DNA from: Muribaculaceae bacterium
GTDB taxonomy: Bacteria; Bacteroidota; Bacteroidia; Bacteroidales; Muribaculaceae
Length of the DNA: 63,664 nt
NCBI GenBank assembly: GCA_017619355.1
Contig: JAFZSO010000021.1
Location: forward strand, 1-63,664
Direction of reading: 5' to 3'
Part shown: one piece after another, positions 1 through 63,664 of the stretch
Numbering within the stretch: position 1 is the stretch's first letter
Layout: every line of letters starts with the position of its first letter
The notes under the pieces: generated by a model
The model's database searches: none
Told to the model about the DNA's origin: nothing
Seen by the model: the letters and a program-made list of their open reading frames with translations, nothing else
Translations under genes and position numbers: made by a program

Positions 1-172
1 CGATGCCAACGAAGATTACAGCGTTGATGTGCTTGACGTCACTACAATCATCAACTACATCATTGGCAAAAACCCGAGCCCATTCAACTTCGTCAATGCT
101 GATGTGAACGGAGACAATTCAGTGAACGTGATGGATGTGACCGCTCTCATCAACATGATCCTTGGCAACTGA
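1..172 (+). CDS. C-terminal end of a dockerin-type secreted protein (partial)
   Basis: Only the last 56 codons are inside the window; the reading frame starts at base 2 and ends with TGA at 170-172. The visible protein is two dockerin-type calcium-binding repeats. The second reads DVNGDNSVNVMDVTALIN, matching the DxNxDGxxxxxD loop followed by a helix; the first is more degenerate (DANEDYSVDVLDVTTIIN). The same module closes four other proteins in the window, near 21.4, 23.6, 25.9 and 34.8 kb. What the dockerin is attached to cannot be seen. The function of the missing N-terminal part is unknown. Confidence 0.85.
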   Translation, partial: DANEDYSVDVLDVTTIINYIIGKNPSPFNFVNADVNGDNSVNVMDVTALINMILGN

Positions 173-319
173 AAATAAGGAATACAGACCCTTGGACTAT
201 CAATACAAACAGAGGGTGCAGCCAAGCGTTGCCCCCTTCTCTTATGCCCCTATTCAAGCTGAATCTTGTCCACATGATGATTTTTTTGTACTTTTGGGCT
301 CAAATCCAAGAATTGCATC

Positions 320-2308
320 GTGAAAGAGTTTTTCAAGAAGATATCCCATATAGTAAAAGACAGTCTGGCATCGCCACTTCTTGCACTGCTGTGCAACCTC
401 GCCATAGCCTATATCGTGTACTTTGTGTGCCGCATCGTGTTCCTGCTGGTGAACTACAGCTACTTCAGCGACAACCTGAGTGCAAGCCACCTGACGGAAA
501 TGCTCGGTGGCGGTGTGATGTTCGATACTTCGGCCATCATGTACACGCTCTCACTCTACATTGTGATGATGCTGTTTCCGCTCCACTTCAAGGAAAGGCC
601 ATGGTACCAGAAGTTGTGCAAATGGGTGTTTGTAGTGATCAACTCGCTTGCGGTGGTGATGAACCTGTGCGACTCCGTCTATTTCCAATACACATCGCGT
701 CGCACCACAAGCACCGTGTTCACCGAGTTCCAGAACGAGAACAACCTGGCGGGCATCTTCGGCACTGAGATTGTGCGTCACTGGTACCTGGTGCTCACTG
801 CCGCAGCGCTCATCTTCTTCATGTGGAAGTGCTATGTGAAGCCCAGGCTCCACTACAAACGACTTAACTGGGTGAAGTATGACCTCGCCTGCCTTGTGAG
901 TCTGCTGGCCATGGTGGGGCTGATGATAGGCGGCATGCGCGGCGGTTTCACCACTGCTGTGCGTCCCATCACCATCAGCAACGCCAACCAGTATGTAGAC
1001 CGCCCCATCGAAGCCGCCCTCGTGCTCAACACCCCCTTCTCGATGCTGCGCACCATAGGCAAAAATGTGTTCGACGAACCCAAATACTTCGCCAGCCAAC
1101 AAGAGATGGAGGCACTCTTCTCGCCCATTCACACGCCCGACAGCGGGGCAGTGATGAACAAGAAGAATGTGGTGATTATCATCATCGAAAGCTATGGCAA
1201 GGAATACATCGGCGCGCTTAACCAGCACAACATCGGCCCCAACTACAAGGGCTACGCCCCCTTTACCGACTCGCTCATCAGCCGTTCCCTCACCTTCGAC
1301 TACTCCTTTGCCAACGGACGCAAGAGCATCGACGCCATGCCCAGCGTGCTCTCGAGCATTCCCATGATGAGGGAACCTTTCATACTCACCCCCGCCTCGA
1401 TGAACGACCTGACAGGCATCGCCAAGATGCTCGCCGACAAGGGCTATCACACCTCTTTCTTCCATGGTGCGCAGAATGGCTCCATGGGATTTGAGGCCTT
1501 TGCCCGCGCTACGGGTTACAAGGAATTTTATGGCCGCACCGAGTTCAATGCCGACCCCAATTTCAAGGGCGATGACGACTTCGACGGCACCTGGGCCATT
1601 TGGGACGAGCCCTTCCTGCAATTCATGGAACAGCGCATCAGCACCTTCAAGGAACCTTTTGTGGCCACAGTGTTCACAGCCTCGTCACACCATCCCTACA
1701 AAGTGCCTGCGCAATATGCCAGCGAGTTTAAGGAAGAGGGCGGAAACCCCATGCACAAGTGCATACGCTACACCGACATGGCGTTGCGCCGTTTCTTCGA
1801 GAAAGCGAGCCACGAACCGTGGTACCAGAACACCATCTTCGTGATTGTCGCCGACCATACCAACAGGAGCACCCACTCCTTCTACAAGACCGATCAGGGA
1901 CTCTACGCCATACCCATCATCTTCTTCGCCCCCGACGGCAGTCTTACTCCGGGCATCCAGCCCGACGCCATCGCACAACAGGCCTCCATCATGCCCTCCC
2001 TGTTGCATCTTGTGGGCTATGACCAGCCTTATCTGAGTTTTGGCTGTGACCTGATGAGCACTCCGCCCGAACAGACGTGGGCACTGAACTATAACAACGG
2101 CATTTACCAGTACTTCAAAGGCGATTGGATGATGCAGTTCGACGGCGAACGCGTGAAGGCGATGTACCGCTTCAAAACCGACCCTCTGCTCAAGCACAAC
2201 CTTGCTGGAAAGGTGCCTGAACAGACCCAGATGGAAAAGGAGCTGAAATCGATGATTCAGCAGTACATGCACCGGATGAACAACAACCAGCTCATCTACC
2301 GCCCCTGA
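320..2308 (+). CDS. LTA-synthase-family sulfatase (alkaline phosphatase superfamily), membrane anchored
   Basis: A 662-residue membrane protein with about five hydrophobic segments in the first 220 residues, then a periplasmic sulfatase/phosphatase-fold domain. Family-type signatures are the strand and metal-binding turn VVIIIIESYG near residue 283, the probable nucleophile in NGRKSID near 332-338, FTASSHHPY near 452 and VADHTNR near 510. This architecture is that of LtaS/OpgB-type phosphoglycerol or phosphoethanolamine transferases; in Gram-negatives the acceptor is usually an envelope glycan or lipid A. The start is a GTG at 320: the frame is closed by a TGA at 278-280 and no ATG lies between. 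It is convergent with the lipoprotein gene downstream. The exact substrate cannot be predicted. Confidence 0.85.
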   Translation: MKEFFKKISHIVKDSLASPLLALLCNLAIAYIVYFVCRIVFLLVNYSYFSDNLSASHLTEMLGGGVMFDTSAIMYTLSLYIVMMLFPLHFKERPWYQKLCKWVFVVINSLAVVMNLCDSVYFQYTSRRTTSTVFTEFQNENNLAGIFGTEIVRHWYLVLTAAALIFFMWKCYVKPRLHYKRLNWVKYDLACLVSLLAMVGLMIGGMRGGFTTAVRPITISNANQYVDRPIEAALVLNTPFSMLRTIGKNVFDEPKYFASQQEMEALFSPIHTPDSGAVMNKKNVVIIIIESYGKEYIGALNQHNIGPNYKGYAPFTDSLISRSLTFDYSFANGRKSIDAMPSVLSSIPMMREPFILTPASMNDLTGIAKMLADKGYHTSFFHGAQNGSMGFEAFARATGYKEFYGRTEFNADPNFKGDDDFDGTWAIWDEPFLQFMEQRISTFKEPFVATVFTASSHHPYKVPAQYASEFKEEGGNPMHKCIRYTDMALRRFFEKASHEPWYQNTIFVIVADHTNRSTHSFYKTDQGLYAIPIIFFAPDGSLTPGIQPDAIAQQASIMPSLLHLVGYDQPYLSFGCDLMSTPPEQTWALNYNNGIYQYFKGDWMMQFDGERVKAMYRFKTDPLLKHNLAGKVPEQTQMEKELKSMIQQYMHRMNNNQLIYRP

Positions 2309-2340
2309 ACTTATCGTTCCCCAGATAATTACACCCTTAC

Positions 2341-2377
2341 GGGTATAAAATCAAGAAAAAACACAATTTTTATACCC
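2341..2377. terminator. Bidirectional terminator-like hairpin between convergent genes
   Basis: Arms GGGTATAAAA (2341-2350) and TTTTATACCC (2368-2377) form a 10-bp perfect stem with a 17-nt loop. A smaller ACCC-TTAC-GGGT hairpin overlaps its left side at 2333-2344. It sits between the converging sulfatase and DUF4923 genes, where a terminator serving both strands is expected. T-runs are short, so termination is an inference. Confidence 0.5.
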
Positions 2378-2477
2378 TTTCGGTTGCAAATTTGAGAAAA
2401 ATCGTTGGTGAGGGTGCGCATCAATCGCCTGTCAACCAATGGCTGACAGTCACATCATCATATCATAGAACAAGAGA

Positions 2478-3131
2478 CTACTGGTAGCGGCGCATGTCGA
2501 AGCCCACGCGCACACCCTCGAACTGCTTGCTCAGGTCGCCCACAGTCTGCAGAGTGCTGTTGCCGGTGAGGCTGGTGAGCAGCTGAATGAAGTTAAGCAG
2601 TTTCTTAGACTCGAAGGTAAAGCTCATGCCGGTAGAGGTGCGGGTAGCATAGCCCGTGAGCTTGATGAGCGTCATGTTGAGCTGCACCGCACTGGAATTG
2701 GGGTCGAAGGTGTAAGTTCCACCCACAGGGATTCCCTTGATTTTGCCTGAGAACTGGCCATTGTTGGAAAAGGTAAGATTGGTGTTCTCGGCAGTGAGTC
2801 CCAGACTGTTATAGACCGGAGTGAGTTTTTCCTTGACTTGTCCGGCAGCCACGGCGCCACCAGCCTTAGCGAGCAGGTTCTCGCTGGTGAAGGCACAACC
2901 GGGAGCCTCATAGCCCCACACACCCACAAGGTCGGCTTGGGTGAGCTTCACGCTGCCAATCACGAGATCGGCAAGGCTGCCCAGGGTCGATTCACTTCCC
3001 AAGGCGCCCAGCACACTGTTAATCACATTTGAAAGGCCGCCGCCGTTACCGTTGTTTCCAAGTGCGCCGCAACCTGCCAGCACCATGCAGAAGCATGCGG
3101 CAAGAGAAATGATTATCTTTTTCATAGTCAT
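2478..3131 (-). CDS. DUF4923-like lipoprotein
   Basis: 217 residues with a clear lipoprotein signal peptide: MTMKK, a hydrophobic stretch, then the lipobox LAGC with the lipidated Cys at about residue 20. A low-complexity Gly/Asn/Ser segment follows, then a domain beginning near QADLVGVWGY. This resembles the DUF4923 family of Bacteroidales lipocalin-like lipoproteins, which have no assigned function. It is last in the minus-strand run psd-pssA-DUF4834-this gene, 30 bp after its neighbour, so cotranscription is likely. An alternative start at the third codon (MKKII) would not change the mature protein. Confidence 0.75.
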   Translation of the reverse strand: MTMKKIIISLAACFCMVLAGCGALGNNGNGGGLSNVINSVLGALGSESTLGSLADLVIGSVKLTQADLVGVWGYEAPGCAFTSENLLAKAGGAVAAGQVKEKLTPVYNSLGLTAENTNLTFSNNGQFSGKIKGIPVGGTYTFDPNSSAVQLNMTLIKLTGYATRTSTGMSFTFESKKLLNFIQLLTSLTGNSTLQTVGDLSKQFEGVRVGFDMRRYQ

Positions 3132-3161
3132 GTGGTTTTTATTGGTTTTGTTATAGAATTA

Positions 3162-3476
3162 TTAGGCAATTTCTTCAAACTCGGCATCGCTCACCTGCTG
3201 CTCGTTGCTGGTGTTGGCTTGTTGCTGCTCGGGTTGAGCGCTACGCTGAGCACTTTGGCCGTCATCCACCACTTCTTCAAAGTCGACATACTCGCTGCTT
3301 TCCTTGTCAAAGGTCTTGCCTTGAGCCTGACGGCGAGCCTTGCGCTCGGCCTCCTGTTGCTGCTGACGCTGGCGGTTGAAGGCTTCCTGTGCCTGGTTGC
3401 GCATTGCACGAAACGCCATATACCCTCTGAAGAAGGGGAACAGCAAGATGACGAGTATGACAAGCAGTATCCACAT
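3162..3476 (-). CDS. DUF4834-like small membrane protein
   Basis: 104 residues. One N-terminal transmembrane helix (residues 2-17, WILLVILVILLFPFF) is followed by a charged, Gln-rich, probably helical cytoplasmic tail (RQRQQQQEAERKARRQAQ) and an acidic C-terminus. The shape and N-terminal sequence match DUF4834, a Bacteroidales-specific family found beside pssA. It follows pssA by 12 bp in the phospholipid operon. No enzymatic motif is visible; a membrane adaptor role is conceivable but unproven. Confidence 0.7.
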   Translation of the reverse strand: MWILLVILVILLFPFFRGYMAFRAMRNQAQEAFNRQRQQQQEAERKARRQAQGKTFDKESSEYVDFEEVVDDGQSAQRSAQPEQQQANTSNEQQVSDAEFEEIA

Positions 3477-3488
3477 GGTGGCTAACGA

Positions 3489-4199
3489 TTATTTTTGAGG
3501 CGTGCAAGCCGAGAGTACGATGTAGAACAGGATGCCCCATGCCAGACCAGGCAGGCCTGCGATGATCACAAAGGCGATGAAACCTATCACGAGCAGGAAC
3601 TGGCTCCAGTTTTCCTTGAGCGTGATGTTGTGCATCTTGAGCGAGAACATGCGCAGCGGGCACACCATGAGCAGCGAGAAGGCGACGATGAGCGCCACCA
3701 CTATCCACTGGCTGATGTTGTTGCCCTGCACGGCATAGAAGTCGGCAAAGCCAATCCAAAAGATGGCATTGGCGGGAATGGGAAGTCCCGAGAAGGTGGT
3801 AGTCTGGTCGGTCGAGATGTTGAACTTGGCGAGCCGCAGTGCTCCGAACACGGGCAGCAGCACCGCCACATAGCACACGGGCGAACCGTCGAGCGCCTGC
3901 CACATCATGTTGAACACGATCATGGCGGGAGCCAGGCCGAAGCTCACCAGGTCGCACAGCGAGTCGAGTTCCTTGCCCAGCGGCGACACGGCGTGCAGCA
4001 AGCGGGCGGCAAAACCGTCGAGGAAGTCAAACAGGGCGGCTGCACCTATCAGGATGAATGCCACCTGATAGCCCTGCAGACCCCACCACCACTGTTCAAA
4101 ACAATGAAAGGCGGCAATAACCGCCAGTGTGCCCGACAACAGATTCATGCAAGTGATGGAATTGGGCACATTATTCTTGATAGCCTGAAGCATTTTCAT
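3489..4199 (-). CDS. pssA: CDP-diacylglycerol--serine O-phosphatidyltransferase
   Basis: Makes phosphatidylserine from CDP-diacylglycerol and L-serine at the inner membrane, the step before decarboxylation to phosphatidylethanolamine. The CDP-alcohol phosphotransferase signature is complete: D58, D61-G62, A65-R66, G75, D79 and D83 in FDFLDGFAARLL...GKELDSLCD. About seven or eight hydrophobic segments follow, in 236 residues, a normal length for the Bacteroidetes enzyme. Its ATG overlaps the psd stop codon (ATGA at 4199-4196), so the two successive pathway enzymes are translationally coupled. DUF4834 follows after 12 bp. Confidence 0.93.
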   Translation of the reverse strand: MKMLQAIKNNVPNSITCMNLLSGTLAVIAAFHCFEQWWWGLQGYQVAFILIGAAALFDFLDGFAARLLHAVSPLGKELDSLCDLVSFGLAPAMIVFNMMWQALDGSPVCYVAVLLPVFGALRLAKFNISTDQTTTFSGLPIPANAIFWIGFADFYAVQGNNISQWIVVALIVAFSLLMVCPLRMFSLKMHNITLKENWSQFLLVIGFIAFVIIAGLPGLAWGILFYIVLSACTPQK

Positions 4200-4876
4200 G
4201 ATTGTGTGCGTGGTTTTAAACGTGCTATTTCAGTTACACCGCCCACCGTCTTGTCGCCTAGTTTCACGAGCACCTCGGTGTCGAGCGGCAGATAGATGTC
4301 GACGCGTGAACCGAATTTGATGAAACCCATATACTGGGACTGGTCAACCACATCGCCCGGCTCGGTATAGGTCACAATGCGGCGTGCCATGGCTCCGGCA
4401 ATCTGCCGCACCAGTATGTCTTCGCCGTTGGTGGCCTCAATCACGATGGTAGAGCGCTCGTTCTCGGTGCTCGACTTGGGCAGATAGGCTGCCAAGAAGC
4501 GCCCGCTGTGGTGCTTCACCAGCTTCACCTTGCCCTTCACAGGCACCCAGTTGGCGTGCACATCAAGGATGGTCATGAATACCGATATCTGCAGCACCTT
4601 CTTGTGCAGTATCTCATCTTCCATCACTTCCTCCAGGGCCACCACCTTGCCGTCGACCGACGAAACCACGGCCAGTTCCTTGTCGCCGTGGAAGTGGCGC
4701 CGCGGAGCGCGGAAGAAGTTCACCACCAGCAGGAAGAGCACCAGCGAGATGACGATGAGCACGCAAGGCAGCACCTTGCTGTCCATGAGCAGGTACACAG
4801 GTATATTGATTGCCAGCAATATAGCGAGCAAGCCAAAAACGATGTCCAATCCTTCCTTATGTATGTTATATTTCAT
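4196..4876 (-). CDS. psd: Phosphatidylserine decarboxylase (short, membrane-bound type)
   Basis: Decarboxylates phosphatidylserine to phosphatidylethanolamine. 226 residues with two N-terminal hydrophobic stretches. The self-cleavage site that makes the pyruvoyl group lies in FGSRVD, with Ser190 as the predicted pyruvoyl precursor; this GSR form is typical of the short PSD class rather than the LGST of the long one. The conserved VSSVDGKV and FMTILDVHANW-type motifs are present. An upstream in-frame ATG at 4900 precedes the predicted transcription start (promoter at 4898-4928), so the ATG at 4876 (MKYNIHKEG) is chosen. First gene of the phospholipid operon. Confidence 0.92.
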   Translation of the reverse strand: MKYNIHKEGLDIVFGLLAILLAINIPVYLLMDSKVLPCVLIVISLVLFLLVVNFFRAPRRHFHGDKELAVVSSVDGKVVALEEVMEDEILHKKVLQISVFMTILDVHANWVPVKGKVKLVKHHSGRFLAAYLPKSSTENERSTIVIEATNGEDILVRQIAGAMARRIVTYTEPGDVVDQSQYMGFIKFGSRVDIYLPLDTEVLVKLGDKTVGGVTEIARLKPRTQS

Positions 4877-4897
4877 CGCAAATTCGCTTTCAACTTG

Positions 4898-4928
4898 CAA
4901 AGATAAGAAACTTTTTGTTGATTTCCAA
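4898..4928 (-). promoter_or_regulatory. Bacteroidetes-type promoter for psd operon
   Basis: On the minus strand TTG (4928-4926) is followed by 20 nt and TATCTTTG (4905-4898), matching the Bacteroidetes -33/-7 consensus. The predicted start near 4891 gives a leader of about 15 nt before the ATG at 4876. Confidence 0.7.
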
Positions 4929-4962
4929 CAACAATTTCATTTTCTCGCCGCCACCCGGCCTT

Positions 4963-6264
4963 TTACTTGGCGATGAGCAGGAAGTAGTTCTTCTTGCCGC
5001 GCTGGGCCAGGATGTACTTGTCGTTGAGCAGGAACGAGGCGTCGATGGTCATGTTCTGGTCGGCCACCTTTTCCTTGTTCACACTCACGCCGCCACCTTG
5101 GGTCATCTTGCGCATCTCGCCCTTGCTGGGGAACACGGCTGCGTGGTCGGTGAGCAGGTTGATGAGGGGCACGCCGGCGGTGATCACATCGCGGGGCACC
5201 TCAAAGGTGGGCACGCCGTCGAAGACCGAGAGCAGGGTGTCCTCGTCAATCTTGTGCAGGATGTCCTGAGCCTTGTTGCTGAACAGGATCTGCGAAGCCT
5301 CGACGGCCATCTCGTAGTCCTGCTCGCTGTGCACCATGATGGTGATTTCCTTGGCAAGGCGCTTCTGCAGGGGGCGCAGGCCTGGATCTTGCTCCTGCTG
5401 TGCCACGAGGTCGGCAATGGTTGCCTGGTCGAGGTCGGTGAATATCTTGATGTAGCGTGCGGCGTCCTCGTCGCTCACATTGAGCCAGAACTGATAGAAC
5501 TTGTAGGGCGAGGTGCGCTTGGGATCGAGCCACACATTGCCGCCCTCGGTCTTGCCGAACTTGGTGCCGTCGGCCTTGGTGATGAGCGGGCAGGTGATGG
5601 CAAATGCCTCGCCACCAGCTATGCGGCGGATGAGCTCGGTGCCGGTGGTGATGTTGCCCCACTGGTCGCTGCCACCCATCTGCAGACGGCAATTCTCGTG
5701 CTCATAGAGGTAGAGGTAGTCGTAACCCTGGAGCAGCTGGTAAGAGAACTCGGTGAACGACATTCCGTGGTCGGCATTGGCGGCCAAGCGTTTCTTGACC
5801 GAGTCCTTCGCCATCATGTAGTTGACGGTGATGTGCTTGCCGATGTCACGAATGAAGTTCAGGAAGCTGAAGTCCTTCATCCAGTCGTAGTTGTTCACCA
5901 GAATCGCGTGGTTAGGCGCGTCGCTGTCGAAGTCGAGGAACTTGGCGAGCTGCTTGCGGATGCACTCTTGGTTGTGACGCAGGGTCTCCTCGTCGATGAG
6001 CTTGCGCTCCTGCGACTTCATCGAGGGGTCGCCAATCATGCCCGTAGCGCCTCCCACGAGGGCGATGGGACGGTGACCTGCGCGCTGCAGGTGCTTGAGC
6101 ATCATGATGCCCACCAGGTGACCTATGTGCAGTGAGTCGGCGGTGGGGTCGATGCCCACATAGGCCGAGGTCATTTCCTTATTGAGCTGTTCTTCAGTAC
6201 CAGGCATGATGCTGGCGATCATGCCGCGCCATGTAAGTTCTTCTACAAAATTAAAGTTTGCCAT
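4963..6264 (-). CDS. tyrS: Tyrosyl-tRNA synthetase
   Basis: Charges tRNA-Tyr in the cytoplasm. 433 residues, the normal bacterial TyrRS length. The class I signature HIGH is at residues 46-49 ([12 protein letters not shown]). A KMSKS-equivalent KFGKT lies near residue 235 ([11 protein letters not shown]). Tyrosine-pocket motifs [12 protein letters not shown] and GGSDQWGNI are present, and the C-terminal S4-like RNA-binding part ends the protein. It is transcribed towards the psd operon but has its own promoter upstream (6307-6338), and psd has its own downstream. Confidence 0.96.
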
Positions 6265-6306
6265 CTTGATAGTATGTTTTGTTTATAGTTTGCAGTTTGA
6301 TGGGTG

Positions 6307-6338
6307 CAAAGTTACGCATAATTCACCAATCGCACAAA
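6307..6338 (-). promoter_or_regulatory. Promoter of tyrS
   Basis: Minus strand: TTTG (6338-6335), 20 nt, TAACTTTG (6314-6307), a full match to the Bacteroidetes consensus. The leader to the tyrS ATG at 6264 would be about 35 nt. Confidence 0.7.
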
Positions 6339-6918
6339 TTGCATAATCGCTAACGCGGGTTGAGGGTTGCGGGTTGAGGGTTGAGTGGGTACGCTGACGC
6401 GCGGTCTCTAAGGAGTTAAGGAGTTTGGGAGGATGGGCGCCCTCGGGCGCGCTAAAATTCTACGCGGGGAATTCATTCAAAAAGCGGCGCCTATCGGTGT
6501 CATAAAGCCGGCTTACGCCAGTGATTTTTGGGGATGGGAGGGAAGTCGTGGAAATCGTGGAAGGATGGGAAGAATGGGAAATTTGGGAAACATTGGAATG
6601 ATTTGATCTCCAGATGGTTGATAAAAATGAGGGTTGACGAAAGCGGTATGATGGGCATGACGAAAGTGGTATGATAAGGGTTGACGAAAGCGGTATGATG
6701 ACGATGGTTTGTTCTCCATAAATTATCACGAATTAATCCATGAATTTTTAGATGTATTGTGGAATGGTTGTGAAGTTTCATGATGAAATTGATTTGTAAA
6801 TTAAGGTTCGTGCGGGCGAAGATAAGGGATGGGGAGGGCAAAGAAAATGGTAATTGCATATACTGAATCTTTGCAAATAATGTTAATAAATTGATTAGGT
6901 TTTTCAACAAATTATGTT
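6339..6918. other. Gene-free intergenic stretch with several short repeats
   Basis: No convincing gene is seen. Its parts are: GGGTT-rich repeats (about 6358-6387); a perfect GCGCCC-TC-GGGCGC palindrome (6437-6450); a G-rich section in which GGGAA and TGGGA recur (about 6535-6595) and which resembles 29050-29098; three near-identical 23-bp units (6631-6700); and an A+T-rich promoter-like end. Open frames on the minus strand here are low-complexity (His/Pro/Ser-rich) and are the translated repeats. The stretch separates core genes from the defence-like island and may be its left boundary. Confidence 0.6.
6631..6700 (+). repeat. Three tandem ~23-bp units
   Basis: The core GACGAAAGYGGTATGAT occurs at about 6636, 6659 and 6683. 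The first and third units are identical over 23 bp; the middle one differs at three or four positions (GGGCAT for GGGTTG and AGTGG for AGCGG). It lies upstream of the XRE regulator and could be an operator array or an inert minisatellite. Confidence 0.75.
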
Positions 6919-6926
6919 TATCTTTG
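6919..6926 (+). promoter_or_regulatory. -7 element upstream of the XRE regulator
   Basis: TATCTTTG at 6919-6926 matches TAnnTTTG. No well-spaced TTG is found 19-20 nt upstream (nearest TTG at 6891), so this may be a regulated or weak promoter. The leader to the ATG at 6955 would be about 22 nt. Confidence 0.45.
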
Positions 6927-6954
6927 CACATGAGATTATTAAGTTATAATATCA

Positions 6955-7425
6955 ATGAAAACTGATTTTCATAATAAGATTAGAGTGGTGTTGGCTGACA
7001 AGCAAATCACCAACCGCTGGCTTGCCGGGCAAATGGGCGTAACCGATATGACTGTTTCCCGATGGAAAACCAATAAGGTACAACCCTCCATGGCTCAGTT
7101 TCTGGAAATAGCTCGTCTGCTACAAGTCGACATCAAAGACCTGTTAGATGTAGACTTTGGCGAAGAAAAGAAGATAGTATCGGATATTGATACGATGGCC
7201 AAGGAACTGGCAGACGAGATGACTAATGTGAATATCCAATCTAAAAATCTTCAAGGCAAAGCATCTATTACAAGAGAGCATGTTGATAACAATGCTGCTG
7301 TGCGCAAGATGCTCACAGAACGCGGCATTATTCCTGAAAACCTGCCGCCAGCCGAAGATGTCAAGAAAGTAGAGCGACGATTGGCAAGTGAGCAAAAGAA
7401 AATGCTGAAGAACAAGAAGAAATAA
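6955..7425 (+). CDS. XRE-family regulator with a DinD-like C-terminal segment
   Basis: 156 residues. Residues 1-62 form a helix-turn-helix of the Cro/C1 type (NRWLAGQMGVTDMTVSRWK, then PSMAQFLEIARLLQVD). Residues about 105-150 (ITREHVDNNAAVRKML, then RGIIPENLPPAEDVKKVERR) recall the C-terminal tail of DNA-damage-inducible protein D (DinD) rather than any usual XRE partner domain. The N-terminal DinD body is absent, so this looks like a domain fusion. It lies 30 bp upstream of the nuclease-methylase and probably regulates it, like C-proteins of restriction systems. The DinD match is from memory of the family and needs a profile search. Confidence 0.75.
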   Translation: MKTDFHNKIRVVLADKQITNRWLAGQMGVTDMTVSRWKTNKVQPSMAQFLEIARLLQVDIKDLLDVDFGEEKKIVSDIDTMAKELADEMTNVNIQSKNLQGKASITREHVDNNAAVRKMLTERGIIPENLPPAEDVKKVERRLASEQKKMLKNKKK

Positions 7426-7455
7426 TCTATCTTCTCATTAAGAAAAGAATAACTT

Positions 7456-9738
7456 ATGGATATTCAAAAAAGAAACAACGATAAAGAGATTTATGCTCCT
7501 CTAAAAAACAAGTGGCTTGTTATGAAGCCCGAAGAGGAAGTACGCCAAAAGTATATTTGCCGCTTAGTTGATAGCTATGGCTATTCTCTTGATCAGATGG
7601 ATCAAGAGATACAAGTTTCTAATTCACAACGTGGGCAGGGTGCTGCACGAGCAGATATTGTTGTTTGGCGCAGTAATGAGGATAAAGAGTCGAAAAAATA
7701 TCCTTTGATTGTTGTAGAATGCAAAGCAGAATCCGTTACAATACGTAAAGAGGACTATTATCAAGGTATGAACTATGCGTCATGGGCTCATGCAGATTTC
7801 TTTGTGACCACCAATCTGAAAGAAACCCGTATTTTCAAGATGGTTAAGGGCCAAATTCCTGATAGGTTAGACGAAATCGTGGACATTCCTAATGCCTCAA
7901 AAGCAAATAACCAAAAGGAAATTGACAAGTTATTGAAACAGACCAAGGCGTTTACTCGCGATGAGTTCTCTAAACTTTTGTTCAAATGTCACAACATTAT
8001 TCGCAACAATGATAAACTCTCGCCCGAAGCGGCCTTTGATGAAATCAGCAAAATCCTTTTCATCAAAATCCGTTATGAGCGAGAGAATGATGAGGGGCAA
8101 ATATTCTCAAAAGAGCGTTTTGTAGAGAATCGTAAAGCTTATGAGAAGTTAAACAAAGAGATGGGAGTCTCTAATGCAATTCCATTCTATCAGAACCTAT
8201 TCGAGAAGACTAAGCAGCAATTTGCTGCCGATCATCTTTTTGATGATAATGCTAAAATAGAAATCCGAGAAAATAGCTTTGAGCAGATTGTAAAGGAACT
8301 GGAGATTTATAACCTTTCTACGACCTCAGACGATGTGAAAGGCATCGCTTTTGAGAAATTCCTGGGCAAGACATTCAGGGGAGAATTGGGACAGTTCTTT
8401 ACGCCTCGTACTATTGTGGACTTCATGGTATCAGTACTCGATCCGCAAGAAGGGGAATTTGTATGCGATCCATGTTGTGGTAGCGGTGGCTTCTTGATAA
8501 AGGCTTTTGAATATGTTCGTGAAAAGATAGAAAAAGACATAGAAAGTCAGAAAGAGGATATCAAAGCACAATTCTATAGTGATGATTACGACAAGATGTC
8601 TGACAAAAAGAAACAAGAAGTTGAAGCAGAAGTAGCCCAAACGTTCTCGTACTTAAATGAGGAATTGAATATCAATAACGAGAAAGGACGGTTACGTAGT
8701 CTATCTTTTGACTGCATTTATGGCACAGACGCAAATCCTCGTATGGCACGTACTGCTAAAATGAATATGATTATGCATGGCGATGGGCACGGTGGAGTGC
8801 ATCATCATGATGGCCTGCTCAACGTAAATGGAATCTTTGAGAATCGTTTCGATGTCATTTTAACTAATCCGCCTTTTGGTGCAAGAGTTGAAAAGGACTT
8901 GAAAATATCAGAAGCGGACAGATTTACTGATGAAGCCAAAATTGAAGAATATAAAGAGCGGTATGGCAAAGAGGAATACGAAAGAGCATTAAGTCAGGTT
9001 AATGATAATGTTGGCAAATCGTTGTTAAGCTTATATAAGATTGACAGTAGTTTGACGGAAGTTTTATTTATTGAACGTTGTTTAAATCTCCTAAAGCCTG
9101 GTGGTCGAATGGGTATAGTTCTTCCTGAAGGCGTGTTGAATAACACGAATCTTCAAAAGGCGCGTGATTTTGTGGAAGGAAAGGCAAAGATTCTGTTAAT
9201 TGTATCTATTCCACAAGATGTTTTTATCGCATCGGGAGCAACTGTAAAGCCAAGCCTCCTTTTCTTCAAGAAATTTACTGAGGAGGAAGCATCTGAGTAT
9301 TCTCAAATTTTGCATCAAGCCCAAATAAACGTCTATTCTAAATATGAGGACGAGGTTCATGAACTTGATGAACGAATTAAATTGAGAGGAAAAGAAGCTC
9401 TTACGAAGGAAGAAAAAAAAGCTTGTAGGGCTAAATTGAAAGCCTTACAGGAAAGAATGGAGGCAGAAATTAAGTCAATAGTCAAAGAACAATTTGACTA
9501 TGAAATTCCAATTGCTGAAGTTCAAAAGGCAGGAATTAGCTCGACTGGTGCAGAGATAGAAAATGAACTTATACCATTAGCCCAAGAGTTTGCTCCCTAT
9601 CGTATTGGAAACAAATTATGGAGTGTGCCTATCAAATCGGTCAAATATAGAACCGATGAAGATGGAAATACATTCCGTTTTAGAATGACGGACGATATTG
9701 TTTCTGAACCTGAGGCGTTTTATAACATTAAACAGTGA
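7456..9738 (+). CDS. Single-chain restriction-modification subunit: HsdR-N-like nuclease fused to N6-adenine methylase
   Basis: 760 residues. The N-terminal ~190 residues resemble the type I HsdR N-terminal nuclease domain: ARAD67 followed by V-E88-C-K90, the D...ExK pattern of PD-(D/E)XK enzymes. A type I-style helical region leads into a gamma-class adenine methyltransferase: FTPRTIVDFMV, the SAM-binding DPCCGSGGFL near 338-347 and catalytic NPPF at 471-474. A charged helical insertion occupies about 355-410. No SF2 helicase motor is present here or nearby, so cleavage would resemble type IIB/IIG (BcgI-like) enzymes rather than classical type I. The specificity gene overlaps its stop codon. 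Sequence composition is A+T-richer than core neighbours, consistent with transfer. Confidence 0.85.
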   Translation: MDIQKRNNDKEIYAPLKNKWLVMKPEEEVRQKYICRLVDSYGYSLDQMDQEIQVSNSQRGQGAARADIVVWRSNEDKESKKYPLIVVECKAESVTIRKEDYYQGMNYASWAHADFFVTTNLKETRIFKMVKGQIPDRLDEIVDIPNASKANNQKEIDKLLKQTKAFTRDEFSKLLFKCHNIIRNNDKLSPEAAFDEISKILFIKIRYERENDEGQIFSKERFVENRKAYEKLNKEMGVSNAIPFYQNLFEKTKQQFAADHLFDDNAKIEIRENSFEQIVKELEIYNLSTTSDDVKGIAFEKFLGKTFRGELGQFFTPRTIVDFMVSVLDPQEGEFVCDPCCGSGGFLIKAFEYVREKIEKDIESQKEDIKAQFYSDDYDKMSDKKKQEVEAEVAQTFSYLNEELNINNEKGRLRSLSFDCIYGTDANPRMARTAKMNMIMHGDGHGGVHHHDGLLNVNGIFENRFDVILTNPPFGARVEKDLKISEADRFTDEAKIEEYKERYGKEEYERALSQVNDNVGKSLLSLYKIDSSLTEVLFIERCLNLLKPGGRMGIVLPEGVLNNTNLQKARDFVEGKAKILLIVSIPQDVFIASGATVKPSLLFFKKFTEEEASEYSQILHQAQINVYSKYEDEVHELDERIKLRGKEALTKEEKKACRAKLKALQERMEAEIKSIVKEQFDYEIPIAEVQKAGISSTGAEIENELIPLAQEFAPYRIGNKLWSVPIKSVKYRTDEDGNTFRFRMTDDIVSEPEAFYNIKQ

Positions 9739-11126
9739 TGATTATGCATTCTGGCAAATATAGCTTTATAAAGTTTATAAGTTACAAGGCATTATCTTTA
9801 TGGGATGTTAAGCGATATGTTCAAAATCAGATATCGTTTCATAATTCTGTCAAGTTGAAGGAAGTATTGACTCCCTCCATTGAACCTATTTCAAAAAAAG
9901 AAATACTTTCTAATAATTGGCAGATCATTTCCAAGATCAATTTTGCTGGTAAATTGTATTTGCGTGATAAAAGTGAAACTAATACATTCAAAGGAAGCCT
10001 TAACAAGGTAGACTCTGATTCACTAATTTATTCCAAAATAAACGTTAGACATGGATGTATTTACTATCATCCCATAAATGCAATTCCATTTGCTGTAAGT
10101 TCTGAATATCCTGTATATAAGATAGATTCGTCTAAGGCGCTTGGTGATTATCTCGTTATGGTTATTCAAAGCAACGGCTTCAAATCCATCCTTAACAAAA
10201 AAGCAACAGGTATTTCAAAAGCAAGAGTTAAACCGACAGAATTTCTTGAAACAGAAATGCCAATTCCATCACTATCCATTCAAAAGGAACTTCTTCGCAG
10301 ATATAATGACAACATTTATCAAGCGCAAGAGTTGGAACAAAAGGCCATTCAAATCGAAGAGGGTATAAAGCATTACACTATAGACTTATTAGGTGCTACG
10401 ACCAAACAAACTCCAAAGGGACAGGAAGGTAAGTATAAATATTGGAATTTGGTCCATTTCATTGACGTTGCTGAGTGGGGCGTTGACATCATCCAGAAGA
10501 AACAAAAAAAGGAGATTTTCAAATATCCGATGGTTAAGATTAAAGATATATGTTTATTGGGAAGTGGTGGAACACCATCTCGATCGTGTCCGCAGTATTA
10601 CAAAGGAAATATACCATGGATAAAGACTGGTGAGGTTCTTAACGAAGAGATTTTTGAAACAGAAGAGCATATTACTGAAGATGCTATTGCAAATAGTTCT
10701 GCAAAACTGTACCCAAAAGGTTCTCTTATTATTGCCATGTATGGGCAAGGAGATACGAGAGGGAGAACTGCAAAATTGGCTATAGATGCAACGACAAATC
10801 AAGCATGTGCTGTTTTACATGATATTGATAACAATATTGTTTCAACTGATTATCTCTGGTATTACCTCCAGGGACGCTATGAAGATTTGCGTTCTTTGGC
10901 TAGCGGTAATAATCAGCCTAATCTCAATGCTGGAAAAATCAACAATTATGATGTGGTTGTTCCGCCAATGGATATCCAAAATGAAATGGTGGCTCACATC
11001 AAGGAACAAAAGGCTTTGGCAAAACAGCTAAAGCAGAAAGCAGCATATATACGAGAAGAAGCATTGAAAGAATTTGAGAACGAGATATTTGATAATAATA
11101 ATTGTGAAACAAATAAATCAAAATGA
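9738..11126 (+). CDS. hsdS: Type I-like specificity subunit (two target-recognition domains)
   Basis: About 462 residues. Two target-recognition domains are each followed by a conserved helix: the first ends near PIPSLSIQKELLRRYND, the second runs from YPMVKIKDICLLGSGGTPSR to VPPMDIQNEMVAHI. The second half has the classic HsdS signatures (GSGGTPSR, IPWIKTGEV, LIIAMYGQG). The protein should choose the two half-sites of a bipartite target for the methylase upstream. TGATG couples it to that gene; a GTG at 9735 in the same frame would extend it by one codon. The N-terminal recognition domain is much more divergent than the C-terminal one. Confidence 0.85.
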   Translation: MIMHSGKYSFIKFISYKALSLWDVKRYVQNQISFHNSVKLKEVLTPSIEPISKKEILSNNWQIISKINFAGKLYLRDKSETNTFKGSLNKVDSDSLIYSKINVRHGCIYYHPINAIPFAVSSEYPVYKIDSSKALGDYLVMVIQSNGFKSILNKKATGISKARVKPTEFLETEMPIPSLSIQKELLRRYNDNIYQAQELEQKAIQIEEGIKHYTIDLLGATTKQTPKGQEGKYKYWNLVHFIDVAEWGVDIIQKKQKKEIFKYPMVKIKDICLLGSGGTPSRSCPQYYKGNIPWIKTGEVLNEEIFETEEHITEDAIANSSAKLYPKGSLIIAMYGQGDTRGRTAKLAIDATTNQACAVLHDIDNNIVSTDYLWYYLQGRYEDLRSLASGNNQPNLNAGKINNYDVVVPPMDIQNEMVAHIKEQKALAKQLKQKAAYIREEALKEFENEIFDNNNCETNKSK

Positions 11127-11130
11127 CACT

Positions 11131-11244
11131 ATGTTTATAAAAAAGATAAAATTAGACGGATATAAGAGATTTAAGTCTTTAACCATAGATTTAGGAAATA
11201 CGCCAAATGAGGATGATGAGAATGATAATAATAAACTAACGTAA
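11131..11244 (+). pseudogene. 37-codon stub resembling the N-terminus of an SMC/RecF-type AAA ATPase
   Basis: ATG at 11131 is 4 bp after the hsdS stop, and a TAA at 11242-11244 directly abuts the ATG of the RhuM gene. The first 22 residues (FIKKIKLDGYKRFKSLTIDLG) look like the first beta-hairpin of ABC/SMC-like AAA ATPases, which begin with a K-K-L-x-x-F/Y-K-x-F-x-x-L pattern just before the Walker A loop. Here the sequence then turns into an acidic, Asn-rich tail (NEDDENDNN) and stops; no Walker A motif follows. The likely reading is a truncated ATPase gene left when the downstream gene replaced its body. A functional micropeptide cannot be excluded. Confidence 0.55.
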
Positions 11245-12390
11245 ATGATAGCAACGATGATTGAGAATACAAATATATCGTGCCCGAAGTGCAAGTCTCA
11301 GAATGTACGGCTTGAAGAAGGCGTGTATCATTGTATGGATTGCGGCTGCGAATGGAGAATCCATGACTCTTCTCTGTCAGCGCCCCAACAACTGACAATT
11401 AGAAACAGCACAGCCGAATTCTTAATTTTCCAGGCACAAAACCAAACAAGCGGTGTTGAAGTGATGTATCATGATGAGACTATTTGGTGCACACAAGACG
11501 CTATAGCAGTTTTATTCGACAAAAGCCGCTCAACAATAGCAGAGCATTTTCAGAATATATTCAACGAAGGTGAGTTACAGAAAGATGCAGTATGTCGGAA
11601 ATTCCGACGAACTGCCACTGATGGAAAAGACTATAGCGTCCAGTTCTACAATTTGGATGCCATAATCTCGGTGGGCTATCGTGTCAATTCTGCACGTGCT
11701 ACTCAGTTCCGGCAGTGGGCAACAGCCGTGCTGCGGCAGTTTGCCATCCGTGGATATGTGATTGATAAAAAACGCATGGAGAACGGAGCATTCCTCACGG
11801 TGGACTACTTCGAGCACCTGCTTGCTGAGATACGCGAAATCCGATTGAGCGAACGACGGTTATACCAAAAAGTGACAGACCTCTATGCTACAGCCATTGA
11901 TTATAATAGAGATGCACCAACTACAAGACGATTCTTTGCCATGGTGCAGAACAAACTGCATTATGCGATACATGGCCACACTGCCGCTGAACTGATTGTG
12001 GATCGAGCAAATGCCGAAAAAGAACACATGGGATTGACCACCTGGGAAAATGCCCCGACGGGAAAAATCGTCAAGACTGATGTCTCGATTGCAAAGAACT
12101 ACCTTAAAGGTAAGGAGTTGGAAAGCCTCGGACGCATAGTAAACGCCTTCCTCGACTTAGCTGAAGATCGCGCCAAACGCCATATCCCCATGACCATGGA
12201 AGACTGGGCAGGATATGTCGACAAATTTTTGTCAATGGACGACCGCCCGTTACTGACGGATAGCGGCTCTGTATCGGCTGAAAGGGCCAAACTATTTGCA
12301 GAAGCGGAATTTGAAAAATACCGTATCGTTCAAGACAAGCTTTTCAAGTCGGATTTCGACCAGGAGATAGAAGGCTTATTGCGAGATTAA
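11245..12390 (+). CDS. RhuM-family protein with an N-terminal zinc ribbon
   Basis: 381 residues. The core (about 60-330) matches virulence protein RhuM: an N-terminal DNA-binding-like part (WCTQDAIAVLFDKSRSTIAEHFQNIF), then KFRRTATDGKDYSVQFYNLDAIISVGYRVNS and TQFRQWATAVLRQF, the most conserved family segments. Before it are about 40 extra residues with C13-x2-C16...C30-x2-C33, a zinc ribbon that typical RhuM proteins lack. RhuM genes are often next to restriction systems or in mobile islands; the biochemical role is unknown. The ATG abuts the stop codon of the ATPase stub, which suggests translational coupling. It is the last gene of the island. Confidence 0.8.
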   Translation: MIATMIENTNISCPKCKSQNVRLEEGVYHCMDCGCEWRIHDSSLSAPQQLTIRNSTAEFLIFQAQNQTSGVEVMYHDETIWCTQDAIAVLFDKSRSTIAEHFQNIFNEGELQKDAVCRKFRRTATDGKDYSVQFYNLDAIISVGYRVNSARATQFRQWATAVLRQFAIRGYVIDKKRMENGAFLTVDYFEHLLAEIREIRLSERRLYQKVTDLYATAIDYNRDAPTTRRFFAMVQNKLHYAIHGHTAAELIVDRANAEKEHMGLTTWENAPTGKIVKTDVSIAKNYLKGKELESLGRIVNAFLDLAEDRAKRHIPMTMEDWAGYVDKFLSMDDRPLLTDSGSVSAERAKLFAEAEFEKYRIVQDKLFKSDFDQEIEGLLRD

Positions 12391-12410
12391 CCACCCCAGT
12401 GTGGGTTTTG

Positions 12411-12441
12411 TTGTAGAAGTGTGGTAAAGTTTGTAATTTTG
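12411..12441 (+). promoter_or_regulatory. Promoter of the hydroxyacid dehydrogenase gene
   Basis: TTG at 12411-12413, 20 nt, TAATTTTG at 12434-12441: a full Bacteroidetes consensus. The predicted start near 12448 leaves a 25-nt leader. Confidence 0.7.
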
Positions 12442-12473
12442 CAAATACTAATTGTCTAAAATCGAAAAAACTA

Positions 12474-13448
12474 ATGGAGAAGATGAAGATTACTGTGCTG
12501 GATGGATATGCCGGGAATCCTGGCGACCTGTCGTGGGCGGCGCTTGAGGCGCTTGGCGAGTGTACGATATTGCCCCGCATCGAGGCTGGGCGTGTGCTGG
12601 AACATGCGGCGAAGGCCGACATTGTGCTGACTAACAAGGTGCAATTCCCGCGCGAGGTGATCGAGAAACTGCCTAACCTGAAATACATCGGGGTGATTGC
12701 CACGGGCTTTAACATCGTGGACATCGAGGCGGCACGCGAGCATGGCATCGTGGTGACGAATGTGCCTGCCTACAGCACCATGAGTGTGGCGCAGATGGCG
12801 TTTGCGCACCTGCTGAACATCGCCTACCGCGTGCAGCACTACACCGACGAGGCGCACGAGGGCGTGTGGAGCCGTTGTCCTGACTACAGCTACAGCAATA
12901 CGCCGCTCATCGAGTTGGCCGACAAGACGATGGGTATCGTGGGCCTGGGCAACATAGGCAGCGCGGTGGCGCGCATTGCGCAAAGCTTTGGGATGAAGGT
13001 GCTTGCCTACACCTCAAAGGCTGCCGACCAGCTGCCCGAGGGCGTGGCGAAGGCTGCCGACCTTGACGACCTGTTCAGGCGGAGCGATGTGGTATCGCTC
13101 CACTGCCCGCTCACGCCCGAGACACGCGGCATGGTGAACAGCCAGCGACTGAGTCTGATGAAGCCCAGCGGCATCTTGATTAACACGAGCCGCGGACCGC
13201 TTGTGGTTGAACAGGACCTTGCCAACGCGCTGAACAGCGGACGCCTGTTTGCCGCTGGCGTGGATGTGCTGCAGGATGAGCCGCCCAAACCCGACAATGT
13301 GCTGCTGCACGCACGCAACTGCTACTTCACACCCCATATTGCCTGGGCCACCTACGAGGCACGCACGCGCCTGATGGATGTGGTGGTGGGCAATGTGAAG
13401 GCCTTCATCGAGGGACATCCTGTGAATGATGTGACTAAATTGGTTTAG
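12474..13448 (+). CDS. D-2-hydroxyacid dehydrogenase (glycerate dehydrogenase/hydroxypyruvate reductase type)
   Basis: 324 residues. NAD(P)-dependent interconversion of a 2-keto acid and a D-2-hydroxy acid. The Rossmann motif GLGNIGS lies near residues 158-164, the substrate-binding Arg in NTSRGPLV, the Glu in DVLQDEPP, and the catalytic His in PHIAW near 288. Overall sequence is closest in style to Bacteroidetes glycerate dehydrogenase annotations; the actual substrate (hydroxypyruvate, glyoxylate or phenylpyruvate) is not determined by sequence. A second ATG three codons downstream (MKITVLDG) is an equally good start. It has its own promoter and is convergent with the dipeptidase gene. Confidence 0.88.
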   Translation: MEKMKITVLDGYAGNPGDLSWAALEALGECTILPRIEAGRVLEHAAKADIVLTNKVQFPREVIEKLPNLKYIGVIATGFNIVDIEAAREHGIVVTNVPAYSTMSVAQMAFAHLLNIAYRVQHYTDEAHEGVWSRCPDYSYSNTPLIELADKTMGIVGLGNIGSAVARIAQSFGMKVLAYTSKAADQLPEGVAKAADLDDLFRRSDVVSLHCPLTPETRGMVNSQRLSLMKPSGILINTSRGPLVVEQDLANALNSGRLFAAGVDVLQDEPPKPDNVLLHARNCYFTPHIAWATYEARTRLMDVVVGNVKAFIEGHPVNDVTKLV

Positions 13449-13470
13449 GGTTTAGAGTTGAGGGTTTAGA
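13444..13470 (+). repeat. GGTTTAG/GGTTGAG degenerate repeat tract
   Basis: Starting at the stop codon of the dehydrogenase, GGTTTAG, GGTTTAG, AGTTGAG and GGTTTAG follow in tandem. Related tracts lie at about 6358, 28996, 34861, 36678 and, inverted, 39989. Confidence 0.65.
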
Positions 13471-13602
13471 AGTCAGACAATTGATGACTATTTGTGACTA
13501 TTTTTTTTATTAATGACAATTATTTGGAGTGGGGTGCGGCCTGACGGCCAGAACCATGGGGATGAGGGATGAGGGGAGGATGAACATATAATGATAGTAA
13601 AA

Positions 13603-13628
13603 GAAGGCGGGCCGGTGAGGGCTCGCCT
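13603..13628. terminator. Hairpin terminator between convergent genes
   Basis: AAGGCGGGCC and GGGCTCGCCTT pair around GGTGA. T-rich sequence follows on both strands (TTGTTTCTG on plus, CTTTTAC on minus), so it may stop both the dehydrogenase and the dipeptidase operon transcripts. Confidence 0.6.
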
Positions 13629-13655
13629 TGTTTCTGTTATCAACACCTTATGCAG

Positions 13656-13677
13656 CCTAATGACCGATGTGGTTTAA
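13656..13677 (+). repeat. CCTAATGACCGAT element, copy 1
   Basis: CCTAATGACCGATGTGGTTT lies 28 bp after the terminator hairpin in plus orientation. It overlaps the stop codon of the convergent dipeptidase gene. The same element follows hairpins at 39052 and, on minus, 54162. Confidence 0.6.
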
Positions 13678-14468
13678 AAAGCGTCGCTGTGGTGGGGATG
13701 GTGCTTGAGCGTGTGCACCGGGAAGGTGAAGTAGGTGCTCGGGTAAGGCTCGTTCTTGAGCGTGAAGTGCCACCACTCGCTATCGAGAGGCTTGAAACCG
13801 CTTGCGACCATAGCGCGGCGCAGAATCATGCGGTTAGCAAACTGCTCTGGTGTGATGTAGCGACCTGCGGGCGAAACGCCTCCAGTGTATTTGCCGGTGT
13901 CGGGGTTGCCGCAGAAGTCGGGGTGACTCTCGACGCCAAACCAGTCGAAGGTGCCGCCCATGTCCACTTCCTTGCCAGTGCGCATGTCGAAGATGGTGAG
14001 GTCGATGGTGGAGCCGCGTGAGTGGCCCGACTTGGAAGCGATGTACTCGGGAATGAGCACATTCTTCTTGAGTTCGGGATAGAAGTAGGGCTTCATGAGC
14101 GTGTCGTTAACCGCCTCGGCCCAACGCACGAAGTGGCTCACGGCGCGCTGAGGCCTGTAGGCGTCGAACACCTTGATGCGATAACCCTGCTCCTTGAGCA
14201 TGTCGCTCGCCTTTTTGAGGGCCTGTGCTGCCTCATGCGTGAGGAGTGCCACGGGTTCGATATAGCCGTCGATGCGTTCGCCCACAAAATTATAGGTGGT
14301 GTGGTAGCGAATCTCGAGAATGGCATCGGGTACCGCCTGAGTCACCATCACGAAGCCGGTGGGGTCGTCGGAACCCGAAGAACGGCCACTTTTATATTGA
14401 GCCTGTGCCGTGGATGCGCAGAACAGGCATACTGCTATGAGCAACCATGATTTAGAGAGCGTTTTCAT
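13674..14468 (-). CDS. ddpX: D-alanyl-D-alanine dipeptidase (VanX/DdpX family, M15D)
   Basis: 264 residues with a Sec signal peptide (cleavage near AQA-Q at residue 24). Zinc ligands of the M15D family are all visible: H149 and D156 in SGHSRGSTID, E231 and H234 in SEWWHF, plus the conserved AYRP with R105. The family hydrolyses D-Ala-D-Ala. In a bacterium with no van genes around it, the probable role is recycling of peptidoglycan-derived D-Ala-D-Ala in the periplasm. It overlaps the transglycosylase stop codon (ATGA at 14468-14465), so the two wall-degrading enzymes are coupled. Confidence 0.88.
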   Translation of the reverse strand: MKTLSKSWLLIAVCLFCASTAQAQYKSGRSSGSDDPTGFVMVTQAVPDAILEIRYHTTYNFVGERIDGYIEPVALLTHEAAQALKKASDMLKEQGYRIKVFDAYRPQRAVSHFVRWAEAVNDTLMKPYFYPELKKNVLIPEYIASKSGHSRGSTIDLTIFDMRTGKEVDMGGTFDWFGVESHPDFCGNPDTGKYTGGVSPAGRYITPEQFANRMILRRAMVASGFKPLDSEWWHFTLKNEPYPSTYFTFPVHTLKHHPHHSDAF

Positions 14469-16423
14469 TTGCGTTTCTTTTTAGATGATTTCTTGGAACC
14501 AGATGATTTGTTATCGTCTTTGTTGTCGTTAGAGCCTTTCTTATGCTTGCCCTTGCCCGACTTGTTCTCGGGTTCAGCTTTCTTGTCGCTCTTGGTGGGA
14601 ATCTTGATCTTGTCGCCAGCCTCGATCTTGTCGCCCTTGATGTTGTTGGCCTTGCGCAGTTCCTCGACGGTCACGCCATTCTTCTTGGCAATCTTGTCGA
14701 GCGACTCGCCACGCTTGATTTCGTGCTCAACGGGCTTGGTCTCTTCAGGTTTGGTTTCCTTCTTGCCCTTTTTGCCTTTCTTGCCACCCTTAGTGTCGTC
14801 TTCGGCCTTCTGCTTGCTGTTCTTAGCGTTCTTCTTGTTTGTGGAACCATTGTCCTTCTTCTCTTCCTTAGCCTGAGCAGCAGCTTTCTTGCCGTTATTC
14901 TTAGCTGAAGCCTGCTCGGTATCGTTGATCTTGTAACGGCTGCGCTTGGCGGCAGCTACCTCCTCTTTGGTCTTAGGCTTGGGAGCCGGTTTGGTCTCTT
15001 TCTTTTCATATTTATAGGTGTCGCCTGCCTTGATGGTGCTCTCGTCGTCGATAGTGTAAGAACCTTGGTAAGAAGATGATGCTGATGACTCGCGTCCAGG
15101 TGTGGTCTCGACCTTGATTTCGTCGTAATAGTCGGCATTGCTGCGCTTGTTGTTCTGCGCTACCATCGACGAACTGCTCTGCGAGCTGGCAGGCCGTGTG
15201 TTTTCGACCTTGATTTCGTCGTAATAGTCGGAGTTGCTGCGGCTACTGCTTGAAGAAGGCGTGGAGTTCTCCACCTTGATTTCATCGTAATACTCCGAGG
15301 CGTTGGCATAGTTGCTGCTGCTGGTGCCCGGCTCCACCACATCGCGGTTGGCATAGAGGTCGTTGCGGAACTGCGCGATGCTGTCCTCGACCATAATGAA
15401 ACTATATACCTGCTGCGAAGGCAGCGCCAGCGAGTAAGGATGTGTGTTGCCCGGAATCACATCGTGACGGTACTGCGGGTTGAGGATGCGGATTTCCTCG
15501 ATGGGGATGTTCAGCACCTGCGAAATCTGCCTGAAATGGATGCGGCGGTTCACGCTGACGGTGTCGACGATGAGCGGTTTCCTGGCCAGACTGGGACTGA
15601 TGTTGTGCTCCTTGAAGTAGGTCATGATGTAGTTGGCGGCGATGAAAGCCGGCACATAACCACGGGTCTCGCGGGGCAGGTAGTTATAGATTTCCCAGAA
15701 GTCGGGTTTCTCGGGGTTGCTGGCGCGGCGAATGGCCTTGTTCACATTGCCGGGACCGCAGTTATAGGCGGCAATGGCCAGCGACCAGTCGCCATAGATG
15801 TCGTGGAGTTGTTTGAAGTAGGCGGCAGCCTTCTCGCTCGAGCGATAAGGGTCGCGACGCTCGTCGACGAGTGAGTTCACCTCCAGGCCCACGCCACGGG
15901 CGGTTCCGAGCATGAACTGCCACAGGCCGGCAGCGCCTGCGGGCGACACGGCATTGGGGTTCATGGCCGACTCGATGACGGGGATGTACCTCAATTCCAG
16001 CGGCAATCCTTCTTTCTCGAGAGCCTGCTCGAAGATGGGCATATAGTAGAGGCTCATGCCCAGCATCTGCTCCACAAGAGTGCGATTGCGCTTCACATAG
16101 CGGTCGATGTAGGAGCGCACCACCTGGTTGTAGGGCAACTCAATTGACGACGGGATGGCCTTGAGGCGACGAATGTACTCGGCATCGTCGACTTCGCCCA
16201 CATTCTTGTTCTCCACATCCTTGTCGAGGATGGCGTAGTTCTGCAGATACCAGTTTTCCATCATGGCCTTGGTGTCGGTCTCAAAGCTGGCAGGGAAAAC
16301 GATGTCGTTGTCGGTAATCGACTCCTTGAGCGAGAGAATCGACTGCTTCTTATCGTTGGCCGCATAGATGGTGAGAGCGGCCAGCGACATGATAACGAGT
16401 GATTTGAATCGGTATTGTTTCAT
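14465..16423 (-). CDS. Membrane-associated lytic transglycosylase with LysM domain (MltD-like)
   Basis: 652 residues: signal peptide (1-22), SLT domain with catalytic E151 (RYIPVIESAMNP) followed by GAAGLWQFM, GAYNCGPG-like AIAAYNCGPGNVNK and YVPAFIAANYI. One divergent LysM-like segment follows, then a long low-complexity region. At 567-611 is a clear LysM (KRGESLDKIAKKNG) that binds peptidoglycan, and the end is Lys/Ser-rich. The linker carries three spaced copies of YYDEIKVE within residues of about 370-440, unusual for the family. It cleaves glycan strands, giving anhydromuropeptides. Part of the parA-parB-DUF5683 transcription unit; 23 bp downstream of DUF5683. Confidence 0.9.
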   Translation of the reverse strand: MKQYRFKSLVIMSLAALTIYAANDKKQSILSLKESITDNDIVFPASFETDTKAMMENWYLQNYAILDKDVENKNVGEVDDAEYIRRLKAIPSSIELPYNQVVRSYIDRYVKRNRTLVEQMLGMSLYYMPIFEQALEKEGLPLELRYIPVIESAMNPNAVSPAGAAGLWQFMLGTARGVGLEVNSLVDERRDPYRSSEKAAAYFKQLHDIYGDWSLAIAAYNCGPGNVNKAIRRASNPEKPDFWEIYNYLPRETRGYVPAFIAANYIMTYFKEHNISPSLARKPLIVDTVSVNRRIHFRQISQVLNIPIEEIRILNPQYRHDVIPGNTHPYSLALPSQQVYSFIMVEDSIAQFRNDLYANRDVVEPGTSSSNYANASEYYDEIKVENSTPSSSSSRSNSDYYDEIKVENTRPASSQSSSSMVAQNNKRSNADYYDEIKVETTPGRESSASSSYQGSYTIDDESTIKAGDTYKYEKKETKPAPKPKTKEEVAAAKRSRYKINDTEQASAKNNGKKAAAQAKEEKKDNGSTNKKNAKNSKQKAEDDTKGGKKGKKGKKETKPEETKPVEHEIKRGESLDKIAKKNGVTVEELRKANNIKGDKIEAGDKIKIPTKSDKKAEPENKSGKGKHKKGSNDNKDDNKSSGSKKSSKKKRK

Positions 16424-16446
16424 TGTTTCAACGAGTTTTGTTCAGT

Positions 16447-17244
16447 TCAAAAGTTTATGGCACACTGCAGTCCAAGTGAAGGCTTGGCAACAGGGCCGGT
16501 GTTATTGAGCAAGGCGGGCGACACATCCATCGACAGGTCGGGTGAGATGTCGAAGTGTGAGAGCGATGCGTCGACATAGGCGTCGACGATGTTGAGCAGA
16601 TACACTCCGAAGATTCCTATGATGCAGATGTCGCGGTAGCGCCTGTAATAGTCTTTCTTGTTCTTGAGCACCTTCTTGAGCCACGCCGGGTCGAGGTCGC
16701 TCTCCTTGACGGTGGGCGGGAAGAAGTTCATGTAGCTGTGCGTGTTGGGGTCGTTGTCCATCACATCACGATAAGCCTTGGTGTAGTCGCTGAGCATGCG
16801 GTTATTCCAGGTGGTACCATAGCCCAGACCCACAAAGGCGCCCACCACGATGGGGAGTTTCCAGTAGCGGCGGTTATAGATCTGACCCAAACCCGGGCAT
16901 AGAGCCGAGAGCCACAGCGCACGGATGGGGTCGGGGTTGAAGATGCGCACCTTGCCCATGCCGTTGTCGGGGGCGATGGAGTCGGTGGTGAGCATCAGGG
17001 TGTCGGCCACAAGGGTGGAGTGCATGGCGCGCGCCGAGGGCGAGAGCGAGTCGGTGCGCTGCTTCACCACGATGGTTGCAGTGGAGTCGGCCGACACCAG
17101 TGTGGTATCGGCATCCTGCGCCGAGGCCGAAGTGGCACAAAACACACACAGGCATAGCAAAATTGCTAAACCTGAAGCGTGGCAATATGTAGTTATTATA
17201 TTGTTTATCACATAAATAGTGGCAACCTTCACCTGCCCGTCCAC
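16447..17244 (-). CDS. DUF5683 membrane protein
   Basis: 265 residues. An N-terminal hydrophobic signal (about 25-43) is followed by a Ser/Thr-rich segment. The DUF5683 hallmark is ALWLSALCPGLGQIYNRRYWKLPIV near 109-132, with further hydrophobic stretches at about 132-145 and 205-225. The family is almost universal in Bacteroidetes between parB and the MltD-like transglycosylase, as here, and has no defined function. The first ATG is used; the unusual 20 residues before the hydrophobic core suggest that the true start could be slightly internal at a non-ATG codon. It is 28 bp downstream of parB. Confidence 0.75.
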   Translation of the reverse strand: MDGQVKVATIYVINNIITTYCHASGLAILLCLCVFCATSASAQDADTTLVSADSTATIVVKQRTDSLSPSARAMHSTLVADTLMLTTDSIAPDNGMGKVRIFNPDPIRALWLSALCPGLGQIYNRRYWKLPIVVGAFVGLGYGTTWNNRMLSDYTKAYRDVMDNDPNTHSYMNFFPPTVKESDLDPAWLKKVLKNKKDYYRRYRDICIIGIFGVYLLNIVDAYVDASLSHFDISPDLSMDVSPALLNNTGPVAKPSLGLQCAINF

Positions 17245-17272
17245 TATGAGCAGGCAGCATGAACGGCGCCTT

Positions 17273-18166
17273 TTAGTTGTTTTTTAGTCGGTCAAAGATA
17301 GTAATAATTTTCTCTAATTCATCTTCGCTGTCGAAGGGGAATGTTATTTTTCCTTTACCCGAAGTGTTGCATGAAAACTTCACGGGCACGCCAAACGAAG
17401 CAGAGAGGTGTTTTTGAAGCACTTCAAAATCTTTGGCACTCAGCTGATTGCTGCGGCTTTGCGCATTTGTGGATCCTTGTTCGTCGGCAGCCTGATACTG
17501 CTTGGCGAGTTGCTCGACCTGCCTCACCGATAAACCTTTTTTAAGAATCTCGTTATATAATTTTAACTGGAGCGAAGGTTTGTCGATAGAAAGCAGAGCA
17601 CGGGCATGACCCATGTCCACGGCCTTGTCGCGCAGACCCAGCTGCACCTCGGCGGGGAGCTTGAGCAGACGCAGGAAGTTGGCTATGGTGGCGCGTTTCT
17701 TGCCAATGCGCTCGCTCAACCGCTCTTGGGTGAGGTGGTACTGGTCGATGAGTTTGCGGAAGGTGAGTGCAATCTCAATGGCATTGAGGTCCTCGCGCTG
17801 AATGTTCTCGATGAGTGCCATCTCGGTGATTTCAGCATCGTTAGCGGTGCGCACATAGGCAGGCACCGAGCGCAACCCCGCCAGTTTGGCCGCACGGAAT
17901 CGGCGTTCGCCCGAAATGATCTGATAGGCATTGGGGGCAATGCTGCGCAGGGTGAGCGGCTGGATGATGCCCAATTCACGAATCGACATGGCGAGTTCCT
18001 CGAGAGCCGTCTCGTCGAACGAGGTTCGTGGCTGTTCGGGATTGGGTTCAATCTGGTCGATGGGAATCTCGTTGATGGCCGAGGAACCGCTGGTCTGGAT
18101 GTCGTCCATGGAGATGAGCGAGTCGAGGCCGCGTCCCAGGGCATTTCGTTTGCTTTTATTGTTCAT
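17273..18166 (-). CDS. parB: Chromosome-partitioning protein ParB
   Basis: 297 residues. Centromere-binding CTPase clamp of the chromosome partition system. The N-terminal ALGRGLDSLI motif contacts ParA; then come the CTP-binding GERRFRAAKLAGL box near 80 and IENIQREDLNAIE, the parS-reading helix-turn-helix (LTQERLSERIGKKRATIANFLRLL) and a C-terminal dimerisation domain. An ATG at 18193 in the same frame would add nine residues; the ATG at 18166 (MNNKSKRNALG) fits the family's usual N-terminus. No perfect parS palindrome was found in the window. It lies just downstream of parA. Confidence 0.93.
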   Translation of the reverse strand: MNNKSKRNALGRGLDSLISMDDIQTSGSSAINEIPIDQIEPNPEQPRTSFDETALEELAMSIRELGIIQPLTLRSIAPNAYQIISGERRFRAAKLAGLRSVPAYVRTANDAEITEMALIENIQREDLNAIEIALTFRKLIDQYHLTQERLSERIGKKRATIANFLRLLKLPAEVQLGLRDKAVDMGHARALLSIDKPSLQLKLYNEILKKGLSVRQVEQLAKQYQAADEQGSTNAQSRSNQLSAKDFEVLQKHLSASFGVPVKFSCNTSGKGKITFPFDSEDELEKIITIFDRLKNN

Positions 18167-18205
18167 AGTAGTGTTGTGTACTTGATGGTTCAACGAATAG
18201 TAGGA

Positions 18206-18973
18206 TTAATGCGCATTCTTGGCGATGAGTTCCTTGGCGAGCTGCATGTGGCTGGTGGCGCCGCGGCTCGTGGGGTCGTAGAGGATGGCGGGCAGTCCGT
18301 GGCTGGGCGCCTCGCTGAGCCTGATGTTGCGCGGAATGACGGTGGTGAACACCATGTCGCCAAAGTGCGTCTTCAGTTCCTCGTAGATTTGGTTGGCGAG
18401 CCTCAAGCGGGCATCGTACATGGTGAGCAGGAAACCCTCGATGCGCAAGACGGGATTCAGTTTCGACTTGATGATGCGCACCGTGTTGAGCAGTTTGCTG
18501 ATGCCCTCGAGGGCAAAGTACTCGGCCTGAACAGGGATGATGACCGAGTGAGCAGCCGTGAGGGCGTTGACGGTGATGAGCCCCAGCGAGGGACTGCAGT
18601 CGATGAGCACATAGTCGTAGTCATTCACTACCTCATTGAGCATGGTCTGCATCACTTTTTCGCGATGAGGCTTGTTGATGAGTTCAAGTTCAGCACCCAC
18701 CAGGTCGATTCTTGACCCGAGCACATCGAGCCCCTCGACGCACGACGCCACTTGCGCCCCCTTCACGGGGTAGTCGTCGACAAGACATTCATAGACCGAT
18801 GTAGTGAGTTGCTTGGGGTCGATGCCCAGTCCCGAAGTGGCATTGGCCTGCGGGTCGGCATCGATGAGCAGTACCTTCTTCTTATTCACAGCCAGCGAGG
18901 CGGCAAGGTTGATGGCGGTAGTAGTTTTACCCACACCTCCCTTTTGGTTTGCTATTGCTATAATCTTTCCCAT
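18206..18973 (-). CDS. parA: Chromosome-partitioning ATPase ParA (Soj)
   Basis: 255 residues. Deviant Walker A KGGVGKTT (residues 11-18), A' motif LIDADPQANAT, and Walker B DYVLIDCSPSLG are all canonical for Soj/ParA. It binds DNA as an ATP dimer and drives ParB-origin separation. First gene of the operon parA-parB-DUF5683-transglycosylase-dipeptidase, coupling chromosome segregation genes with cell-wall enzymes, an arrangement common in Bacteroidales. Confidence 0.95.
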   Translation of the reverse strand: MGKIIAIANQKGGVGKTTTAINLAASLAVNKKKVLLIDADPQANATSGLGIDPKQLTTSVYECLVDDYPVKGAQVASCVEGLDVLGSRIDLVGAELELINKPHREKVMQTMLNEVVNDYDYVLIDCSPSLGLITVNALTAAHSVIIPVQAEYFALEGISKLLNTVRIIKSKLNPVLRIEGFLLTMYDARLRLANQIYEELKTHFGDMVFTTVIPRNIRLSEAPSHGLPAILYDPTSRGATSHMQLAKELIAKNAH

Positions 18974-19295
18974 ATATAATTATAAATGAAATTTGATGCA
19001 AAGGAATCACTTTTTAGTGAGAAAACCCCTAAAAAGCGAGTTAAAATGCTTAAATTGTTGACAAGTCACGGTTTTTGTTAATAACTATAGAGTGTTATAG
19101 ATAAAAAACATTAAAAGAAATGCAAAAAATGAATCAAATGAGACTGAAAAGTTGTGTTTTCAGAAATTAATTGTGAAATTTGTAGCTTTGTATTACCCTT
19201 TCCTATCCCATATTGATAGGGACAATTTTAAAACGAAACTATTAACAAACTCATTGCCAAAGCGATGAACTAAAAAAAATACAGACTTAAAAACT
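18974..19295. other. Divergent intergenic region (parA / M6 protease operon)
   Basis: 322 bp, A+T-rich, no gene. On plus, a -7 element TAGCTTTG at 19183-19190 precedes a ~100-nt leader of the M6 operon that carries a 6-bp hairpin, CCTATC (19202-19207) and GATAGG (19215-19220). On minus, near parA, only an imperfect -7 (TTCCTTTG) is visible. A hairpin-forming stretch around ACTTTTTAGTG occurs near 19009. Confidence 0.55.
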
Positions 19296-21527
19296 ATGAA
19301 AAAATTTTTAACCCTGATTGTTGCAGCCCTGTTGGGTGCAAATGCGGCTTTTGCTATTCCTGCCAGTCCTTATCCCATTGTGGTGACACAACCCGACGGC
19401 AAACAAATCACCCTGAAAATAAACGGCGACGAGCGTTACAACTTCTATACAACGGTCGACGGCTATACCGTGATGCAGAACAAGGAAGGCTTCTATGTGT
19501 ATGCCAAGAAAGATAACGGCAGCCTTGTGCCCACAGCCACCATAGCCCGCAATGCCGACGAGCGCAGTGCTGCCGATGTGGCCATGCTCAACCAGATAGG
19601 CAAGCGCATTATTGACGACAACAGCGTGAAGGGCGCACAGAAACTGCGTGCCCAACAGGAGTCGATGCTTAAGGGACGTATCGACTATGACAACTTCAGG
19701 GGCCTGGTGCTGCTGGTGGAATTCAACGACTGCTCGTTTTCACGCAGCGATGTCGCCGAGTTTTACCAAAACATGATAAACCAGCCCAACTATAGCGGCT
19801 TTACCAACGAAGATGGCTCGGTAAACAGTTACGGTCGATACACCGGCAGTGTGCGCGACTACTTCTACGACAACAGCTACGGAGCCTTCAACCCGCATTT
19901 TGACGTGGTAGGGCCTATCATGCTTAAAAACTATGGAGTGAACTCGCCTAACCAGACGTACAACATGCGTGCCATACTTACTGCCGCCATCAATGCTGCC
20001 GACTCTCTGGTCAACTTCAGCCAATATGACCTTGACGGTGACAAGAATGTGGATATGTTCTATGTGATTTTTGCCGGCGTAGGTTCTAATACCGGTGAGG
20101 CACCTCAGCATGTGTGGCCCCACGCCAGTTACATGTGGCCCACTCTCACACGCGACGGTGTAAAACTTGGACGTTATGCCTGCTCGTGCGAACTCTATTC
20201 TCAGGACTACAATATTATTGATGGTATTGGCACTATGTGCCACGAGTTCAGCCATGTGCTGGGTCTGCCCGACCTTTATGATGCCGACTATGAGGAAAAT
20301 GGCCAGGCGTACACTCCCAGCACCTATGAAATCATGGATGGTGGCGGCTACAACAACATAGGCCGCACGCCTGCCGGTTACTCGGCCTATGACAGATACT
20401 CACTCGGATTTGCTCCTGCCAGCATCATCACCGAGGCAGGGTCTTATTCGCTTCAAGCCCTGTCGTCATACCAAGAGATTTACAAGATTCCCACACCAGT
20501 CAACAATGAGTTCTTCTTGCTTGAAAACAGGCAGAAAAGCGGGAAATGGGATGCCTATATACCTGGTCACGGCATGCTCGTGGCCCGTGTGGACAGCACC
20601 AATACCAACGTGTGGACCGGAAACGACGTGAACAACGATCCCAGCCACCTCTACTATGAGATTCTGCGTGCCGGCAATGCCACTGATGGAGAGGGCGTGG
20701 CAAGCGACCCCTTCCCTGGCATGAAAGGCGTGACGATGATCACCAATGCCACCATGCCCAGCCTCAAGACCTGGAACGGCACTGAAAATGCCTTTAATAT
20801 CACGGGAATCAAGGAAGAAGATGGCGTGATCTATTTCTCGGTGCTCAACGAAGGAGACCTTCTGAACGATGTGGAAGACTTCGAGACCATGCCTGTCACC
20901 ACCAGCACCTCGGCAACCAACGTGGAAGGCCGCTGGGCCAACTGGTCGTTCACCAAGTGCAATGTGACCGCTCCTGGCGAGGGCAAGTGCAATGGTGAGC
21001 ACTCGGTGCAGATGAAGTTGCCTTGCCTCATGGAGTGCAGCGACACCTACTACGACGCATATCAGCTTGCCGTGACAGTGTTCAACACCACCACTACCGA
21101 CGCCAAACTGGTTCTGTCCTACTCTGAAGATGGCGGTGCCACATGGATTACAGCCAAATCAGCTACCGGCGAAACCTCTATCACCATCCCCAAGAAAACT
21201 ACCGCCATTCCCACCTGGATGTTGTCGACAAGCCAGCAAAAGGCCACCCGTTATCGCATCCAGCAGACGGCGGGCAACAAGAACACCCCCATGTATGTCG
21301 ACGACATTACCCTCTACTACACTGCCAAGGGCACAGGGCTGATGCGAGGCGATGTGAACCGCGACGGCAAAGTGAACGTGACTGACGTGACCGCTCTGGT
21401 CAACATGATACTGGGTTCTATCGAAAAAGACCAAGAAAGTGCCGACGTGAACGGCGACGGCAAGATCAACGTCTCTGACGTGACAGCACTGATTAACATT
21501 ATTCTGGGCGTTACCTCTTCAAAATAA
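19296..21527 (+). CDS. Secreted M6-family metalloprotease with dockerin repeats (copy 1)
   Basis: 743 residues. Signal peptide (1-20, ending AFA). An N-terminal pro-like module is shared by all three neighbours (YPIVVTQPDGKQITL...YTTVDGYTVMQ). The M6 (immune-inhibitor A-like) zinc protease domain carries HEFSH at 316-320 followed by VLGLPDLYD, and the downstream MDGGGYNN Met-turn. A beta-rich C-terminal region begins at VEDFETMP near 527. Two dockerin repeats end the protein (GDVNRDGKVNVTDVTAL). Secreted or cell-surface proteolysis of dietary or host protein is inferred. It is first of three tandem paralogues, with only 8 bp to the next. Confidence 0.9.
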   Translation: MKKFLTLIVAALLGANAAFAIPASPYPIVVTQPDGKQITLKINGDERYNFYTTVDGYTVMQNKEGFYVYAKKDNGSLVPTATIARNADERSAADVAMLNQIGKRIIDDNSVKGAQKLRAQQESMLKGRIDYDNFRGLVLLVEFNDCSFSRSDVAEFYQNMINQPNYSGFTNEDGSVNSYGRYTGSVRDYFYDNSYGAFNPHFDVVGPIMLKNYGVNSPNQTYNMRAILTAAINAADSLVNFSQYDLDGDKNVDMFYVIFAGVGSNTGEAPQHVWPHASYMWPTLTRDGVKLGRYACSCELYSQDYNIIDGIGTMCHEFSHVLGLPDLYDADYEENGQAYTPSTYEIMDGGGYNNIGRTPAGYSAYDRYSLGFAPASIITEAGSYSLQALSSYQEIYKIPTPVNNEFFLLENRQKSGKWDAYIPGHGMLVARVDSTNTNVWTGNDVNNDPSHLYYEILRAGNATDGEGVASDPFPGMKGVTMITNATMPSLKTWNGTENAFNITGIKEEDGVIYFSVLNEGDLLNDVEDFETMPVTTSTSATNVEGRWANWSFTKCNVTAPGEGKCNGEHSVQMKLPCLMECSDTYYDAYQLAVTVFNTTTTDAKLVLSYSEDGGATWITAKSATGETSITIPKKTTAIPTWMLSTSQQKATRYRIQQTAGNKNTPMYVDDITLYYTAKGTGLMRGDVNRDGKVNVTDVTALVNMILGSIEKDQESADVNGDGKINVSDVTALINIILGVTSSK

Positions 21528-21535
21528 ACCTGACA

Positions 21536-23728
21536 ATGAAAAAATTTCTGACTGCTATCAGTTTTGTTGCCCTGGCGCTGGTCCAGGCACATGCCGTTCC
21601 GGCTTACCCCTATCCAGTGACAGTGACCCAGCCCGACGGCACCACGCTCACCCTGCTGGGCCACGGCGACGAGTTCTATAACTACATCACTACTCAGGAT
21701 GGCTACACCCTGCTCCAAAACGAGGAGGGGTGCTATGTGTATGCCACACGGCAAAACGGGCGGTTATTGAAAACCAGCATGGTGGCGCACGACCCAGCAC
21801 AGCGTGATGCCAGCGAGGTGAATTTCCTGCAAACGGTGAGCAAGCGCCTCATCGACGAACCGCAGGTAGCGGCAGCCAAACAGGCCAAAAAGATTGAATA
21901 TGCCCCATCCACACCGCAAGGAATTTCCAATAATTACATGAATTACAGAGGACTAATCATCCTCATCAACTATACCGATGTACAGTTCTCACGCAGCGAT
22001 GCGACGGACTTGTACTATCACATGTTCAACGACGAGGGCTACACCGGCTACACCAATGAAGACGGTTCTAACAATCCCTACGGCAGGTTTACCGGCAGCG
22101 TGTGCGACTACTACCGGGATAATTCTAACGGCATCTTCCAGCCGCAATTCGATGTGGTGGGCCCTGTTAATGTGAACTATAAGTCGACCGATGGACGAAA
22201 CAAGGCCAAGAACATCTTCAACGCCGCCGTGCAAGCAGCCCATGCTGAAGGCGTGGATTGGAGCAAATATGATAATGACAACAATGGTGTGGTAGATATG
22301 GTTTACTTCATGGTGGCTGGTTACGGTTCAAATGTGACCGGAAATGCCAGCAATCTGCTGTGGCCTCACAAGTCTTCACTGCAATTGAGAGTAGGTGGCT
22401 ACTGGGTTACCCTCTATGCCTCGTCTACCGAGATGTGCGGCAGCGAAGGTTCGGAAGTGCTCGACGGCATTGGCACGGTGTGTCATGAGTTCACCCACGT
22501 GCTGGGTTTCCCCGACCTCTACGACACCAACTACGAAACTGACGGGCAAAGCCATCATCCCGGCAACTGGGACATCATGGCTGGTGGCGGTTACCTGAAC
22601 AACAGCCGCACACCTGCAGGCTACTCGGCCTTTGAGAAATATGCCCTGGGCTTTGTCATGCCCAGGAAAATAACCAAAGAAGGCAATTTTGTGCTGCATC
22701 CGCAAGGCGATACTCACGAGAGCTACATGCTGCTCACTCCCAGAGATAAGGAATACTTCCTGCTTGAAAACCGACAGAAAAAAAGCAAATGGGATGCCTA
22801 CCTGCCCGGCCACGGCATGCTCGTGGTGAGGGTGGACTCTACCGAGTCGTGGGAAAACGGAGTAAACACCAACCCTGCTCACAATCACTACGTGTTGCTG
22901 CGTGCAGGCGGCAGCACATCGGGCGCACTACCGACCGACCCCTTCCCGGGCACCGACAATGTTGTGTATCTTTCTAACAACACTACCGCCAATCTCAAGA
23001 CCTGGAACGGAATACCCAACGAATATGTGATTTACAACATCCAGGAGAAAAACGGTGTCATCTCTTTCTCGACCATGAAGGAGTATCATGAGCAGACCGA
23101 TGTGGAAGACTTCGAGGCAATGCCTGTGACTGCGGCTTCGGGTGCTACCGACGTAGAAGGCAACTTCTCCACATGGACATTCTCGAAGTGCAATGTTGCC
23201 ACTCCCGCCGAGGGTATTGGCAACGGAGCACATGCTGTGGCCATGAAAAAGCCCAGTTCAATAACGATGACGCAGATGTTTGAGAAAGACATCTACATGG
23301 TGAGTGCCTACTTGAACAATACTACTACCACCAATGCCAAGTTTGTGCTCTCTTACTCAACCGACAGTGTCACATGGAAGACGGCCTACCCATCGGAAGT
23401 GGTGATGAATTCAAAATCAGACAAGACCGTCTATTGGCTCGTAGACGCACCTGTTGGGGCCTATCTGCGCATCAACCAGATTGCAGGTGCCACAGCCACC
23501 AAGGTGTATCTCGATGACCTTACCATCTATCATCGCGGTGACCCCTTGTTCATCATAGGTGATGTGAATCTTGACGGACGTGTGAACGTGAGCGATGTGA
23601 CAGCCTTGGTCAATATGATTCTGGGCTTATCAGAAATGGAACCCCTGCTGGGTGACATCAACGCAGATGGTAACGTGAATGTGAGCGACCTCACCGCACT
23701 CATCAACATCATTTTGGGCGTACATTAA
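21536..23728 (+). CDS. Secreted M6-family metalloprotease with dockerin repeats (copy 2)
   Basis: 730 residues, same plan as its neighbours: signal peptide ending near AHA (residue 20), the YPVTVTQPDGTTLTL module, catalytic HEFTH at 317-321 with VLGFPDLYD, the Met-turn MAGGGYLN, a C-terminal beta-rich part starting at DVEDFEAMP, and paired dockerin repeats at the end. The Ser-to-Thr change inside the zinc motif is neutral for metal binding. Paralogues diverge clearly in their central domain, so the triplication is not recent, while the dockerin tails remain very alike. Gap to copy 3 is 37 bp. Confidence 0.9.
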   Translation: MKKFLTAISFVALALVQAHAVPAYPYPVTVTQPDGTTLTLLGHGDEFYNYITTQDGYTLLQNEEGCYVYATRQNGRLLKTSMVAHDPAQRDASEVNFLQTVSKRLIDEPQVAAAKQAKKIEYAPSTPQGISNNYMNYRGLIILINYTDVQFSRSDATDLYYHMFNDEGYTGYTNEDGSNNPYGRFTGSVCDYYRDNSNGIFQPQFDVVGPVNVNYKSTDGRNKAKNIFNAAVQAAHAEGVDWSKYDNDNNGVVDMVYFMVAGYGSNVTGNASNLLWPHKSSLQLRVGGYWVTLYASSTEMCGSEGSEVLDGIGTVCHEFTHVLGFPDLYDTNYETDGQSHHPGNWDIMAGGGYLNNSRTPAGYSAFEKYALGFVMPRKITKEGNFVLHPQGDTHESYMLLTPRDKEYFLLENRQKKSKWDAYLPGHGMLVVRVDSTESWENGVNTNPAHNHYVLLRAGGSTSGALPTDPFPGTDNVVYLSNNTTANLKTWNGIPNEYVIYNIQEKNGVISFSTMKEYHEQTDVEDFEAMPVTAASGATDVEGNFSTWTFSKCNVATPAEGIGNGAHAVAMKKPSSITMTQMFEKDIYMVSAYLNNTTTTNAKFVLSYSTDSVTWKTAYPSEVVMNSKSDKTVYWLVDAPVGAYLRINQIAGATATKVYLDDLTIYHRGDPLFIIGDVNLDGRVNVSDVTALVNMILGLSEMEPLLGDINADGNVNVSDLTALINIILGVH

Positions 23729-23765
23729 AAGACAACTATAAAATTATCTATAACAACAACTTACA

Positions 23766-25982
23766 ATGAGAATTAAAGTTTTTAAAACGGCTGTAAAAGC
23801 ATTCGTTGTGCTGTCGCTTTCAGTCATGACAGTAACGAATCGCGCATTTGCCGAACCGGCTCATCCACAACCCGTGACGGTGATGCAGCCCGACGGTTCC
23901 ACACTCACCCTGAAACTGGTGGGTGACGAGTTCTATCACTTCAACACCACAGCTGACGGCTACACGCTGTTTAAGGACAAAGGAGGTTATTATGTGTATG
24001 CCCAGCAGAAGGGCGACAACCTCGTGCCCTCGGAGGTGGTGGCTCACGATGCTGGCCAGCGCAGTACTACCGAGCAGACCTTTGTAAACGCTCTGCCCAA
24101 GTATCTCACGGCAGCACCTTCAGTCAAGATGGCACAGACGCTTCGCTCCAACCGCGATGTGCAGGCTAAGGAAGAACAATTCGATTACACCAAGTTCAAA
24201 GGTCTGGTCGTGCTCATCAACTACAACGACAAGCAGTTTGGCATGACCAACGCCAACGCCTTCTACGACGATATGCTCAACACCGAGAACTACACGGGCT
24301 TCATGTTCAATGGTCTCTTTCAGTCGTGCCCCGGCAGTGTGCGCGACTACTTCTACGACAACTCGATGGGCGCATTTAACCCGCACTTCGATGTCTATGG
24401 CCCCGTTGATGTCGACTTCAGCTGTACCGATGCACACTCTACAAGCAATGCAGATGTCATCTTCAAGGCTGCGCTCGATTCCATTGACAATGACGTGGAC
24501 TTCAGCCAGTATGACACCGATGGCGACGGCTATGTCGACATGGTGTTCTTTATCGTGGCTGGCTACTCGGCCAGCTATGGCGGCAACAACAGCGACTACC
24601 TGTGGCCTCACAAGTATTATCTGTTCGGACCTGGCTGGCAACCCTATCAGTATGATGGCGTGAATATGGGCACCTATGCCTGCTCTACCGAGATTTACGG
24701 CTGGGAAGCCTATGGCTACACAATCCCTGCTGGCATCGGCACCATCACCCACGAGTTCAGTCATGTGCTGGGTCTGCCCGACTTCTACGACACCGATTAC
24801 GGTACTGGTGGCCAAAGCAATCACCCCGACGACTGGGATGTGATGGCAGGTGGCTCACATGCCTACTACGGCCGTGTACCGGTGGGCTACTCCATCTTTG
24901 AGCGCTATGCGCTGGGCTGGGCTACTCCCACCGAAATCACAAGCATCGGCAACTACACGCTGAACAATGTGGCCACTCACAACGAGGGCTTCATTCTGCG
25001 CACCCCAGTAGAGCATGAATACTTCATTATGGAGAACCGCCAGCAGAAGGGCAAATGGGACCAGGCTTTGCCAGGTCATGGCATGCTGGTAGCCCGTGTG
25101 GACAGCACCAATCCTGATGTGTGGTGGGGTAACAGCGTTAACGATGACCCACGTCACAACTACTACGAAATTGTGCGCGCCGGTAATGGCTCTGGCGCCA
25201 GTGGCAGCGACCCATTCCCGGGCACGGCCGGCGTGACCGAGCTCACCAATGTCTCCACTCCCAGCCTCATGACATGGGGCGGCGTGTTCAATCCCTTTAA
25301 CCTTTTCAATATTCAAGAGAATGGCGACATCATCACCTTTGAGGTGAAGAGCGAAGACGAAATCACATCGGTAGTGGAGGACTTCGAGGCAATGCCCGTG
25401 AGCTCGCCTTCTGAACCTATCATGGGTAACTTCGCCAGCTGGTCGTTCACCAAGAGCACCATTGCGGCTCCCGGTGAGGGCAAATGCAACGGCGAGCATG
25501 CTGCTTCTATGGTCACCCCATCGGCCTTATCCATGAACACCATGCTCGACATCAATCTCTACACGATGAACGTCACCTTCTTTAACCCCACTTCTACAGA
25601 GGCCAAGTACAAGCTCTACTATCGCAACTCTCCCGATTCGGCTTGGGTGGACGCCAAACTCGACGATGCAATAGTTTATGCACGTTCACAGGAATCAATC
25701 AACTGGTCGGTGGGTAAATTTGGCAAAGCCATGTTCCGCATCCAGCAGATAGCAGGTCACAAGACGGCAAAGACCTATATTGACGACATCACCTTCTATT
25801 GCATTCGCGACAAGGGTGACGTGAACCTCGACAGCAAGGTGAACGTGAGCGATGTGACCTCGCTCATCAACATGATTTTGGGCATGCGGCCCATGTATGC
25901 CGGCGTGGGTGATGTGAACGGAGATGGCAAGGTGAACGTGAGCGATGTGACAGCCCTTATCAACAAGATTCTGGGCGTTTGA
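23766..25982 (+). CDS. Secreted M6-family metalloprotease with dockerin repeats (copy 3)
   Basis: 738 residues. Longer signal region (about 1-30, ending AFA), then the shared YTTxDGYTL-type module. Catalytic HEFSH lies at 329-333 (GIGTITHEFSHVLGLPDFYD), the Met-turn is VMAGGSHAYY, then the C-terminal beta-rich domain from VVEDFEAMP, and two dockerin repeats, the last reading GDVNGDGKVNVSDVTAL. Substrate-contacting loops differ from copies 1 and 2, which suggests different peptide preferences. The radical SAM and LD-carboxypeptidase genes follow closely and may be cotranscribed. Confidence 0.9.
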   Translation: MRIKVFKTAVKAFVVLSLSVMTVTNRAFAEPAHPQPVTVMQPDGSTLTLKLVGDEFYHFNTTADGYTLFKDKGGYYVYAQQKGDNLVPSEVVAHDAGQRSTTEQTFVNALPKYLTAAPSVKMAQTLRSNRDVQAKEEQFDYTKFKGLVVLINYNDKQFGMTNANAFYDDMLNTENYTGFMFNGLFQSCPGSVRDYFYDNSMGAFNPHFDVYGPVDVDFSCTDAHSTSNADVIFKAALDSIDNDVDFSQYDTDGDGYVDMVFFIVAGYSASYGGNNSDYLWPHKYYLFGPGWQPYQYDGVNMGTYACSTEIYGWEAYGYTIPAGIGTITHEFSHVLGLPDFYDTDYGTGGQSNHPDDWDVMAGGSHAYYGRVPVGYSIFERYALGWATPTEITSIGNYTLNNVATHNEGFILRTPVEHEYFIMENRQQKGKWDQALPGHGMLVARVDSTNPDVWWGNSVNDDPRHNYYEIVRAGNGSGASGSDPFPGTAGVTELTNVSTPSLMTWGGVFNPFNLFNIQENGDIITFEVKSEDEITSVVEDFEAMPVSSPSEPIMGNFASWSFTKSTIAAPGEGKCNGEHAASMVTPSALSMNTMLDINLYTMNVTFFNPTSTEAKYKLYYRNSPDSAWVDAKLDDAIVYARSQESINWSVGKFGKAMFRIQQIAGHKTAKTYIDDITFYCIRDKGDVNLDSKVNVSDVTSLINMILGMRPMYAGVGDVNGDGKVNVSDVTALINKILGV

Positions 25983-26008
25983 CAGGTAAAAAGTTAACAC
26001 TTCTGAAT

Positions 26009-26788
26009 ATGCAGACGGTTTTATTTCATAGCACCATTTTCGGTCCCATTCACAGCCGCCGACTCGGTGTGTCGCTGGGCATCAACCTCATGCCAAACGA
26101 CGGCAAGATGTGCTCCTTCGACTGCCTCTATTGCGAGGCGGGCTTCAACGCACAGGGCCCCGGCACTACCGGTGTGCCCAAGCGTGAAACGGTGAAGCGC
26201 ATGCTCAAGCACAAACTCGAGGAAATGAAGGCTGAAGGCAGCCCACTCGATGTGATTACCTTCTCGGGTAATGGCGAACCCACGCTGCACCCGCAGTTCA
26301 AGGACATCGTGCACGATGTGAAGGTGCTGCGCGACCATTATTATCCGCAGGCCAAGGTGAGCGTGTTGAGCAATGCCACCATGGCGGGCCGCCCCACCGT
26401 GGCAGCCGCGCTGAAGACGGTTGACAACAACATCCTGAAACTCGACTCTGCCATTGCCAGCACCTTCCTGCACCTGAACCGCCCCGCCTCACACAATGTG
26501 ATACCCGAGGGCATCATTGAGGATTTGCGGCAGTTTGCGCACCAGTGCATTGTACAGACGATGATGGTGCGTGGCGAATATGAGGGGGTGAAAATCGACA
26601 ATACCACCGACGCAGAGATTGAAGCCCTCATCGATGCCTACCGCATCATTCAGCCGCAGGAGGTGATGATTTACAGCCTCGACCGCAAAACACCTGCCGA
26701 GCATCTTGAGAAAGTGCCCGCCGAAGAACTGCAGCGCATAGGCGCCCGCATCGAGGCCGCAGGTTTCAAGGTGCAGGTGAATGCCTGA
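26009..26788 (+). CDS. Radical SAM protein (COG0731-type)
   Basis: About 259 residues. The [4Fe-4S]/SAM cluster motif is C-x3-C-x2-C in MCSFDCLYCEAG, with the GGE-equivalent FSGNGEPTLHP and a SAM-binding LSNAT segment. This is the Bacteroidales relative of wyosine/TYW1-like radical SAM proteins (COG0731) but without the flavodoxin domain; the substrate is unknown. A TTG at 25979 overlapping the preceding stop would add ten residues; the ATG at 26009 (MQTVLFHSTIFGP) is preferred because homologues begin there. Its end overlaps the LD-carboxypeptidase start by 8 bp. Confidence 0.82.
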   Translation: MQTVLFHSTIFGPIHSRRLGVSLGINLMPNDGKMCSFDCLYCEAGFNAQGPGTTGVPKRETVKRMLKHKLEEMKAEGSPLDVITFSGNGEPTLHPQFKDIVHDVKVLRDHYYPQAKVSVLSNATMAGRPTVAAALKTVDNNILKLDSAIASTFLHLNRPASHNVIPEGIIEDLRQFAHQCIVQTMMVRGEYEGVKIDNTTDAEIEALIDAYRIIQPQEVMIYSLDRKTPAEHLEKVPAEELQRIGARIEAAGFKVQVNA

Positions 26789-27746
26789 CATGCTTATGAA
26801 AGCCATACTTCGGCCAACACCCTTACAGCCAGGCGACACGGTATCTATCGTGTCGCCTGCCAGTACCATCGACCCTGCATTTGTCGATGGGGCGACGGCT
26901 GTGCTGCAGGGTTGGGGTTTCAAGGTGCTTGAAAGCACCCACACACGTGACAAGCACGCAGCATTGAGCGGTGCCATCACCTATAGCGGCATGGCTCAAG
27001 ACCGCCTTGCCGACCTGCGTGAGGCCTTTGAGAATCGTGAAGTGAAGGCCATCTTGTGCAGCCGTGGCGGTTATGGCACCATGCAACTGCTCACCGACCT
27101 CGACGAAGTCATAGCCCGCAATCCCAAGTGGGTGGTAGGTTTTAGCGACATCACCGCCCTGCATGCCGCCTTGCACAAGCACGGCATAGCCAGCATTCAC
27201 GGCCTTATGGCCAAGCACCTGACGGAATGTGGTGCCGACGACTCCTGCTCACAGGCACTGCGACAGCTGCTCACGGGCGGCACCATGCACTATGAGGTGG
27301 AGCCGCATCCCTACAATCGCACGGGTACTGCCACAGCGCAGCTGGTGGGCGGCAACCTTGCCATCATGCACTCGCTGCTTGCAACTCCTTACAATCTGAT
27401 CAAACCCGGTGTGATTCTCTTCGTCGAGGATATTGCCGAGGCCATTTACCGCACCCAGCGCATGCTGCTGTCGTTGCGACTGGCGGGCATCCTGCCGCAG
27501 TTGGCAGGCCTGGTGGTAGGGCAGTTCACCCGTTACCGTGATCCTTTGCTGCCCGAGCAGGAACAGGAGCAGACGCCACAATGCAGCGCCATGTATGAAA
27601 TGATAAGCGAAATGGTGGCACCCTACGACTATCCCGTGGCATTTAATTTTCCCATCGGGCATGTGAATCGCAATGTGCCCCTGGTCGAGGGCGCAGAAGT
27701 GAGTTTATCGGTCAAAGAGGAGAAAGTGACGCTCACTGAGGTGTAG
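26781..27746 (+). CDS. ldcA: LD-carboxypeptidase (S66 family)
   Basis: 321 residues. Removes the terminal D-Ala from muramoyl-tetrapeptides during peptidoglycan recycling. S66 signatures: RGGYGTMQLL, the nucleophile Ser in GFSDITALH, the Glu in LFVEDIAE and the His in FPIGHVNRNVPL, giving the Ser-Glu-His triad. No signal peptide, so it is cytoplasmic as expected. A start at 26790 (MLMKAI) is also possible. Its 3' end overlaps the convergent glycosyltransferase gene by 14 bp, an unusually tight tail-to-tail arrangement. Confidence 0.9.
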   Translation: MPDMLMKAILRPTPLQPGDTVSIVSPASTIDPAFVDGATAVLQGWGFKVLESTHTRDKHAALSGAITYSGMAQDRLADLREAFENREVKAILCSRGGYGTMQLLTDLDEVIARNPKWVVGFSDITALHAALHKHGIASIHGLMAKHLTECGADDSCSQALRQLLTGGTMHYEVEPHPYNRTGTATAQLVGGNLAIMHSLLATPYNLIKPGVILFVEDIAEAIYRTQRMLLSLRLAGILPQLAGLVVGQFTRYRDPLLPEQEQEQTPQCSAMYEMISEMVAPYDYPVAFNFPIGHVNRNVPLVEGAEVSLSVKEEKVTLTEV

Positions 27747-28968
27747 CGAGCAACTTTTCAAACAGTTCCACATATTGTGCAGCCACCTTGGCGGCGGCAA
27801 ACTTGCGCTCCACCTCGGTATGCAACTGCTGGCGAGTGATGGGGGCATCGATGGCCCATGCCATGCCCTGTGCCAGACTGGCAGAATCTTTATAATCAGC
27901 AATATAACCCGTCTTCAGGTGTTCGACGATGTCGGCCTGCCCTCCTTGTCCAAAGGTCACTGGCACACAACCACATGCCTGCCCCTCGATGAGGGTGGTG
28001 GGCAGGGTTTCGTAGCGTGAAGTGGACAACACCACATCGGCATGGGCATAGACGCTTGCCACATCGCTCACCGTGCCCAGATAAGTGAAAGGAACGGCTA
28101 TCTGCTTGAGCAGTGACGCATCTTTGATGCCTCCAAAGAGCAGCAGGTGCAGTCGCTCGGCAAGGTCGGGTCTCTCACGGCTTATGTGCTGTGTGGTGGC
28201 AAGCATCAGGTCGAAGCCCTTCACAGGGTCGTCGAGTCGGGCTGCTCCCATCACCACCACCTTTTTGTCGGGGTCAATGCCATAGTCGCTGTTTGGCAAC
28301 CGCTGAGGTGTGAATTTTTCAATGGGGAAGGCATTAGCAATCACGCTGATGTCACTGTTCTGCATCAGCGCGCTCTCGCGGCACTTGTCGGCAAGCCAGT
28401 GGCTCACCGCCACAAAGTGAATGTTGCCGTATTTCTTGTATAGTTCAGCTTTGAGTCGCTGGGTGCGGACCGAAAGGCTATCGCAACACAAAAGCGGGCA
28501 TGCGCGGCACTCTTTCTTGAACGCCTCACACTCATAGGCATGATGGCACACGCCTGTACAGTTCCACATGTCGTGCATCACCCATACCATGGGTTTGCCC
28601 TGAGCGGCAAGTTTCCCGATGCCTTCGAGCGAGAGCATTCCCTGATTGATCCATCCCAGCACAATCACATCGGCCGCCTGCACCAGCGGATGTTGCGAGA
28701 GGTCGAGTCCGTGTGTGGCTGGGTCGATCATGAACAGCGTCCTGCGACTGAAACCGTTGTACCGCGCCACCAGCAACCGTTCAAGGCCGAATTTCCACTT
28801 GTTTTTCAGACTGCTGCCCACAGCGGTCACGGCAGGGTCGGGTTGCTGCTTGTCGATGACCAGCATATTCGCCTCTACGCCAGCATCGATCAAGGCGTGC
28901 AGCAAGCGGTGCGAGGCTATGGCTGCCCCGCCTATGCTGTCGCTACGGTTGATGATGACTACTTTCAT
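27733..28968 (-). CDS. Glycosyltransferase, GT4-like
   Basis: 411 residues. Typical GT-B fold: N-terminal NRSDSIGGAAIASHRLL acceptor loop and a C-terminal donor site with VLSTSRYETLPTTLIEGQACGCVPV, the E-x7-E-like region of GT4. The middle has a Cys-rich segment (WNCTGVCHHAYEC...ECRACPLL) seen in Bacteroidetes glycan-assembly transferases, perhaps a metal site. It would move a sugar from a nucleotide donor to a surface glycan. It stands alone, not in a visible polysaccharide cluster. Convergent with ldcA. Confidence 0.87.
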   Translation of the reverse strand: MKVVIINRSDSIGGAAIASHRLLHALIDAGVEANMLVIDKQQPDPAVTAVGSSLKNKWKFGLERLLVARYNGFSRRTLFMIDPATHGLDLSQHPLVQAADVIVLGWINQGMLSLEGIGKLAAQGKPMVWVMHDMWNCTGVCHHAYECEAFKKECRACPLLCCDSLSVRTQRLKAELYKKYGNIHFVAVSHWLADKCRESALMQNSDISVIANAFPIEKFTPQRLPNSDYGIDPDKKVVVMGAARLDDPVKGFDLMLATTQHISRERPDLAERLHLLLFGGIKDASLLKQIAVPFTYLGTVSDVASVYAHADVVLSTSRYETLPTTLIEGQACGCVPVTFGQGGQADIVEHLKTGYIADYKDSASLAQGMAWAIDAPITRQQLHTEVERKFAAAKVAAQYVELFEKLLATPQ

Positions 28969-28980
28969 AATAGTTTTAAT

Positions 28981-29099
28981 TCCTGCTACGCAGGAGGTTG
29001 AGGGTTTAGTGCGAGCAAACTCGCGGTTTAGGGTTTAGAGTTATTTGGGATGAGTGGGAAGGGTGAATCATTTGGGAATATTGGGAAATCTGGGAAAAT
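28981..29099. repeat. Intergenic repeat cluster (palindromes, GGTTTAG tract, GGGAA tract)
   Basis: In order: palindrome TCCTGC-TAC-GCAGGA (28981-28995); GGTTGAG-GGTTTAG; a GCGAG-CAAA-CTCGC hairpin (29011-29024) inserted in the tract; GGTTTAG-GGTTTAG; then a section where GGGAA and TTGGGA recur (29047-29098), like 6535-6595. No gene is present. Confidence 0.65.
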
Positions 29100-29615
29100 C
29101 TACAGAATAGAAAGTTGCCGCAGCAGGTCGGTAATCTCTGCCCGCGAGAAGGTGCGGTGCTCCTTGAGTTGTTTTGCCAGCTGGGCAATGGCCTGGCCCA
29201 TGTTTCGGTCCGAGAAAATGCGCATCAGGTGCGAGAAGTAGCGATCGAAGATGGTTTCCACCTCGTCTTTCTCGAGCTGGCACATCTCCTTGCCCTCGTC
29301 GCACATGGCGGAGAGCAGGCTGTTGCGCATCTTGCGGTCAATCACGCCATGGTCCAGAATCATCTTGCGGCACATGGTGTTGGCAATGACGAGTCCCATG
29401 GAAATCTGATAGTGCGAGAAAAGTTCTTGCCAAGCCTCCTTGGCATTGAGGCGGGGATTGCCGGCAAAGTAGAATTCGGGCGTAAACTGCACGCAGTCGA
29501 GCCCGTCGGCATCGACGGTAACACTGTTGAACAGCTCAGTGGCATCAAAAATCGATAGTCCCACCGCCATGCCCGCCACGCCATAGCACTTGTCGTCGTC
29601 ACTTCTATATTTCAT
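29100..29615 (-). CDS. Conserved-type hypothetical protein
   Basis: 171 residues, no signal peptide and no transmembrane helix. Largely helical prediction, mildly acidic; Cys residues scattered rather than in a metal motif. The N-terminus (DDDKCYGVAGMAVGLSIFD) and a central helix (ISMGLVIANTMCRKMI) are the most ordered-looking parts. I do not recognise a family. Codon usage is like the core neighbours and it lies just downstream of the RNase H gene on the same strand (71 bp), so it is probably a real cytoplasmic protein. Confidence 0.7.
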   Translation of the reverse strand: MKYRSDDDKCYGVAGMAVGLSIFDATELFNSVTVDADGLDCVQFTPEFYFAGNPRLNAKEAWQELFSHYQISMGLVIANTMCRKMILDHGVIDRKMRNSLLSAMCDEGKEMCQLEKDEVETIFDRYFSHLMRIFSDRNMGQAIAQLAKQLKEHRTFSRAEITDLLRQLSIL

Positions 29616-29686
29616 AACACAAAGGTTTCATGAACTTGAACAATAGTATTTACAGGACTGAAACACAGCAAAAATAATGCCTAATG

Positions 29687-30334
29687 CTATTTTCTGCCAA
29701 AGTCGGCAGGAATCTCGCCCCATTCGTCAGTTTTCCACTTGATCACGAAGTTGGTGTAGGTGTGCGTCTGCAGCCAGCGCTCGGCACGGGCAATGAGTTC
29801 AAACACGTAGGCATTGCGCTCGGTGCGGGGCAATGTGCTGCGGCACTGCTTGTTGCGCACCCATGCCATGCCGCTGATGCTGTCGCTATAGATGGCGGTG
29901 CGGGGTTGCCCCATCTGGTTGAGCAATGCCAGGCCATGCACAATGGCAAGGAACTCGCCCACATTGTTGGTGGCATCCTCAAAAGGTCCCTGATGGAACA
30001 GCTCGGCGCCTGTGCTGATGTCAACCCCACGGTACTCCATGCGGCCCGGATTGCGGCTGCAAGCGGCATCGACGGCAATGCTGCCCGGATAGATTTCAGG
30101 GATGGCATCGTAGTTCACTTCAGTAGTAGGTGCATGGGCAATGGCACGCAGCACTTCGCGGGCCTCGTTGGTGGGGCCCTCACGATAGGCGAGGATGGCT
30201 TCCTCGCGCGTGTCGAACGACTTGTAGCGTGCACCAGGATAGCCTTTGGTACGCAACTGGCACTCGGTCCAAGTCTCGCAAATGCCAGGCTCGGTGCCGA
30301 CCCACACCACATACCATTTTTGTTTTGTTGCCAT
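29687..30334 (-). CDS. Ribonuclease H with N-terminal viroplasmin domain
   Basis: 215 residues. Residues 1-50 form a caulimovirus-type viroplasmin/hybrid-binding domain (KWYVVWVGTEPGICETW...GARYKSFDTREEA). The RNase HI domain follows: IAVDAACS supplies the first catalytic Asp, NNVGEFLAIVHGL the Glu, and IYSDSISGMAW the second Asp; the C-terminal catalytic Asp lies in KTDEWGEIPADFGR. It removes RNA from RNA-DNA hybrids. An upstream ATG would add 11 residues (MYFCHFNRKIS); the ATG at 30334 (MATKQKW) matches homologues. Divergent from aroK. Confidence 0.88.
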   Translation of the reverse strand: MATKQKWYVVWVGTEPGICETWTECQLRTKGYPGARYKSFDTREEAILAYREGPTNEAREVLRAIAHAPTTEVNYDAIPEIYPGSIAVDAACSRNPGRMEYRGVDISTGAELFHQGPFEDATNNVGEFLAIVHGLALLNQMGQPRTAIYSDSISGMAWVRNKQCRSTLPRTERNAYVFELIARAERWLQTHTYTNFVIKWKTDEWGEIPADFGRK

Positions 30335-30376
30335 GCTTATCTTTCTATTAAAGTGACAAAAATACAAAATTTTAGT

Positions 30377-30384
30377 TACTTTTG
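30377..30384 (+). promoter_or_regulatory. -7 element of aroK promoter
   Basis: TACTTTTG matches TAnnTTTG; no good -33 TTG is found at the expected place. Transcription would start near 30390, downstream of an in-frame ATG at 30382 and upstream of the ATG at 30409, which supports the latter as start. Confidence 0.5.
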
Positions 30385-30408
30385 CATCAACGAAACGAAA
30401 AAACCAAG

Positions 30409-30945
30409 ATGGGCGTTATTTTTTTAATAGGAATGGCAGGCTGCGGCAAGACCACACTGGGCCGTGCACTCGCCGACGAGATGGACATGCCGTTTATTGA
30501 CCTCGACGAGTATATCGAGGAGCGATGCGAGGCGACCATCGGCCAGATTTTTGAGCAAGCAGGTGAACAGGCTTTCCGCGAAATCGAGCGTCAGGCGCTC
30601 CAGGAAGTAGCGGCCATGGATGGCGCCATCGTGGCGTGCGGTGGCGGCACACCTTGCCAGCATGGAAACATGGAACTCATCAACCAGAACGGATTGAGTA
30701 TCTGGCTCACCACCAGCGCCCAACGCATCACCGAACGCCTGTGCCTGCCGCAGGAAAAAGCCAAACGCCCTGCCATCGCTCACATGACCGATGCCGAGGT
30801 GCTTGATTTCGTCACCCATCAACTGGCAGAGCGCCAACCCTTCTACGAGCAGGCCATGCTGCGCTTCGACTCCACCCGCCTCGAGTCGATTGAGGAAATC
30901 AACACCACCGCCCGTGCCCTCGCCACCCTCCTCGCCACCCTATAA
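30409..30945 (+). CDS. aroK: Shikimate kinase
   Basis: 178 residues. Phosphorylates shikimate at C3 in aromatic amino-acid synthesis. Walker A GMAGCGKTTLG (residues 7-17), shikimate-binding FIDLDEYIE with the Asp pair, the FREIER motif, and GGGTP in VACGGGTPCQ; the LID arginine region is QEKAKRPAIA. Normal length for AroK. Followed by the repeat array, not by another biosynthetic gene. Confidence 0.93.
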   Translation: MGVIFLIGMAGCGKTTLGRALADEMDMPFIDLDEYIEERCEATIGQIFEQAGEQAFREIERQALQEVAAMDGAIVACGGGTPCQHGNMELINQNGLSIWLTTSAQRITERLCLPQEKAKRPAIAHMTDAEVLDFVTHQLAERQPFYEQAMLRFDSTRLESIEEINTTARALATLLATL

Positions 30946-30959
30946 ATTCACTCAATTTG

Positions 30960-31290
30960 GGAAAAAGTGTATTTTTTAGCACCTCAAAACTCGGAAAAAG
31001 TGTATTTTTGGGCACCTTAAAATTCGGAAAAAGTGAGTGATTTGGGTAAAAAAATCGCAAAGTTCCCCTAGAAAAGTGTAACGATTGCCCAAAAGTTCCC
31101 CTAGAAAAGTGTAATATTTCCGCAAAAGTTCCCCTAGAAAAGTGGCAAAAACTTTTGCAAGCCCCCCAAAAAATTGGAGGATTTTATTTTTACCCTGGAT
31201 TTTGGCAAGTTTTTAAAGATTTTTACCTTGGATTTTAGCAAATTTTTGAAGATTTTTACCTTGGATTTCAACATTTTTTATAATTTTGCA
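30960..31290 (+). repeat. 33-bp-period tandem array of three successive sequence families
   Basis: Ten periods of exactly 33 bp fill the gap between aroK and the AAA ATPase gene. Units at 30960, 30993 and 31026 begin GGAAAAAGTG (family A, the third only half conserved). Units at 31059, 31092 and 31125 contain AAAGTTCCCCTAGAAAAGTG (family B). 31158-31190 is unmatched. Units at 31191, 31224 and 31257 contain TACCYTGGATTT, with TTTTTA before it (family C). A and B share GAAAA(A)GTG. All three families are in one 33-bp register, and the array ends inside the ATPase promoter. Confidence 0.85.
31261..31288 (+). promoter_or_regulatory. Promoter of the AAA_14 ATPase gene, overlapping the last repeat unit
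   Basis: TAATTTTG at 31281-31288 is the -7 element. The nearest TTG (31261-31263) is 17 nt upstream and belongs to the third family-C repeat. The leader to the ATG at 31317 is about 22 nt. Confidence 0.5.
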
Positions 31291-31316
31291 TCTGTAAATC
31301 AAGAAACGAACTAACA

Positions 31317-32660
31317 ATGACGTATTATAGCCGACATATTGACACAACATTGATTGAGTGGAAAAACTCTCCTAGACGTAAACCACTTTTGATACGGGGT
31401 GCCCGACAAGTGGGCAAATCTACAGCTGTACGCCAACTGGGTAAAACATTCCATTACTTTGTAGAGATCAATTTGGAAAAACAACGCGACTTGAGCCAGT
31501 TTTTTACTGACAATATAGATGTTAAGCGTACTTGCGAGAAGCTAAGTGGAACTCTCTCTATTCCTATTATCCCTGGAGAAACCTTACTATTCATCGATGA
31601 GATACAAGTATGTAAACCTGCACTCATGGCATTACGCTATTTCAAAGAGGACTACCCTGAATTGCATGTTATCGCTGCAGGTTCATTGCTTGAGTTCACA
31701 CTACAAGATCTCCCCTCTTTTGCAGTGGGCCGTATCCGCTCAATCTATATGTATCCTTTCTCGTTCGATGAATTTCTCCTGGCACAAGGACTTGACTTAA
31801 TGGTGGACTTCAAGAAACGAGCTACAAGCAATGAACCTTTGCCCGCAAAAGCACATGCCGACCTGGTTGACCAGCTACGATCATTTTATCTGGTCGGAGG
31901 TATGCCTTCTGCTGTAACTGAATGGGTTGAGACACATAATTATTTAGATGTAGCACATATTCATCACGATATAATAGATACCTATCAAGACGATTTTGCA
32001 AAATATAAAAAGCGGATTTCTCCAGTATTGTTACGTCAAATTCTGCGCTCTGTAGCTTTACAAGCTGGTGAGAAATTCACTTTTTCGGCTGCTGCTAAAG
32101 ATGTACGTTCCTATGTAATAAAAGAAACTCTAGAATTGTTGGTACAGGCTGGTTTGGTAATACCTGTGACACACTCAGATGGAACAGGTGTTCCACTTGG
32201 TGCCGAACAGAACAACAGTTTCATAAAGTACCTCTTTTTTGACCTTGGTGTAATGCAAACCATGCTTAATATCCCTGCATCTGACATTTTACTTGCATCA
32301 GAGGTGGATTTAGTTAATAAAGGTGCTATTTCCGAAATGTTTGCTGGGCTCGAGATGGTCAAGTATCAAGACTGTTACATTAAAGCGGAGATGTATTACT
32401 GGCAAAATATGACTCGCAATAGTAGTGCCGAGGTTGACTACCTAATAGTTAGGGAAGGCAAAGTGTTGCCAGTGGAAGTTAAAGCCAGCACACAAGGAAG
32501 CATGCCAAGTTTGTGGATGTTTATGCGTAAACGGCATTTGCATAAAGCCATCAGAACTTCGCTCGAAAACTTCGGACAGTTTGACTATTGCGACCACGAA
32601 GAGCCAACCGAAATCCGACATGTTGATGTTGTTCCGCTCTATGCACTGAGTAATTTTTAA
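31317..32660 (+). CDS. AAA_14/DUF4143 ATPase
   Basis: 447 residues. N-terminal AAA_14 ATPase: Walker A GARQVGKST (28-36), Walker B LLFIDEIQ (about 92-99), sensor-like AAGSLLEF. A C-terminal DUF4143 domain begins near 200 and includes a late VDYLIVREGKVLPVEVKAS segment that resembles a PD-(D/E)XK nuclease strand pair (D...E-x-K). Such proteins are abundant, variable and often horizontally acquired in Bacteroidales; function is unknown, with defence or toxin-like roles suggested by association only. Composition is A+T-richer than aroK and the LRR gene, and it stands alone, preceded by the 33-bp repeat array. Confidence 0.85.
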   Translation: MTYYSRHIDTTLIEWKNSPRRKPLLIRGARQVGKSTAVRQLGKTFHYFVEINLEKQRDLSQFFTDNIDVKRTCEKLSGTLSIPIIPGETLLFIDEIQVCKPALMALRYFKEDYPELHVIAAGSLLEFTLQDLPSFAVGRIRSIYMYPFSFDEFLLAQGLDLMVDFKKRATSNEPLPAKAHADLVDQLRSFYLVGGMPSAVTEWVETHNYLDVAHIHHDIIDTYQDDFAKYKKRISPVLLRQILRSVALQAGEKFTFSAAAKDVRSYVIKETLELLVQAGLVIPVTHSDGTGVPLGAEQNNSFIKYLFFDLGVMQTMLNIPASDILLASEVDLVNKGAISEMFAGLEMVKYQDCYIKAEMYYWQNMTRNSSAEVDYLIVREGKVLPVEVKASTQGSMPSLWMFMRKRHLHKAIRTSLENFGQFDYCDHEEPTEIRHVDVVPLYALSNF

Positions 32661-32995
32661 TTCTGTTATTACTGAATGTATATATCTTTACAATTTGAAA
32701 CAATCATCTAATTTGTCGTTATGGACAAATAACTTATGTTGCACTAAAAATAAATCAGCACTCTGAGCGATCGTTGAGAAAAATCTATCTAGTGAGGCAC
32801 TCTCAAAAAGCGGAGGTTGGGTTACGCATTAGGAGTGTATAAATATTATCAATAAAATGAGGGGGATTGTAAAATTTTGTTTACTTTTGTATTGTGGAAT
32901 ATAACGGGCTGGTCGGTAGGCCGCCACTAACCTTATATTCCCAACAAGACCAAATGCTGTAATATAACAACTAATATCCTATAATTCATCATATT
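32661..32995 (+). promoter_or_regulatory. Gene-free region with promoter and structured 5' leader of the LRR gene
   Basis: 335 bp without a gene. TACTTTTG at 32882-32889 is a good -7 element. Right after it, GGAATATAA (32896-32904) pairs perfectly with TTATATTCC (32933-32941), enclosing a G+C-rich inner hairpin (GGTCGGTAGGCCGCC). The stem would begin at or next to the transcript's first base. The rest (32661-32880) shows nothing recognisable. Confidence 0.5.
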
Positions 32996-34864
32996 ATGAA
33001 AAAGATTGCACTTTTCGTTATCACCCTCGTCGCAAGCGGCATGGTGGGGCAAGCCAAGAACTACGAGATCAACGTGGGCGGCATAGAGGTGACCAGCAGC
33101 AACTGCAATAATGTTACCGGCGGCAACATCAGCATCACCACAGGCTGCAGTGATGGCTATGTGAAATATAACGAAAGCCGTAATGAATTGGAGCTCTACA
33201 ATATTACCATTAAGCGCACTGGCAGCGGCAGTTATGGTGTTCACAACCGGAAATGTGACAATCTGAAAATCACTTTATCGGGCCAGACCAATATCTCTTG
33301 TGAGGCCGAAGCCATGATGCTGCAAAGAAACACCACAATCAATGTGCTCTATGGCACCCATTATCTCACGACAACGAAAAACGACAAAAGCGCCATCAAC
33401 GCTTCAGGCATCAATCTGTACTTTACTACCAGTTATTACCACAGCCCCTCAAGAATGTATATCACCAACACTTCAAGCTCCAAGTCCACCATTGGAGGCG
33501 ATCAAAGTTCTGTTATAGACTTCGATTTCATGAAGGGCAACGACAGTTACGACCACAAACCCCATATCTATATCAGCAACTATGGTGGCTATGCGCTGAA
33601 GAACCACACCGTCAATTTCAACGAAGGCTGCGACATTCACCTCAACAGCAGCAGCAATTATCAAGGCGTCTACAACTGTAACATATCCATTGAAAGCCCT
33701 GTGGCTATCCTGACCCCTTATGGTGGATATGTGAACAACTATGGTGTCATCGTCGACAACATGGGGGCAGCTGCCAAGGAAATCTACATCAGCGACGATT
33801 ATGTGGCAATCATCAACTCGGCCTTCTTCCCCGACCCCAAGTTCCGCAGCTATCTGGTGAACAATGCGGGCTACAGCAAAGGCTACCTGATGCAAAGCGA
33901 TATTGATGCTCGCACTTCTTTCGACGGTCTTTACTCTGAAGATATCTACAGCCTGAAAGGCATCGAGTACTTCAAAAAACTACAGACGCTGAAATGCTAC
34001 AACAACCACCTCACTTCGCTCGACTTGTCACAAAACGACTATCTGAGAGAAGTGAATTGCTCCAACAATCAGCTCACATCACTCGCCATTTCATACGCTG
34101 GCAGAATTGAGAAAATATTGTGTGGCAACAACAGTTTCACTGAACTGACCATTCGTTTTCACGACACCAACCTCAAAACGCTTGACGTCAGCAACTGCCC
34201 GTATCTGACCACATTAAATTGTTACCAGAATGCCTTGACTACTCTTAATGTAACTAACTGCACGGCACTGAAAAATTTGCTTTGTCAAGCTAACCAGCTC
34301 ACTTCGCTCGATGTCAGCACCTTGAAAAATCTGACCAACTTGTTATGCTTTAACAACAAACTCACTTCGCTCAATCTTTCGAACAACACCAAACTCACTT
34401 ACCTGTCGGCCGACCAGAATCAGTTCACATCGCTATCGCTGCAGAACTGCCCGGCAATCAACGATGTTGGCATCTCCAAAAACAGAATCACCGGTTCTAA
34501 CATGACCGCTTTCATCAATAGTTTGCGGACAATACCTACATCTGAAAACATGGGCCGATTGCGAATCTACGACAAAGACGAGGCTGCAATTGAGGGTAAC
34601 GCGTTTACCGATGCCCAATTGATGATGCTGCGCAGCAAGCGTTGGAAACCTTTGTGGCGCGTCAACGACGAATGGGTCGAAATTCCCATCAAGGGTGATG
34701 TGAACGGCGACGGCAAGGTGAATGTTTCCGATGTCACCGCACTGGTGAACATGATACTTGAGGTCATTCCCAGGGATCAAGAGCGCGGCGACATTAATGG
34801 CGACGGCAAGGTGAATGTTTCAGATGTGACCGCACTGGTGAATATCATTCTTGGGTCCAATTGA
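32996..34864 (+). CDS. Secreted leucine-rich-repeat protein with dockerin repeats
   Basis: 622 residues. Signal peptide (1-20). Residues 21-270 form a beta-rich region with many Asn/Ser/Thr, without a recognised family. From about 320 to 510 there are roughly eight LRR units of the form LTSLDLSxNxxLxxLxCxxNxL, similar to Bacteroidetes surface LRR proteins. Two dockerin repeats close the protein from about 565 (GDVNGDGKVNVSDVTAL twice in near-identical form). It is probably an extracellular binding protein. It shares the dockerin tag with the M6 proteases 7 kb away, which suggests a common partner or route. Confidence 0.87.
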   Translation: MKKIALFVITLVASGMVGQAKNYEINVGGIEVTSSNCNNVTGGNISITTGCSDGYVKYNESRNELELYNITIKRTGSGSYGVHNRKCDNLKITLSGQTNISCEAEAMMLQRNTTINVLYGTHYLTTTKNDKSAINASGINLYFTTSYYHSPSRMYITNTSSSKSTIGGDQSSVIDFDFMKGNDSYDHKPHIYISNYGGYALKNHTVNFNEGCDIHLNSSSNYQGVYNCNISIESPVAILTPYGGYVNNYGVIVDNMGAAAKEIYISDDYVAIINSAFFPDPKFRSYLVNNAGYSKGYLMQSDIDARTSFDGLYSEDIYSLKGIEYFKKLQTLKCYNNHLTSLDLSQNDYLREVNCSNNQLTSLAISYAGRIEKILCGNNSFTELTIRFHDTNLKTLDVSNCPYLTTLNCYQNALTTLNVTNCTALKNLLCQANQLTSLDVSTLKNLTNLLCFNNKLTSLNLSNNTKLTYLSADQNQFTSLSLQNCPAINDVGISKNRITGSNMTAFINSLRTIPTSENMGRLRIYDKDEAAIEGNAFTDAQLMMLRSKRWKPLWRVNDEWVEIPIKGDVNGDGKVNVSDVTALVNMILEVIPRDQERGDINGDGKVNVSDVTALVNIILGSN

Positions 34865-34881
34865 TTAGAGATTAGAGAGAT

Positions 34882-36189
34882 ATGACTATACAAGAGGCAC
34901 AAAAGAAAGTTGACCAGTGGATTCGCACCTACGGAGTGCGTTACTTCAGCGAACTCACCAACATGGCCGTCCTCACCGAGGAGGTGGGCGAGGTGGCACG
35001 CATCATGGCCCGCCGGTATGGCGACCAGTCGGCAAAACCGGGTGACGACGACAAGGCGCTCGCCGACGAACTTGCCGATGTGCTCTGGGTGGTGATGTGC
35101 ATCGCCAACCAGACGGGCATTGACCTCGACGAGGCCCTGCAGCGCAACTTCGACAAGAAGACGGCCCGCGACAACATGCGCCACCGCCTCAACCCCAAAC
35201 TCACCTGCCCGCCCGATAAGACGCAGATAGTGCTGAAAAAACAAATCATTAACACAAAAATAAAACACCGAACAATGGAAAATCACAATCACAACCATGC
35301 ACCTGAAGACAGGTATCTCAAAACCATCGCCAACAGCCGCGTGGCTACCGACGACAACCTGATCACGCAACAAGTGCAGCAAATCCTCGACGAGCACTAT
35401 CAGGAGAACTGCACCCCTGAAGTCTATCAGTTCCTGCTCAACTGCGTTGACCTCACCACCCTGAGCACCACCGACAGCGAAAAGAGCGTGGCACAGTTCA
35501 CCCAGCGCGTTAACAACTTTGACCGCGACTACCCCGACCTCAAGAATGTGGCCGCCATCTGCGTCTATTCCAACTTTGCCGAGGTGGTGCGCGCCAACCT
35601 CGAGGTGAGCGACGTGAACATTGCCGTGTGCAGCGCCTGCTTCCCCTCGGCGCAAGCCCACATCGAGAGCAAGGTGGCCGAGACCGCCCTCGCCATTCAC
35701 GACGGCGCCGACGAGGTCGACATCGTGCTCAATCTTGGCTACTACATGGATGAAGCCTACGAGGAACTGTGCGACGAGATTGCCGAACTCAAAGCCACCA
35801 TTGGCGAACGCCACCTCAAGGTCATCCTGGAAACGGGCGCGCTCAAGAGTGCCGAGAACATCAAGCGGGCATCCATCCTGTCGATGTATAGCGGTGCCGA
35901 CTTCATCAAGACCTCGACCGGCAAGATCTATCCTGGAGCTACCCTCGAGGCGGCCTATGTGATGTGCCAGTGCATCAAGGAGTACTTTGAGAAGACTGGC
36001 AACATGGTGGGATTCAAGGCCTCGGGAGGCATCCGCAGCACTGAAGATGCAGTGAAGTACTACACCATCGTCAAGCAGGTGCTGGGCGACAAGTGGCTCA
36101 CCAACCAGTACTTCCGCATTGGCGCAAGCAGCCTGGCCAATGCCCTGTTCCAGTCCTACACGGGCAAGACCGATGTGAAACCATTCTAG
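34882..36189 (+). CDS. deoC: MazG-like pyrophosphohydrolase fused in frame to deoxyribose-phosphate aldolase
   Basis: 435 residues. Residues 1-~112 are a MazG-like nucleotide pyrophosphohydrolase (EEVGEVARIMARRYGDQ and the metal-binding LADELADVLW). Residues ~132-435 are DeoC: catalytic Schiff-base Lys in DFIKTSTGK at K343 and K379 in GFKASGG. The linker (about 113-131, KTQIVLKKQIINTKIKH) is encoded by A-rich DNA that reads like an ordinary spacer lacking a stop codon, and an internal ATG at 35275 (MENHNHNHAPEDRY) sits where a stand-alone DeoC begins. Both a fused and a separate DeoC product are possible. Roles: nucleotide-pool cleaning and deoxynucleoside breakdown. Confidence 0.88.
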   Translation: MTIQEAQKKVDQWIRTYGVRYFSELTNMAVLTEEVGEVARIMARRYGDQSAKPGDDDKALADELADVLWVVMCIANQTGIDLDEALQRNFDKKTARDNMRHRLNPKLTCPPDKTQIVLKKQIINTKIKHRTMENHNHNHAPEDRYLKTIANSRVATDDNLITQQVQQILDEHYQENCTPEVYQFLLNCVDLTTLSTTDSEKSVAQFTQRVNNFDRDYPDLKNVAAICVYSNFAEVVRANLEVSDVNIAVCSACFPSAQAHIESKVAETALAIHDGADEVDIVLNLGYYMDEAYEELCDEIAELKATIGERHLKVILETGALKSAENIKRASILSMYSGADFIKTSTGKIYPGATLEAAYVMCQCIKEYFEKTGNMVGFKASGGIRSTEDAVKYYTIVKQVLGDKWLTNQYFRIGASSLANALFQSYTGKTDVKPF

Positions 36190-36200
36190 ACGGCGACTGC

Positions 36201-36698
36201 ATGAAACACGATGCTATCGACATAGAAGAGAGAGCACTGCTCGGTGAGCAGAACTTTCTCAAGGGATTCAACTGCGCACAGTCGGTGGTCGCAGCCTTTG
36301 CCGACCTGTTCCCCGAGGCCGACGAGCAACAGCTGCTCAAGGTGGCCGCCTCGTTTGGCGGCGGCATGGGCCGCCTGCGCATGACCTGCGGCGCCGTGAC
36401 GGGCATGTTCATGCTCGCCGGGCTTGAGAACGGTAGCAGCACCCCCGGCAACCTCGACGCACGCGCTCGCAACTACGCCCTTGTGCAGCAACTCGCCGCC
36501 GAGTTCAAGCAGGAGAACGATTCGCTCATCTGTGAGCAACTGCTCGGCATGCGCAGCGGACAGATCGAGCCCCCGCGGCCCAGCGAACGCACCACCGAGT
36601 ACTACCGCAGCCGCCCCTGCCCCAAACTGGTGGCATGCGCCTGCCGCATCTTTGCCCGCCATTTGATGAAGGACGAGGGATTAGAGATGAGGGATTAG
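36201..36698 (+). CDS. C_GCAxxG_C_C family protein (putative redox protein)
   Basis: 165 residues. Contains the family pattern: a Cys in GFNCAQSV, the central CGAVTG in MTCGAVTGMF, a later Cys in LICEQLL, and the C-terminal cluster RPCPKLVACACRIF. The spaced cysteines are thought to bind metal or take part in redox transfer; no substrate is known. The gene starts 11 bp after deoC, and its last codons are already made of the GGGATTAGAGATGAGGGATTAG repeat-like sequence, suggesting that the C-terminus was extended into an intergenic repeat. Probably cotranscribed with the fusion gene. Confidence 0.8.
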   Translation: MKHDAIDIEERALLGEQNFLKGFNCAQSVVAAFADLFPEADEQQLLKVAASFGGGMGRLRMTCGAVTGMFMLAGLENGSSTPGNLDARARNYALVQQLAAEFKQENDSLICEQLLGMRSGQIEPPRPSERTTEYYRSRPCPKLVACACRIFARHLMKDEGLEMRD

Positions 36699-36724
36699 GG
36701 GGATATCCATCATTCACCTATATG

Positions 36725-36904
36725 AAAAAATGAAGGCTTTCCGCCGTAAGTGGAGAGCCTTCATTCGTCGTCAGCCTTCAAGTTCACATTCCCATGCTTG
36801 CCGTCAGTGCATGCAACGACGTAGGGAAATTTAGACTAAATGATTTATTAATAGTGGTACACAAATATATGCTAAAAATTATATGAGTGTTCACACACAT
36901 TTCG
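36725..36904 (-). ncRNA. Predicted stand-alone small RNA, about 175-180 nt
   Basis: A complete minus-strand transcription unit without a coding frame: promoter at 36938-36909, then about 170 nt, then a 12-bp hairpin (36763-36731) followed by TTTTTT (36730-36725). The nearest gene to the left is convergent, so this is not a leader. Internal pairings visible: TTCCC with GGGAA, TTGC with GCAA, and two GAAGGCT copies near the 3' end. Size and isolation recall housekeeping RNAs such as 6S, but I cannot assign a family. A second -7-like TATATTTG at 36869-36862 could give a shorter form. Confidence 0.6.
36731..36763. terminator. Strong hairpin terminator
   Basis: TGAAGGCTTTCC (36731-36742) pairs with GGAGAGCCTTCA (36752-36763), 12 bp with one G-U. 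The six-T run is on the minus strand, so it mainly ends the predicted small RNA; on plus it may also stop the deoC transcript. Confidence 0.7.
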
Positions 36905-36908
36905 GTTG

Positions 36909-36938
36909 CAAATATAGTAAAACTTATTTTGGTTACAA
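36909..36938 (-). promoter_or_regulatory. Promoter of the predicted small RNA
   Basis: Minus strand TTG (36938-36936), exactly 19 nt, TATATTTG (36916-36909): one of the best consensus matches in the window. No protein-coding gene lies downstream of it on that strand for several kilobases. Confidence 0.7.
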
Positions 36939-37007
36939 TTTTTTTGAAGAAAAAAATGAGTAAAAACCGATTTTTTCCCATTTTTAAGAAAAATACTGCT
37001 AAAATGG

Positions 37008-37038
37008 TTGATAATTAGCGAGAATGTTTATACCTTTG
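37008..37038 (+). promoter_or_regulatory. Promoter of the DUF177-rpmF unit
   Basis: TTG (37008-37010), 20 nt, TACCTTTG (37031-37038). Predicted start near 37045, 24 nt before the ATG at 37069, which makes that ATG a better start than the GTG at 37063. Confidence 0.7.
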
Positions 37039-37068
37039 TGCCGATTTTAACGATTAAAAGTAGTGAAA

Positions 37069-37626
37069 ATGGCGTCTTTCAAGTTGCCACTTAATGGTTT
37101 ATCGCTTGGTTTTCAGGCTTTTGATTATCATCTGGGAGATGATGTCTTTAACGAAAATGAGACCCCCGATGCACATCACGGCGATGTGCATGTGCATCTG
37201 GAAGTGGAACGAAAGACCAACGACATTTTGGTGCTCCATTTCGACTTTAGCGGAGTGATCACGATTGCCTGCGACCGTTGCCTCGACGATATGTCGTGGA
37301 ATGTGGAGGCCGACTACGAGATAAGCGTTAAAATGGGCGAGGAGTATGACGACAGCCGTGAAAACGTGCTCATCATCCCATCGCACTGGCGAGAACTGGA
37401 CCTGTTGCCGCTCATGCGCGACACTGTGCTGCTCACCATCCCCATCAAGCATGTGCATGCCGAGGGGGAATGCAACCAGCTGATGCTGGAAAAGCTTGGA
37501 GCACACAAAGCCGACTTTGACGACGACAACGGGGCCAGTGATGACGCCGCCAACGAAGAGAATACATTCACTCTTGGCGATGATCCCCGATGGGAAGCGC
37601 TCAAGAAAATTAAAGATAACAACTAA
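37069..37626 (+). CDS. DUF177 (YceD-like) protein
   Basis: 185 residues. YceD/DUF177 family: N-terminal beta part (SFKLPLNGLSLGFQAFDYHLGD), central ITIACDRCLDDMSW with the conserved C-x2-C, and an acidic C-terminus ending before a PRWEALKKI motif, the family's usual last element. DUF177 proteins are linked to 23S rRNA or L32 homeostasis because the gene nearly always precedes rpmF, as it does here at 16 bp. Confidence 0.88.
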   Translation: MASFKLPLNGLSLGFQAFDYHLGDDVFNENETPDAHHGDVHVHLEVERKTNDILVLHFDFSGVITIACDRCLDDMSWNVEADYEISVKMGEEYDDSRENVLIIPSHWRELDLLPLMRDTVLLTIPIKHVHAEGECNQLMLEKLGAHKADFDDDNGASDDAANEENTFTLGDDPRWEALKKIKDNN

Positions 37627-37642
37627 ATAAAATAATAAGAAA

Positions 37643-37828
37643 ATGGCACATCCTAAACGTAGACAGTCAAAGACTCGCACAGCTAAGAGAAGAACTCATG
37701 ATGTAGCTGTAGCTCCAACAATCGCACTGTGCCCCAACTGCGGCGCATGGCATGTTTATCACACAGTTTGCCCCGAGTGTGGATACTATCGCGGCAAGAA
37801 TGTGATGGGCGAAGAAATGGCAGTTTAA
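37643..37828 (+). CDS. rpmF: 50S ribosomal protein L32
   Basis: 61 residues. MAHPKRRQSKTRTAKRR is the standard L32 N-terminus. The zinc-ribbon version is seen: C-x2-C (LCPNCGAWH) and C-x2-C (VCPECGYY). Follows DUF177 and precedes fabH as in most Bacteroidetes; a strong terminator after it suggests that much transcription stops here and fabH has separate or read-through expression. Confidence 0.97.
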   Translation: MAHPKRRQSKTRTAKRRTHDVAVAPTIALCPNCGAWHVYHTVCPECGYYRGKNVMGEEMAV

Positions 37829-37870
37829 TCACTCGCTGTCCCCCCATCACTCGAACATGTGAAATTTCTG

Positions 37871-37920
37871 ATATCCTAAATCAATGAAGTTCTTGACTTT
37901 CATCGTTTAGGATATTTTTT
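37871..37920 (+). terminator. Rho-independent terminator after rpmF
   Basis: ATATCCTAAA (37871-37880) and TTTAGGATAT (37906-37915) form a 10-bp stem; ATGAA/TTCAT can pair inside the loop. T-run TTTTTT follows (to 37920), 28 bp before the fabH start. Confidence 0.85.
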
Positions 37921-37947
37921 AATTTTTTGCTATAAGTCATTTTGAAT

Positions 37948-38931
37948 ATGCTGAACGCAAGAATTACAGGTATTGCATCCTATGTGCCCGACTACATCCT
38001 TGACAACGAGGAGCTGTCGCGCATGGTGGATACAAGCGACGAGTGGATTACCACTCGCGTGGGCATCAAGGAACGCCGCATACTGAAGAAGAATGTGGGC
38101 TCTTCCTACCTGGGCATTCAGGCTGTGAACAAGCTGCTCGAGGAGACCGGAACAAAGCCTGAGGAAATAGACCTCCTCATCTGCCCGACCTCCAACCCCG
38201 ACTACCGCTTCCCCTCGACCGCCTCGATCATTGCACACGAGTGCGGCATTGACAAGGGCGGTGCCTATGCCTACGACATTCAGGCGGCTTGTGCCGGCTA
38301 TCTCGTGGGCCTCTACGACGCCAAGGCCTACATCTGCGCTGGCCTTTATAAAAAGGTGATTGTGGTATCGGCCGAGAAGATGTCGAGCATGACCGACTAT
38401 CAGGACCGCGCTACCTGCCCCTTGTTTGGCGACGGTGCCGGTGCCATGCTCATCGAACCCACTGAGGAGCAACTGGGCATTATCGACGGCATTTACCATG
38501 TGGACGGTAGCGGACTCGAGCACCTCGTGTACAAGGCAGGCGGCTCGGCAAAGCCCGCCAGCCACGAAACGGTTGACGCCCGTGAGCACTTTGTGTATCA
38601 GGAAGGCCGTGCCGTGTATAAGCACGCCGTGATCGACATGCTCACCTCGAGCCGCGATGTGATGAAGCGCAACAACCTCACGAACAACGACATTCAGTGG
38701 TTTGTGCCTCATCAGGCCAATTTGCGCATCATCGAGGCTGTGGGCGACCGTCTGGGTATCGACCCCAATAAGGTGCTCGTGAACATCCAGCGCCTGGGCA
38801 ACACCAGTGCGGCCTCTATCCCCATTTGCCTTGACGAGAACAAGGACAGGCTGAAACCCGGCGACAAGATCATCCTCACCGCCTTTGGTGCAGGCTTTAC
38901 CTGGGGTGCAACCTACCTCATCTGGGGCTAA
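37948..38931 (+). CDS. fabH: 3-oxoacyl-ACP synthase III
   Basis: 327 residues. Starts fatty-acid synthesis by condensing acetyl-CoA with malonyl-ACP. The thiolase-fold triad is complete: C115 in QAACAGYL, H255 in VPHQANLRI and N285 in LGNTSAASIP. A TTG at 37942 in frame is ignored in favour of the ATG at 37948. It lies between rpmF and era in a conserved run. Ordinary length, no unusual insertions. Confidence 0.96.
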   Translation: MLNARITGIASYVPDYILDNEELSRMVDTSDEWITTRVGIKERRILKKNVGSSYLGIQAVNKLLEETGTKPEEIDLLICPTSNPDYRFPSTASIIAHECGIDKGGAYAYDIQAACAGYLVGLYDAKAYICAGLYKKVIVVSAEKMSSMTDYQDRATCPLFGDGAGAMLIEPTEEQLGIIDGIYHVDGSGLEHLVYKAGGSAKPASHETVDAREHFVYQEGRAVYKHAVIDMLTSSRDVMKRNNLTNNDIQWFVPHQANLRIIEAVGDRLGIDPNKVLVNIQRLGNTSAASIPICLDENKDRLKPGDKIILTAFGAGFTWGATYLIWG

Positions 38932-39003
38932 GCAGGAGAGCGGCTCTCAAGGCTTTATTCACCATTTTGCTGAAATGATGAATATGACCGAATAGCAAAA
39001 AAT

Positions 39004-39040
39004 GCATCACAACCTTGGCACACAAGGTGATGCGTTTTTT
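39004..39040 (+). terminator. Terminator after fabH
   Basis: GCATCA (39004-39009) with TGATGC (39028-39033), and CCTTG with CAAGG inside after a 3-nt bulge; the T-run is 39035-39040. Confidence 0.8.
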
Positions 39041-39051
39041 GTTTGTTTAAC

Positions 39052-39075
39052 CCTAATGACCGATTCGGGTTCAAT
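39052..39075 (+). repeat. CCTAATGACCGAT element, copy 2
   Basis: CCTAATGACCGATTCGGGTT begins 12 bp after the fabH terminator T-run and 53 bp before era. It has the same orientation relative to the preceding hairpin as copies 1 and 3. Confidence 0.6.
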
Positions 39076-39104
39076 AAGTTTTTAACACCTTTATATAATA
39101 GATT

Positions 39105-39986
39105 ATGCATCGCGCAGGTTTCGTAAATATTGTTGGTAACCCCAATGTGGGCAAGTCGACCCTGAGCAACCTGCTTGTGGGCGAGAAACTCTCGATCATC
39201 ACAAGCAAGGCGCAGACCACACGCCACCGCATCATGGGCATCGTGAACGGCGACGACTACCAGATTGTGTTCAGCGACACTCCCGGCGTGCTCAAGCCTA
39301 AGTTCAGGCTACAGCAGAGCATGCTCGAGTACTCGACCGGCGCACTGGTGGACGCCGACATTCTGCTCTATGTGACCGATGTGATCGAGTCGCCCACCAA
39401 GAATCAGGAATTCCTGGACAAGGTGGCGAAGGAGAAGATTCCCATTTTGCTGGTCATCAACAAGATTGACTTGCTCAAGGGTCAGGACGAACTGGTGAAA
39501 CTGGTGGACCAGTGGAAGCAACTGCTGCCCACAGCCGAGATCTACCCCACCAGCGCCCTGGTGAACTTCAATGTGGACCAGCTGATGAAGCGCATCATTG
39601 AACTGCTGCCCGAGAGTCCGCCCTACTTTGGCAAGGACGCGCTCACCGACCGCAACGCCCGCTTCTTCGTGACCGAAATCATCCGCGAGAAAATACTGCT
39701 CACCTACGACAAGGAGGTGCCCTACGCCACGCAGGTGATCGTGGAGAAGTTCGACGAGACCGACACCAGCATTCACATCATGGCGGTGGTGTATGTGGAG
39801 CGCAACAGCCAGAAGGGAATCATCATTGGCCACAAAGGCAGCAAGCTGAAGCATGTGGGCATCGAGGCGAGGAAGGACATCGAGAAGTTCTTTGAGAAGC
39901 ATGTGCACCTCGACCTCTATGTGAAGGTGGAGAAAGACTGGCGCAACCAGGAGAACAAACTGCGCGCCTTTGGTTATATCGAATAA
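39105..39986 (+). CDS. era: GTPase Era
   Basis: 293 residues. Essential GTPase that binds 16S rRNA 3' end during 30S maturation. G1 GNPNVGKST (residues 9-17), G3 DTPG, G4 NKID, then a C-terminal KH domain containing [15 protein letters not shown]. The ATG at 39105 (MHRAGFVNI) is the family's typical start. Leads directly towards der, another ribosome-assembly GTPase. Confidence 0.96.
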
Positions 39987-39988
39987 CA

Positions 39989-40038
39989 CACTAAACACTA
40001 AACATCTAAACGCTAAACCTCGTTTTATTGATAAAACG
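39989..40038. repeat. CTAAAC tract and perfect palindrome between era and der
   Basis: After the era stop, CTAAAC recurs four times (about 39993-40018), the inverted form of the GTTTAG tracts elsewhere. Next is the palindrome CGTTTTAT-TG-ATAAAACG (40021-40038), 16 bp before the der ATG; it could act as a terminator or leader hairpin. Confidence 0.6.
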
Positions 40039-40053
40039 AATAAACAAAGAATT

Positions 40054-41367
40054 ATGGGAAGACTCGTTGCTATCGTAGGACGCCCCAATGTGGGCAAGTC
40101 GACATTATTTAACCGGCTCACGCAGACTCGCGCAGCCATCGTGAACGACACCAGCGGCACCACCCGCGACCGCCAGTACGGCAAAATGGAATGGTGCGGC
40201 ACCGAGATGTCGGTGGTCGACACCGGCGGCTGGGTCGTGAACAGTGACGACATCTTTGAAGAGGAAATCAACAAGCAGGTGCAGCTCGCCATCGAGGAGG
40301 CCGATGTGATTCTGTTTATGGTCGACATCAAGAACGGCATCACCGACCTCGACGACCATGTGGCCGCCATCCTGCGCCAGAGCAAGAAACCCGTGATTGT
40401 GGTGGCCAACAAGGCCGACAACAACGAGGGACTGTATGGCGAGGCCGAGTTCTACTCCTTAGGATTGGGCACCCCCTACTCTATCTCGGCCATCAACGGC
40501 AGCGGCACGGGCGACCTGCTCGACGAGGTGGTGCGCATCATGCCCGAGAAGAAGGAAGAAGAGGTGGATGAGAACATTCCGCGTTTTGCCATCGTGGGCA
40601 GGCCCAACGCCGGCAAGTCGTCGCTCATCAACTCGCTCATGGACGAGCAGCGTAACATCGTGACCGACATAGCCGGCACCACGCGCGACAGCATCTACTC
40701 GCGCTACAACAAGTTCGGCTTCGACTTCTACCTGGTGGATACCGCCGGCATCCGCAAGAAGGCCAAGGTGAACGAGGACATCGAGTACTACTCGGTGCTG
40801 CGCAGCATCCGCGCCATCGAATATAGCGATGTGTGCATCCTGCTTATCGACGCTACCCGCGGCATCGAGTCACAAGATGTGAACATCTTCTCCATCATCG
40901 AGAAGAACCGCAAGGGCCTTGTGGTGCTGGTGAACAAGTGGGATGTGGCCGAGCACAAGTCGCAGCAGTCGATCGACCACTTCATCGCCACCATTCGCGA
41001 ACGCTTCGCGCCGTTCACCGACTTCCCCATCATCTTCGGCTCGGCGCTCACCAAGCAGCGCATCTTCAAGGTGCTGGAATCGGCCATTGAGGTCTACAAG
41101 AACCGCAAGTTGCAGATTCCCACCTCACAGCTCAACAATGCCATGCAGGAAATCATTGGCGCCTATCCACCCCCTGCTGTGAAGGGCAAGTTTGTGAAAA
41201 TCAAGTATGTGACCATGCTCAAGGAGGCGCGCGTGCCGTCGTTCGTGTTCTTCTGCAACTTGCCGCAGTGGATTCGCGATCCCTACAAGCGCTATCTCGA
41301 GAACCAGATTCGCGAGCGCTGGAACCTCACCGGCACGCCCATCAACCTCTACTTCCGCCAGAAGTAA
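40054..41367 (+). CDS. der: GTPase Der (EngA)
   Basis: 437 residues with two GTPase domains: GRPNVGKST at residues 8-16 and GRPNAGKSS near 185, each with its DTGG/DTAG and NKxD motifs, then a C-terminal KH-like domain ([19 protein letters not shown]). Required for 50S assembly. A frame-open extension upstream (ATG 39970) is rejected: it runs through the CTAAAC repeat and overlaps era, whereas [16 protein letters not shown] at 40054 is the universal Der N-terminus. Confidence 0.96.
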
Positions 41368-41402
41368 GAGAGTGGAGTTGGAGTTTGTTCGGGAACACCA
41401 GA

Positions 41403-41493
41403 TTATTCACTTCAAGGGTGAATAACTGAATATATACACAATTGTTTGAGATTTAAGAAGTGTACTTTTGCCATGAAAGTGCACTTCTTTTTT
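41403..41493 (+). terminator. Double hairpin terminator after der
   Basis: First hairpin TTATTCAC (41403-41410)/GTGAATAA (41418-41425). The second is stronger: GAAGTGTACTTT (41457-41468) with AAAGTGCACTTC (41476-41487), 12 bp with one G-U, followed by six T. Confidence 0.8.
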
Positions 41494-41544
41494 CCATAAG
41501 TATAAGAATAAGAGGCTGAAAAAGTGGGCGGTTTGGTATGGGAC

Positions 41545-41610
41545 AAAAAAAATTGATTGTCTCCCGACAACCAATCTTAATTAACCTTAAATCTAATACC
41601 ATGAAAAACA
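41545..41610 (-). ncRNA. Predicted short transcript, about 65 nt
   Basis: Minus-strand unit with its own promoter (41645-41616) and a terminator: ATTGGTTGTC pairs with GACAATCAAT (plus 41575-41552, one G-U, GGGA loop) and is followed by seven T (41551-41545). Only about 35 nt lie between the predicted start and the hairpin. No minus-strand gene follows (der is convergent), so this is a stand-alone small RNA or the attenuated stub of a lost gene. Confidence 0.5.
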
Positions 41611-41615
41611 CACAG

Positions 41616-41645
41616 CAAAGATAGTATCGAAATTTCATTCCGCAA
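41616..41645 (-). promoter_or_regulatory. Promoter of the short minus-strand transcript
   Basis: TTG (41645-41643), 19 nt, TATCTTTG (41623-41616). Full consensus in a region without genes. Confidence 0.6.
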
Positions 41646-41854
41646 TAGATTTAAACGAAAAAATGTCATGATTTAATAATTTTTAAATATTAGAGATATT
41701 TTTTTACACTAAAAATGATTGGAGCATTTTCAAGGGTGTGATTGACGGCACAAAATGGCCACAGCGAGATGATGCGCAACTCGCTGCTATAGTGTGGCAT
41801 AGAATATACAAGATTATTCAAAATGCATAAACATTCATAAAGTCCGTGTCAGGG
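41646..41854. other. Gene-free A+T-rich stretch
   Basis: Between the small-RNA promoter and the WbqC-like gene. A small GCGAG/CTCGC hairpin lies near 41763-41783. Nothing else is recognised. Confidence 0.5.
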
Positions 41855-42532
41855 TCACAGGGAAGAGAGGTCGAGGGACTGCGCCATGCCAATGAGGGTG
41901 AAGATGGATTCACGGCCGCAATTCATGAGCAGGTCGAGGATGCTCAGGTTAGGCTGGAATCCGTGGCGGTCGGCCCAGAGCTGGTGGTAAGGCACATCCA
42001 TGATGGGCAGGCCATCGGGCCGCTTGGTGCCCAGGCGATTGCGCAGGTCGCAACATTCCTCCATCAAACTGCCAGACGGCAAGGTTTCGATGGTGATGGG
42101 CAGGTCCAGAAACTCGATGATGAGTTGGGTGAGCCGCTGGTTGAAGTGGAATAGGCTGGGGTCGCTGTCATCGAGGATGAGTTGCTGCAAATTGTCGGCA
42201 ATATAGGGGAAATAGGGGGTGCTGCCGTAGGCCGAGAAAATGGCGCCCCAATGCAGATGCCGCCAGCGCGCATGCTCGGAGATGCGCACCCCTTGCATGG
42301 GCACAGGCATGGCATTGGTACTGCCCACAAGCGGAATGCTGAGCTGCTGCACGCCGTTAGGGCCCAGGATGGCATAGCGGTGGTGCGAGTGGCGCAGAGG
42401 CAAGTGGCGCTGTTGCGGATCAACATAGACCGTGCGGGCGGCAAGCATGGCAGCAAAGCACCGCACCGAGGGCGCGGTCATGCTGCCTACGACGATGGGG
42501 CGGCCTGTTTCAGGCAGGTTGAGGGTGCTCAT
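41855..42532 (-). CDS. WbqC-like family protein
   Basis: 225 residues. Matches the WbqC/DUF family of Bacteroidetes: RCFAAMLAARTVYVDP, QRHLPLRHSHHRYAILGPNGVQQLSIPL and the HWGAIFSAYGSTPYFPYI segment. Members are associated with surface polysaccharide or maturation genes; activity is unknown. The ATG at 42532 overlaps the lepB stop codon (ATGA), so it is translated with signal peptidase. A longer frame to 42589 overlaps lepB and is not used. Confidence 0.82.
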   Translation of the reverse strand: MSTLNLPETGRPIVVGSMTAPSVRCFAAMLAARTVYVDPQQRHLPLRHSHHRYAILGPNGVQQLSIPLVGSTNAMPVPMQGVRISEHARWRHLHWGAIFSAYGSTPYFPYIADNLQQLILDDSDPSLFHFNQRLTQLIIEFLDLPITIETLPSGSLMEECCDLRNRLGTKRPDGLPIMDVPYHQLWADRHGFQPNLSILDLLMNCGRESIFTLIGMAQSLDLSSL

Positions 42533-44019
42533 TTGTCGGGGTTGGCATCGGTGAAGACGCGGTTCCAGCGAATCTTGCCGTGGAACCACTTCTTGTCCTT
42601 GTCAAACGACACGATGACGAACATGGGCGTGCCAATGATATGGTCTTCAGGCACAAAGCCCCAGTAGCGCGAGTCGCTGGAGTTGTCGCGGTTGTCGCCC
42701 ATCATCCAGTAGTAGTTCATCTTGAACACATAACTGGTGGCTGGCTTGCCGTTGATGAGGATGGTGCCGTCGGGCTGCAGTTCCACATCGTTGCCCTCGT
42801 AGTTCTTGATGCAACGCAGGTAGATGGGCAGGTTGTAGGGTGTGAGGTTCAGGCGCACGCCCTTCTTGGGCACCCAGATGCCTCCGTCCTTCACATTCTG
42901 CGCATAGGTGTCGTGTGTCCAGCCGTAGTTCACGCCCAGCGGATAGGTCAATATCTTGTCAATCTCGGGATTATCTTCGCTCTCGCGAGTAGCGGTGAAT
43001 CCCATTTTCTCGAAGAACGCCTTCATATGCTTGGTCAGAGGCAGATGGTAGCACCCATCGTCGGCATGAAGCATGCGGTAAACATCTTCCTCGTAGCCCG
43101 GTTCGGGCGATTGATTCTCGACATGGCGTCCGCTCACGCCCAGGTCGTCGAAGGTCTGGTCGTCGATGAGCGAGCCACCGGTGTTGAGGGCATAGTTGAA
43201 CTGTGCATACTCGGGGGTGGGCAGGGCCTTGCCGTCGATGTAGATGATGCCTTTCTCAATCTTGAGTCGCTCGCCAGGCAGTGCGATGCACCGCTTCACA
43301 TAGGCGTCGCGGCGGTCGACTGGTCGCCAGATAATATCGCCAAACTGCTGCTTGTCGGAATGCACGGCATCACGGCCCAGTTCAAACACCAGGCGATAGT
43401 AGTCAGGGTTGGGCACCTTGGTCGACACGGTATCGCCGGCGGGGAAGTTGAACACCACAATATCGAAGCGCTCCACATCGCGCAAGCCTTTGAGGCGGTG
43501 ATAGGCGAGCTGGGGTTTCTCAATGTAACTCTTGCAACCGAACAGGGTGTTCTGAGCCAGCGGGAAGTGCAGCGGCGTCTGGGGCACACGCGGGCCATAG
43601 ACGAGTTTGTTGACCCACAGGAAGTCGCCGGTGAGCAGCGTCTTCTCAAGTGACGACGAGGGTATCTGATAGTTCTGCCCCACGAAGAGGAAGAGGAAAT
43701 AGACCAGCACCAGGGCGTAGACGATGGCATCGACCCAACTCATCACGGTCTTGACCACGGGATTTTTGGAGCCTTTCCACCAGTTCCAGGGGATGAACTG
43801 GGTGAGGTAGATGTCGGCGAGCAGCAGCCAAGCCAGCGCCACCCACCAGTTGCCGAGCCAAGCCACCCAAGCGAAGAAGATGGCGCTCACGATGCCAAAG
43901 CGCACCCAGCGGGTGGTTTTCACGCGTGCAAGGCGCTCGCGCAGGCCACCGGTCTGGGGTTCAAAGGTTTTCTCTTCTTTCTCTGCTTTGGGAGTTTTTG
44001 ATTTATTGAACAGTTTCAT
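42529..44019 (-). CDS. lepB: Signal peptidase I
   Basis: 496 residues, longer than the ~320 of E. coli, as in other Bacteroidetes. An N-terminal cytoplasmic tail and three hydrophobic segments lead to the S26 catalytic domain: nucleophile Ser in QIPSSSLEKTLL, general-base Lys in AYVKRCIALPGE, and the signature GDNRDNSSDSRYWGFVPE near the C-terminus. A large family-specific insertion (about 240-400) separates the last two boxes. It cleaves Sec signal peptides, including those of the dockerin proteins here. It has its own promoter and is coupled to the WbqC-like gene. Confidence 0.95.
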   Translation of the reverse strand: MKLFNKSKTPKAEKEEKTFEPQTGGLRERLARVKTTRWVRFGIVSAIFFAWVAWLGNWWVALAWLLLADIYLTQFIPWNWWKGSKNPVVKTVMSWVDAIVYALVLVYFLFLFVGQNYQIPSSSLEKTLLTGDFLWVNKLVYGPRVPQTPLHFPLAQNTLFGCKSYIEKPQLAYHRLKGLRDVERFDIVVFNFPAGDTVSTKVPNPDYYRLVFELGRDAVHSDKQQFGDIIWRPVDRRDAYVKRCIALPGERLKIEKGIIYIDGKALPTPEYAQFNYALNTGGSLIDDQTFDDLGVSGRHVENQSPEPGYEEDVYRMLHADDGCYHLPLTKHMKAFFEKMGFTATRESEDNPEIDKILTYPLGVNYGWTHDTYAQNVKDGGIWVPKKGVRLNLTPYNLPIYLRCIKNYEGNDVELQPDGTILINGKPATSYVFKMNYYWMMGDNRDNSSDSRYWGFVPEDHIIGTPMFVIVSFDKDKKWFHGKIRWNRVFTDANPDK

Positions 44020-44047
44020 TGATGTCGATATTATAGAATTGAGGGTG

Positions 44048-44078
44048 CAAACTTACTGAAAAATCACGATATAATCAA
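44048..44078 (-). promoter_or_regulatory. Promoter of lepB
   Basis: Minus strand TTG (44078-44076), 20 nt, TAAGTTTG (44055-44048); the leader to 44019 is about 22 nt. Confidence 0.65.
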
Positions 44079-44091
44079 ATAATAGGGTTTT

Positions 44092-45435
44092 CTACAGCAA
44101 TTCGGGCAACTGGAACAGGCGCGTGCCGTTAGAGCCCTTGATGAGGATGTAATAGCCCTCGGGGCGCTGCTCGGCGATGGCTGCCTTCACCTCTTCCACA
44201 TCGTGGAACTTGCGGTAAGGACTGTCGATGGCGGCAAACTCATCGCCCACGAGCCATATCTCGTCGAAGGGGCACTGCTCAAGCATTTTCACAATGCGCT
44301 CGTGCTCCTCGCGGCTGCTCGCGCCCAGCTCGAGCATCTCGCCCAGGATGGCCATCTTGGGACTCACCTGCATGAGACTGAAGTTGGTGAGCGCCGCCGC
44401 CATCGAGGTGGGATTGGCGTTGTAGGCATCGACAATGAGGTGATTGTGCTGGGTTTCGGTGAGCTGCGAACGGTTGTTCGAAGGCACATAGTTCTCCAGC
44501 GCCTGGCAGATGCTATCAGGAGCCACCCCAAAGTTGAGGCCAATGGTCACGGCGGCAAGCACATTGTCGAGGTTGTAGCTGCCAATGAGGTGCGTGGTGA
44601 CCTGATGCCACTGGTCGGGCTGGGCGTTGTCGCGCCAGCGCAGGCGCAGGAAGGGGTCGCACGCCACAATCTCGCCACACACACGCGCCTGAGCATTGTC
44701 GGCATGCTGCGTGTAGGCCGCCACTTGCACCGTCGGGGGCAGAATGCTGTTGAGCAGTTCATTGTCGGCATTGATGAAGACAAGGCTGCCTTCGTGAGCA
44801 CCTAGGAAGTCGTAGAGTTCGCCCTTGATGTGGAGCACCCCCTCGAGCGAGCCGAAGCCCTGCAGATGCGCCTTGCCCACATTGGTGATGATGCCACAGG
44901 TGGGTTCGGCCGTTTCTACCAGCGTCTTGATGTCGCCCGGGTGGCTGGCACCCATCTCTACCACGGCTATCTCGTGCTCGGCATTGAGGCGCAGCAGCGT
45001 CTTGGGCACGCCCACATCGTTGTTGAAGTTGCCCTCGGTCGCCATCACACGATACTTCTGCGCAAGCACGGTGCGGATGAGTTCCTTGGTGGTCGTCTTG
45101 CCGTTGGTGCCGGTGATGCCCACCATGGGGATGTGGAACTGGCGGCGATGCTCGCGTGCAAGGTCCTTGAACGCCTGGAGCGAGTCGGGCACCAGCATCA
45201 TGCGCTTGCCCTCGAGGGGTGCAGCCGTGAAAGCGGCATACACCTGCTCGTCGTCGACCACTGCCAGGGCGCAGCCTTTTTCAAGCGCCTGTGCGGCAAA
45301 CTGGTTGCCGTCGAACGATTCGCCCTTCAGGGCTATGAAGATGCTGCCCTCGGGGCAGTCGCGGCTGTCGGTCGTCACAACGGGATGCTCGCGATAGAAT
45401 GAATAGAGTTGTTCAATGTCCATAATTTTGTTCAT
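44092..45435 (-). CDS. murF: UDP-N-acetylmuramoyl-tripeptide--D-alanyl-D-alanine ligase
   Basis: 447 residues. Adds D-Ala-D-Ala to UDP-MurNAc-tripeptide. Mur-ligase ATP site GITGTNGKTTTKEL (near 107-120), the conserved E-x-G-ASHPGDI loop, and the C-terminal VDAYNANPTSM and GEMLELG motifs are complete. Divergent from ddl, the enzyme that makes its D-Ala-D-Ala substrate, so a shared 87-bp control region serves two consecutive pathway steps. The internal ATG four codons downstream (MDIEQLYSFY) is an alternative start. Confidence 0.95.
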   Translation of the reverse strand: MNKIMDIEQLYSFYREHPVVTTDSRDCPEGSIFIALKGESFDGNQFAAQALEKGCALAVVDDEQVYAAFTAAPLEGKRMMLVPDSLQAFKDLAREHRRQFHIPMVGITGTNGKTTTKELIRTVLAQKYRVMATEGNFNNDVGVPKTLLRLNAEHEIAVVEMGASHPGDIKTLVETAEPTCGIITNVGKAHLQGFGSLEGVLHIKGELYDFLGAHEGSLVFINADNELLNSILPPTVQVAAYTQHADNAQARVCGEIVACDPFLRLRWRDNAQPDQWHQVTTHLIGSYNLDNVLAAVTIGLNFGVAPDSICQALENYVPSNNRSQLTETQHNHLIVDAYNANPTSMAAALTNFSLMQVSPKMAILGEMLELGASSREEHERIVKMLEQCPFDEIWLVGDEFAAIDSPYRKFHDVEEVKAAIAEQRPEGYYILIKGSNGTRLFQLPELL

Positions 45436-45444
45436 TTATTGCCA

Positions 45445-45493
45445 CAAAGTTACGAATAATGATTGGAAATTCGCTGGGTTCATAGTAACTTTG
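45445..45493. promoter_or_regulatory. Divergent promoters of murF and ddl
   Basis: Plus: TTG (45463-45465), 20 nt, TAACTTTG (45486-45493) for ddl, full consensus. Minus: TAACTTTG (45452-45445) for murF, with no clear -33 TTG. Both genes serve peptidoglycan precursor synthesis. Confidence 0.65.
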
Positions 45494-45522
45494 CGGTAGA
45501 TTTCTAACTTAATACTACCGCA

Positions 45523-46530
45523 ATGAAGAAAACCAAGAGAAATATAGCTATCGTGTGCGGTGGCGACTCGTCGGAGCACGAAGTGTCACTGCGCTCGGCT
45601 CAGGGGCTGTTCAGCTGGTTCGATCGTGACCGCTACAATGTGTATATCGTCGTGATCCGCAAGAACGACTGGCATGTGAACCTGCACGACGGCAGCATCG
45701 CACCCATCGACAAGAACGACTTCTCGTTCAAACCCAAAGGACGAGGCGAGAAGACCACCTTCGACTACGCCTACATCACCATTCACGGTACGCCGGGCGA
45801 GAACGGTATCCTGCAAGGCTACTTCGACCTCATTGGTCTGCCCTACTCTACCTGCAGCGTGCTTGTCGAGGCCTTGACATTCAATAAATACATGCTCAAC
45901 AACTATATGCGCCCCTTTGGAGTTACCGTTGCCGATAGCATCTTGTTGATAAAAGATGTGGAGCGCAACATCACGGAAGACGACATTGAGCAGCAGCTGG
46001 GCATGCCCTGCTTCGTGAAACCTACCGACGACGGTTCGAGCTTTGGCGTGACCAAGGTGAAGGACAAGAGCAAGCTCGCACCCGCCATCAAAAATGCCTT
46101 CAAGCAGTATAACCAAGTGATGGTAGAGCGCTTCCTCGACGGTACCGAGGTGACCGTGGGCTGCTACAAGACCAAGACCAAGAGCGTGGTGTTTCCCGTG
46201 ACCGAAGTGGTGACCGACAACGAGTTCTTTGACTACGATGCCAAGTACAACGGACAGGTACAGGAAATCACACCGGCCCGCATCAGCCCCGAACTCACTG
46301 CCGCACTACAGGCCGAGACGAGCCGCATCTACGACATTTTGCACTGCAACGGCATCATCCGCGTCGACTACATCGTGACCAAGAACCCCGACGGTAGCGA
46401 CTGCATCAATATGCTTGAGGTGAATACCACACCGGGTATGACTGCCACGAGCTTCATCCCGCAGCAGGTGCGCGCCGCTGGACTCGAGATGCGCGATGTG
46501 CTCACCGACATCGTCGAGAACCAGTTCTGA
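45523..46530 (+). CDS. ddl: D-alanine--D-alanine ligase
   Basis: 335 residues. ATP-grasp enzyme joining two D-alanines. N-terminal CGGDSSEHEVSLRSA, ATP-site KPTDDGSSFGVTKV, and metal/substrate-site MLEVNTTPGMTATS match Ddl. The reduced SSEHEVS loop places it with the Bacteroidetes Ddl group. Ends with a strong terminator immediately before the tRNA gene on the other strand. Confidence 0.95.
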   Translation: MKKTKRNIAIVCGGDSSEHEVSLRSAQGLFSWFDRDRYNVYIVVIRKNDWHVNLHDGSIAPIDKNDFSFKPKGRGEKTTFDYAYITIHGTPGENGILQGYFDLIGLPYSTCSVLVEALTFNKYMLNNYMRPFGVTVADSILLIKDVERNITEDDIEQQLGMPCFVKPTDDGSSFGVTKVKDKSKLAPAIKNAFKQYNQVMVERFLDGTEVTVGCYKTKTKSVVFPVTEVVTDNEFFDYDAKYNGQVQEITPARISPELTAALQAETSRIYDILHCNGIIRVDYIVTKNPDGSDCINMLEVNTTPGMTATSFIPQQVRAAGLEMRDVLTDIVENQF

Positions 46531-46559
46531 CGACTGATTTTACCCACATAAAAAGAATA

Positions 46560-46596
46560 AGACAACAGGCTGAATCGTAGTCTGTTGTCTCTTTTT
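46560..46596. terminator. Bidirectional terminator between ddl and tRNA-Pro
   Basis: AGACAACAG (46560-46568) with CTGTTGTCT (46582-46590), 9 bp. CTTTTT follows on plus and a TATTCTTTTT stretch on minus, so it can end both transcripts. Confidence 0.8.
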
Positions 46597-46597
46597 G

Positions 46598-46671
46598 TCG
46601 GGGTGAGAGGATTCGAACTTCCGACCTCCACGTCCCGAACGTGGCGCGCTAACCAACTGCGCTACACCCCG
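46598..46671 (-). tRNA. tRNA-Pro (anticodon CGG)
   Basis: 74 nt read on the minus strand from CGGGGTGTAGCGCAG. The 7-bp acceptor stem CGGGGTG/CACCCCG is perfect. The anticodon arm CCACG-TTCGGGA-CGTGG gives anticodon CGG, decoding CCG. The T-loop TTCGAAT is standard, but the T-stem GGAAG/CCTCT contains an A-C mismatch, slightly unusual. The discriminator base is A and CCA is not encoded. Anticodon and Pro identity are read from the sequence. Confidence 0.93.
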
Positions 46672-46838
46672 AGCATTTTTCGCTTTTGCGACTGCAAAGA
46701 TACAAAATAATTGAGAAACGGCAACTCTGAACCCATTTTTTTTAGTTACTTGAAATACCCCATTATATGAGAACTGAAAATAACTGGCTCTAACACATTT
46801 TTTATTATATAATTGTGCTATTTTTCAAAAAGATTTTA

Positions 46839-46846
46839 TAACTTTG
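46839..46846 (+). promoter_or_regulatory. -7 element upstream of the REP-associated transposase
   Basis: TAACTTTG matches TAnnTTTG; no well-placed -33 element. About 70 nt before the ATG, with a REP palindrome between. Confidence 0.4.
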
Positions 46847-46880
46847 CTTGATTTTAGGTTAACCAACAACGAACGTCAAC

Positions 46881-46900
46881 GGACAAGGCGCGCCTTGTCC
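46881..46900. repeat. REP palindrome 1
   Basis: GGACAAGGCGCGCCTTGTCC is a perfect 20-bp palindrome followed by CTACA, 17 bp upstream of the transposase ATG. It belongs to the set at 47471, 47522, 47568, 52432, 52554 and 52608. Confidence 0.85.
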
Positions 46901-46917
46901 CTACAGAAATAACACAC

Positions 46918-47613
46918 ATGGCAACTGGCTTTGAACAAAGAAAATCACCCAGGGCTTTCTGGCACGACTATGCTGGAGGACTCTATTTCGTGACTGTCGT
47001 CACACACGAAAGGAGACATTTCTTTGGACAAATCAGCAACGATGAAATGCACCTCAACACTCTGGGCTCATTTCTCGACCAGCAGATGCTCGACATCACC
47101 TCGCATTATCACTATGCGCAAGCCATCAAACATGTTGTCATGCCCAACCATCTCCATTGCATTCTTTATATCAATCAAGAATCGCTACCTCACGATAGGA
47201 GACAAACCATTGATGCCAAGCGCTTCGATAGTCCTGCCGATTTCGCTCGACACAACATAGGGTGGCTTTCGGTAATTGTTGGTGGCCTCAAATCGAGTGT
47301 AACGAAATTTGCTCACCAGAGCATGCCTCAATTCAAATGGCAGAGTCGATACCACGACCGCATCATTCGCAACAGGGACGAATTTCTGAAAATCTCTGAT
47401 TACATCGACAATAATGTCTTTAGTTGGAATCAAGATTGTTTTTACGACACCCCCGCGGCAACAATTGTAGGGACAGGGCGTGCCCTGTCCGGAAACCCCG
47501 CGACGACAATAACGACCGTAGGGAAAGGGCGTGCCCTGTCCGAAAACCCCGCGACGACGATAATTGCGGACAAGGCACGCCTTGTCCCTACAAATCAACC
47601 AATCAGAACATAA
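46918..47613 (+). CDS. REP-associated tyrosine transposase (RAYT, Y1_Tnp/IS200-like)
   Basis: 231 residues. HUH-nuclease signature H78-L-H80 in VVMPNHLHCIL; probable catalytic tyrosine Y145 in WQSRYHDRIIR, followed by the usual helix DEFLKISDYIDNN. The catalytic domain is complete to about residue 180. The last ~48 residues (from VGTGRALSGN) are encoded by three REP palindromes and spacers, giving the repeated peptides GTGRALS and GKGRALS. This places REP elements, the presumed DNA substrate, inside the gene. No IS-type ends flank it. Likely single-strand cutting and spreading of REPs. Confidence 0.88.
   Translation: MATGFEQRKSPRAFWHDYAGGLYFVTVVTHERRHFFGQISNDEMHLNTLGSFLDQQMLDITSHYHYAQAIKHVVMPNHLHCILYINQESLPHDRRQTIDAKRFDSPADFARHNIGWLSVIVGGLKSSVTKFAHQSMPQFKWQSRYHDRIIRNRDEFLKISDYIDNNVFSWNQDCFYDTPAATIVGTGRALSGNPATTITTVGKGRALSENPATTIIADKARLVPTNQPIRT
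47467..47587. repeat. Three REP palindromes inside the transposase 3' end
   Basis: GGACAGGGCGTGCCCTGTCC (47471-47490), the variant GGAAAGGGCGTGCCCTGTCC (47522-47541) and GGACAAGGCACGCCTTGTCC (47568-47587). The first two, preceded by GTA, lie in a 51-bp tandem unit (47467-47517, 47518-47568) with CCCCGCGACGACRATAA spacers; the third is in the opposite orientation, followed by CTACA. The 51-bp period keeps the reading frame open. Confidence 0.85.
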
Positions 47614-47650
47614 TTAACTTTTTTATTAACTTTATAAACACTTTACGATT

Positions 47651-50600
47651 ATGACTAAAAAACTATTAACTTTTCTAACACTCCTAACCCTCTTCTTCGG
47701 AGTCGGTTGGGCAGCAGAGACGGTGTATTATACACTTCAGCCAGTTGCTAATTCTGGCAATGATGCATCAGCCTATGCGACAGCAACTGATATAACAATA
47801 GGCGACATCACTTGGAGCGCAATGGGAAATACGACTTTTGTTCCGTGGCGTATCGGTGGCAAAGGTAATGCGAACCTAATTCGTCCCATATCATCAAAAA
47901 CGGCAATGGGTAGTGCCATTTCTAAGATTTCTATTGAACTTGGGAATGGCAGTTCTACAGATATCTTAAACGGAGTTACTCTAATTGTTTATGACGATGC
48001 TAATCATACAAATAAATTAGATGAAATTTCAAATACTAATGTAACTCCTAACAGTTCTATTGAATTTACACCTTCTCCTTCATATGGGACTGAATGGGCT
48101 TCAAATGCATTTTATGTCATTAGTCTTAATGTTAAAAACACTTCTAGTAGTAATAACAAGTACATTGAGTTTGTAAACGCTAAGTTCTATAAAAACAGTA
48201 CAGGTCCTGCTACATACTCAATCACAGGAGCCACAACATACACAGGAGGTCGAATCGATGCATCTGCAACTACTGGCATCACTGCTGGAACTAGCATTAC
48301 GTTGACTGCTGTGCCAGAAACTGATCATGAATTGAGCAACCTTACTGTTGATAACACAGATGTTACAAGTAGTGTTAATAGCAATAATCAATACACATTC
48401 AACATGCCAGCAAATGATGTTGTCGTTTCAGCAACATTCCAATTTACTGGCACTGGCACAACTTATAAACGAGTAACGAGCCTTAGCTTTAACGATATTG
48501 GCAAGAACTTTATCTTTGTATGTGAAGATCGTGATGCTGCCGCTGGTGCTTTGTCTGGCGATTATTTGAGTAGCAAAGCAATAACAATTACTGATAACGA
48601 AACAACACTACCTACAAATAGCGATGTTCTTGTCTTTAAATTGAGAGGCAGTGAAGGCGCTTATCAGTTTGAAGACCCTGAAGGTAAATTCCTTACTCCA
48701 ACAGCAGCAAAGAAACTATCATTGAACGCAAATGGAACAGAGACTGCTGCAATCACATTCTCTGATGGAAACGCTATAATTGCATTTGCGACATCTACAT
48801 ATGGTACACTGCAATACAATTACAATCAAGGTTCAAATTCTCGTTTCTTAAATTATACATCGGCTCAAGAACCGATCCAACTTTATGTTGAGGATGATGG
48901 CACACCCCCTGCAACTGAATACGATATCACTGTAACTCAACCTGAAGCAGGTGGAGAAATAGCGGCTGATTGCACTAAAGCTGCCGAAGGCGTGACTGTG
49001 ACCCTAACCGCTACACCTGCTGAACATTTCACATTCACAAGCTGGAACGTTTACAAAACTGGTGAGGCGACAACCACTGTAACTGTTAGCAATGATAACA
49101 AGTTTACTATGCCTGGTTATCCCGTAACCGTTGAAGCAACCTTCACTGCTATGACGGCACACAGCATCAGTGTCACTTACGGTACTACTGACAAATCTAC
49201 AGCCTATGCTGGCGAAACTGTCACATTGACTCCAACCCTCCCAAATGCAGATAAAGTAGTTGACTGGGATAACACCACAGTTACTCCATCTACAGTTGAA
49301 ATTAATCATAGCAATTATACCTTTGAGATGCCTGATGCTGATGTTTCAGTAACCTTTGCATTCAAAGACAAACCCAACACTAGCGAAGCAACCTATATTT
49401 TCAACACAGACGAAGGACTTGCTGCTCTGGGAATTGCCAAACCTGCAGACGGCAAGGGAACTGAAATAGCAGGAAATACTTATACCGTTAATAATTTAGT
49501 TTCATTTACATCCACAAATGGAACAAATGGCAAAACTGTGGTTTGGAATTCTCAGGGAAATACAGACTTACGTGTTTATAAAGGAAACACAAAAGGAACA
49601 TTTACATTGTCTGTTCCAACTGGCTATAAAATCACTCAAATCATATTAAATGGTAATACTGTATCACCATTGACACCAAGTGTTGGATCTTATAGTCTTG
49701 ATAGAGCCCAAGGAACATGGACTGGGACTGGAGATGTAAACGAAGTCACATTCACTGTAGGTGAAAGTAACATACGCATCAACACTATCAAAGTTGAGTA
49801 TGAGGCTATTGAGACTCCCACGGTTCAAGATTTGTATATCATTGGTAATGTGAATGGTATAGATGTAGAAAAATGGCATGCAAACCAAGGTGTTAAGATG
49901 ACACATAGCAATGGTGTCTATACCGCAGACATTTGGGTAACAGGTAAATGGAATGGCGATATGCAAAAGAACGCAGGCACATTTGCTTTCTTCTCGGTAC
50001 TTGCAGAGAACAATGATGAAGGTTCATGGGGTTATGTGAATGGTAACCGTTATGAGCCTGATGTAAGAAACATCAACAATCCTGAACAACAAATCGGAGA
50101 CGGGCACTGGTGGCTTGCAAATGATGCGAACTCAGTGAATACTAATGTTACTCTCTTGAATCGCAATTGGAATGATGACTTCCTTATTCCTGCAGGCCTC
50201 TACACCGTAACTGTCAGTGAAGACTTGACCAAATTCAACCTCACAGTCATCAAAGACATTACTCCTACCATTACTCCTGATGCTGGTGAAGTGGCTGCGG
50301 GTACCAATGCTACCATTGCTTTGAGTGAGGACTTCAACACATTTATTGCAAATTGCCCGAAGGTGCTTGAATGCACACATGGAGATAATGGTTCAGTATA
50401 TACTCCACTGAATCTAACCCTTCCAGAAGTTAAGCTCTATGTAAATGACCAAGCAGTTGAAGGCACAAGCAGTGAATATACATTCTCGGCAAATCAATCT
50501 CCTGTAACAATCACTGGTAAAGGAACTCTCCTTTTGAATGGTTCAGAAATCACCTCTGCAACAAAGACCGTTAGCAAAGAGTATACTGTAGTTCAGAAAT

Positions 50601-52414
50601 ATACTGCCACTATTGCCAGTGGCATTGAAGGAGGCACTGTAGCTTTCAATAATACTGGATCGTCCACAACTCTTAGCGAGGTTACTGAAGGCACAACCAT
50701 TAGAGTATATGTGAACCCAACCAGTGAAAACTGGGAACTTGCCACATTGACTTATACTGTCACAGATGGTTCTCCTGTAAGTTTCATTGATTCTTATAAT
50801 AATGAAGGGTATTATTACTTCTCAATGCCCGCTGGCAATGTTACTATCAATGCCACATTCACCTACGATGGTCCTGCAGTGACCGAGACCACCTACAAGC
50901 TTGTAATGAGCAATGATGAGATTGAGGTTGGCAAGAAGTATATTATCGTTAATGAAGAAGCTCATAAAGCATTTGTTAAGGCATATCAGTCTAAACTTAT
51001 AACAATTAACAACCATACAACCACTATCAGCAGCAATTCAGGAATTGCGGAACTCGTACTTGGTGAAGGTGCAACTGGAACTTACACATTCAAGAAGGGT
51101 GATAAATATCTTAATAATTCAAGTAGCACCAGTTTAGATTTGGACGGTTCTGCTGATGATACAAATATTAATTGGACAATCAGCATTGGTGGTGCCGAGT
51201 ACTACTTTGCCACAATAGCTTCTCCTCTTAATAGACTTATTTACTTCTTGGCTTCGGCTAATAATTATGCAGGAGATTTCCGTGCATACGCAATTAACAA
51301 TTATTCATCCAATGTACAACTCTACAAGGAGGTGACAGTTGATTCCGAGTCAAAGACTCTTGCTGAGATTGAAAGCGCTGGTGTTAAGAGTAAAGATTAC
51401 ACTATTGAAGACCAGCTGATAGCAGTGCACGCAGCCATTGTAGGTGAGAATGTTTATCTATGGTGTAAAGACCAAGGGACAGCTGAAACACCTGTCACTT
51501 CTATCAACCCCACATTCTGCGATACAGAGAATGGCCAAGTCGACTATATGAAAGATGTGCTCAAAGCCCAGGGTTCGTGGATCGGAAATCAGTATACTCC
51601 TCGCGATTGGGACCAGAGCAACTGGGTTGTGCTCAAGTTTACTCCTGTTGATGAATATACTTCCATTACAGGTGCTGTAAACCACTATATTGAGGCTGGT
51701 ACCATTACCGGAACTTATACCGATGATGTGAACTACACCATTACGATGCCCGCAGGCGGTCTTCCTACTGGAGCATTAGGCGATGCTGTGACTTACACTC
51801 CCAATGTGTATTGCACCGCTAACTTCTTGGATGCAAACCTGAACATCAATGGTGGCACTGGTCCTGTGGGAGCAGAGAGCGGCAAGCACTACTTCTTCAT
51901 GAATCCTAAGGTGAATGAGGTGGCTAACGTCACCCAGGCTGTGTGGAATGGCACTAACTTTGTGATTGCTAAGAAGGATGGCGGCAACAATGCTGCTGAC
52001 TTCAATGGTGCCTTTAGCGTAGATTGGACCTACAATAGCAGCGGCAATGTATCTAGCTCACTCCAAGAAGGAGTCATCTATCATTTCAAGGCTGTGTTGA
52101 CCACAGTGCCTGTATCTGCTCCAAGTAGTGCTCCTATGCGCGATGGAGAGGGTGAAGAAGAAGGGTCCTCTACCGTGATACCTAAACCTAATATGACACC
52201 TGATGCTGGCAAGAAGGTTGTAGCGCTTGATCTCACAGGTGGCGAAAACAACATCGTAACTGCTGTGGCTGATGTGAACAGCAGCAAGACGGTGGCTGGC
52301 GTGAAGTACTACAACCTGGCCGGTATGGCAAGCGACAAGCCGTTTGACGGTGTGAACATCATCGTGACCACCTACACCGACGGCAGCCGCTCGAGCGCCA
52401 AAGTGCTCCGGTAA
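47651..52414 (+). CDS. Large secreted repeat protein with InlB-type B-repeats
   Basis: 1587 residues. Signal peptide (1-23, ending in GWA-A). Beta-rich throughout and Thr/Asn-rich. At least four divergent InlB B-repeat-like modules are visible, each running from a YxI/SI strand to FxMPxxxVxVxATF (near 180-270, 420-500, 500-560 and 980-1080). A sugar- or SusE/F-like segment (LYIIGNVNGIDVEKWHAN) lies near 720-760. The last ~40 residues (KYYNLAGMASDKPFDGVNI then TYTDGSRSSAKVLR) are a C-terminal tag common on Bacteroidales secreted proteins and different from the dockerin tag. Probably a surface adhesin or glycan binder. Composition is A+T-richer than the core genes except near its 3' end. Confidence 0.82.
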   Translation: MTKKLLTFLTLLTLFFGVGWAAETVYYTLQPVANSGNDASAYATATDITIGDITWSAMGNTTFVPWRIGGKGNANLIRPISSKTAMGSAISKISIELGNGSSTDILNGVTLIVYDDANHTNKLDEISNTNVTPNSSIEFTPSPSYGTEWASNAFYVISLNVKNTSSSNNKYIEFVNAKFYKNSTGPATYSITGATTYTGGRIDASATTGITAGTSITLTAVPETDHELSNLTVDNTDVTSSVNSNNQYTFNMPANDVVVSATFQFTGTGTTYKRVTSLSFNDIGKNFIFVCEDRDAAAGALSGDYLSSKAITITDNETTLPTNSDVLVFKLRGSEGAYQFEDPEGKFLTPTAAKKLSLNANGTETAAITFSDGNAIIAFATSTYGTLQYNYNQGSNSRFLNYTSAQEPIQLYVEDDGTPPATEYDITVTQPEAGGEIAADCTKAAEGVTVTLTATPAEHFTFTSWNVYKTGEATTTVTVSNDNKFTMPGYPVTVEATFTAMTAHSISVTYGTTDKSTAYAGETVTLTPTLPNADKVVDWDNTTVTPSTVEINHSNYTFEMPDADVSVTFAFKDKPNTSEATYIFNTDEGLAALGIAKPADGKGTEIAGNTYTVNNLVSFTSTNGTNGKTVVWNSQGNTDLRVYKGNTKGTFTLSVPTGYKITQIILNGNTVSPLTPSVGSYSLDRAQGTWTGTGDVNEVTFTVGESNIRINTIKVEYEAIETPTVQDLYIIGNVNGIDVEKWHANQGVKMTHSNGVYTADIWVTGKWNGDMQKNAGTFAFFSVLAENNDEGSWGYVNGNRYEPDVRNINNPEQQIGDGHWWLANDANSVNTNVTLLNRNWNDDFLIPAGLYTVTVSEDLTKFNLTVIKDITPTITPDAGEVAAGTNATIALSEDFNTFIANCPKVLECTHGDNGSVYTPLNLTLPEVKLYVNDQAVEGTSSEYTFSANQSPVTITGKGTLLLNGSEITSATKTVSKEYTVVQKYTATIASGIEGGTVAFNNTGSSTTLSEVTEGTTIRVYVNPTSENWELATLTYTVTDGSPVSFIDSYNNEGYYYFSMPAGNVTINATFTYDGPAVTETTYKLVMSNDEIEVGKKYIIVNEEAHKAFVKAYQSKLITINNHTTTISSNSGIAELVLGEGATGTYTFKKGDKYLNNSSSTSLDLDGSADDTNINWTISIGGAEYYFATIASPLNRLIYFLASANNYAGDFRAYAINNYSSNVQLYKEVTVDSESKTLAEIESAGVKSKDYTIEDQLIAVHAAIVGENVYLWCKDQGTAETPVTSINPTFCDTENGQVDYMKDVLKAQGSWIGNQYTPRDWDQSNWVVLKFTPVDEYTSITGAVNHYIEAGTITGTYTDDVNYTITMPAGGLPTGALGDAVTYTPNVYCTANFLDANLNINGGTGPVGAESGKHYFFMNPKVNEVANVTQAVWNGTNFVIAKKDGGNNAADFNGAFSVDWTYNSSGNVSSSLQEGVIYHFKAVLTTVPVSAPSSAPMRDGEGEEEGSSTVIPKPNMTPDAGKKVVALDLTGGENNIVTAVADVNSSKTVAGVKYYNLAGMASDKPFDGVNIIVTTYTDGSRSSAKVLR

Positions 52415-52431
52415 CCCACTGAACAGTGTTA

Positions 52432-52452
52432 GGACAAGGCACGCCCTGTTCC
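52432..52452. repeat. REP palindrome 5 (degenerate)
   Basis: GGACAAGGCACGCCCTGTTCC followed by CTACA, 18 bp past the stop of the large repeat protein. One arm reads AAGGC against GCCCT, so it is imperfect. Confidence 0.75.
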
Positions 52453-52472
52453 TACAACGATAACCTACCCTA

Positions 52473-52508
52473 GAGGGGCGACCACACGGCCGCCCCTCTT
52501 TCTTTTCG
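52473..52508 (+). terminator. Terminator of the large repeat protein gene
   Basis: GAGGGGCG (52473-52480) with CGCCCCTC (52491-52498), then TTTCTTTT. Confidence 0.8.
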
Positions 52509-52523
52509 CACGGCGGTGCCATG

Positions 52524-52552
52524 CCGTTTGATGGTGTGAACATCATCGTGAC
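52524..52552 (+). pseudogene. Duplicated fragment of the repeat protein's C-terminal tag
   Basis: 29 bp coding for PFDGVNIIV are repeated from 52340-52368, with one change, downstream of the gene's terminator. The fragment runs straight into a half REP (GGACAGGGCACG at 52554). It looks like the remains of a second copy of the gene's 3' end, cut at a REP. Confidence 0.7.
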
Positions 52553-52553
52553 T

Positions 52554-52627
52554 GGACAGGGCACGCGATGATGGAGGTTCGCTTATCGAACACAACTCTT
52601 TGAGGACGGACAGGGCACGCCCTGTCC
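52554..52627. repeat. REP elements 6 (half) and 7
   Basis: GGACAGGGCACGC at 52554-52566 lacks its second arm. A complete GGACAGGGCACGCCCTGTCC lies at 52608-52627, followed by CTACA. Both are between the repeat-protein gene and the MATE gene. Confidence 0.8.
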
Positions 52628-52700
52628 CTACAATTGCTCACTTTGTCGTCATAAATGATGACAATTTTGATGGAGGCTAGGGGATGGAGGGAAGGATGTA

Positions 52701-54065
52701 TCAGGAGGGGAGGGTGCGGACCCAGGAGTTGATTTTGCGCATCTCGATCCAGACGAGGACGGCGGCTACGAGGGTGGCAAACATGTCGCTGATGGGGAAG
52801 GAGAGCCACACGCCGTTGAGTCCCCATAAGGAGGGCAGGGTGAACAGCAGGGGCAGCAGGAAGATGACCTGACGGGTGAGACTCATGAAAATGGACTTGC
52901 CTGCGGCACCTATGGACTGGAAGAAGTTGGTGGCAACTATCTGGAATCCTACAGCCCAGAACATCCAGATGGTGAGGCGCAAGGCGTTGATGGTCTCGCG
53001 GATAAGGGGGCCATCGGTAGTGAACATGCGGGCTATGAGACGGGGCGTGGCCTCGCACATGAGGCTGCCGAGGGTACACACAGCAGTGCTGACCAGCACG
53101 GTGAGCCAGAAGGCGCGCTTGAGGCGGTCGTAGTGCCGAGCTCCGTAGTTATAGCCCACAATGGGCTGCATGCCCTGGCAGACGCCTATCACAAAGGTAA
53201 CCAGCAGACCCGTGACGGAGGTGAAGATGCTGATGGCAGCCACAGCTGCATCGCCACCGTAATCAAATACCTTGTGATTGATGACGGCATTGACCACACA
53301 ACCGGCCGTGTTCACAATGCAGGGTGCAGCGCCAATGGCAAAGATGGGATAGAGCACCTTGCGCTGCAGGCGATAAGTGCCTGGCGTGAAGTGGATGAGG
53401 CTCTTCTTGTTGAAGAAGTGCGCCATGACAAACACCATAGAGGTGCCCATGGCAATGTCGGTGGCGATAGCGGCACCCTTTATGCCCCAGCCGAACCAGA
53501 AGATGAAGATGGGCGCCAGTATCACATTGAGACCGGCACCAATGAACATGGTGATCATGGCCTTGGTGGGATAGCCCGTGGCACGCATCACATTATTATA
53601 AGAATAGGTGAGGTTGTTGAACATGAGGCCCGGCAATATCCACATCATGAAGTCACGCGCATAGGGCAGCGAGACATCGCTCGCCCCGAACAGGCGCAAG
53701 ATGGGATCCATGAATAACCCGAACATGGCAATATAGAATGTGCCGAACACCAGGGTCATGACAATGCTGTTGCCCAGGATGTGCTCGGCCATGCGCTTGT
53801 AGCCACCTCCCAGCACAATGGAGATGCGCGAACTGGCACCCACACCGACCAGCACACCGAAGGCGGCGCTCACATTCATCACCGGGAAGGTGATGGCAAG
53901 GCCGGCAATGGCGTCGGGACCCACGCCCTGACCGATGAAGATGCGGTCGATGATGTTGTAGAGCGACATCACCATAATACCCACCACGGCAGGCACACTG
54001 TATTTCCACAGCAGTCGGCCTATAGGGGCATGAGCCAGTTCAGTCAATCGGTCAGCTTGATTCAT
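52701..54065 (-). CDS. MATE-family efflux transporter
   Basis: 454 residues, about 12 transmembrane helices in two halves; the N-terminus PIGRLLWKYSVPAVVGIMVMSLYNIIDRIFIG is the hallmark of the bacterial MATE/NorM-DinF branch. It should exchange Na+ or H+ for drugs or metabolites at the inner membrane. The substrate cannot be read from sequence. It follows pgi on the same strand, but a hairpin and a separate -7 element (TAACTTTG, 54104-54097) suggest its own promoter. Confidence 0.92.
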   Translation of the reverse strand: MNQADRLTELAHAPIGRLLWKYSVPAVVGIMVMSLYNIIDRIFIGQGVGPDAIAGLAITFPVMNVSAAFGVLVGVGASSRISIVLGGGYKRMAEHILGNSIVMTLVFGTFYIAMFGLFMDPILRLFGASDVSLPYARDFMMWILPGLMFNNLTYSYNNVMRATGYPTKAMITMFIGAGLNVILAPIFIFWFGWGIKGAAIATDIAMGTSMVFVMAHFFNKKSLIHFTPGTYRLQRKVLYPIFAIGAAPCIVNTAGCVVNAVINHKVFDYGGDAAVAAISIFTSVTGLLVTFVIGVCQGMQPIVGYNYGARHYDRLKRAFWLTVLVSTAVCTLGSLMCEATPRLIARMFTTDGPLIRETINALRLTIWMFWAVGFQIVATNFFQSIGAAGKSIFMSLTRQVIFLLPLLFTLPSLWGLNGVWLSFPISDMFATLVAAVLVWIEMRKINSWVRTLPS

Positions 54066-54144
54066 TGTATACCTTTCATTCGTCTCAAAAACGGGGCAAA
54101 GTTACTACTTATTATTCACATGAAAAACAGTTCACACCTTAAAA

Positions 54145-54162
54145 CCCAAATCGGTCATTAGG
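54145..54162 (-). repeat. CCTAATGACCGAT element, copy 3
   Basis: On the minus strand CCTAATGACCGATTTGGG lies 12 bp beyond the hairpin that follows pgi, in the direction of transcription, upstream of the MATE promoter. Confidence 0.6.
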
Positions 54163-54174
54163 TTTAAATAGAGA

Positions 54175-54203
54175 ATGAGGTCCCGGCACAGCCAGAACCT
54201 CAT
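54175..54203 (-). terminator. Hairpin after pgi
   Basis: ATGAGGT (minus strand) pairs with ACCTCAT around a G+C-rich loop; T-run is short, so termination is inferred from position after the pgi stop. Confidence 0.5.
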
Positions 54204-54240
54204 CACTTGTTATGGTAGTAACGCCTTGCGGGCGTGTGAC

Positions 54241-55569
54241 TTAGCGACGCAATTTCTCCTGCAAGGCTGCGCTTGCCTCCTCATAGCCAGGCTTGCTGAG
54301 CAGGGCAAACATATTCTTCTTGTAAGCCTCCACACCGGGCTGGTCGAAGGGGTTCACACCCAGCATATAGCCACTCACGCCACAAGCCTTCTCGAAGAAG
54401 TAGAGCAACATGCCCAGGTAACGCTCGGTGAGTGCCGGAATGGTGATGAGCAGGTTGGGAACACCGCCGTCGACATGTGCCAGACGGGTGCCGAGTTCGG
54501 CCATCTTGTTCACATAGTCCACATCCTTGCCGGCGATGTAGTTGAGGCCGTCAAGGTCAGCATCATCGTGCGGAATAATCACGCGGTTCTGCTGCTCTCC
54601 TACCGAGATCACGGTTTCGAAGATGGTGCGCTCGCCGTCCTGAATCCACTGACCCATGGAGTGCAGGTCGGTCGAGAAATCGACGGCTGCCGGGAAGATA
54701 CCCTTGCCGTCCTTGCCCTCGCTCTCGCCGTAGAGCTGTTTCCACCACTCGGCCAGGAAGTGCAGTTTGGGGTTGAAGTTCACCAGCAACTCAATCTTCT
54801 TGCCAGCACGGTAGAGCGCATTGCGTGTGGTGGCATAGGTGAACACGGCATCGTTACTGCCCTGCTCCATTTCCACGGCACCAGCCACCAGCGCCTTGAT
54901 GTCGAATCCGGCAATGGCGATGGGCAGCAGACCCACGGGTGTGAGTACCGAGAATCGGCCTCCCACATTGTCGGGGATGACATAGGTCCTGTAACCCTCT
55001 TGGGTGGCAAGGTTGCGCAGGGCACCCTTGCGGGCGTCGGTGATGGCGACGATGCGCTTGGAGGCGATGGCCTTGCCATCCTGTTTCTCGAGCAGGTCCT
55101 TGAGCAGACGGAAGGCGATGGCAGGCTCGGTGGTGGTACCCGACTTGGAAATCACCACGATGCCAAAACGGCGGCCTTCGAGCAGCGCCATCAGGTCGTG
55201 CAGATAGTCCTCGCCAATGTTGTTGCCGGCAAAGAGCACCTTGGCGGTGTGTTCCTGCTTGTAGGGAGCAAAACAGTCACTCATGGCCTCGATGGCGGCC
55301 TTGGCACCCAGATAGCTGCCGCCAATGCCCACTACCACCACAAACTCGCAAGTGGTGCGCAGCTTGTTGGCGGTTTCCTCAATGTCGTTCAACTCCTCGG
55401 CGGAGATGCTGCTGGGCAGATGCAGCCAACCCAGAAAATCGTTGCCGGCGCCATTGCCCTTCTCGAGTACATCGAGTGCCTGCTGTGCCTCGGGCACAAG
55501 GGCATTTACTTGTTGCTCGGTGATTTCACCGAAAGCAGCCTTATTGAAAACTTGAATTGAATTACTCAT
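54241..55569 (-). CDS. pgi: Glucose-6-phosphate isomerase
   Basis: 442 residues. Interconverts glucose-6-phosphate and fructose-6-phosphate. Sugar-isomerase motifs: [31 protein letters not shown] and the late signature [15 protein letters not shown] bacterial short-type PGI of normal length. An upstream ATG at 55611 is inside the preceding gene's end; the ATG at 55569 ([14 protein letters not shown]) is chosen. It lies 38 bp after the acetyltransferase gene, probably cotranscribed. Confidence 0.95.
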
Positions 55570-55607
55570 GGTTCTTATATCGTTTAGATTGTTGTTGTAC
55601 GTTGGTT

Positions 55608-56741
55608 TCAAATCGCTTTAGTAAAGGCCCTGCGGCGCTTGTGCTGCACCAGGTCGAAGTATTGCCACTGCTTCTGCACATTCTGATTCGACTCCAGCTC
55701 CACATTGGTCTCGGCATATTCATAGCCATGGGCATTGAACACGGGAATGAGGTCGGTGAACAGCAGCGCGTTCACGCCCTTGCTCTGATACTCGGGCTTG
55801 ATGGCCACCAGCATCAGATCCACAATGTTAGGTTTGCCATGAATGGCCTTCAGCAGGTGATACCAGCCCATGGGCAGGTAACGGCCGCGACACTTGATGA
55901 GCGCCTCTGAGAGCGACGGGATGGAGATGCCCACGCCCACCAGTGCATCGTTGCTGTCGACAATCACGCAGATGTGGTCGAGCGGCAGCATAGGCAGGTA
56001 TTGCTTGATGTAGTGGTCGATCTGCTTGTCGGTGAGCGGGCAGTAGCCGAAGAGGTCGTCGTAGGCCTCGTTGATAAGCTTGAACAGCGCGTTGCCATAC
56101 TTGTTGACCAGTTCCTTGCGATTGTTGAACTTGATGGTGCGTAGGTTGAAGCGCGACTTCACAATGTCGGCGATGCGCTGCATCTTTTCAGGAATCTCCT
56201 TGGGCACATTGATCTTGAACTCAATCCAGTCGGCATCTTTCGCAAAGCCCAGACGCTCAAAGTGCTTCTGGTAGTAGGCGTAATTATAGATGGTGGCTTG
56301 AGTGCCCAGTTCGTTAAAGCCCTCAATCAGGCAACCTTCAGGATCCATGTCGGTAAAGCCTAACGGCCCCGTAAGCGTGTCCATGCCCTTGCCGCGAGCC
56401 CACTCGGTCACGACATTGATGAGGGCATCGACCACTTCCTCGTCGTCGATGAAGTCGACATAGCCAAAGCGGCCCTCCTTCTTTTCGGTTCGCTTGTTCA
56501 CCACATGATTGATGATGCCTGCAATGCGTCCCACGGGCTTCCCGTCGCGATAGGCCATATAATAGACGCTCTCGCAGAAGTCAAATGCCGGATTCTTGTC
56601 GGGCAACAGCGTGCCCAGTTCGTCGCTAATCAACGCTGGCACATAGCAAGTGCTGTCGCGATACAGCTTATCGATGGGGAAATGCACAAACTTGAGCAGT
56701 TGCGATTTCACCGGCCTGATTTCTCTAATTTCTACTGACAT
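55608..56741 (-). CDS. GNAT-like N-acetyltransferase family protein
   Basis: 377 residues. Two GNAT-like halves. The N-terminal half has [12 protein letters not shown] and [18 protein letters not shown]; the C-terminal half has [14 protein letters not shown] and [20 protein letters not shown], the acetyl-CoA-binding strand-loop. Such Bacteroidales proteins are annotated as acetyltransferases but their substrate is unknown. Sits between two envelope-type unknowns and pgi in one minus-strand run. Confidence 0.75.
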
Positions 56742-56771
56742 AAGTATGTATTGTTTTATGTGTTTTCTTTC

Positions 56772-57215
56772 TCAAGCACTGCGGTTGAGCCACCACAGCA
56801 GAGCCAATAATCCCAAGATGATGAAGATGAGTGGCACATAAATGGTGTTGCTCACCCGTTTCTCCAGTTTCAGGTGCAACTCGCCCAGTTCAGATATCTC
56901 GCCGCTGATGCACTGTTGCGCTATGTTCACCAGCCGCTTGGGCCGCACCGGAGCGCTTATCAGCGCATTGATGAGCGCATCGCCATAGGCTTGCACATCG
57001 GTGCTCTCGGTGGCCACTCCCGCATCACCGGGATTGATGCTGATGTGCTTCAGGTCGTCGCTGAACACAAAGGAGTTCTCGTCGAGCAACCCGGCATCGT
57101 TGCTGTAACCATCGCGCAGCAAGGCTATCGCCTCCACTGCAGGCTGCTGCATCATGGCCATGACCCGAGGTGTCACTTCCCCTGCAGCTATGAGTTGAGC
57201 GAGCGTCTTGCTCAT
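56772..57215 (-). CDS. Tail-anchored hypothetical protein
   Basis: 147 residues, no signal peptide; a single C-terminal transmembrane helix (YVPLIFIILGLLALLWWL, about 126-143) followed by NRSA suggests a tail-anchored protein facing the cytoplasm. The N-terminal part (AQLIAAGEVTPRVMAMMQQP...VEAIALLRDGY) shows no known motif. It lies 19 bp after the zinc-ribbon gene and 30 bp before the acetyltransferase, so these act or at least are expressed together. Function unknown. Confidence 0.7.
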   Translation of the reverse strand: MSKTLAQLIAAGEVTPRVMAMMQQPAVEAIALLRDGYSNDAGLLDENSFVFSDDLKHISINPGDAGVATESTDVQAYGDALINALISAPVRPKRLVNIAQQCISGEISELGELHLKLEKRVSNTIYVPLIFIILGLLALLWWLNRSA

Positions 57216-57234
57216 GCAGCGTCACCTCCCGTTG

Positions 57235-58728
57235 TCAATCCTCCTTCACCTCGGCAGGCTTGTTATTATCCGAGCCGTCGCCAGCACGTTTCTTGATCGT
57301 GTGGTTCACAAGGTCATATTGCAGTCGGCCGTTGGTGGTGCGGATGTTCAGGATGCCCTTCTCTGAGTTCTCGAAGCCAATCTGTGTGGCCTTGCTGCTG
57401 CCAGCATACACCACAAAGTTGGCGTCAGTCTTCTTGTTGAAGGCATATACCACGCCATTCTTGCACAGGAACACCACATAGCCAGGACTGTTGATCTTGC
57501 TCTGGAAATCCTCTGATTTGAAGAGCGGGTCGCTCTTGTCATAACTTGTCACAGCGGTGTGCACTTCCTCGCCGCTCTCCAGTGCCTCAAGGGCTCCGGC
57601 GTTATCGTGCAGCCACTTGCGGTCGGCATTGGCCGAACCTTCGAGCTCTTTCTTGGCGGCCTCTTCTTCGGCAGCCTCCTTCTCGGCATCGAGTTCCTCC
57701 TTAGTGGGGATGTGCAGATAGCCAATGCCCTGGGCATATTCCTTGATGCGCGAGTCGAGAATGCCGTTGGTGGCATTGGTGTGGCGGCCTATGATCTGTC
57801 GTTGACCATCGCTACCTATCACAATCTCACCCTCATAGTTCACCTTCGAGGCAATGGTTCCCGTCTCGGCGTCGACCAGTGCAATGGTCACAATACCGTT
57901 GCCGTTCATGCTCTGGGGCATATTCAAGAAAGCATAGCAGAAGTATTCCTTGCCATTGATGTTCTTCTGGGCAGGAACTTCGTCGCTACGCATTTCGGCG
58001 GGGTCAAAAATGAGCTTGCGGCCATTAATGTATTCGGTCTTGTTGCGCTCAATCTCCCAGCGGCTGCCGTTCTTCGTGAGCGTGTAGATGCGGTAGAAGG
58101 AGCTGTTGTCGTCGCTCAGATAGGTCACACCCATAATCTTATCACTTGGCTGGCCTTCGCTGTTCATGAAGCGCAGGGCATAGGCAATCTTGTCGCCATC
58201 ACCCTTCAGGGCATACTCTTCAAGCGCACGGTTGAAGATGTCGGTCGAGTTGTTCACGTTGACTGTGTTCTCAGTGTTTGTGGCCTCGGGCTGACGGTCG
58301 GGTTTTGAGTTGCGGAAACAACGCACCCACACAAACAGTGTGAGGAAAGCCAAAATGGCGCCCAGTATCAGATACTGTTTCCAGTTGGAGCCGCTGCTTC
58401 CACCCTCACTGGCTGGTTGTTGCGGTGCGGTCATCGGCTTCACTTCGGACTCGACGACAGGTTCCTGTTTCGGCTCGCTGTCACCGAACTCAATGGGACG
58501 GTGGCGCTGCTGTGCAGTGGCGACCGGTGCCACGTTAACGCCCTCATCGCCTGCCTTCTTCATCATGTTACGGCACACGGGACAAAAGATGGAGTCGGCG
58601 GGTATCATGCTGTGGCATGCAGGACATTCCACTTCATTAGACATTGCTATCGGGGCTCCACACTGATTACAGAAACGTGAGCCCTCGGGGCACTGATGGC
58701 CACAATTAGGACATGTGATATACGACAT
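57235..58728 (-). CDS. Zinc-ribbon membrane protein of unknown function
   Basis: 497 residues. Two N-terminal double zinc ribbons: CPNCGHQCPEGSRFCNQCG (residues 5-23) and CPACHSMIPADSIFCPVC (about 35-52). A Gln/Pro-rich linker, one transmembrane helix near 125-142 (YLILGAILAFLTLFVWV) and an extracytoplasmic domain of about 340 residues with no recognised fold follow, with an Ala/Glu-rich helical segment near 345-370. Zinc-ribbon plus one-helix plus sensor is a layout used by envelope stress proteins, but no evidence fixes its job. First gene of the run towards MATE; a -7 element TATCTTTG lies at 58762-58755. Confidence 0.7.
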   Translation of the reverse strand: MSYITCPNCGHQCPEGSRFCNQCGAPIAMSNEVECPACHSMIPADSIFCPVCRNMMKKAGDEGVNVAPVATAQQRHRPIEFGDSEPKQEPVVESEVKPMTAPQQPASEGGSSGSNWKQYLILGAILAFLTLFVWVRCFRNSKPDRQPEATNTENTVNVNNSTDIFNRALEEYALKGDGDKIAYALRFMNSEGQPSDKIMGVTYLSDDNSSFYRIYTLTKNGSRWEIERNKTEYINGRKLIFDPAEMRSDEVPAQKNINGKEYFCYAFLNMPQSMNGNGIVTIALVDAETGTIASKVNYEGEIVIGSDGQRQIIGRHTNATNGILDSRIKEYAQGIGYLHIPTKEELDAEKEAAEEEAAKKELEGSANADRKWLHDNAGALEALESGEEVHTAVTSYDKSDPLFKSEDFQSKINSPGYVVFLCKNGVVYAFNKKTDANFVVYAGSSKATQIGFENSEKGILNIRTTNGRLQYDLVNHTIKKRAGDGSDNNKPAEVKED

Positions 58729-59009
58729 AATTCAAGTCTTTAACATTAATCTTGCAAAGATATATAAAATTCTTCAAATAAATATCTTTTATGACGATTA
58801 TATATATTCTTGTGAATTTGTCCCTTGTGTATTATCAGACTATCACTATGGGCAGGGGGCACAATTCGTTTCAAAAAGGCGAAAGCAAAAATATGACATT
58901 TTGACATATTTTTTATGTTTGGTTTTCAATTTATAAGAAGATTATTCTTAAATTTGCAAACTGAATATCAAGAAACAAATGTGACAGCCTGCGCAGCTGC
59001 TCGTTTTCT
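58729..59009. other. Divergent intergenic region
   Basis: 281 bp, A+T-rich. Two -7 elements face outwards: TATCTTTG (minus, 58762-58755) for the zinc-ribbon gene and TAAATTTG (plus, 58949-58956) for the acyltransferase operon; neither has a well-spaced TTG. A TAAGAA/TTCTTA hairpin overlaps the plus element. No gene is seen. Confidence 0.5.
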
Positions 59010-59894
59010 ATGCACAATTATATGGAAAATCCTCAAATACAGGAAAATACCCAATCGCAGCAACCGGAGATAAAACCTGCCGTGCTCGATTATGATGACT
59101 TAAGAAAGATGATTCCCTTCTTCGACGGGAAGGAAAAATTGTGCCGTTGGTGCATGAGACGCCTGTCGATGGACAAGGTGAACAAGCTTCACAGCGACAA
59201 CTGCCACACGCCAGGCGTTCCTTTTGTGCAAGGCGTACTCAAGGATCTCGATATTACCCTTAAAATCAAGAATGAAGAAATCTTGAAAAACCTGCCTGAA
59301 GGTGGTTTCATCACCGTATCGAACCACCCCTTTGGTGCACTCGACGGCATCATGCTCATCAAGATCATTGGTGAGCAGCGCCCCGACTTCAAGGTGATGG
59401 TGAACATGTTCTTGAACCACATCGGCGCCATGAGGCCCAACTTCATAGATGTTGACCCCCTTGCCAGCGATGATCCCGCCAAGCGTGCCGTGTCGATGAA
59501 GGGCATTGCCGAGGCCTTGCGCCATGTGAAGGAGGGGTCACCTATTGGATTCTTCCCCGCCGGCGCGGTGTCGAAGTTCAAGTGGACATGGGGCGTGCGC
59601 ATTCAGGACCGCCCCTGGCAACCCACCATCATGCGCATCATCCAGAAGCTGAACGTGCCCATCATCCCCATCTACTTTCACGGGCACAACAGTGCATGGT
59701 TCACCTTCCTGGGCATGGTAGACTGGCGACTGCGCACTCTGCGCCTGCCCGCCGAGGTGTTCCACACCAAGGGAAAAACCCGCCGTATCTCCATCGGCAA
59801 TCCCATCATGCCCGAGGAATATGCGCAATATACTGTGCCTGAAGACCTGGCCACCTTCCTGAAAGACAAAACCTACTCAATGAAAAAATGGTAA
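59010..59894 (+). CDS. Lysophospholipid acyltransferase family protein (PlsC-like)
   Basis: 294 residues. Acyltransferase box SNHPFGALDGIML (the HPF variant of NHxxxxD, near residue 105) and a downstream FFPAGAVSKF matching the EGT-type block with F-x-P-x-G. Cytoplasmic or membrane-peripheral; likely 1-acylglycerol-phosphate or ornithine/lipid acyltransferase. First gene of a tight run with a sigma54 regulator, lptE, an unknown and secG, all envelope-related. M5 (59022) is an alternative start. Confidence 0.85.
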   Translation: MHNYMENPQIQENTQSQQPEIKPAVLDYDDLRKMIPFFDGKEKLCRWCMRRLSMDKVNKLHSDNCHTPGVPFVQGVLKDLDITLKIKNEEILKNLPEGGFITVSNHPFGALDGIMLIKIIGEQRPDFKVMVNMFLNHIGAMRPNFIDVDPLASDDPAKRAVSMKGIAEALRHVKEGSPIGFFPAGAVSKFKWTWGVRIQDRPWQPTIMRIIQKLNVPIIPIYFHGHNSAWFTFLGMVDWRLRTLRLPAEVFHTKGKTRRISIGNPIMPEEYAQYTVPEDLATFLKDKTYSMKKW

Positions 59895-59901
59895 TCACAC
59901 T

Positions 59902-61155
59902 ATGATAAAGAATACTGACATATTAAATATCCAGCGACGCTTTGGCATCATAGGCAATGCGCCTGTGCTCATCAACGCGATTGAGCGCGCACTGCAGGTA
60001 GCACCCATCGACCTCTCTGTGCTGATCATTGGCGAGAGCGGTACGGGTAAGGAATTCTTCCCGCAAATCATCCACACCAACAGCGCCCGCAAGCACAACA
60101 AGTATATCGCCGTGAACTGCGGTGCCATTCCCGAAGGCACCATCGACAGCGAACTCTTCGGACACGAGAAAGGTGCTTTCACCGGCGCTATCTCGTCACG
60201 CAAAGGCTATTTTGAAGAGGCCAACGGCGGCACTATCTTCCTCGACGAGGTGGCTGAGTTGCCCCTCACCACGCAGGCTCGCCTGCTCAGGGTGCTGGAA
60301 TCGGGCGAATACCTCAGGGTGGGTTCCTCGGAAGTGCAGAAGACCAACATCCGCATTGTGGCGGCCACCAACAAGGACATGACGCAGGCCGTGAAGGAAG
60401 GCAAATTCCGCGAAGACCTCTTCTACCGCCTCTCGACCGTGCAGATCATTATTCCACCACTCAGGGAACGCGGCAACGACATACTGCTGCTCACCCGCAA
60501 GTTCTCTCATGACTTTGCCGACAATCACCGCATGCCGCCCGTCGAGTATGACGAAAGCGCCAAGGGCGCCATTCTCAACTACCGCTGGCCCGGCAACGTG
60601 AGGCAGCTCAAGAACATTGTGGAACAGATTGCCCTCTTTGAGGCGGGCAACACCATTGACCGCGAAAAGATGATGCAGTATCTGCCGGCTATGGCCGACA
60701 ATACCAAACCCATCGTCGCTTCCAACAACTCACAGTTTGACTACAACCAGGAGCGCGAACTCGTGTTCAAGATGATCTTCCAGATGCAGAAGAAGATAGA
60801 GGAAATCGACTCCTTGCTCAAGAATGCCAACGTGACTGCTTCGCACATCAATGCCGATGTGGCCGCACTCAAGCGAGAGTCGAAACAGCTTGTGCCCATC
60901 ACCACACAGACCTCCCCCTCGCTGCGTCAGCCCTCTTATGAGTTGAGCGACAACGACAATCAGCATCCCGTGCACGACGTGAACATCGTCGACATCGATG
61001 CCCATCCCTCGATCAAGACGCTCGAAGACACCGAACGCGAAACCATCATTCATGCCCTGGAGCGCAACAGAGGCAAACGCAAAAAAACGGCCGAGGAACT
61101 CAACATATCAGAGCGCACCCTGTACCGCAAAATCAAAGAGTATGGCCTTGATTAA
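59902..61155 (+). CDS. Sigma54-dependent transcriptional activator without receiver domain
   Basis: 417 residues. AAA+ activator domain: Walker A GESGTGKE (44-51), sigma54-contact loop GAFTGA (about 92-97), Walker B TIFLDEVAELP, and RWPGNVRQLKN. A linker with a helical QMQKKIEEIDSLLKNANV stretch leads to a Fis-type helix-turn-helix (RGKRKKTAEELNISERTLYRKIKEYGL). There is no N-terminal receiver or sensory domain, so control must come from a partner protein or from expression level. It implies an RpoN in this organism. Its end overlaps lptE by 14 bp. Confidence 0.92.
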   Translation: MIKNTDILNIQRRFGIIGNAPVLINAIERALQVAPIDLSVLIIGESGTGKEFFPQIIHTNSARKHNKYIAVNCGAIPEGTIDSELFGHEKGAFTGAISSRKGYFEEANGGTIFLDEVAELPLTTQARLLRVLESGEYLRVGSSEVQKTNIRIVAATNKDMTQAVKEGKFREDLFYRLSTVQIIIPPLRERGNDILLLTRKFSHDFADNHRMPPVEYDESAKGAILNYRWPGNVRQLKNIVEQIALFEAGNTIDREKMMQYLPAMADNTKPIVASNNSQFDYNQERELVFKMIFQMQKKIEEIDSLLKNANVTASHINADVAALKRESKQLVPITTQTSPSLRQPSYELSDNDNQHPVHDVNIVDIDAHPSIKTLEDTERETIIHALERNRGKRKKTAEELNISERTLYRKIKEYGLD

Positions 61156-61696
61156 GAATGTGACACATCGCCTTCACGTGGCCCGCCTGGCACGTTGCTG
61201 CTGCCTGGGGTTGCTGCTGGTGCTCAGCGCGTGCACCTTCACCAAGTTCTATAGCCTGAATGGTGCTTCGCTCGACTATAACACCTACAAGACCATCTCG
61301 TTTGGCAACTTCCCCATACGCGCAGCACTCGTGTATCCGCCATTGCAGCAGCTTTTCGAGAACAAACTCACCGATATGGTGGCGCAAAACACCCGCCTGC
61401 GCGTGCTCGACACTCCCAATACCGACCTGCGCATGGAAGGCGAAATCACTGGCTACACCCTCACCCCGCAAGCCGTGGGAGAGAACGCCTATGCTACTCA
61501 GACCCGACTCACCATCAGCGTGAGGGTCAAGTACGTTGACAACAAGAACGACGCACTCTCGGTCGACCAGTCCTACTCAGCCTACCGTGACTTTGACAGC
61601 AACCAGATGCTCACCGATGTGCAGGACGAACTCTGTAACCAGATTTGCGACGACCTCAAGGACCTCATCTTCAACGCCACTCTCGGCAACTGGTAA
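61142..61696 (+). CDS. lptE: LPS-assembly lipoprotein LptE family
   Basis: 184 residues. Signal peptide and lipobox (VLSACTF, Cys about 29). The core is the LptE-like fold (FPIRAALVYPPLQQLFENKLTDMV...LRMEGEITGYTLTPQAV), the outer-membrane partner of LptD in LPS export. The ATG at 61142 is inside the sigma54 gene's last codons, so the genes are coupled. A much longer frame upstream (from 60998) is a shadow of that gene. Confidence 0.85.
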   Translation: MALIKNVTHRLHVARLARCCCLGLLLVLSACTFTKFYSLNGASLDYNTYKTISFGNFPIRAALVYPPLQQLFENKLTDMVAQNTRLRVLDTPNTDLRMEGEITGYTLTPQAVGENAYATQTRLTISVRVKYVDNKNDALSVDQSYSAYRDFDSNQMLTDVQDELCNQICDDLKDLIFNATLGNW

Positions 61697-61702
61697 TACA
61701 CT

Positions 61703-62476
61703 ATGGAACACGATTTTATCAACGACATACGACGGCTGATCAACAACAGCAAGGAACCCATCTCTACCGAGTGGCTCCATCAGGCGCAGCAGGCATTCCC
61801 CTATAGTCCGCTGCCCGCCATCCTGTTCCTGCGCAACAACGGCATAGATGGCAACGAGCAACTGCTCGACCGCCTCGCCATTGCCTCGCCCGACCGCAAT
61901 GCGCTGGCTCTGCTGCTGGGCACCGACGCCAAGCTCTTTGCCGACTTCTATCCGCCCGAAATGCCTGCGGTGGAACTGGACACCGAGGCCACCATCGACA
62001 AGTTCCTCAACTCCTATGGCAGCACCAGCCAGAAGGAAATCGATGCCATCAGCAACGCCATCTTCAATCCTGCACCTGACTATGCCGACATTCTCGCCGC
62101 TCAAGAGCAAGAAAACGGCACCGACGGCCAGAACGCCAATTTGCCCCTCACCAAGGAAGATGAGCTCATCAACAGCTTTATTGAGCAAACGAAGCAAAAA
62201 GAATTTGAATCTTCGCCTTCGCCCTCACACAGCCATGTAGAGCAACAGGAAGTGGCCGAAGTTGCCGATATACCTATCAGTGAACCAAGCGTTTACAACG
62301 ATTCTATGCTCAGCGAAAGTCTGGCGAAAATGTACATTTCAAGGCACAAATACGACAAGGCTCTTGAAATTATTGAAAACATAAATTTGAATTTTCCAGA
62401 AAAAAGTATTTACTTTGCAGACCAAATTCGCTTTTTGCGGAAATTGGTGACTTATCAGCAGTTTAATAAACATTAA
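61703..62476 (+). CDS. Hypothetical protein between lptE and secG
   Basis: 257 residues, no signal peptide. Mostly helical, acidic, with a Ser/Glu-rich low-complexity linker (about 165-195) and a C-terminal tetratricopeptide-like helical pair (LAKMYISRHKYDKALEIIENINLNFPEKS). This matches the uncharacterised Bacteroidetes protein that usually sits at this position. A TPR-like adaptor at the envelope export operon is plausible; nothing more can be said. Gap to secG is 10 bp. Confidence 0.8.
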   Translation: MEHDFINDIRRLINNSKEPISTEWLHQAQQAFPYSPLPAILFLRNNGIDGNEQLLDRLAIASPDRNALALLLGTDAKLFADFYPPEMPAVELDTEATIDKFLNSYGSTSQKEIDAISNAIFNPAPDYADILAAQEQENGTDGQNANLPLTKEDELINSFIEQTKQKEFESSPSPSHSHVEQQEVAEVADIPISEPSVYNDSMLSESLAKMYISRHKYDKALEIIENINLNFPEKSIYFADQIRFLRKLVTYQQFNKH

Positions 62477-62486
62477 TTATAAGAAA

Positions 62487-62801
62487 ATGTATCAAGTCTT
62501 TTCTGTACTTATTTTGATCGCCTCTGTCCTCTTAGTTATAGTGGTACTGATTCAAAAATCTAAAGGTGGAGGTCTTGCTTCTAACGTAAGCAACTACAAC
62601 CAGATGCTCGGTGTGCGCAAAACCACCGACTTCGTAGAAAAAGCAACTTGGGGACTCGCTATTTTCATCTGCGTCCTCAGCATCTTGTCGTGTATCTTCA
62701 CCAGCACAAGATATATCTCTAACGGCGCTAAGCCGACCATCGAGAACGTGCCCGTGCAGCAGCAAAGCACTCCATTCCAGACTCCCGACCAGGGACAGTA
62801 A
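62487..62801 (+). CDS. secG: Protein-export channel subunit SecG
   Basis: 104 residues. Two transmembrane helices (about 3-22 and 54-72) joined by the conserved loop VLIQKSKGGGLAS, then a short polar tail ending in Gln/Thr/Pro residues. Accessory subunit of SecYEG. Last gene of the acyltransferase-sigma54-lptE unit, closed by a perfect hairpin 15 bp later. Confidence 0.95.
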   Translation: MYQVFSVLILIASVLLVIVVLIQKSKGGGLASNVSNYNQMLGVRKTTDFVEKATWGLAIFICVLSILSCIFTSTRYISNGAKPTIENVPVQQQSTPFQTPDQGQ

Positions 62802-62816
62802 TCAGTGCTTCGCTCC

Positions 62817-62904
62817 GTGAGAGCAGGCTCTCACATCTTTTCTACACACAAGACATTTTAGTACAGCACACGCATGCGCCTATTGAGTATTCTCAAGTGG
62901 GCGC
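62817..62904 (+). terminator. Terminator hairpins after secG
   Basis: Perfect GTGAGAGC-AG-GCTCTCAC (62817-62834) followed by ATCTTTTCT; a second stem GCGCC/GGCGC with TTGAG/CTCAA (62876-62904) follows before the helicase promoter. Confidence 0.75.
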
Positions 62905-62944
62905 CTGCTTTGTTGTGCGCTTGTGCTACTTTTGTTGACTGCGC

Positions 62945-62975
62945 TTGTTTACCTCTTCCGAATTGCCTATCTTTG
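62945..62975 (+). promoter_or_regulatory. Promoter of the helicase gene
   Basis: TTG (62945-62947), 20 nt, TATCTTTG (62968-62975): full consensus, leader of about 30 nt to the ATG at 63011. Confidence 0.7.
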
Positions 62976-63010
62976 CACCACTAATTCTCATTAGTTATAA
63001 TATGTAAGGC

Positions 63011-63664
63011 ATGAGTCAAGCTGTTTCGCCCATATTGATGCTCCAGAAGCAGAAGATGCTGCTGCAGGCTGAGTACGCCGCCGAACGCGAAGAGTTCCGG
63101 CGGCTCACTGAGACTATGGGCATTGAGCGCAAGGTGAAACGCGGCGACTGCTGGTGTCCCGTACGACTGGGCCGCCACTACTACAACTCGCTCAACCAGC
63201 TGGTGGTGGAAGCGTTTCGCGATGAGGACAGCGACATTGAGCACAACTTCGAGTATGGGCGCCAGGTAATGTTCTTCAACATCGATGCCAGCGGCGATAT
63301 CACCTACCTGCCCTTCACCGCCTCGGTGAGTTATGCCAAGGAGAACCGCATGGTGATTGTGCTCGCCGACACTTCGCAACTCGACCGCCTCGCCGACTGC
63401 CCATATCTGGGGGTGCAGCTCTCGTTCGACGAAACTACCTATCGCCTGATGATGGAGGCGCTCGACCGTGTGATCAAGGCTAAAGGCAATCGCCTGGCGC
63501 AGCTGCGCGATCTCTTCTATAACCGCAGCCGCACCGAAACCTTCACCTTCCAGCCCATGCGCTTCCCGTGGCTCAACCCCACGCAGGAACACGCCGTGAA
63601 CGAGGTGCTGCGTGCCAAGGATGTGGCCATCGTTCACGGCCCGCCTGGCACTGGAAAGACTACC
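63011..63664 (+). CDS. SF1 DNA/RNA helicase (IGHMBP2/UPF1-like), N-terminal part
   Basis: The first 218 codons are in the window; the gene runs off the edge. The N-terminal region is a helical and beta-barrel accessory part (MSQAVSPILMLQKQKMLLQAEY...FFNIDASGDI). The Q-motif-like FPWLNPTQEHAV precedes Walker A in AIVHGPPGTGKTT, which ends at the last base. The family unwinds DNA or RNA in repair or RNA turnover. ATG at 63011 is chosen because it follows a full promoter. Remaining helicase motifs cannot be checked. Confidence 0.88.
   Translation, partial: MSQAVSPILMLQKQKMLLQAEYAAEREEFRRLTETMGIERKVKRGDCWCPVRLGRHYYNSLNQLVVEAFRDEDSDIEHNFEYGRQVMFFNIDASGDITYLPFTASVSYAKENRMVIVLADTSQLDRLADCPYLGVQLSFDETTYRLMMEALDRVIKAKGNRLAQLRDLFYNRSRTETFTFQPMRFPWLNPTQEHAVNEVLRAKDVAIVHGPPGTGKTT

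Follow-up and report, generated by a model that had tools for sequence, protein, structure and literature searches.

Tandem repeats with a near-fixed 33-bp spacing precede AAA_14/DUF4143 ATPase genes of the PDC-S01 family and may act as their operators

Background

Several described systems resemble in part the locus analysed here. C proteins, BrxR and CapW act at sites that overlap the promoter of a defence gene; they are separate small regulators that usually recognise one or two palindromes, whereas in the present case a tandem array seems to be bound by the effector. Replication iterons and the ParR/TubR centromere arrays also consist of direct repeats in a fixed helical phase with a lineage-specific sequence, but the repeats described below lie in front of a lone ATPase gene, in its promoter region, and a scan of four genes at the locus gave no replication or partition match. 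CRISPR-like arrays share with the locus short repeats and variable spacers; in contrast, the repeats studied here have a core of about 20 bp and a period of 32 or 33 bp and, in the clade of the ATPase of interest, lie upstream of the promoter, a position that argues against a CRISPR-like array.

The gene product itself resembles the PADLOC PDC-S01 candidate defence ATPases, its best three matches to their sub-models having E-values of 6e-137 (PDLC04786), 3e-128 and 8e-78. PDC-S01 is reported to rank fourth in frequency among the defence families of prokaryotes, validation being pending for most such defence candidates (PMC12988326), and a rumen survey reports it as its most frequent individual locus (PMC13356809). 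It is a widespread candidate family of antiviral defence. The passages on PDC-S01 consulted in both papers mention no cis array, DNA target or mechanism (PMC12988326, PMC13356809), and a search of titles, abstracts and text passages in a mainly open-access literature turned up no description of these arrays.

We analysed the whole 63,664-nucleotide stretch of contig JAFZSO010000021.1 (assembly GCA_017619355.1, Muribaculaceae bacterium), hereafter called the window, in which a preliminary description had noticed three families of tandem repeats in front of an AAA_14/DUF4143 ATPase gene and had proposed that they form a protein-binding array.

Results

Tandem repeats in the window

Three arrays, A, B and C, are placed between a shikimate kinase gene, the stop of which is at 30945, and the ATPase gene (Table 1). 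The 33-bp period claimed for each family proved to be real: in the TRF list of the whole 63.7-kb window, period 33 was given by arrays A, B and C alone, and identity of at least 17 of 18 bases at lag 33 was found at 31 positions, all within 30958-31220. Among lags of 20 to 99, lag 33 had the largest number of positions at this identity (31), followed by 93 (28), 51 (27), 96 (14) and 47 (11). The third units are partial, that of A matching the first 10 bases, that of B the first 20 and that of C roughly the first half.

Table 1. Features of the region between the shikimate kinase gene and the end of the ATPase gene
Feature	Position	Strand	Description
Array A	30960..31035	+	TRF period 33, 2.3 copies; core GGAAAAAGTG; orphan here
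Array B	31059..31144	+	TRF period 33, 2.6 copies; core GTTCCCCTAGAAAAGTG, three identical cores; orphan here
Array C	31186..31268	+	TRF period 33, 2.5 copies; core TTTTACCTTGGATTTTAGC
-7 promoter box match	31281-31288	+	TAATTTTG; 36 bp before ATG, last C core just upstream
AAA_14/DUF4143 ATPase	31317..32660	+	447 aa; PADLOC PDC-S01 match

The single register that had been assigned to the three families together did not hold, since the phase between families depends on the unit start that is chosen. Measured by the word common to A and B, the step from one to the other is 44 bp (word start) or 43 bp (word end), not 33, and array C has no word in common with A or B, so that no phase can be defined for it. 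The signal is carried by the 33-bp period within each family and not by a cross-family register.

Elsewhere in the window (47467-47563) there is a 51-bp tandem repeat with GGGCGTGCCCTGTCC, and a similar element is found at the kinase locus of genome G012 (L133), immediately ahead of a transposase-like ORF; they are possibly REP/RAYT-like.

The ATPase and its motifs

The protein encoded downstream of the arrays matched the AAA_14 (1.1e-25) and DUF4143 (3.9e-26) profiles, while a search of NCBIfam with it gave nothing at cut-off and a PDB sequence search gave no credible match. Residues K34, D94 and E95 (Walker-type) and E372, D374, E387 and K389 (PD-(D/E)XK-type) were invariant in 63 of 63 aligned homologues. 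By these motif residues and its presumed clan membership, the window ATPase is a predicted PD-(D/E)XK-type nuclease. A winged helix, which we presume to lie in the first half of DUF4143, was hinted at solely by a TrmB match below threshold (E 0.15) in one homologue.

Recurrence of the spacing in the gene family

The genome of the window has eight DUF4143 genes, and TRF found an array of period 32-34 at the 5' end of seven of them, that of the window included; one such array overlaps the predicted start of its gene (L017), another has 1.9 copies (L015), and in the eighth gene (L020) TRF found no array. A first set of relatives, consisting of 80 found by their protein, the window and seven own-genome copies, gave 85 upstream regions that were long enough, 74 of them non-redundant, which were tested against dinucleotide shuffles with a per-sequence threshold. 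Lag 33 passed in 47 of the 74, lag 66 in 21, lag 51 in 18, lags 52 and 84 in 10 each, lag 85 in 9 and lag 19 in 8, every other lag passing in 4 at most; in the downstream control, lag 33 passed in 1 of 67.

A larger set comprised 121 non-redundant relatives chosen by protein only, mostly from Bacteroidales and the genus of the window. Repeats at 32-34, 51/52, 64-66 or 84/85 bp were found at most 200 bp upstream of 98 of these 121 genes, as against 8 of 170 intergenic upstream regions of other genes in the same loci, so the recurrence 5' of AAA_14/DUF4143 genes that had been anticipated was borne out. Lag 32-34 alone was present in 88 of the 121 and in 5 of the 170 controls, and 23 relatives had no register lag. 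An earlier count of 55/66 took in loci picked by their arrays and is not usable as a rate.

The same spacing law is obeyed by five spirochaete loci (L093-L097). An ATPase locus on a Criblamydia plasmid showed lag 32 (p 0.049), one on a gut phage contig showed lag 33, and four of seven viral-contig ATPase loci showed lag 33 and/or 66. Three viral-contig ATPases that are 35-36% identical to the window protein (L305-L307) have repeats at lag 33 or 66 whose cores closely resemble the C core of the window.

Unit sequences differ widely among relatives, and the spacing hardly changes between ATPase clades: the 33-bp register belongs to the gene family. Free variation of the unit spacing in relatives, which would have spoken against a protein-binding array, was not seen; the spacing is near-fixed, and what varies is the number of units, from 2 to 7 among B loci. 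Recurrence, unit-number variation, near-fixed spacing and the promoter placement described below all agree with the protein-binding array that had been proposed, in which binding itself is predicted from sequence.

A different reading of the 33-bp period, as decayed coding repeats of 11 codons, draws on frame 0, which reads KVPLEKCN repeats. It is ruled out, and we give it practically no credence, because relatives have an 18/19-bp second step in 33-18/19-33 arrangements and, in some clades, a period of 32, and these spacings, together with those of 51/52 bp, break any frame; stops, moreover, occur in all three frames.

Array types and ATPase clades

We compared 101 genomes of the genus of the window, the A and C loci being fetched by DNA similarity to the arrays. 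Among the matches listed, an ATPase follows the A-type array in 7 of 10 loci and the C-type array in 4 of 10, the other 3 and 6, respectively, being orphan. Elsewhere in the genus the A-type arrays stand before DUF4143 ATPases of mostly 438 aa; C-type arrays are found before the closest relatives of the window ATPase, and B-type arrays before another ATPase clade, of 433 aa from the likely ATG. Identity among the A, B and C ATPases is only 25-31%, and the spacing law applies to all three clades.

When a two-unit B pattern was searched with three mismatches allowed, arrays were found in 23 genomes, 19 of which were of the CCCCTAG type counting near matches. A B-clade ATPase at >80% identity was present in 10 genomes, and in 10/10 the array was directly before it. 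Shortening is not evident in eight of the ten frames; those of G052 (408 aa) and G071 (367 aa) fall below the 433 aa of the others checked. A pattern search found C arrays in 11 of the 101 genomes, and a protein search found relatives of the C ATPase (at least 69% identity) in 7 of the 101. The window holds the array types of three ATPase clades but the gene of C only.

That another host DNA-binding protein binds the arrays and regulates these genes would be consistent with the related AAAA(G/A)TG cores that recur in several ATPase clades of the same genus. We hold this to be improbable: the core type tracks the ATPase clade and not the host, several core types being present within the genome of the window, GGTGCC cores occur in Bacteroidales and spirochaetes alike, and the covariation reported below is with residues of the ATPase, in one clade.

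Position of the arrays relative to the promoter

The description of the array as ending in the ATPase promoter was supported by the promoter-like site that follows array C (Table 1), judged by TAnnTTTG, the Bacteroidales -7 promoter consensus. Of 78 loci, 67 have a TAnnTTTG box no more than 75 bp from the start. When the loci were aligned on this box, the share of loci with an identical base 33 bp further upstream was 0.46 to 0.90 at positions -28 to -10 and 0.27 to 0.46 at positions -45 to -29, and the T run of the -7 box itself also matched 33 bp upstream. The core of about 20 bp lies, in the clade of the window, at about -29 to -10 from TAnnTTTG, over the -33 region, and ends some 10 bp before the box; sites that overlap the promoter at a fixed phase, as expected of an operator, are thus present in this clade. 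Exceptions were four loci (L049, L057, L067 and L076) with the last core on or after the -7 box, and several A-clade loci have further cores downstream of it. Because the core lies over the promoter, and some cores on or after the -7 box, repression is favoured over activation; an activator role fits the array position less well than a repressor role does.

The same placement bears on the idea of an array transcribed as a guide-like or structured RNA. The repeat with its variable 13-14-bp spacer might be likened to a minimal repeat-spacer array, but in most loci of the window's clade the array is upstream of the -7 box of the gene, and Rfam gave 0 matches at 30900-31400, a result on which a known structured RNA was also rejected; we consider such an RNA array very improbable.

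Covariation between the ATPase and the core

Covariation was examined in 43 Bacteroidales pairs of protein and core, the cores being read by hand; five spirochaete rows were dropped because an earlier ranking had been shaped by them. The residues that tracked the core beyond overall identity were 368 (t 29.1), 264 (16.7), 376 (12.7) and 266 (12.1), the null having a maximum of 8.2 at the 95% level and 12.1 as the highest of 200. Residues 264, 266 and 368 all fall within DUF4143 as delimited by Pfam (224-391); 264 and 266 are in a stretch that is among the most variable, and 368 is near the nuclease-type D374.

The TTTT-GGA core class arose twice, according to a tree without the covarying columns (one clade rejected, AU p 0.0016), and H264 changed exactly twice, each time with the TTTT-GGA core. 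S266 and G368 accompany this core on a second tree, and G368 is also found with other cores (L046, L053 and five spirochaetes). Counted as independent pairs, the two co-switches are too few to reach significance in a sign test. The covariation was not reproduced with 25 pairs of the B-like clade, in which 264 is invariant and, among 423 columns, 266 ranks 21st and 368 ranks 28th, the top columns being scattered. A match between the site and its putative regulator was seen in the C-like clade and was not repeated in the B-like clade (25 pairs).

Orphan arrays and gene loss

Repeats without ATPase genes, which had been named as a sign against the association, were encountered in part: B arrays lack an ATPase in 9 of 19 genomes, that of the window among them, and the orphan B array of G007 is the direct leftover of a gene deletion. 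A search of the nine orphan-bearing genomes, several of them incomplete, found no B ATPase at >80% identity in any, on which ground a B regulon acting in trans was rejected.

One tRNA-Leu site carries the array and the gene in G068 and G055 and the array alone in G007, G033, G050 and G062; the array is alone in G006 too, where only the 3' end of the tRNA-Leu is left. Behind the array and the -7 box, G007 has 13 codons matching the ATPase start, then other sequence and a stop. At the locus orthologous to that of the window, the kinase gene of G092 is directly followed by the final 35 codons of an ATPase resembling the C clade; G063 retains repeats of type A but no ATPase, and G012 lacks both array and ATPase. 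Loss of the gene with part of it left behind is directly observed in relatives, as a 5' stub (G007) and a 3' remnant (G092), and we infer that arrays A and B of the window are the leftovers of two ATPases lost at the same site.

A scan of 40 loci for tRNA genes found six with tRNA-Leu and two with tRNA-Lys, all of them B-array loci. Insertion targeted to tRNA was rejected: as one tRNA-Leu site is common to loci that have the gene and loci that lack it, the pattern looks like descent plus loss.

An ORF of about 58 codons is kept directly behind the orphan B arrays of G006, G062 and G050 (L158, L159, L160), and one orphan A array (L142) reaches almost to the start of a gene for a HAD-like hydrolase, a family judged by eye. 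In G022 and G009 (L164, L168) an orphan C array, together with a TAnnTTTG-like box, stands before a non-ATPase gene that is similar in the two genomes.

In G009 a C array and a C ATPase occur in one genome but apart from each other, and G001 is perhaps a second case; since this array is apart from its own ATPase, C arrays may control other genes, or have a wider regulatory role.

Arrays without genes are also what would be left if the arrays were targets or docking sites of the nuclease (a leash, a landing site or a site of self-cleavage), the promoter overlap being secondary and the site surviving gene loss as after excision or homing. The conservation of the PD-(D/E)XK-type residues E372, D374 and E387-x-K389 in 63/63 homologues would suit such a role, as would the vicinity of the best core-tracking column, 368, to D374. 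Set against this, the core is nearly fixed relative to the -7 box in the window's clade, a fixity that a mere target does not need, the losses in G007 and G092 resemble ordinary deletions, and an exact two-unit B or C pattern had 0 matches in viral contigs, which also led us to reject decoy arrays on viruses. Sites that serve the nuclease primarily as targets are, in our judgement, unlikely.

Inverted repeats in other PDC-S01 subfamilies

Twenty-eight usable DUF4143 proteins, many of 370-410 aa, were fetched across the phylum; the four that were tested had PADLOC sub-models 04789 or 04790 as their best match. Arrays were mostly absent from these other subfamilies, lag 32-34 passing in 6 of 28. 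A significant inverted repeat at the gene start was found in 13 of the 28, compared with 2 of 37 control genes and 1 among the first 60 of the 78 array-clade loci. It thus seems that PDC-S01 genes more widely have a site at their start, which takes one of two forms. Other DUF4143 genes (L172-L200) have palindromes at the start codon; TTGAGTAAATTTACTCAA, for example, is found in several genomes.

Discussion

The best reading of these results, and one that we hold to be rather probable, is that the repeats form an operator array by which the ATPase-nuclease regulates the promoter of its own gene; judging from the sequence comparisons, the row of repeats before the gene is probably the place where the ATPase binds its own gene. 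Binding, its cooperativity, the repression and the trigger for release would then work as follows. Each array would be the operator of its own ATPase gene, the core of about 20 bp being read by one protomer, or a dimer, of the PDC-S01 ATPase-nuclease. As the copies are 32 or 33 bp apart (about three helical turns), molecules bound to neighbouring copies would touch along more or less the same DNA face and, acting cooperatively, would cover the promoter, at which the last core is placed. Synthesis of the protein would in this way be kept low by the protein itself until something, such as invading DNA or a change of nucleotide state, draws it off. As new clades arise, the core and the residues that read it would change and the spacing would stay, fixed by protein-protein contact; arrays A and B of the window would be what remains of two such systems after the loss of their ATPases.

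More tentatively, and as a possibility that we rate well below the operator reading, PDC-S01 effectors may be their own repressors, which would polymerise on the phased array while the winged helix and a loop of the nuclease read the core. The array would then be a leash, from which invading DNA frees the enzyme, switching on both the nuclease and the gene; protein contacts would keep the spacing frozen while the core drifts, and other subfamilies would use a palindrome instead.

A cognate DNA site before most genes of the sampled branch would provide binding assays, structural work and reporters for this family with a defined ligand, and the natural series of core and protein pairs would make the specificity readable. 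The array would also serve as a sequence mark for finding lost copies of the ATPase. If the leash reading is true, it would explain how a nuclease-ATPase is kept safe in the cell that carries it.
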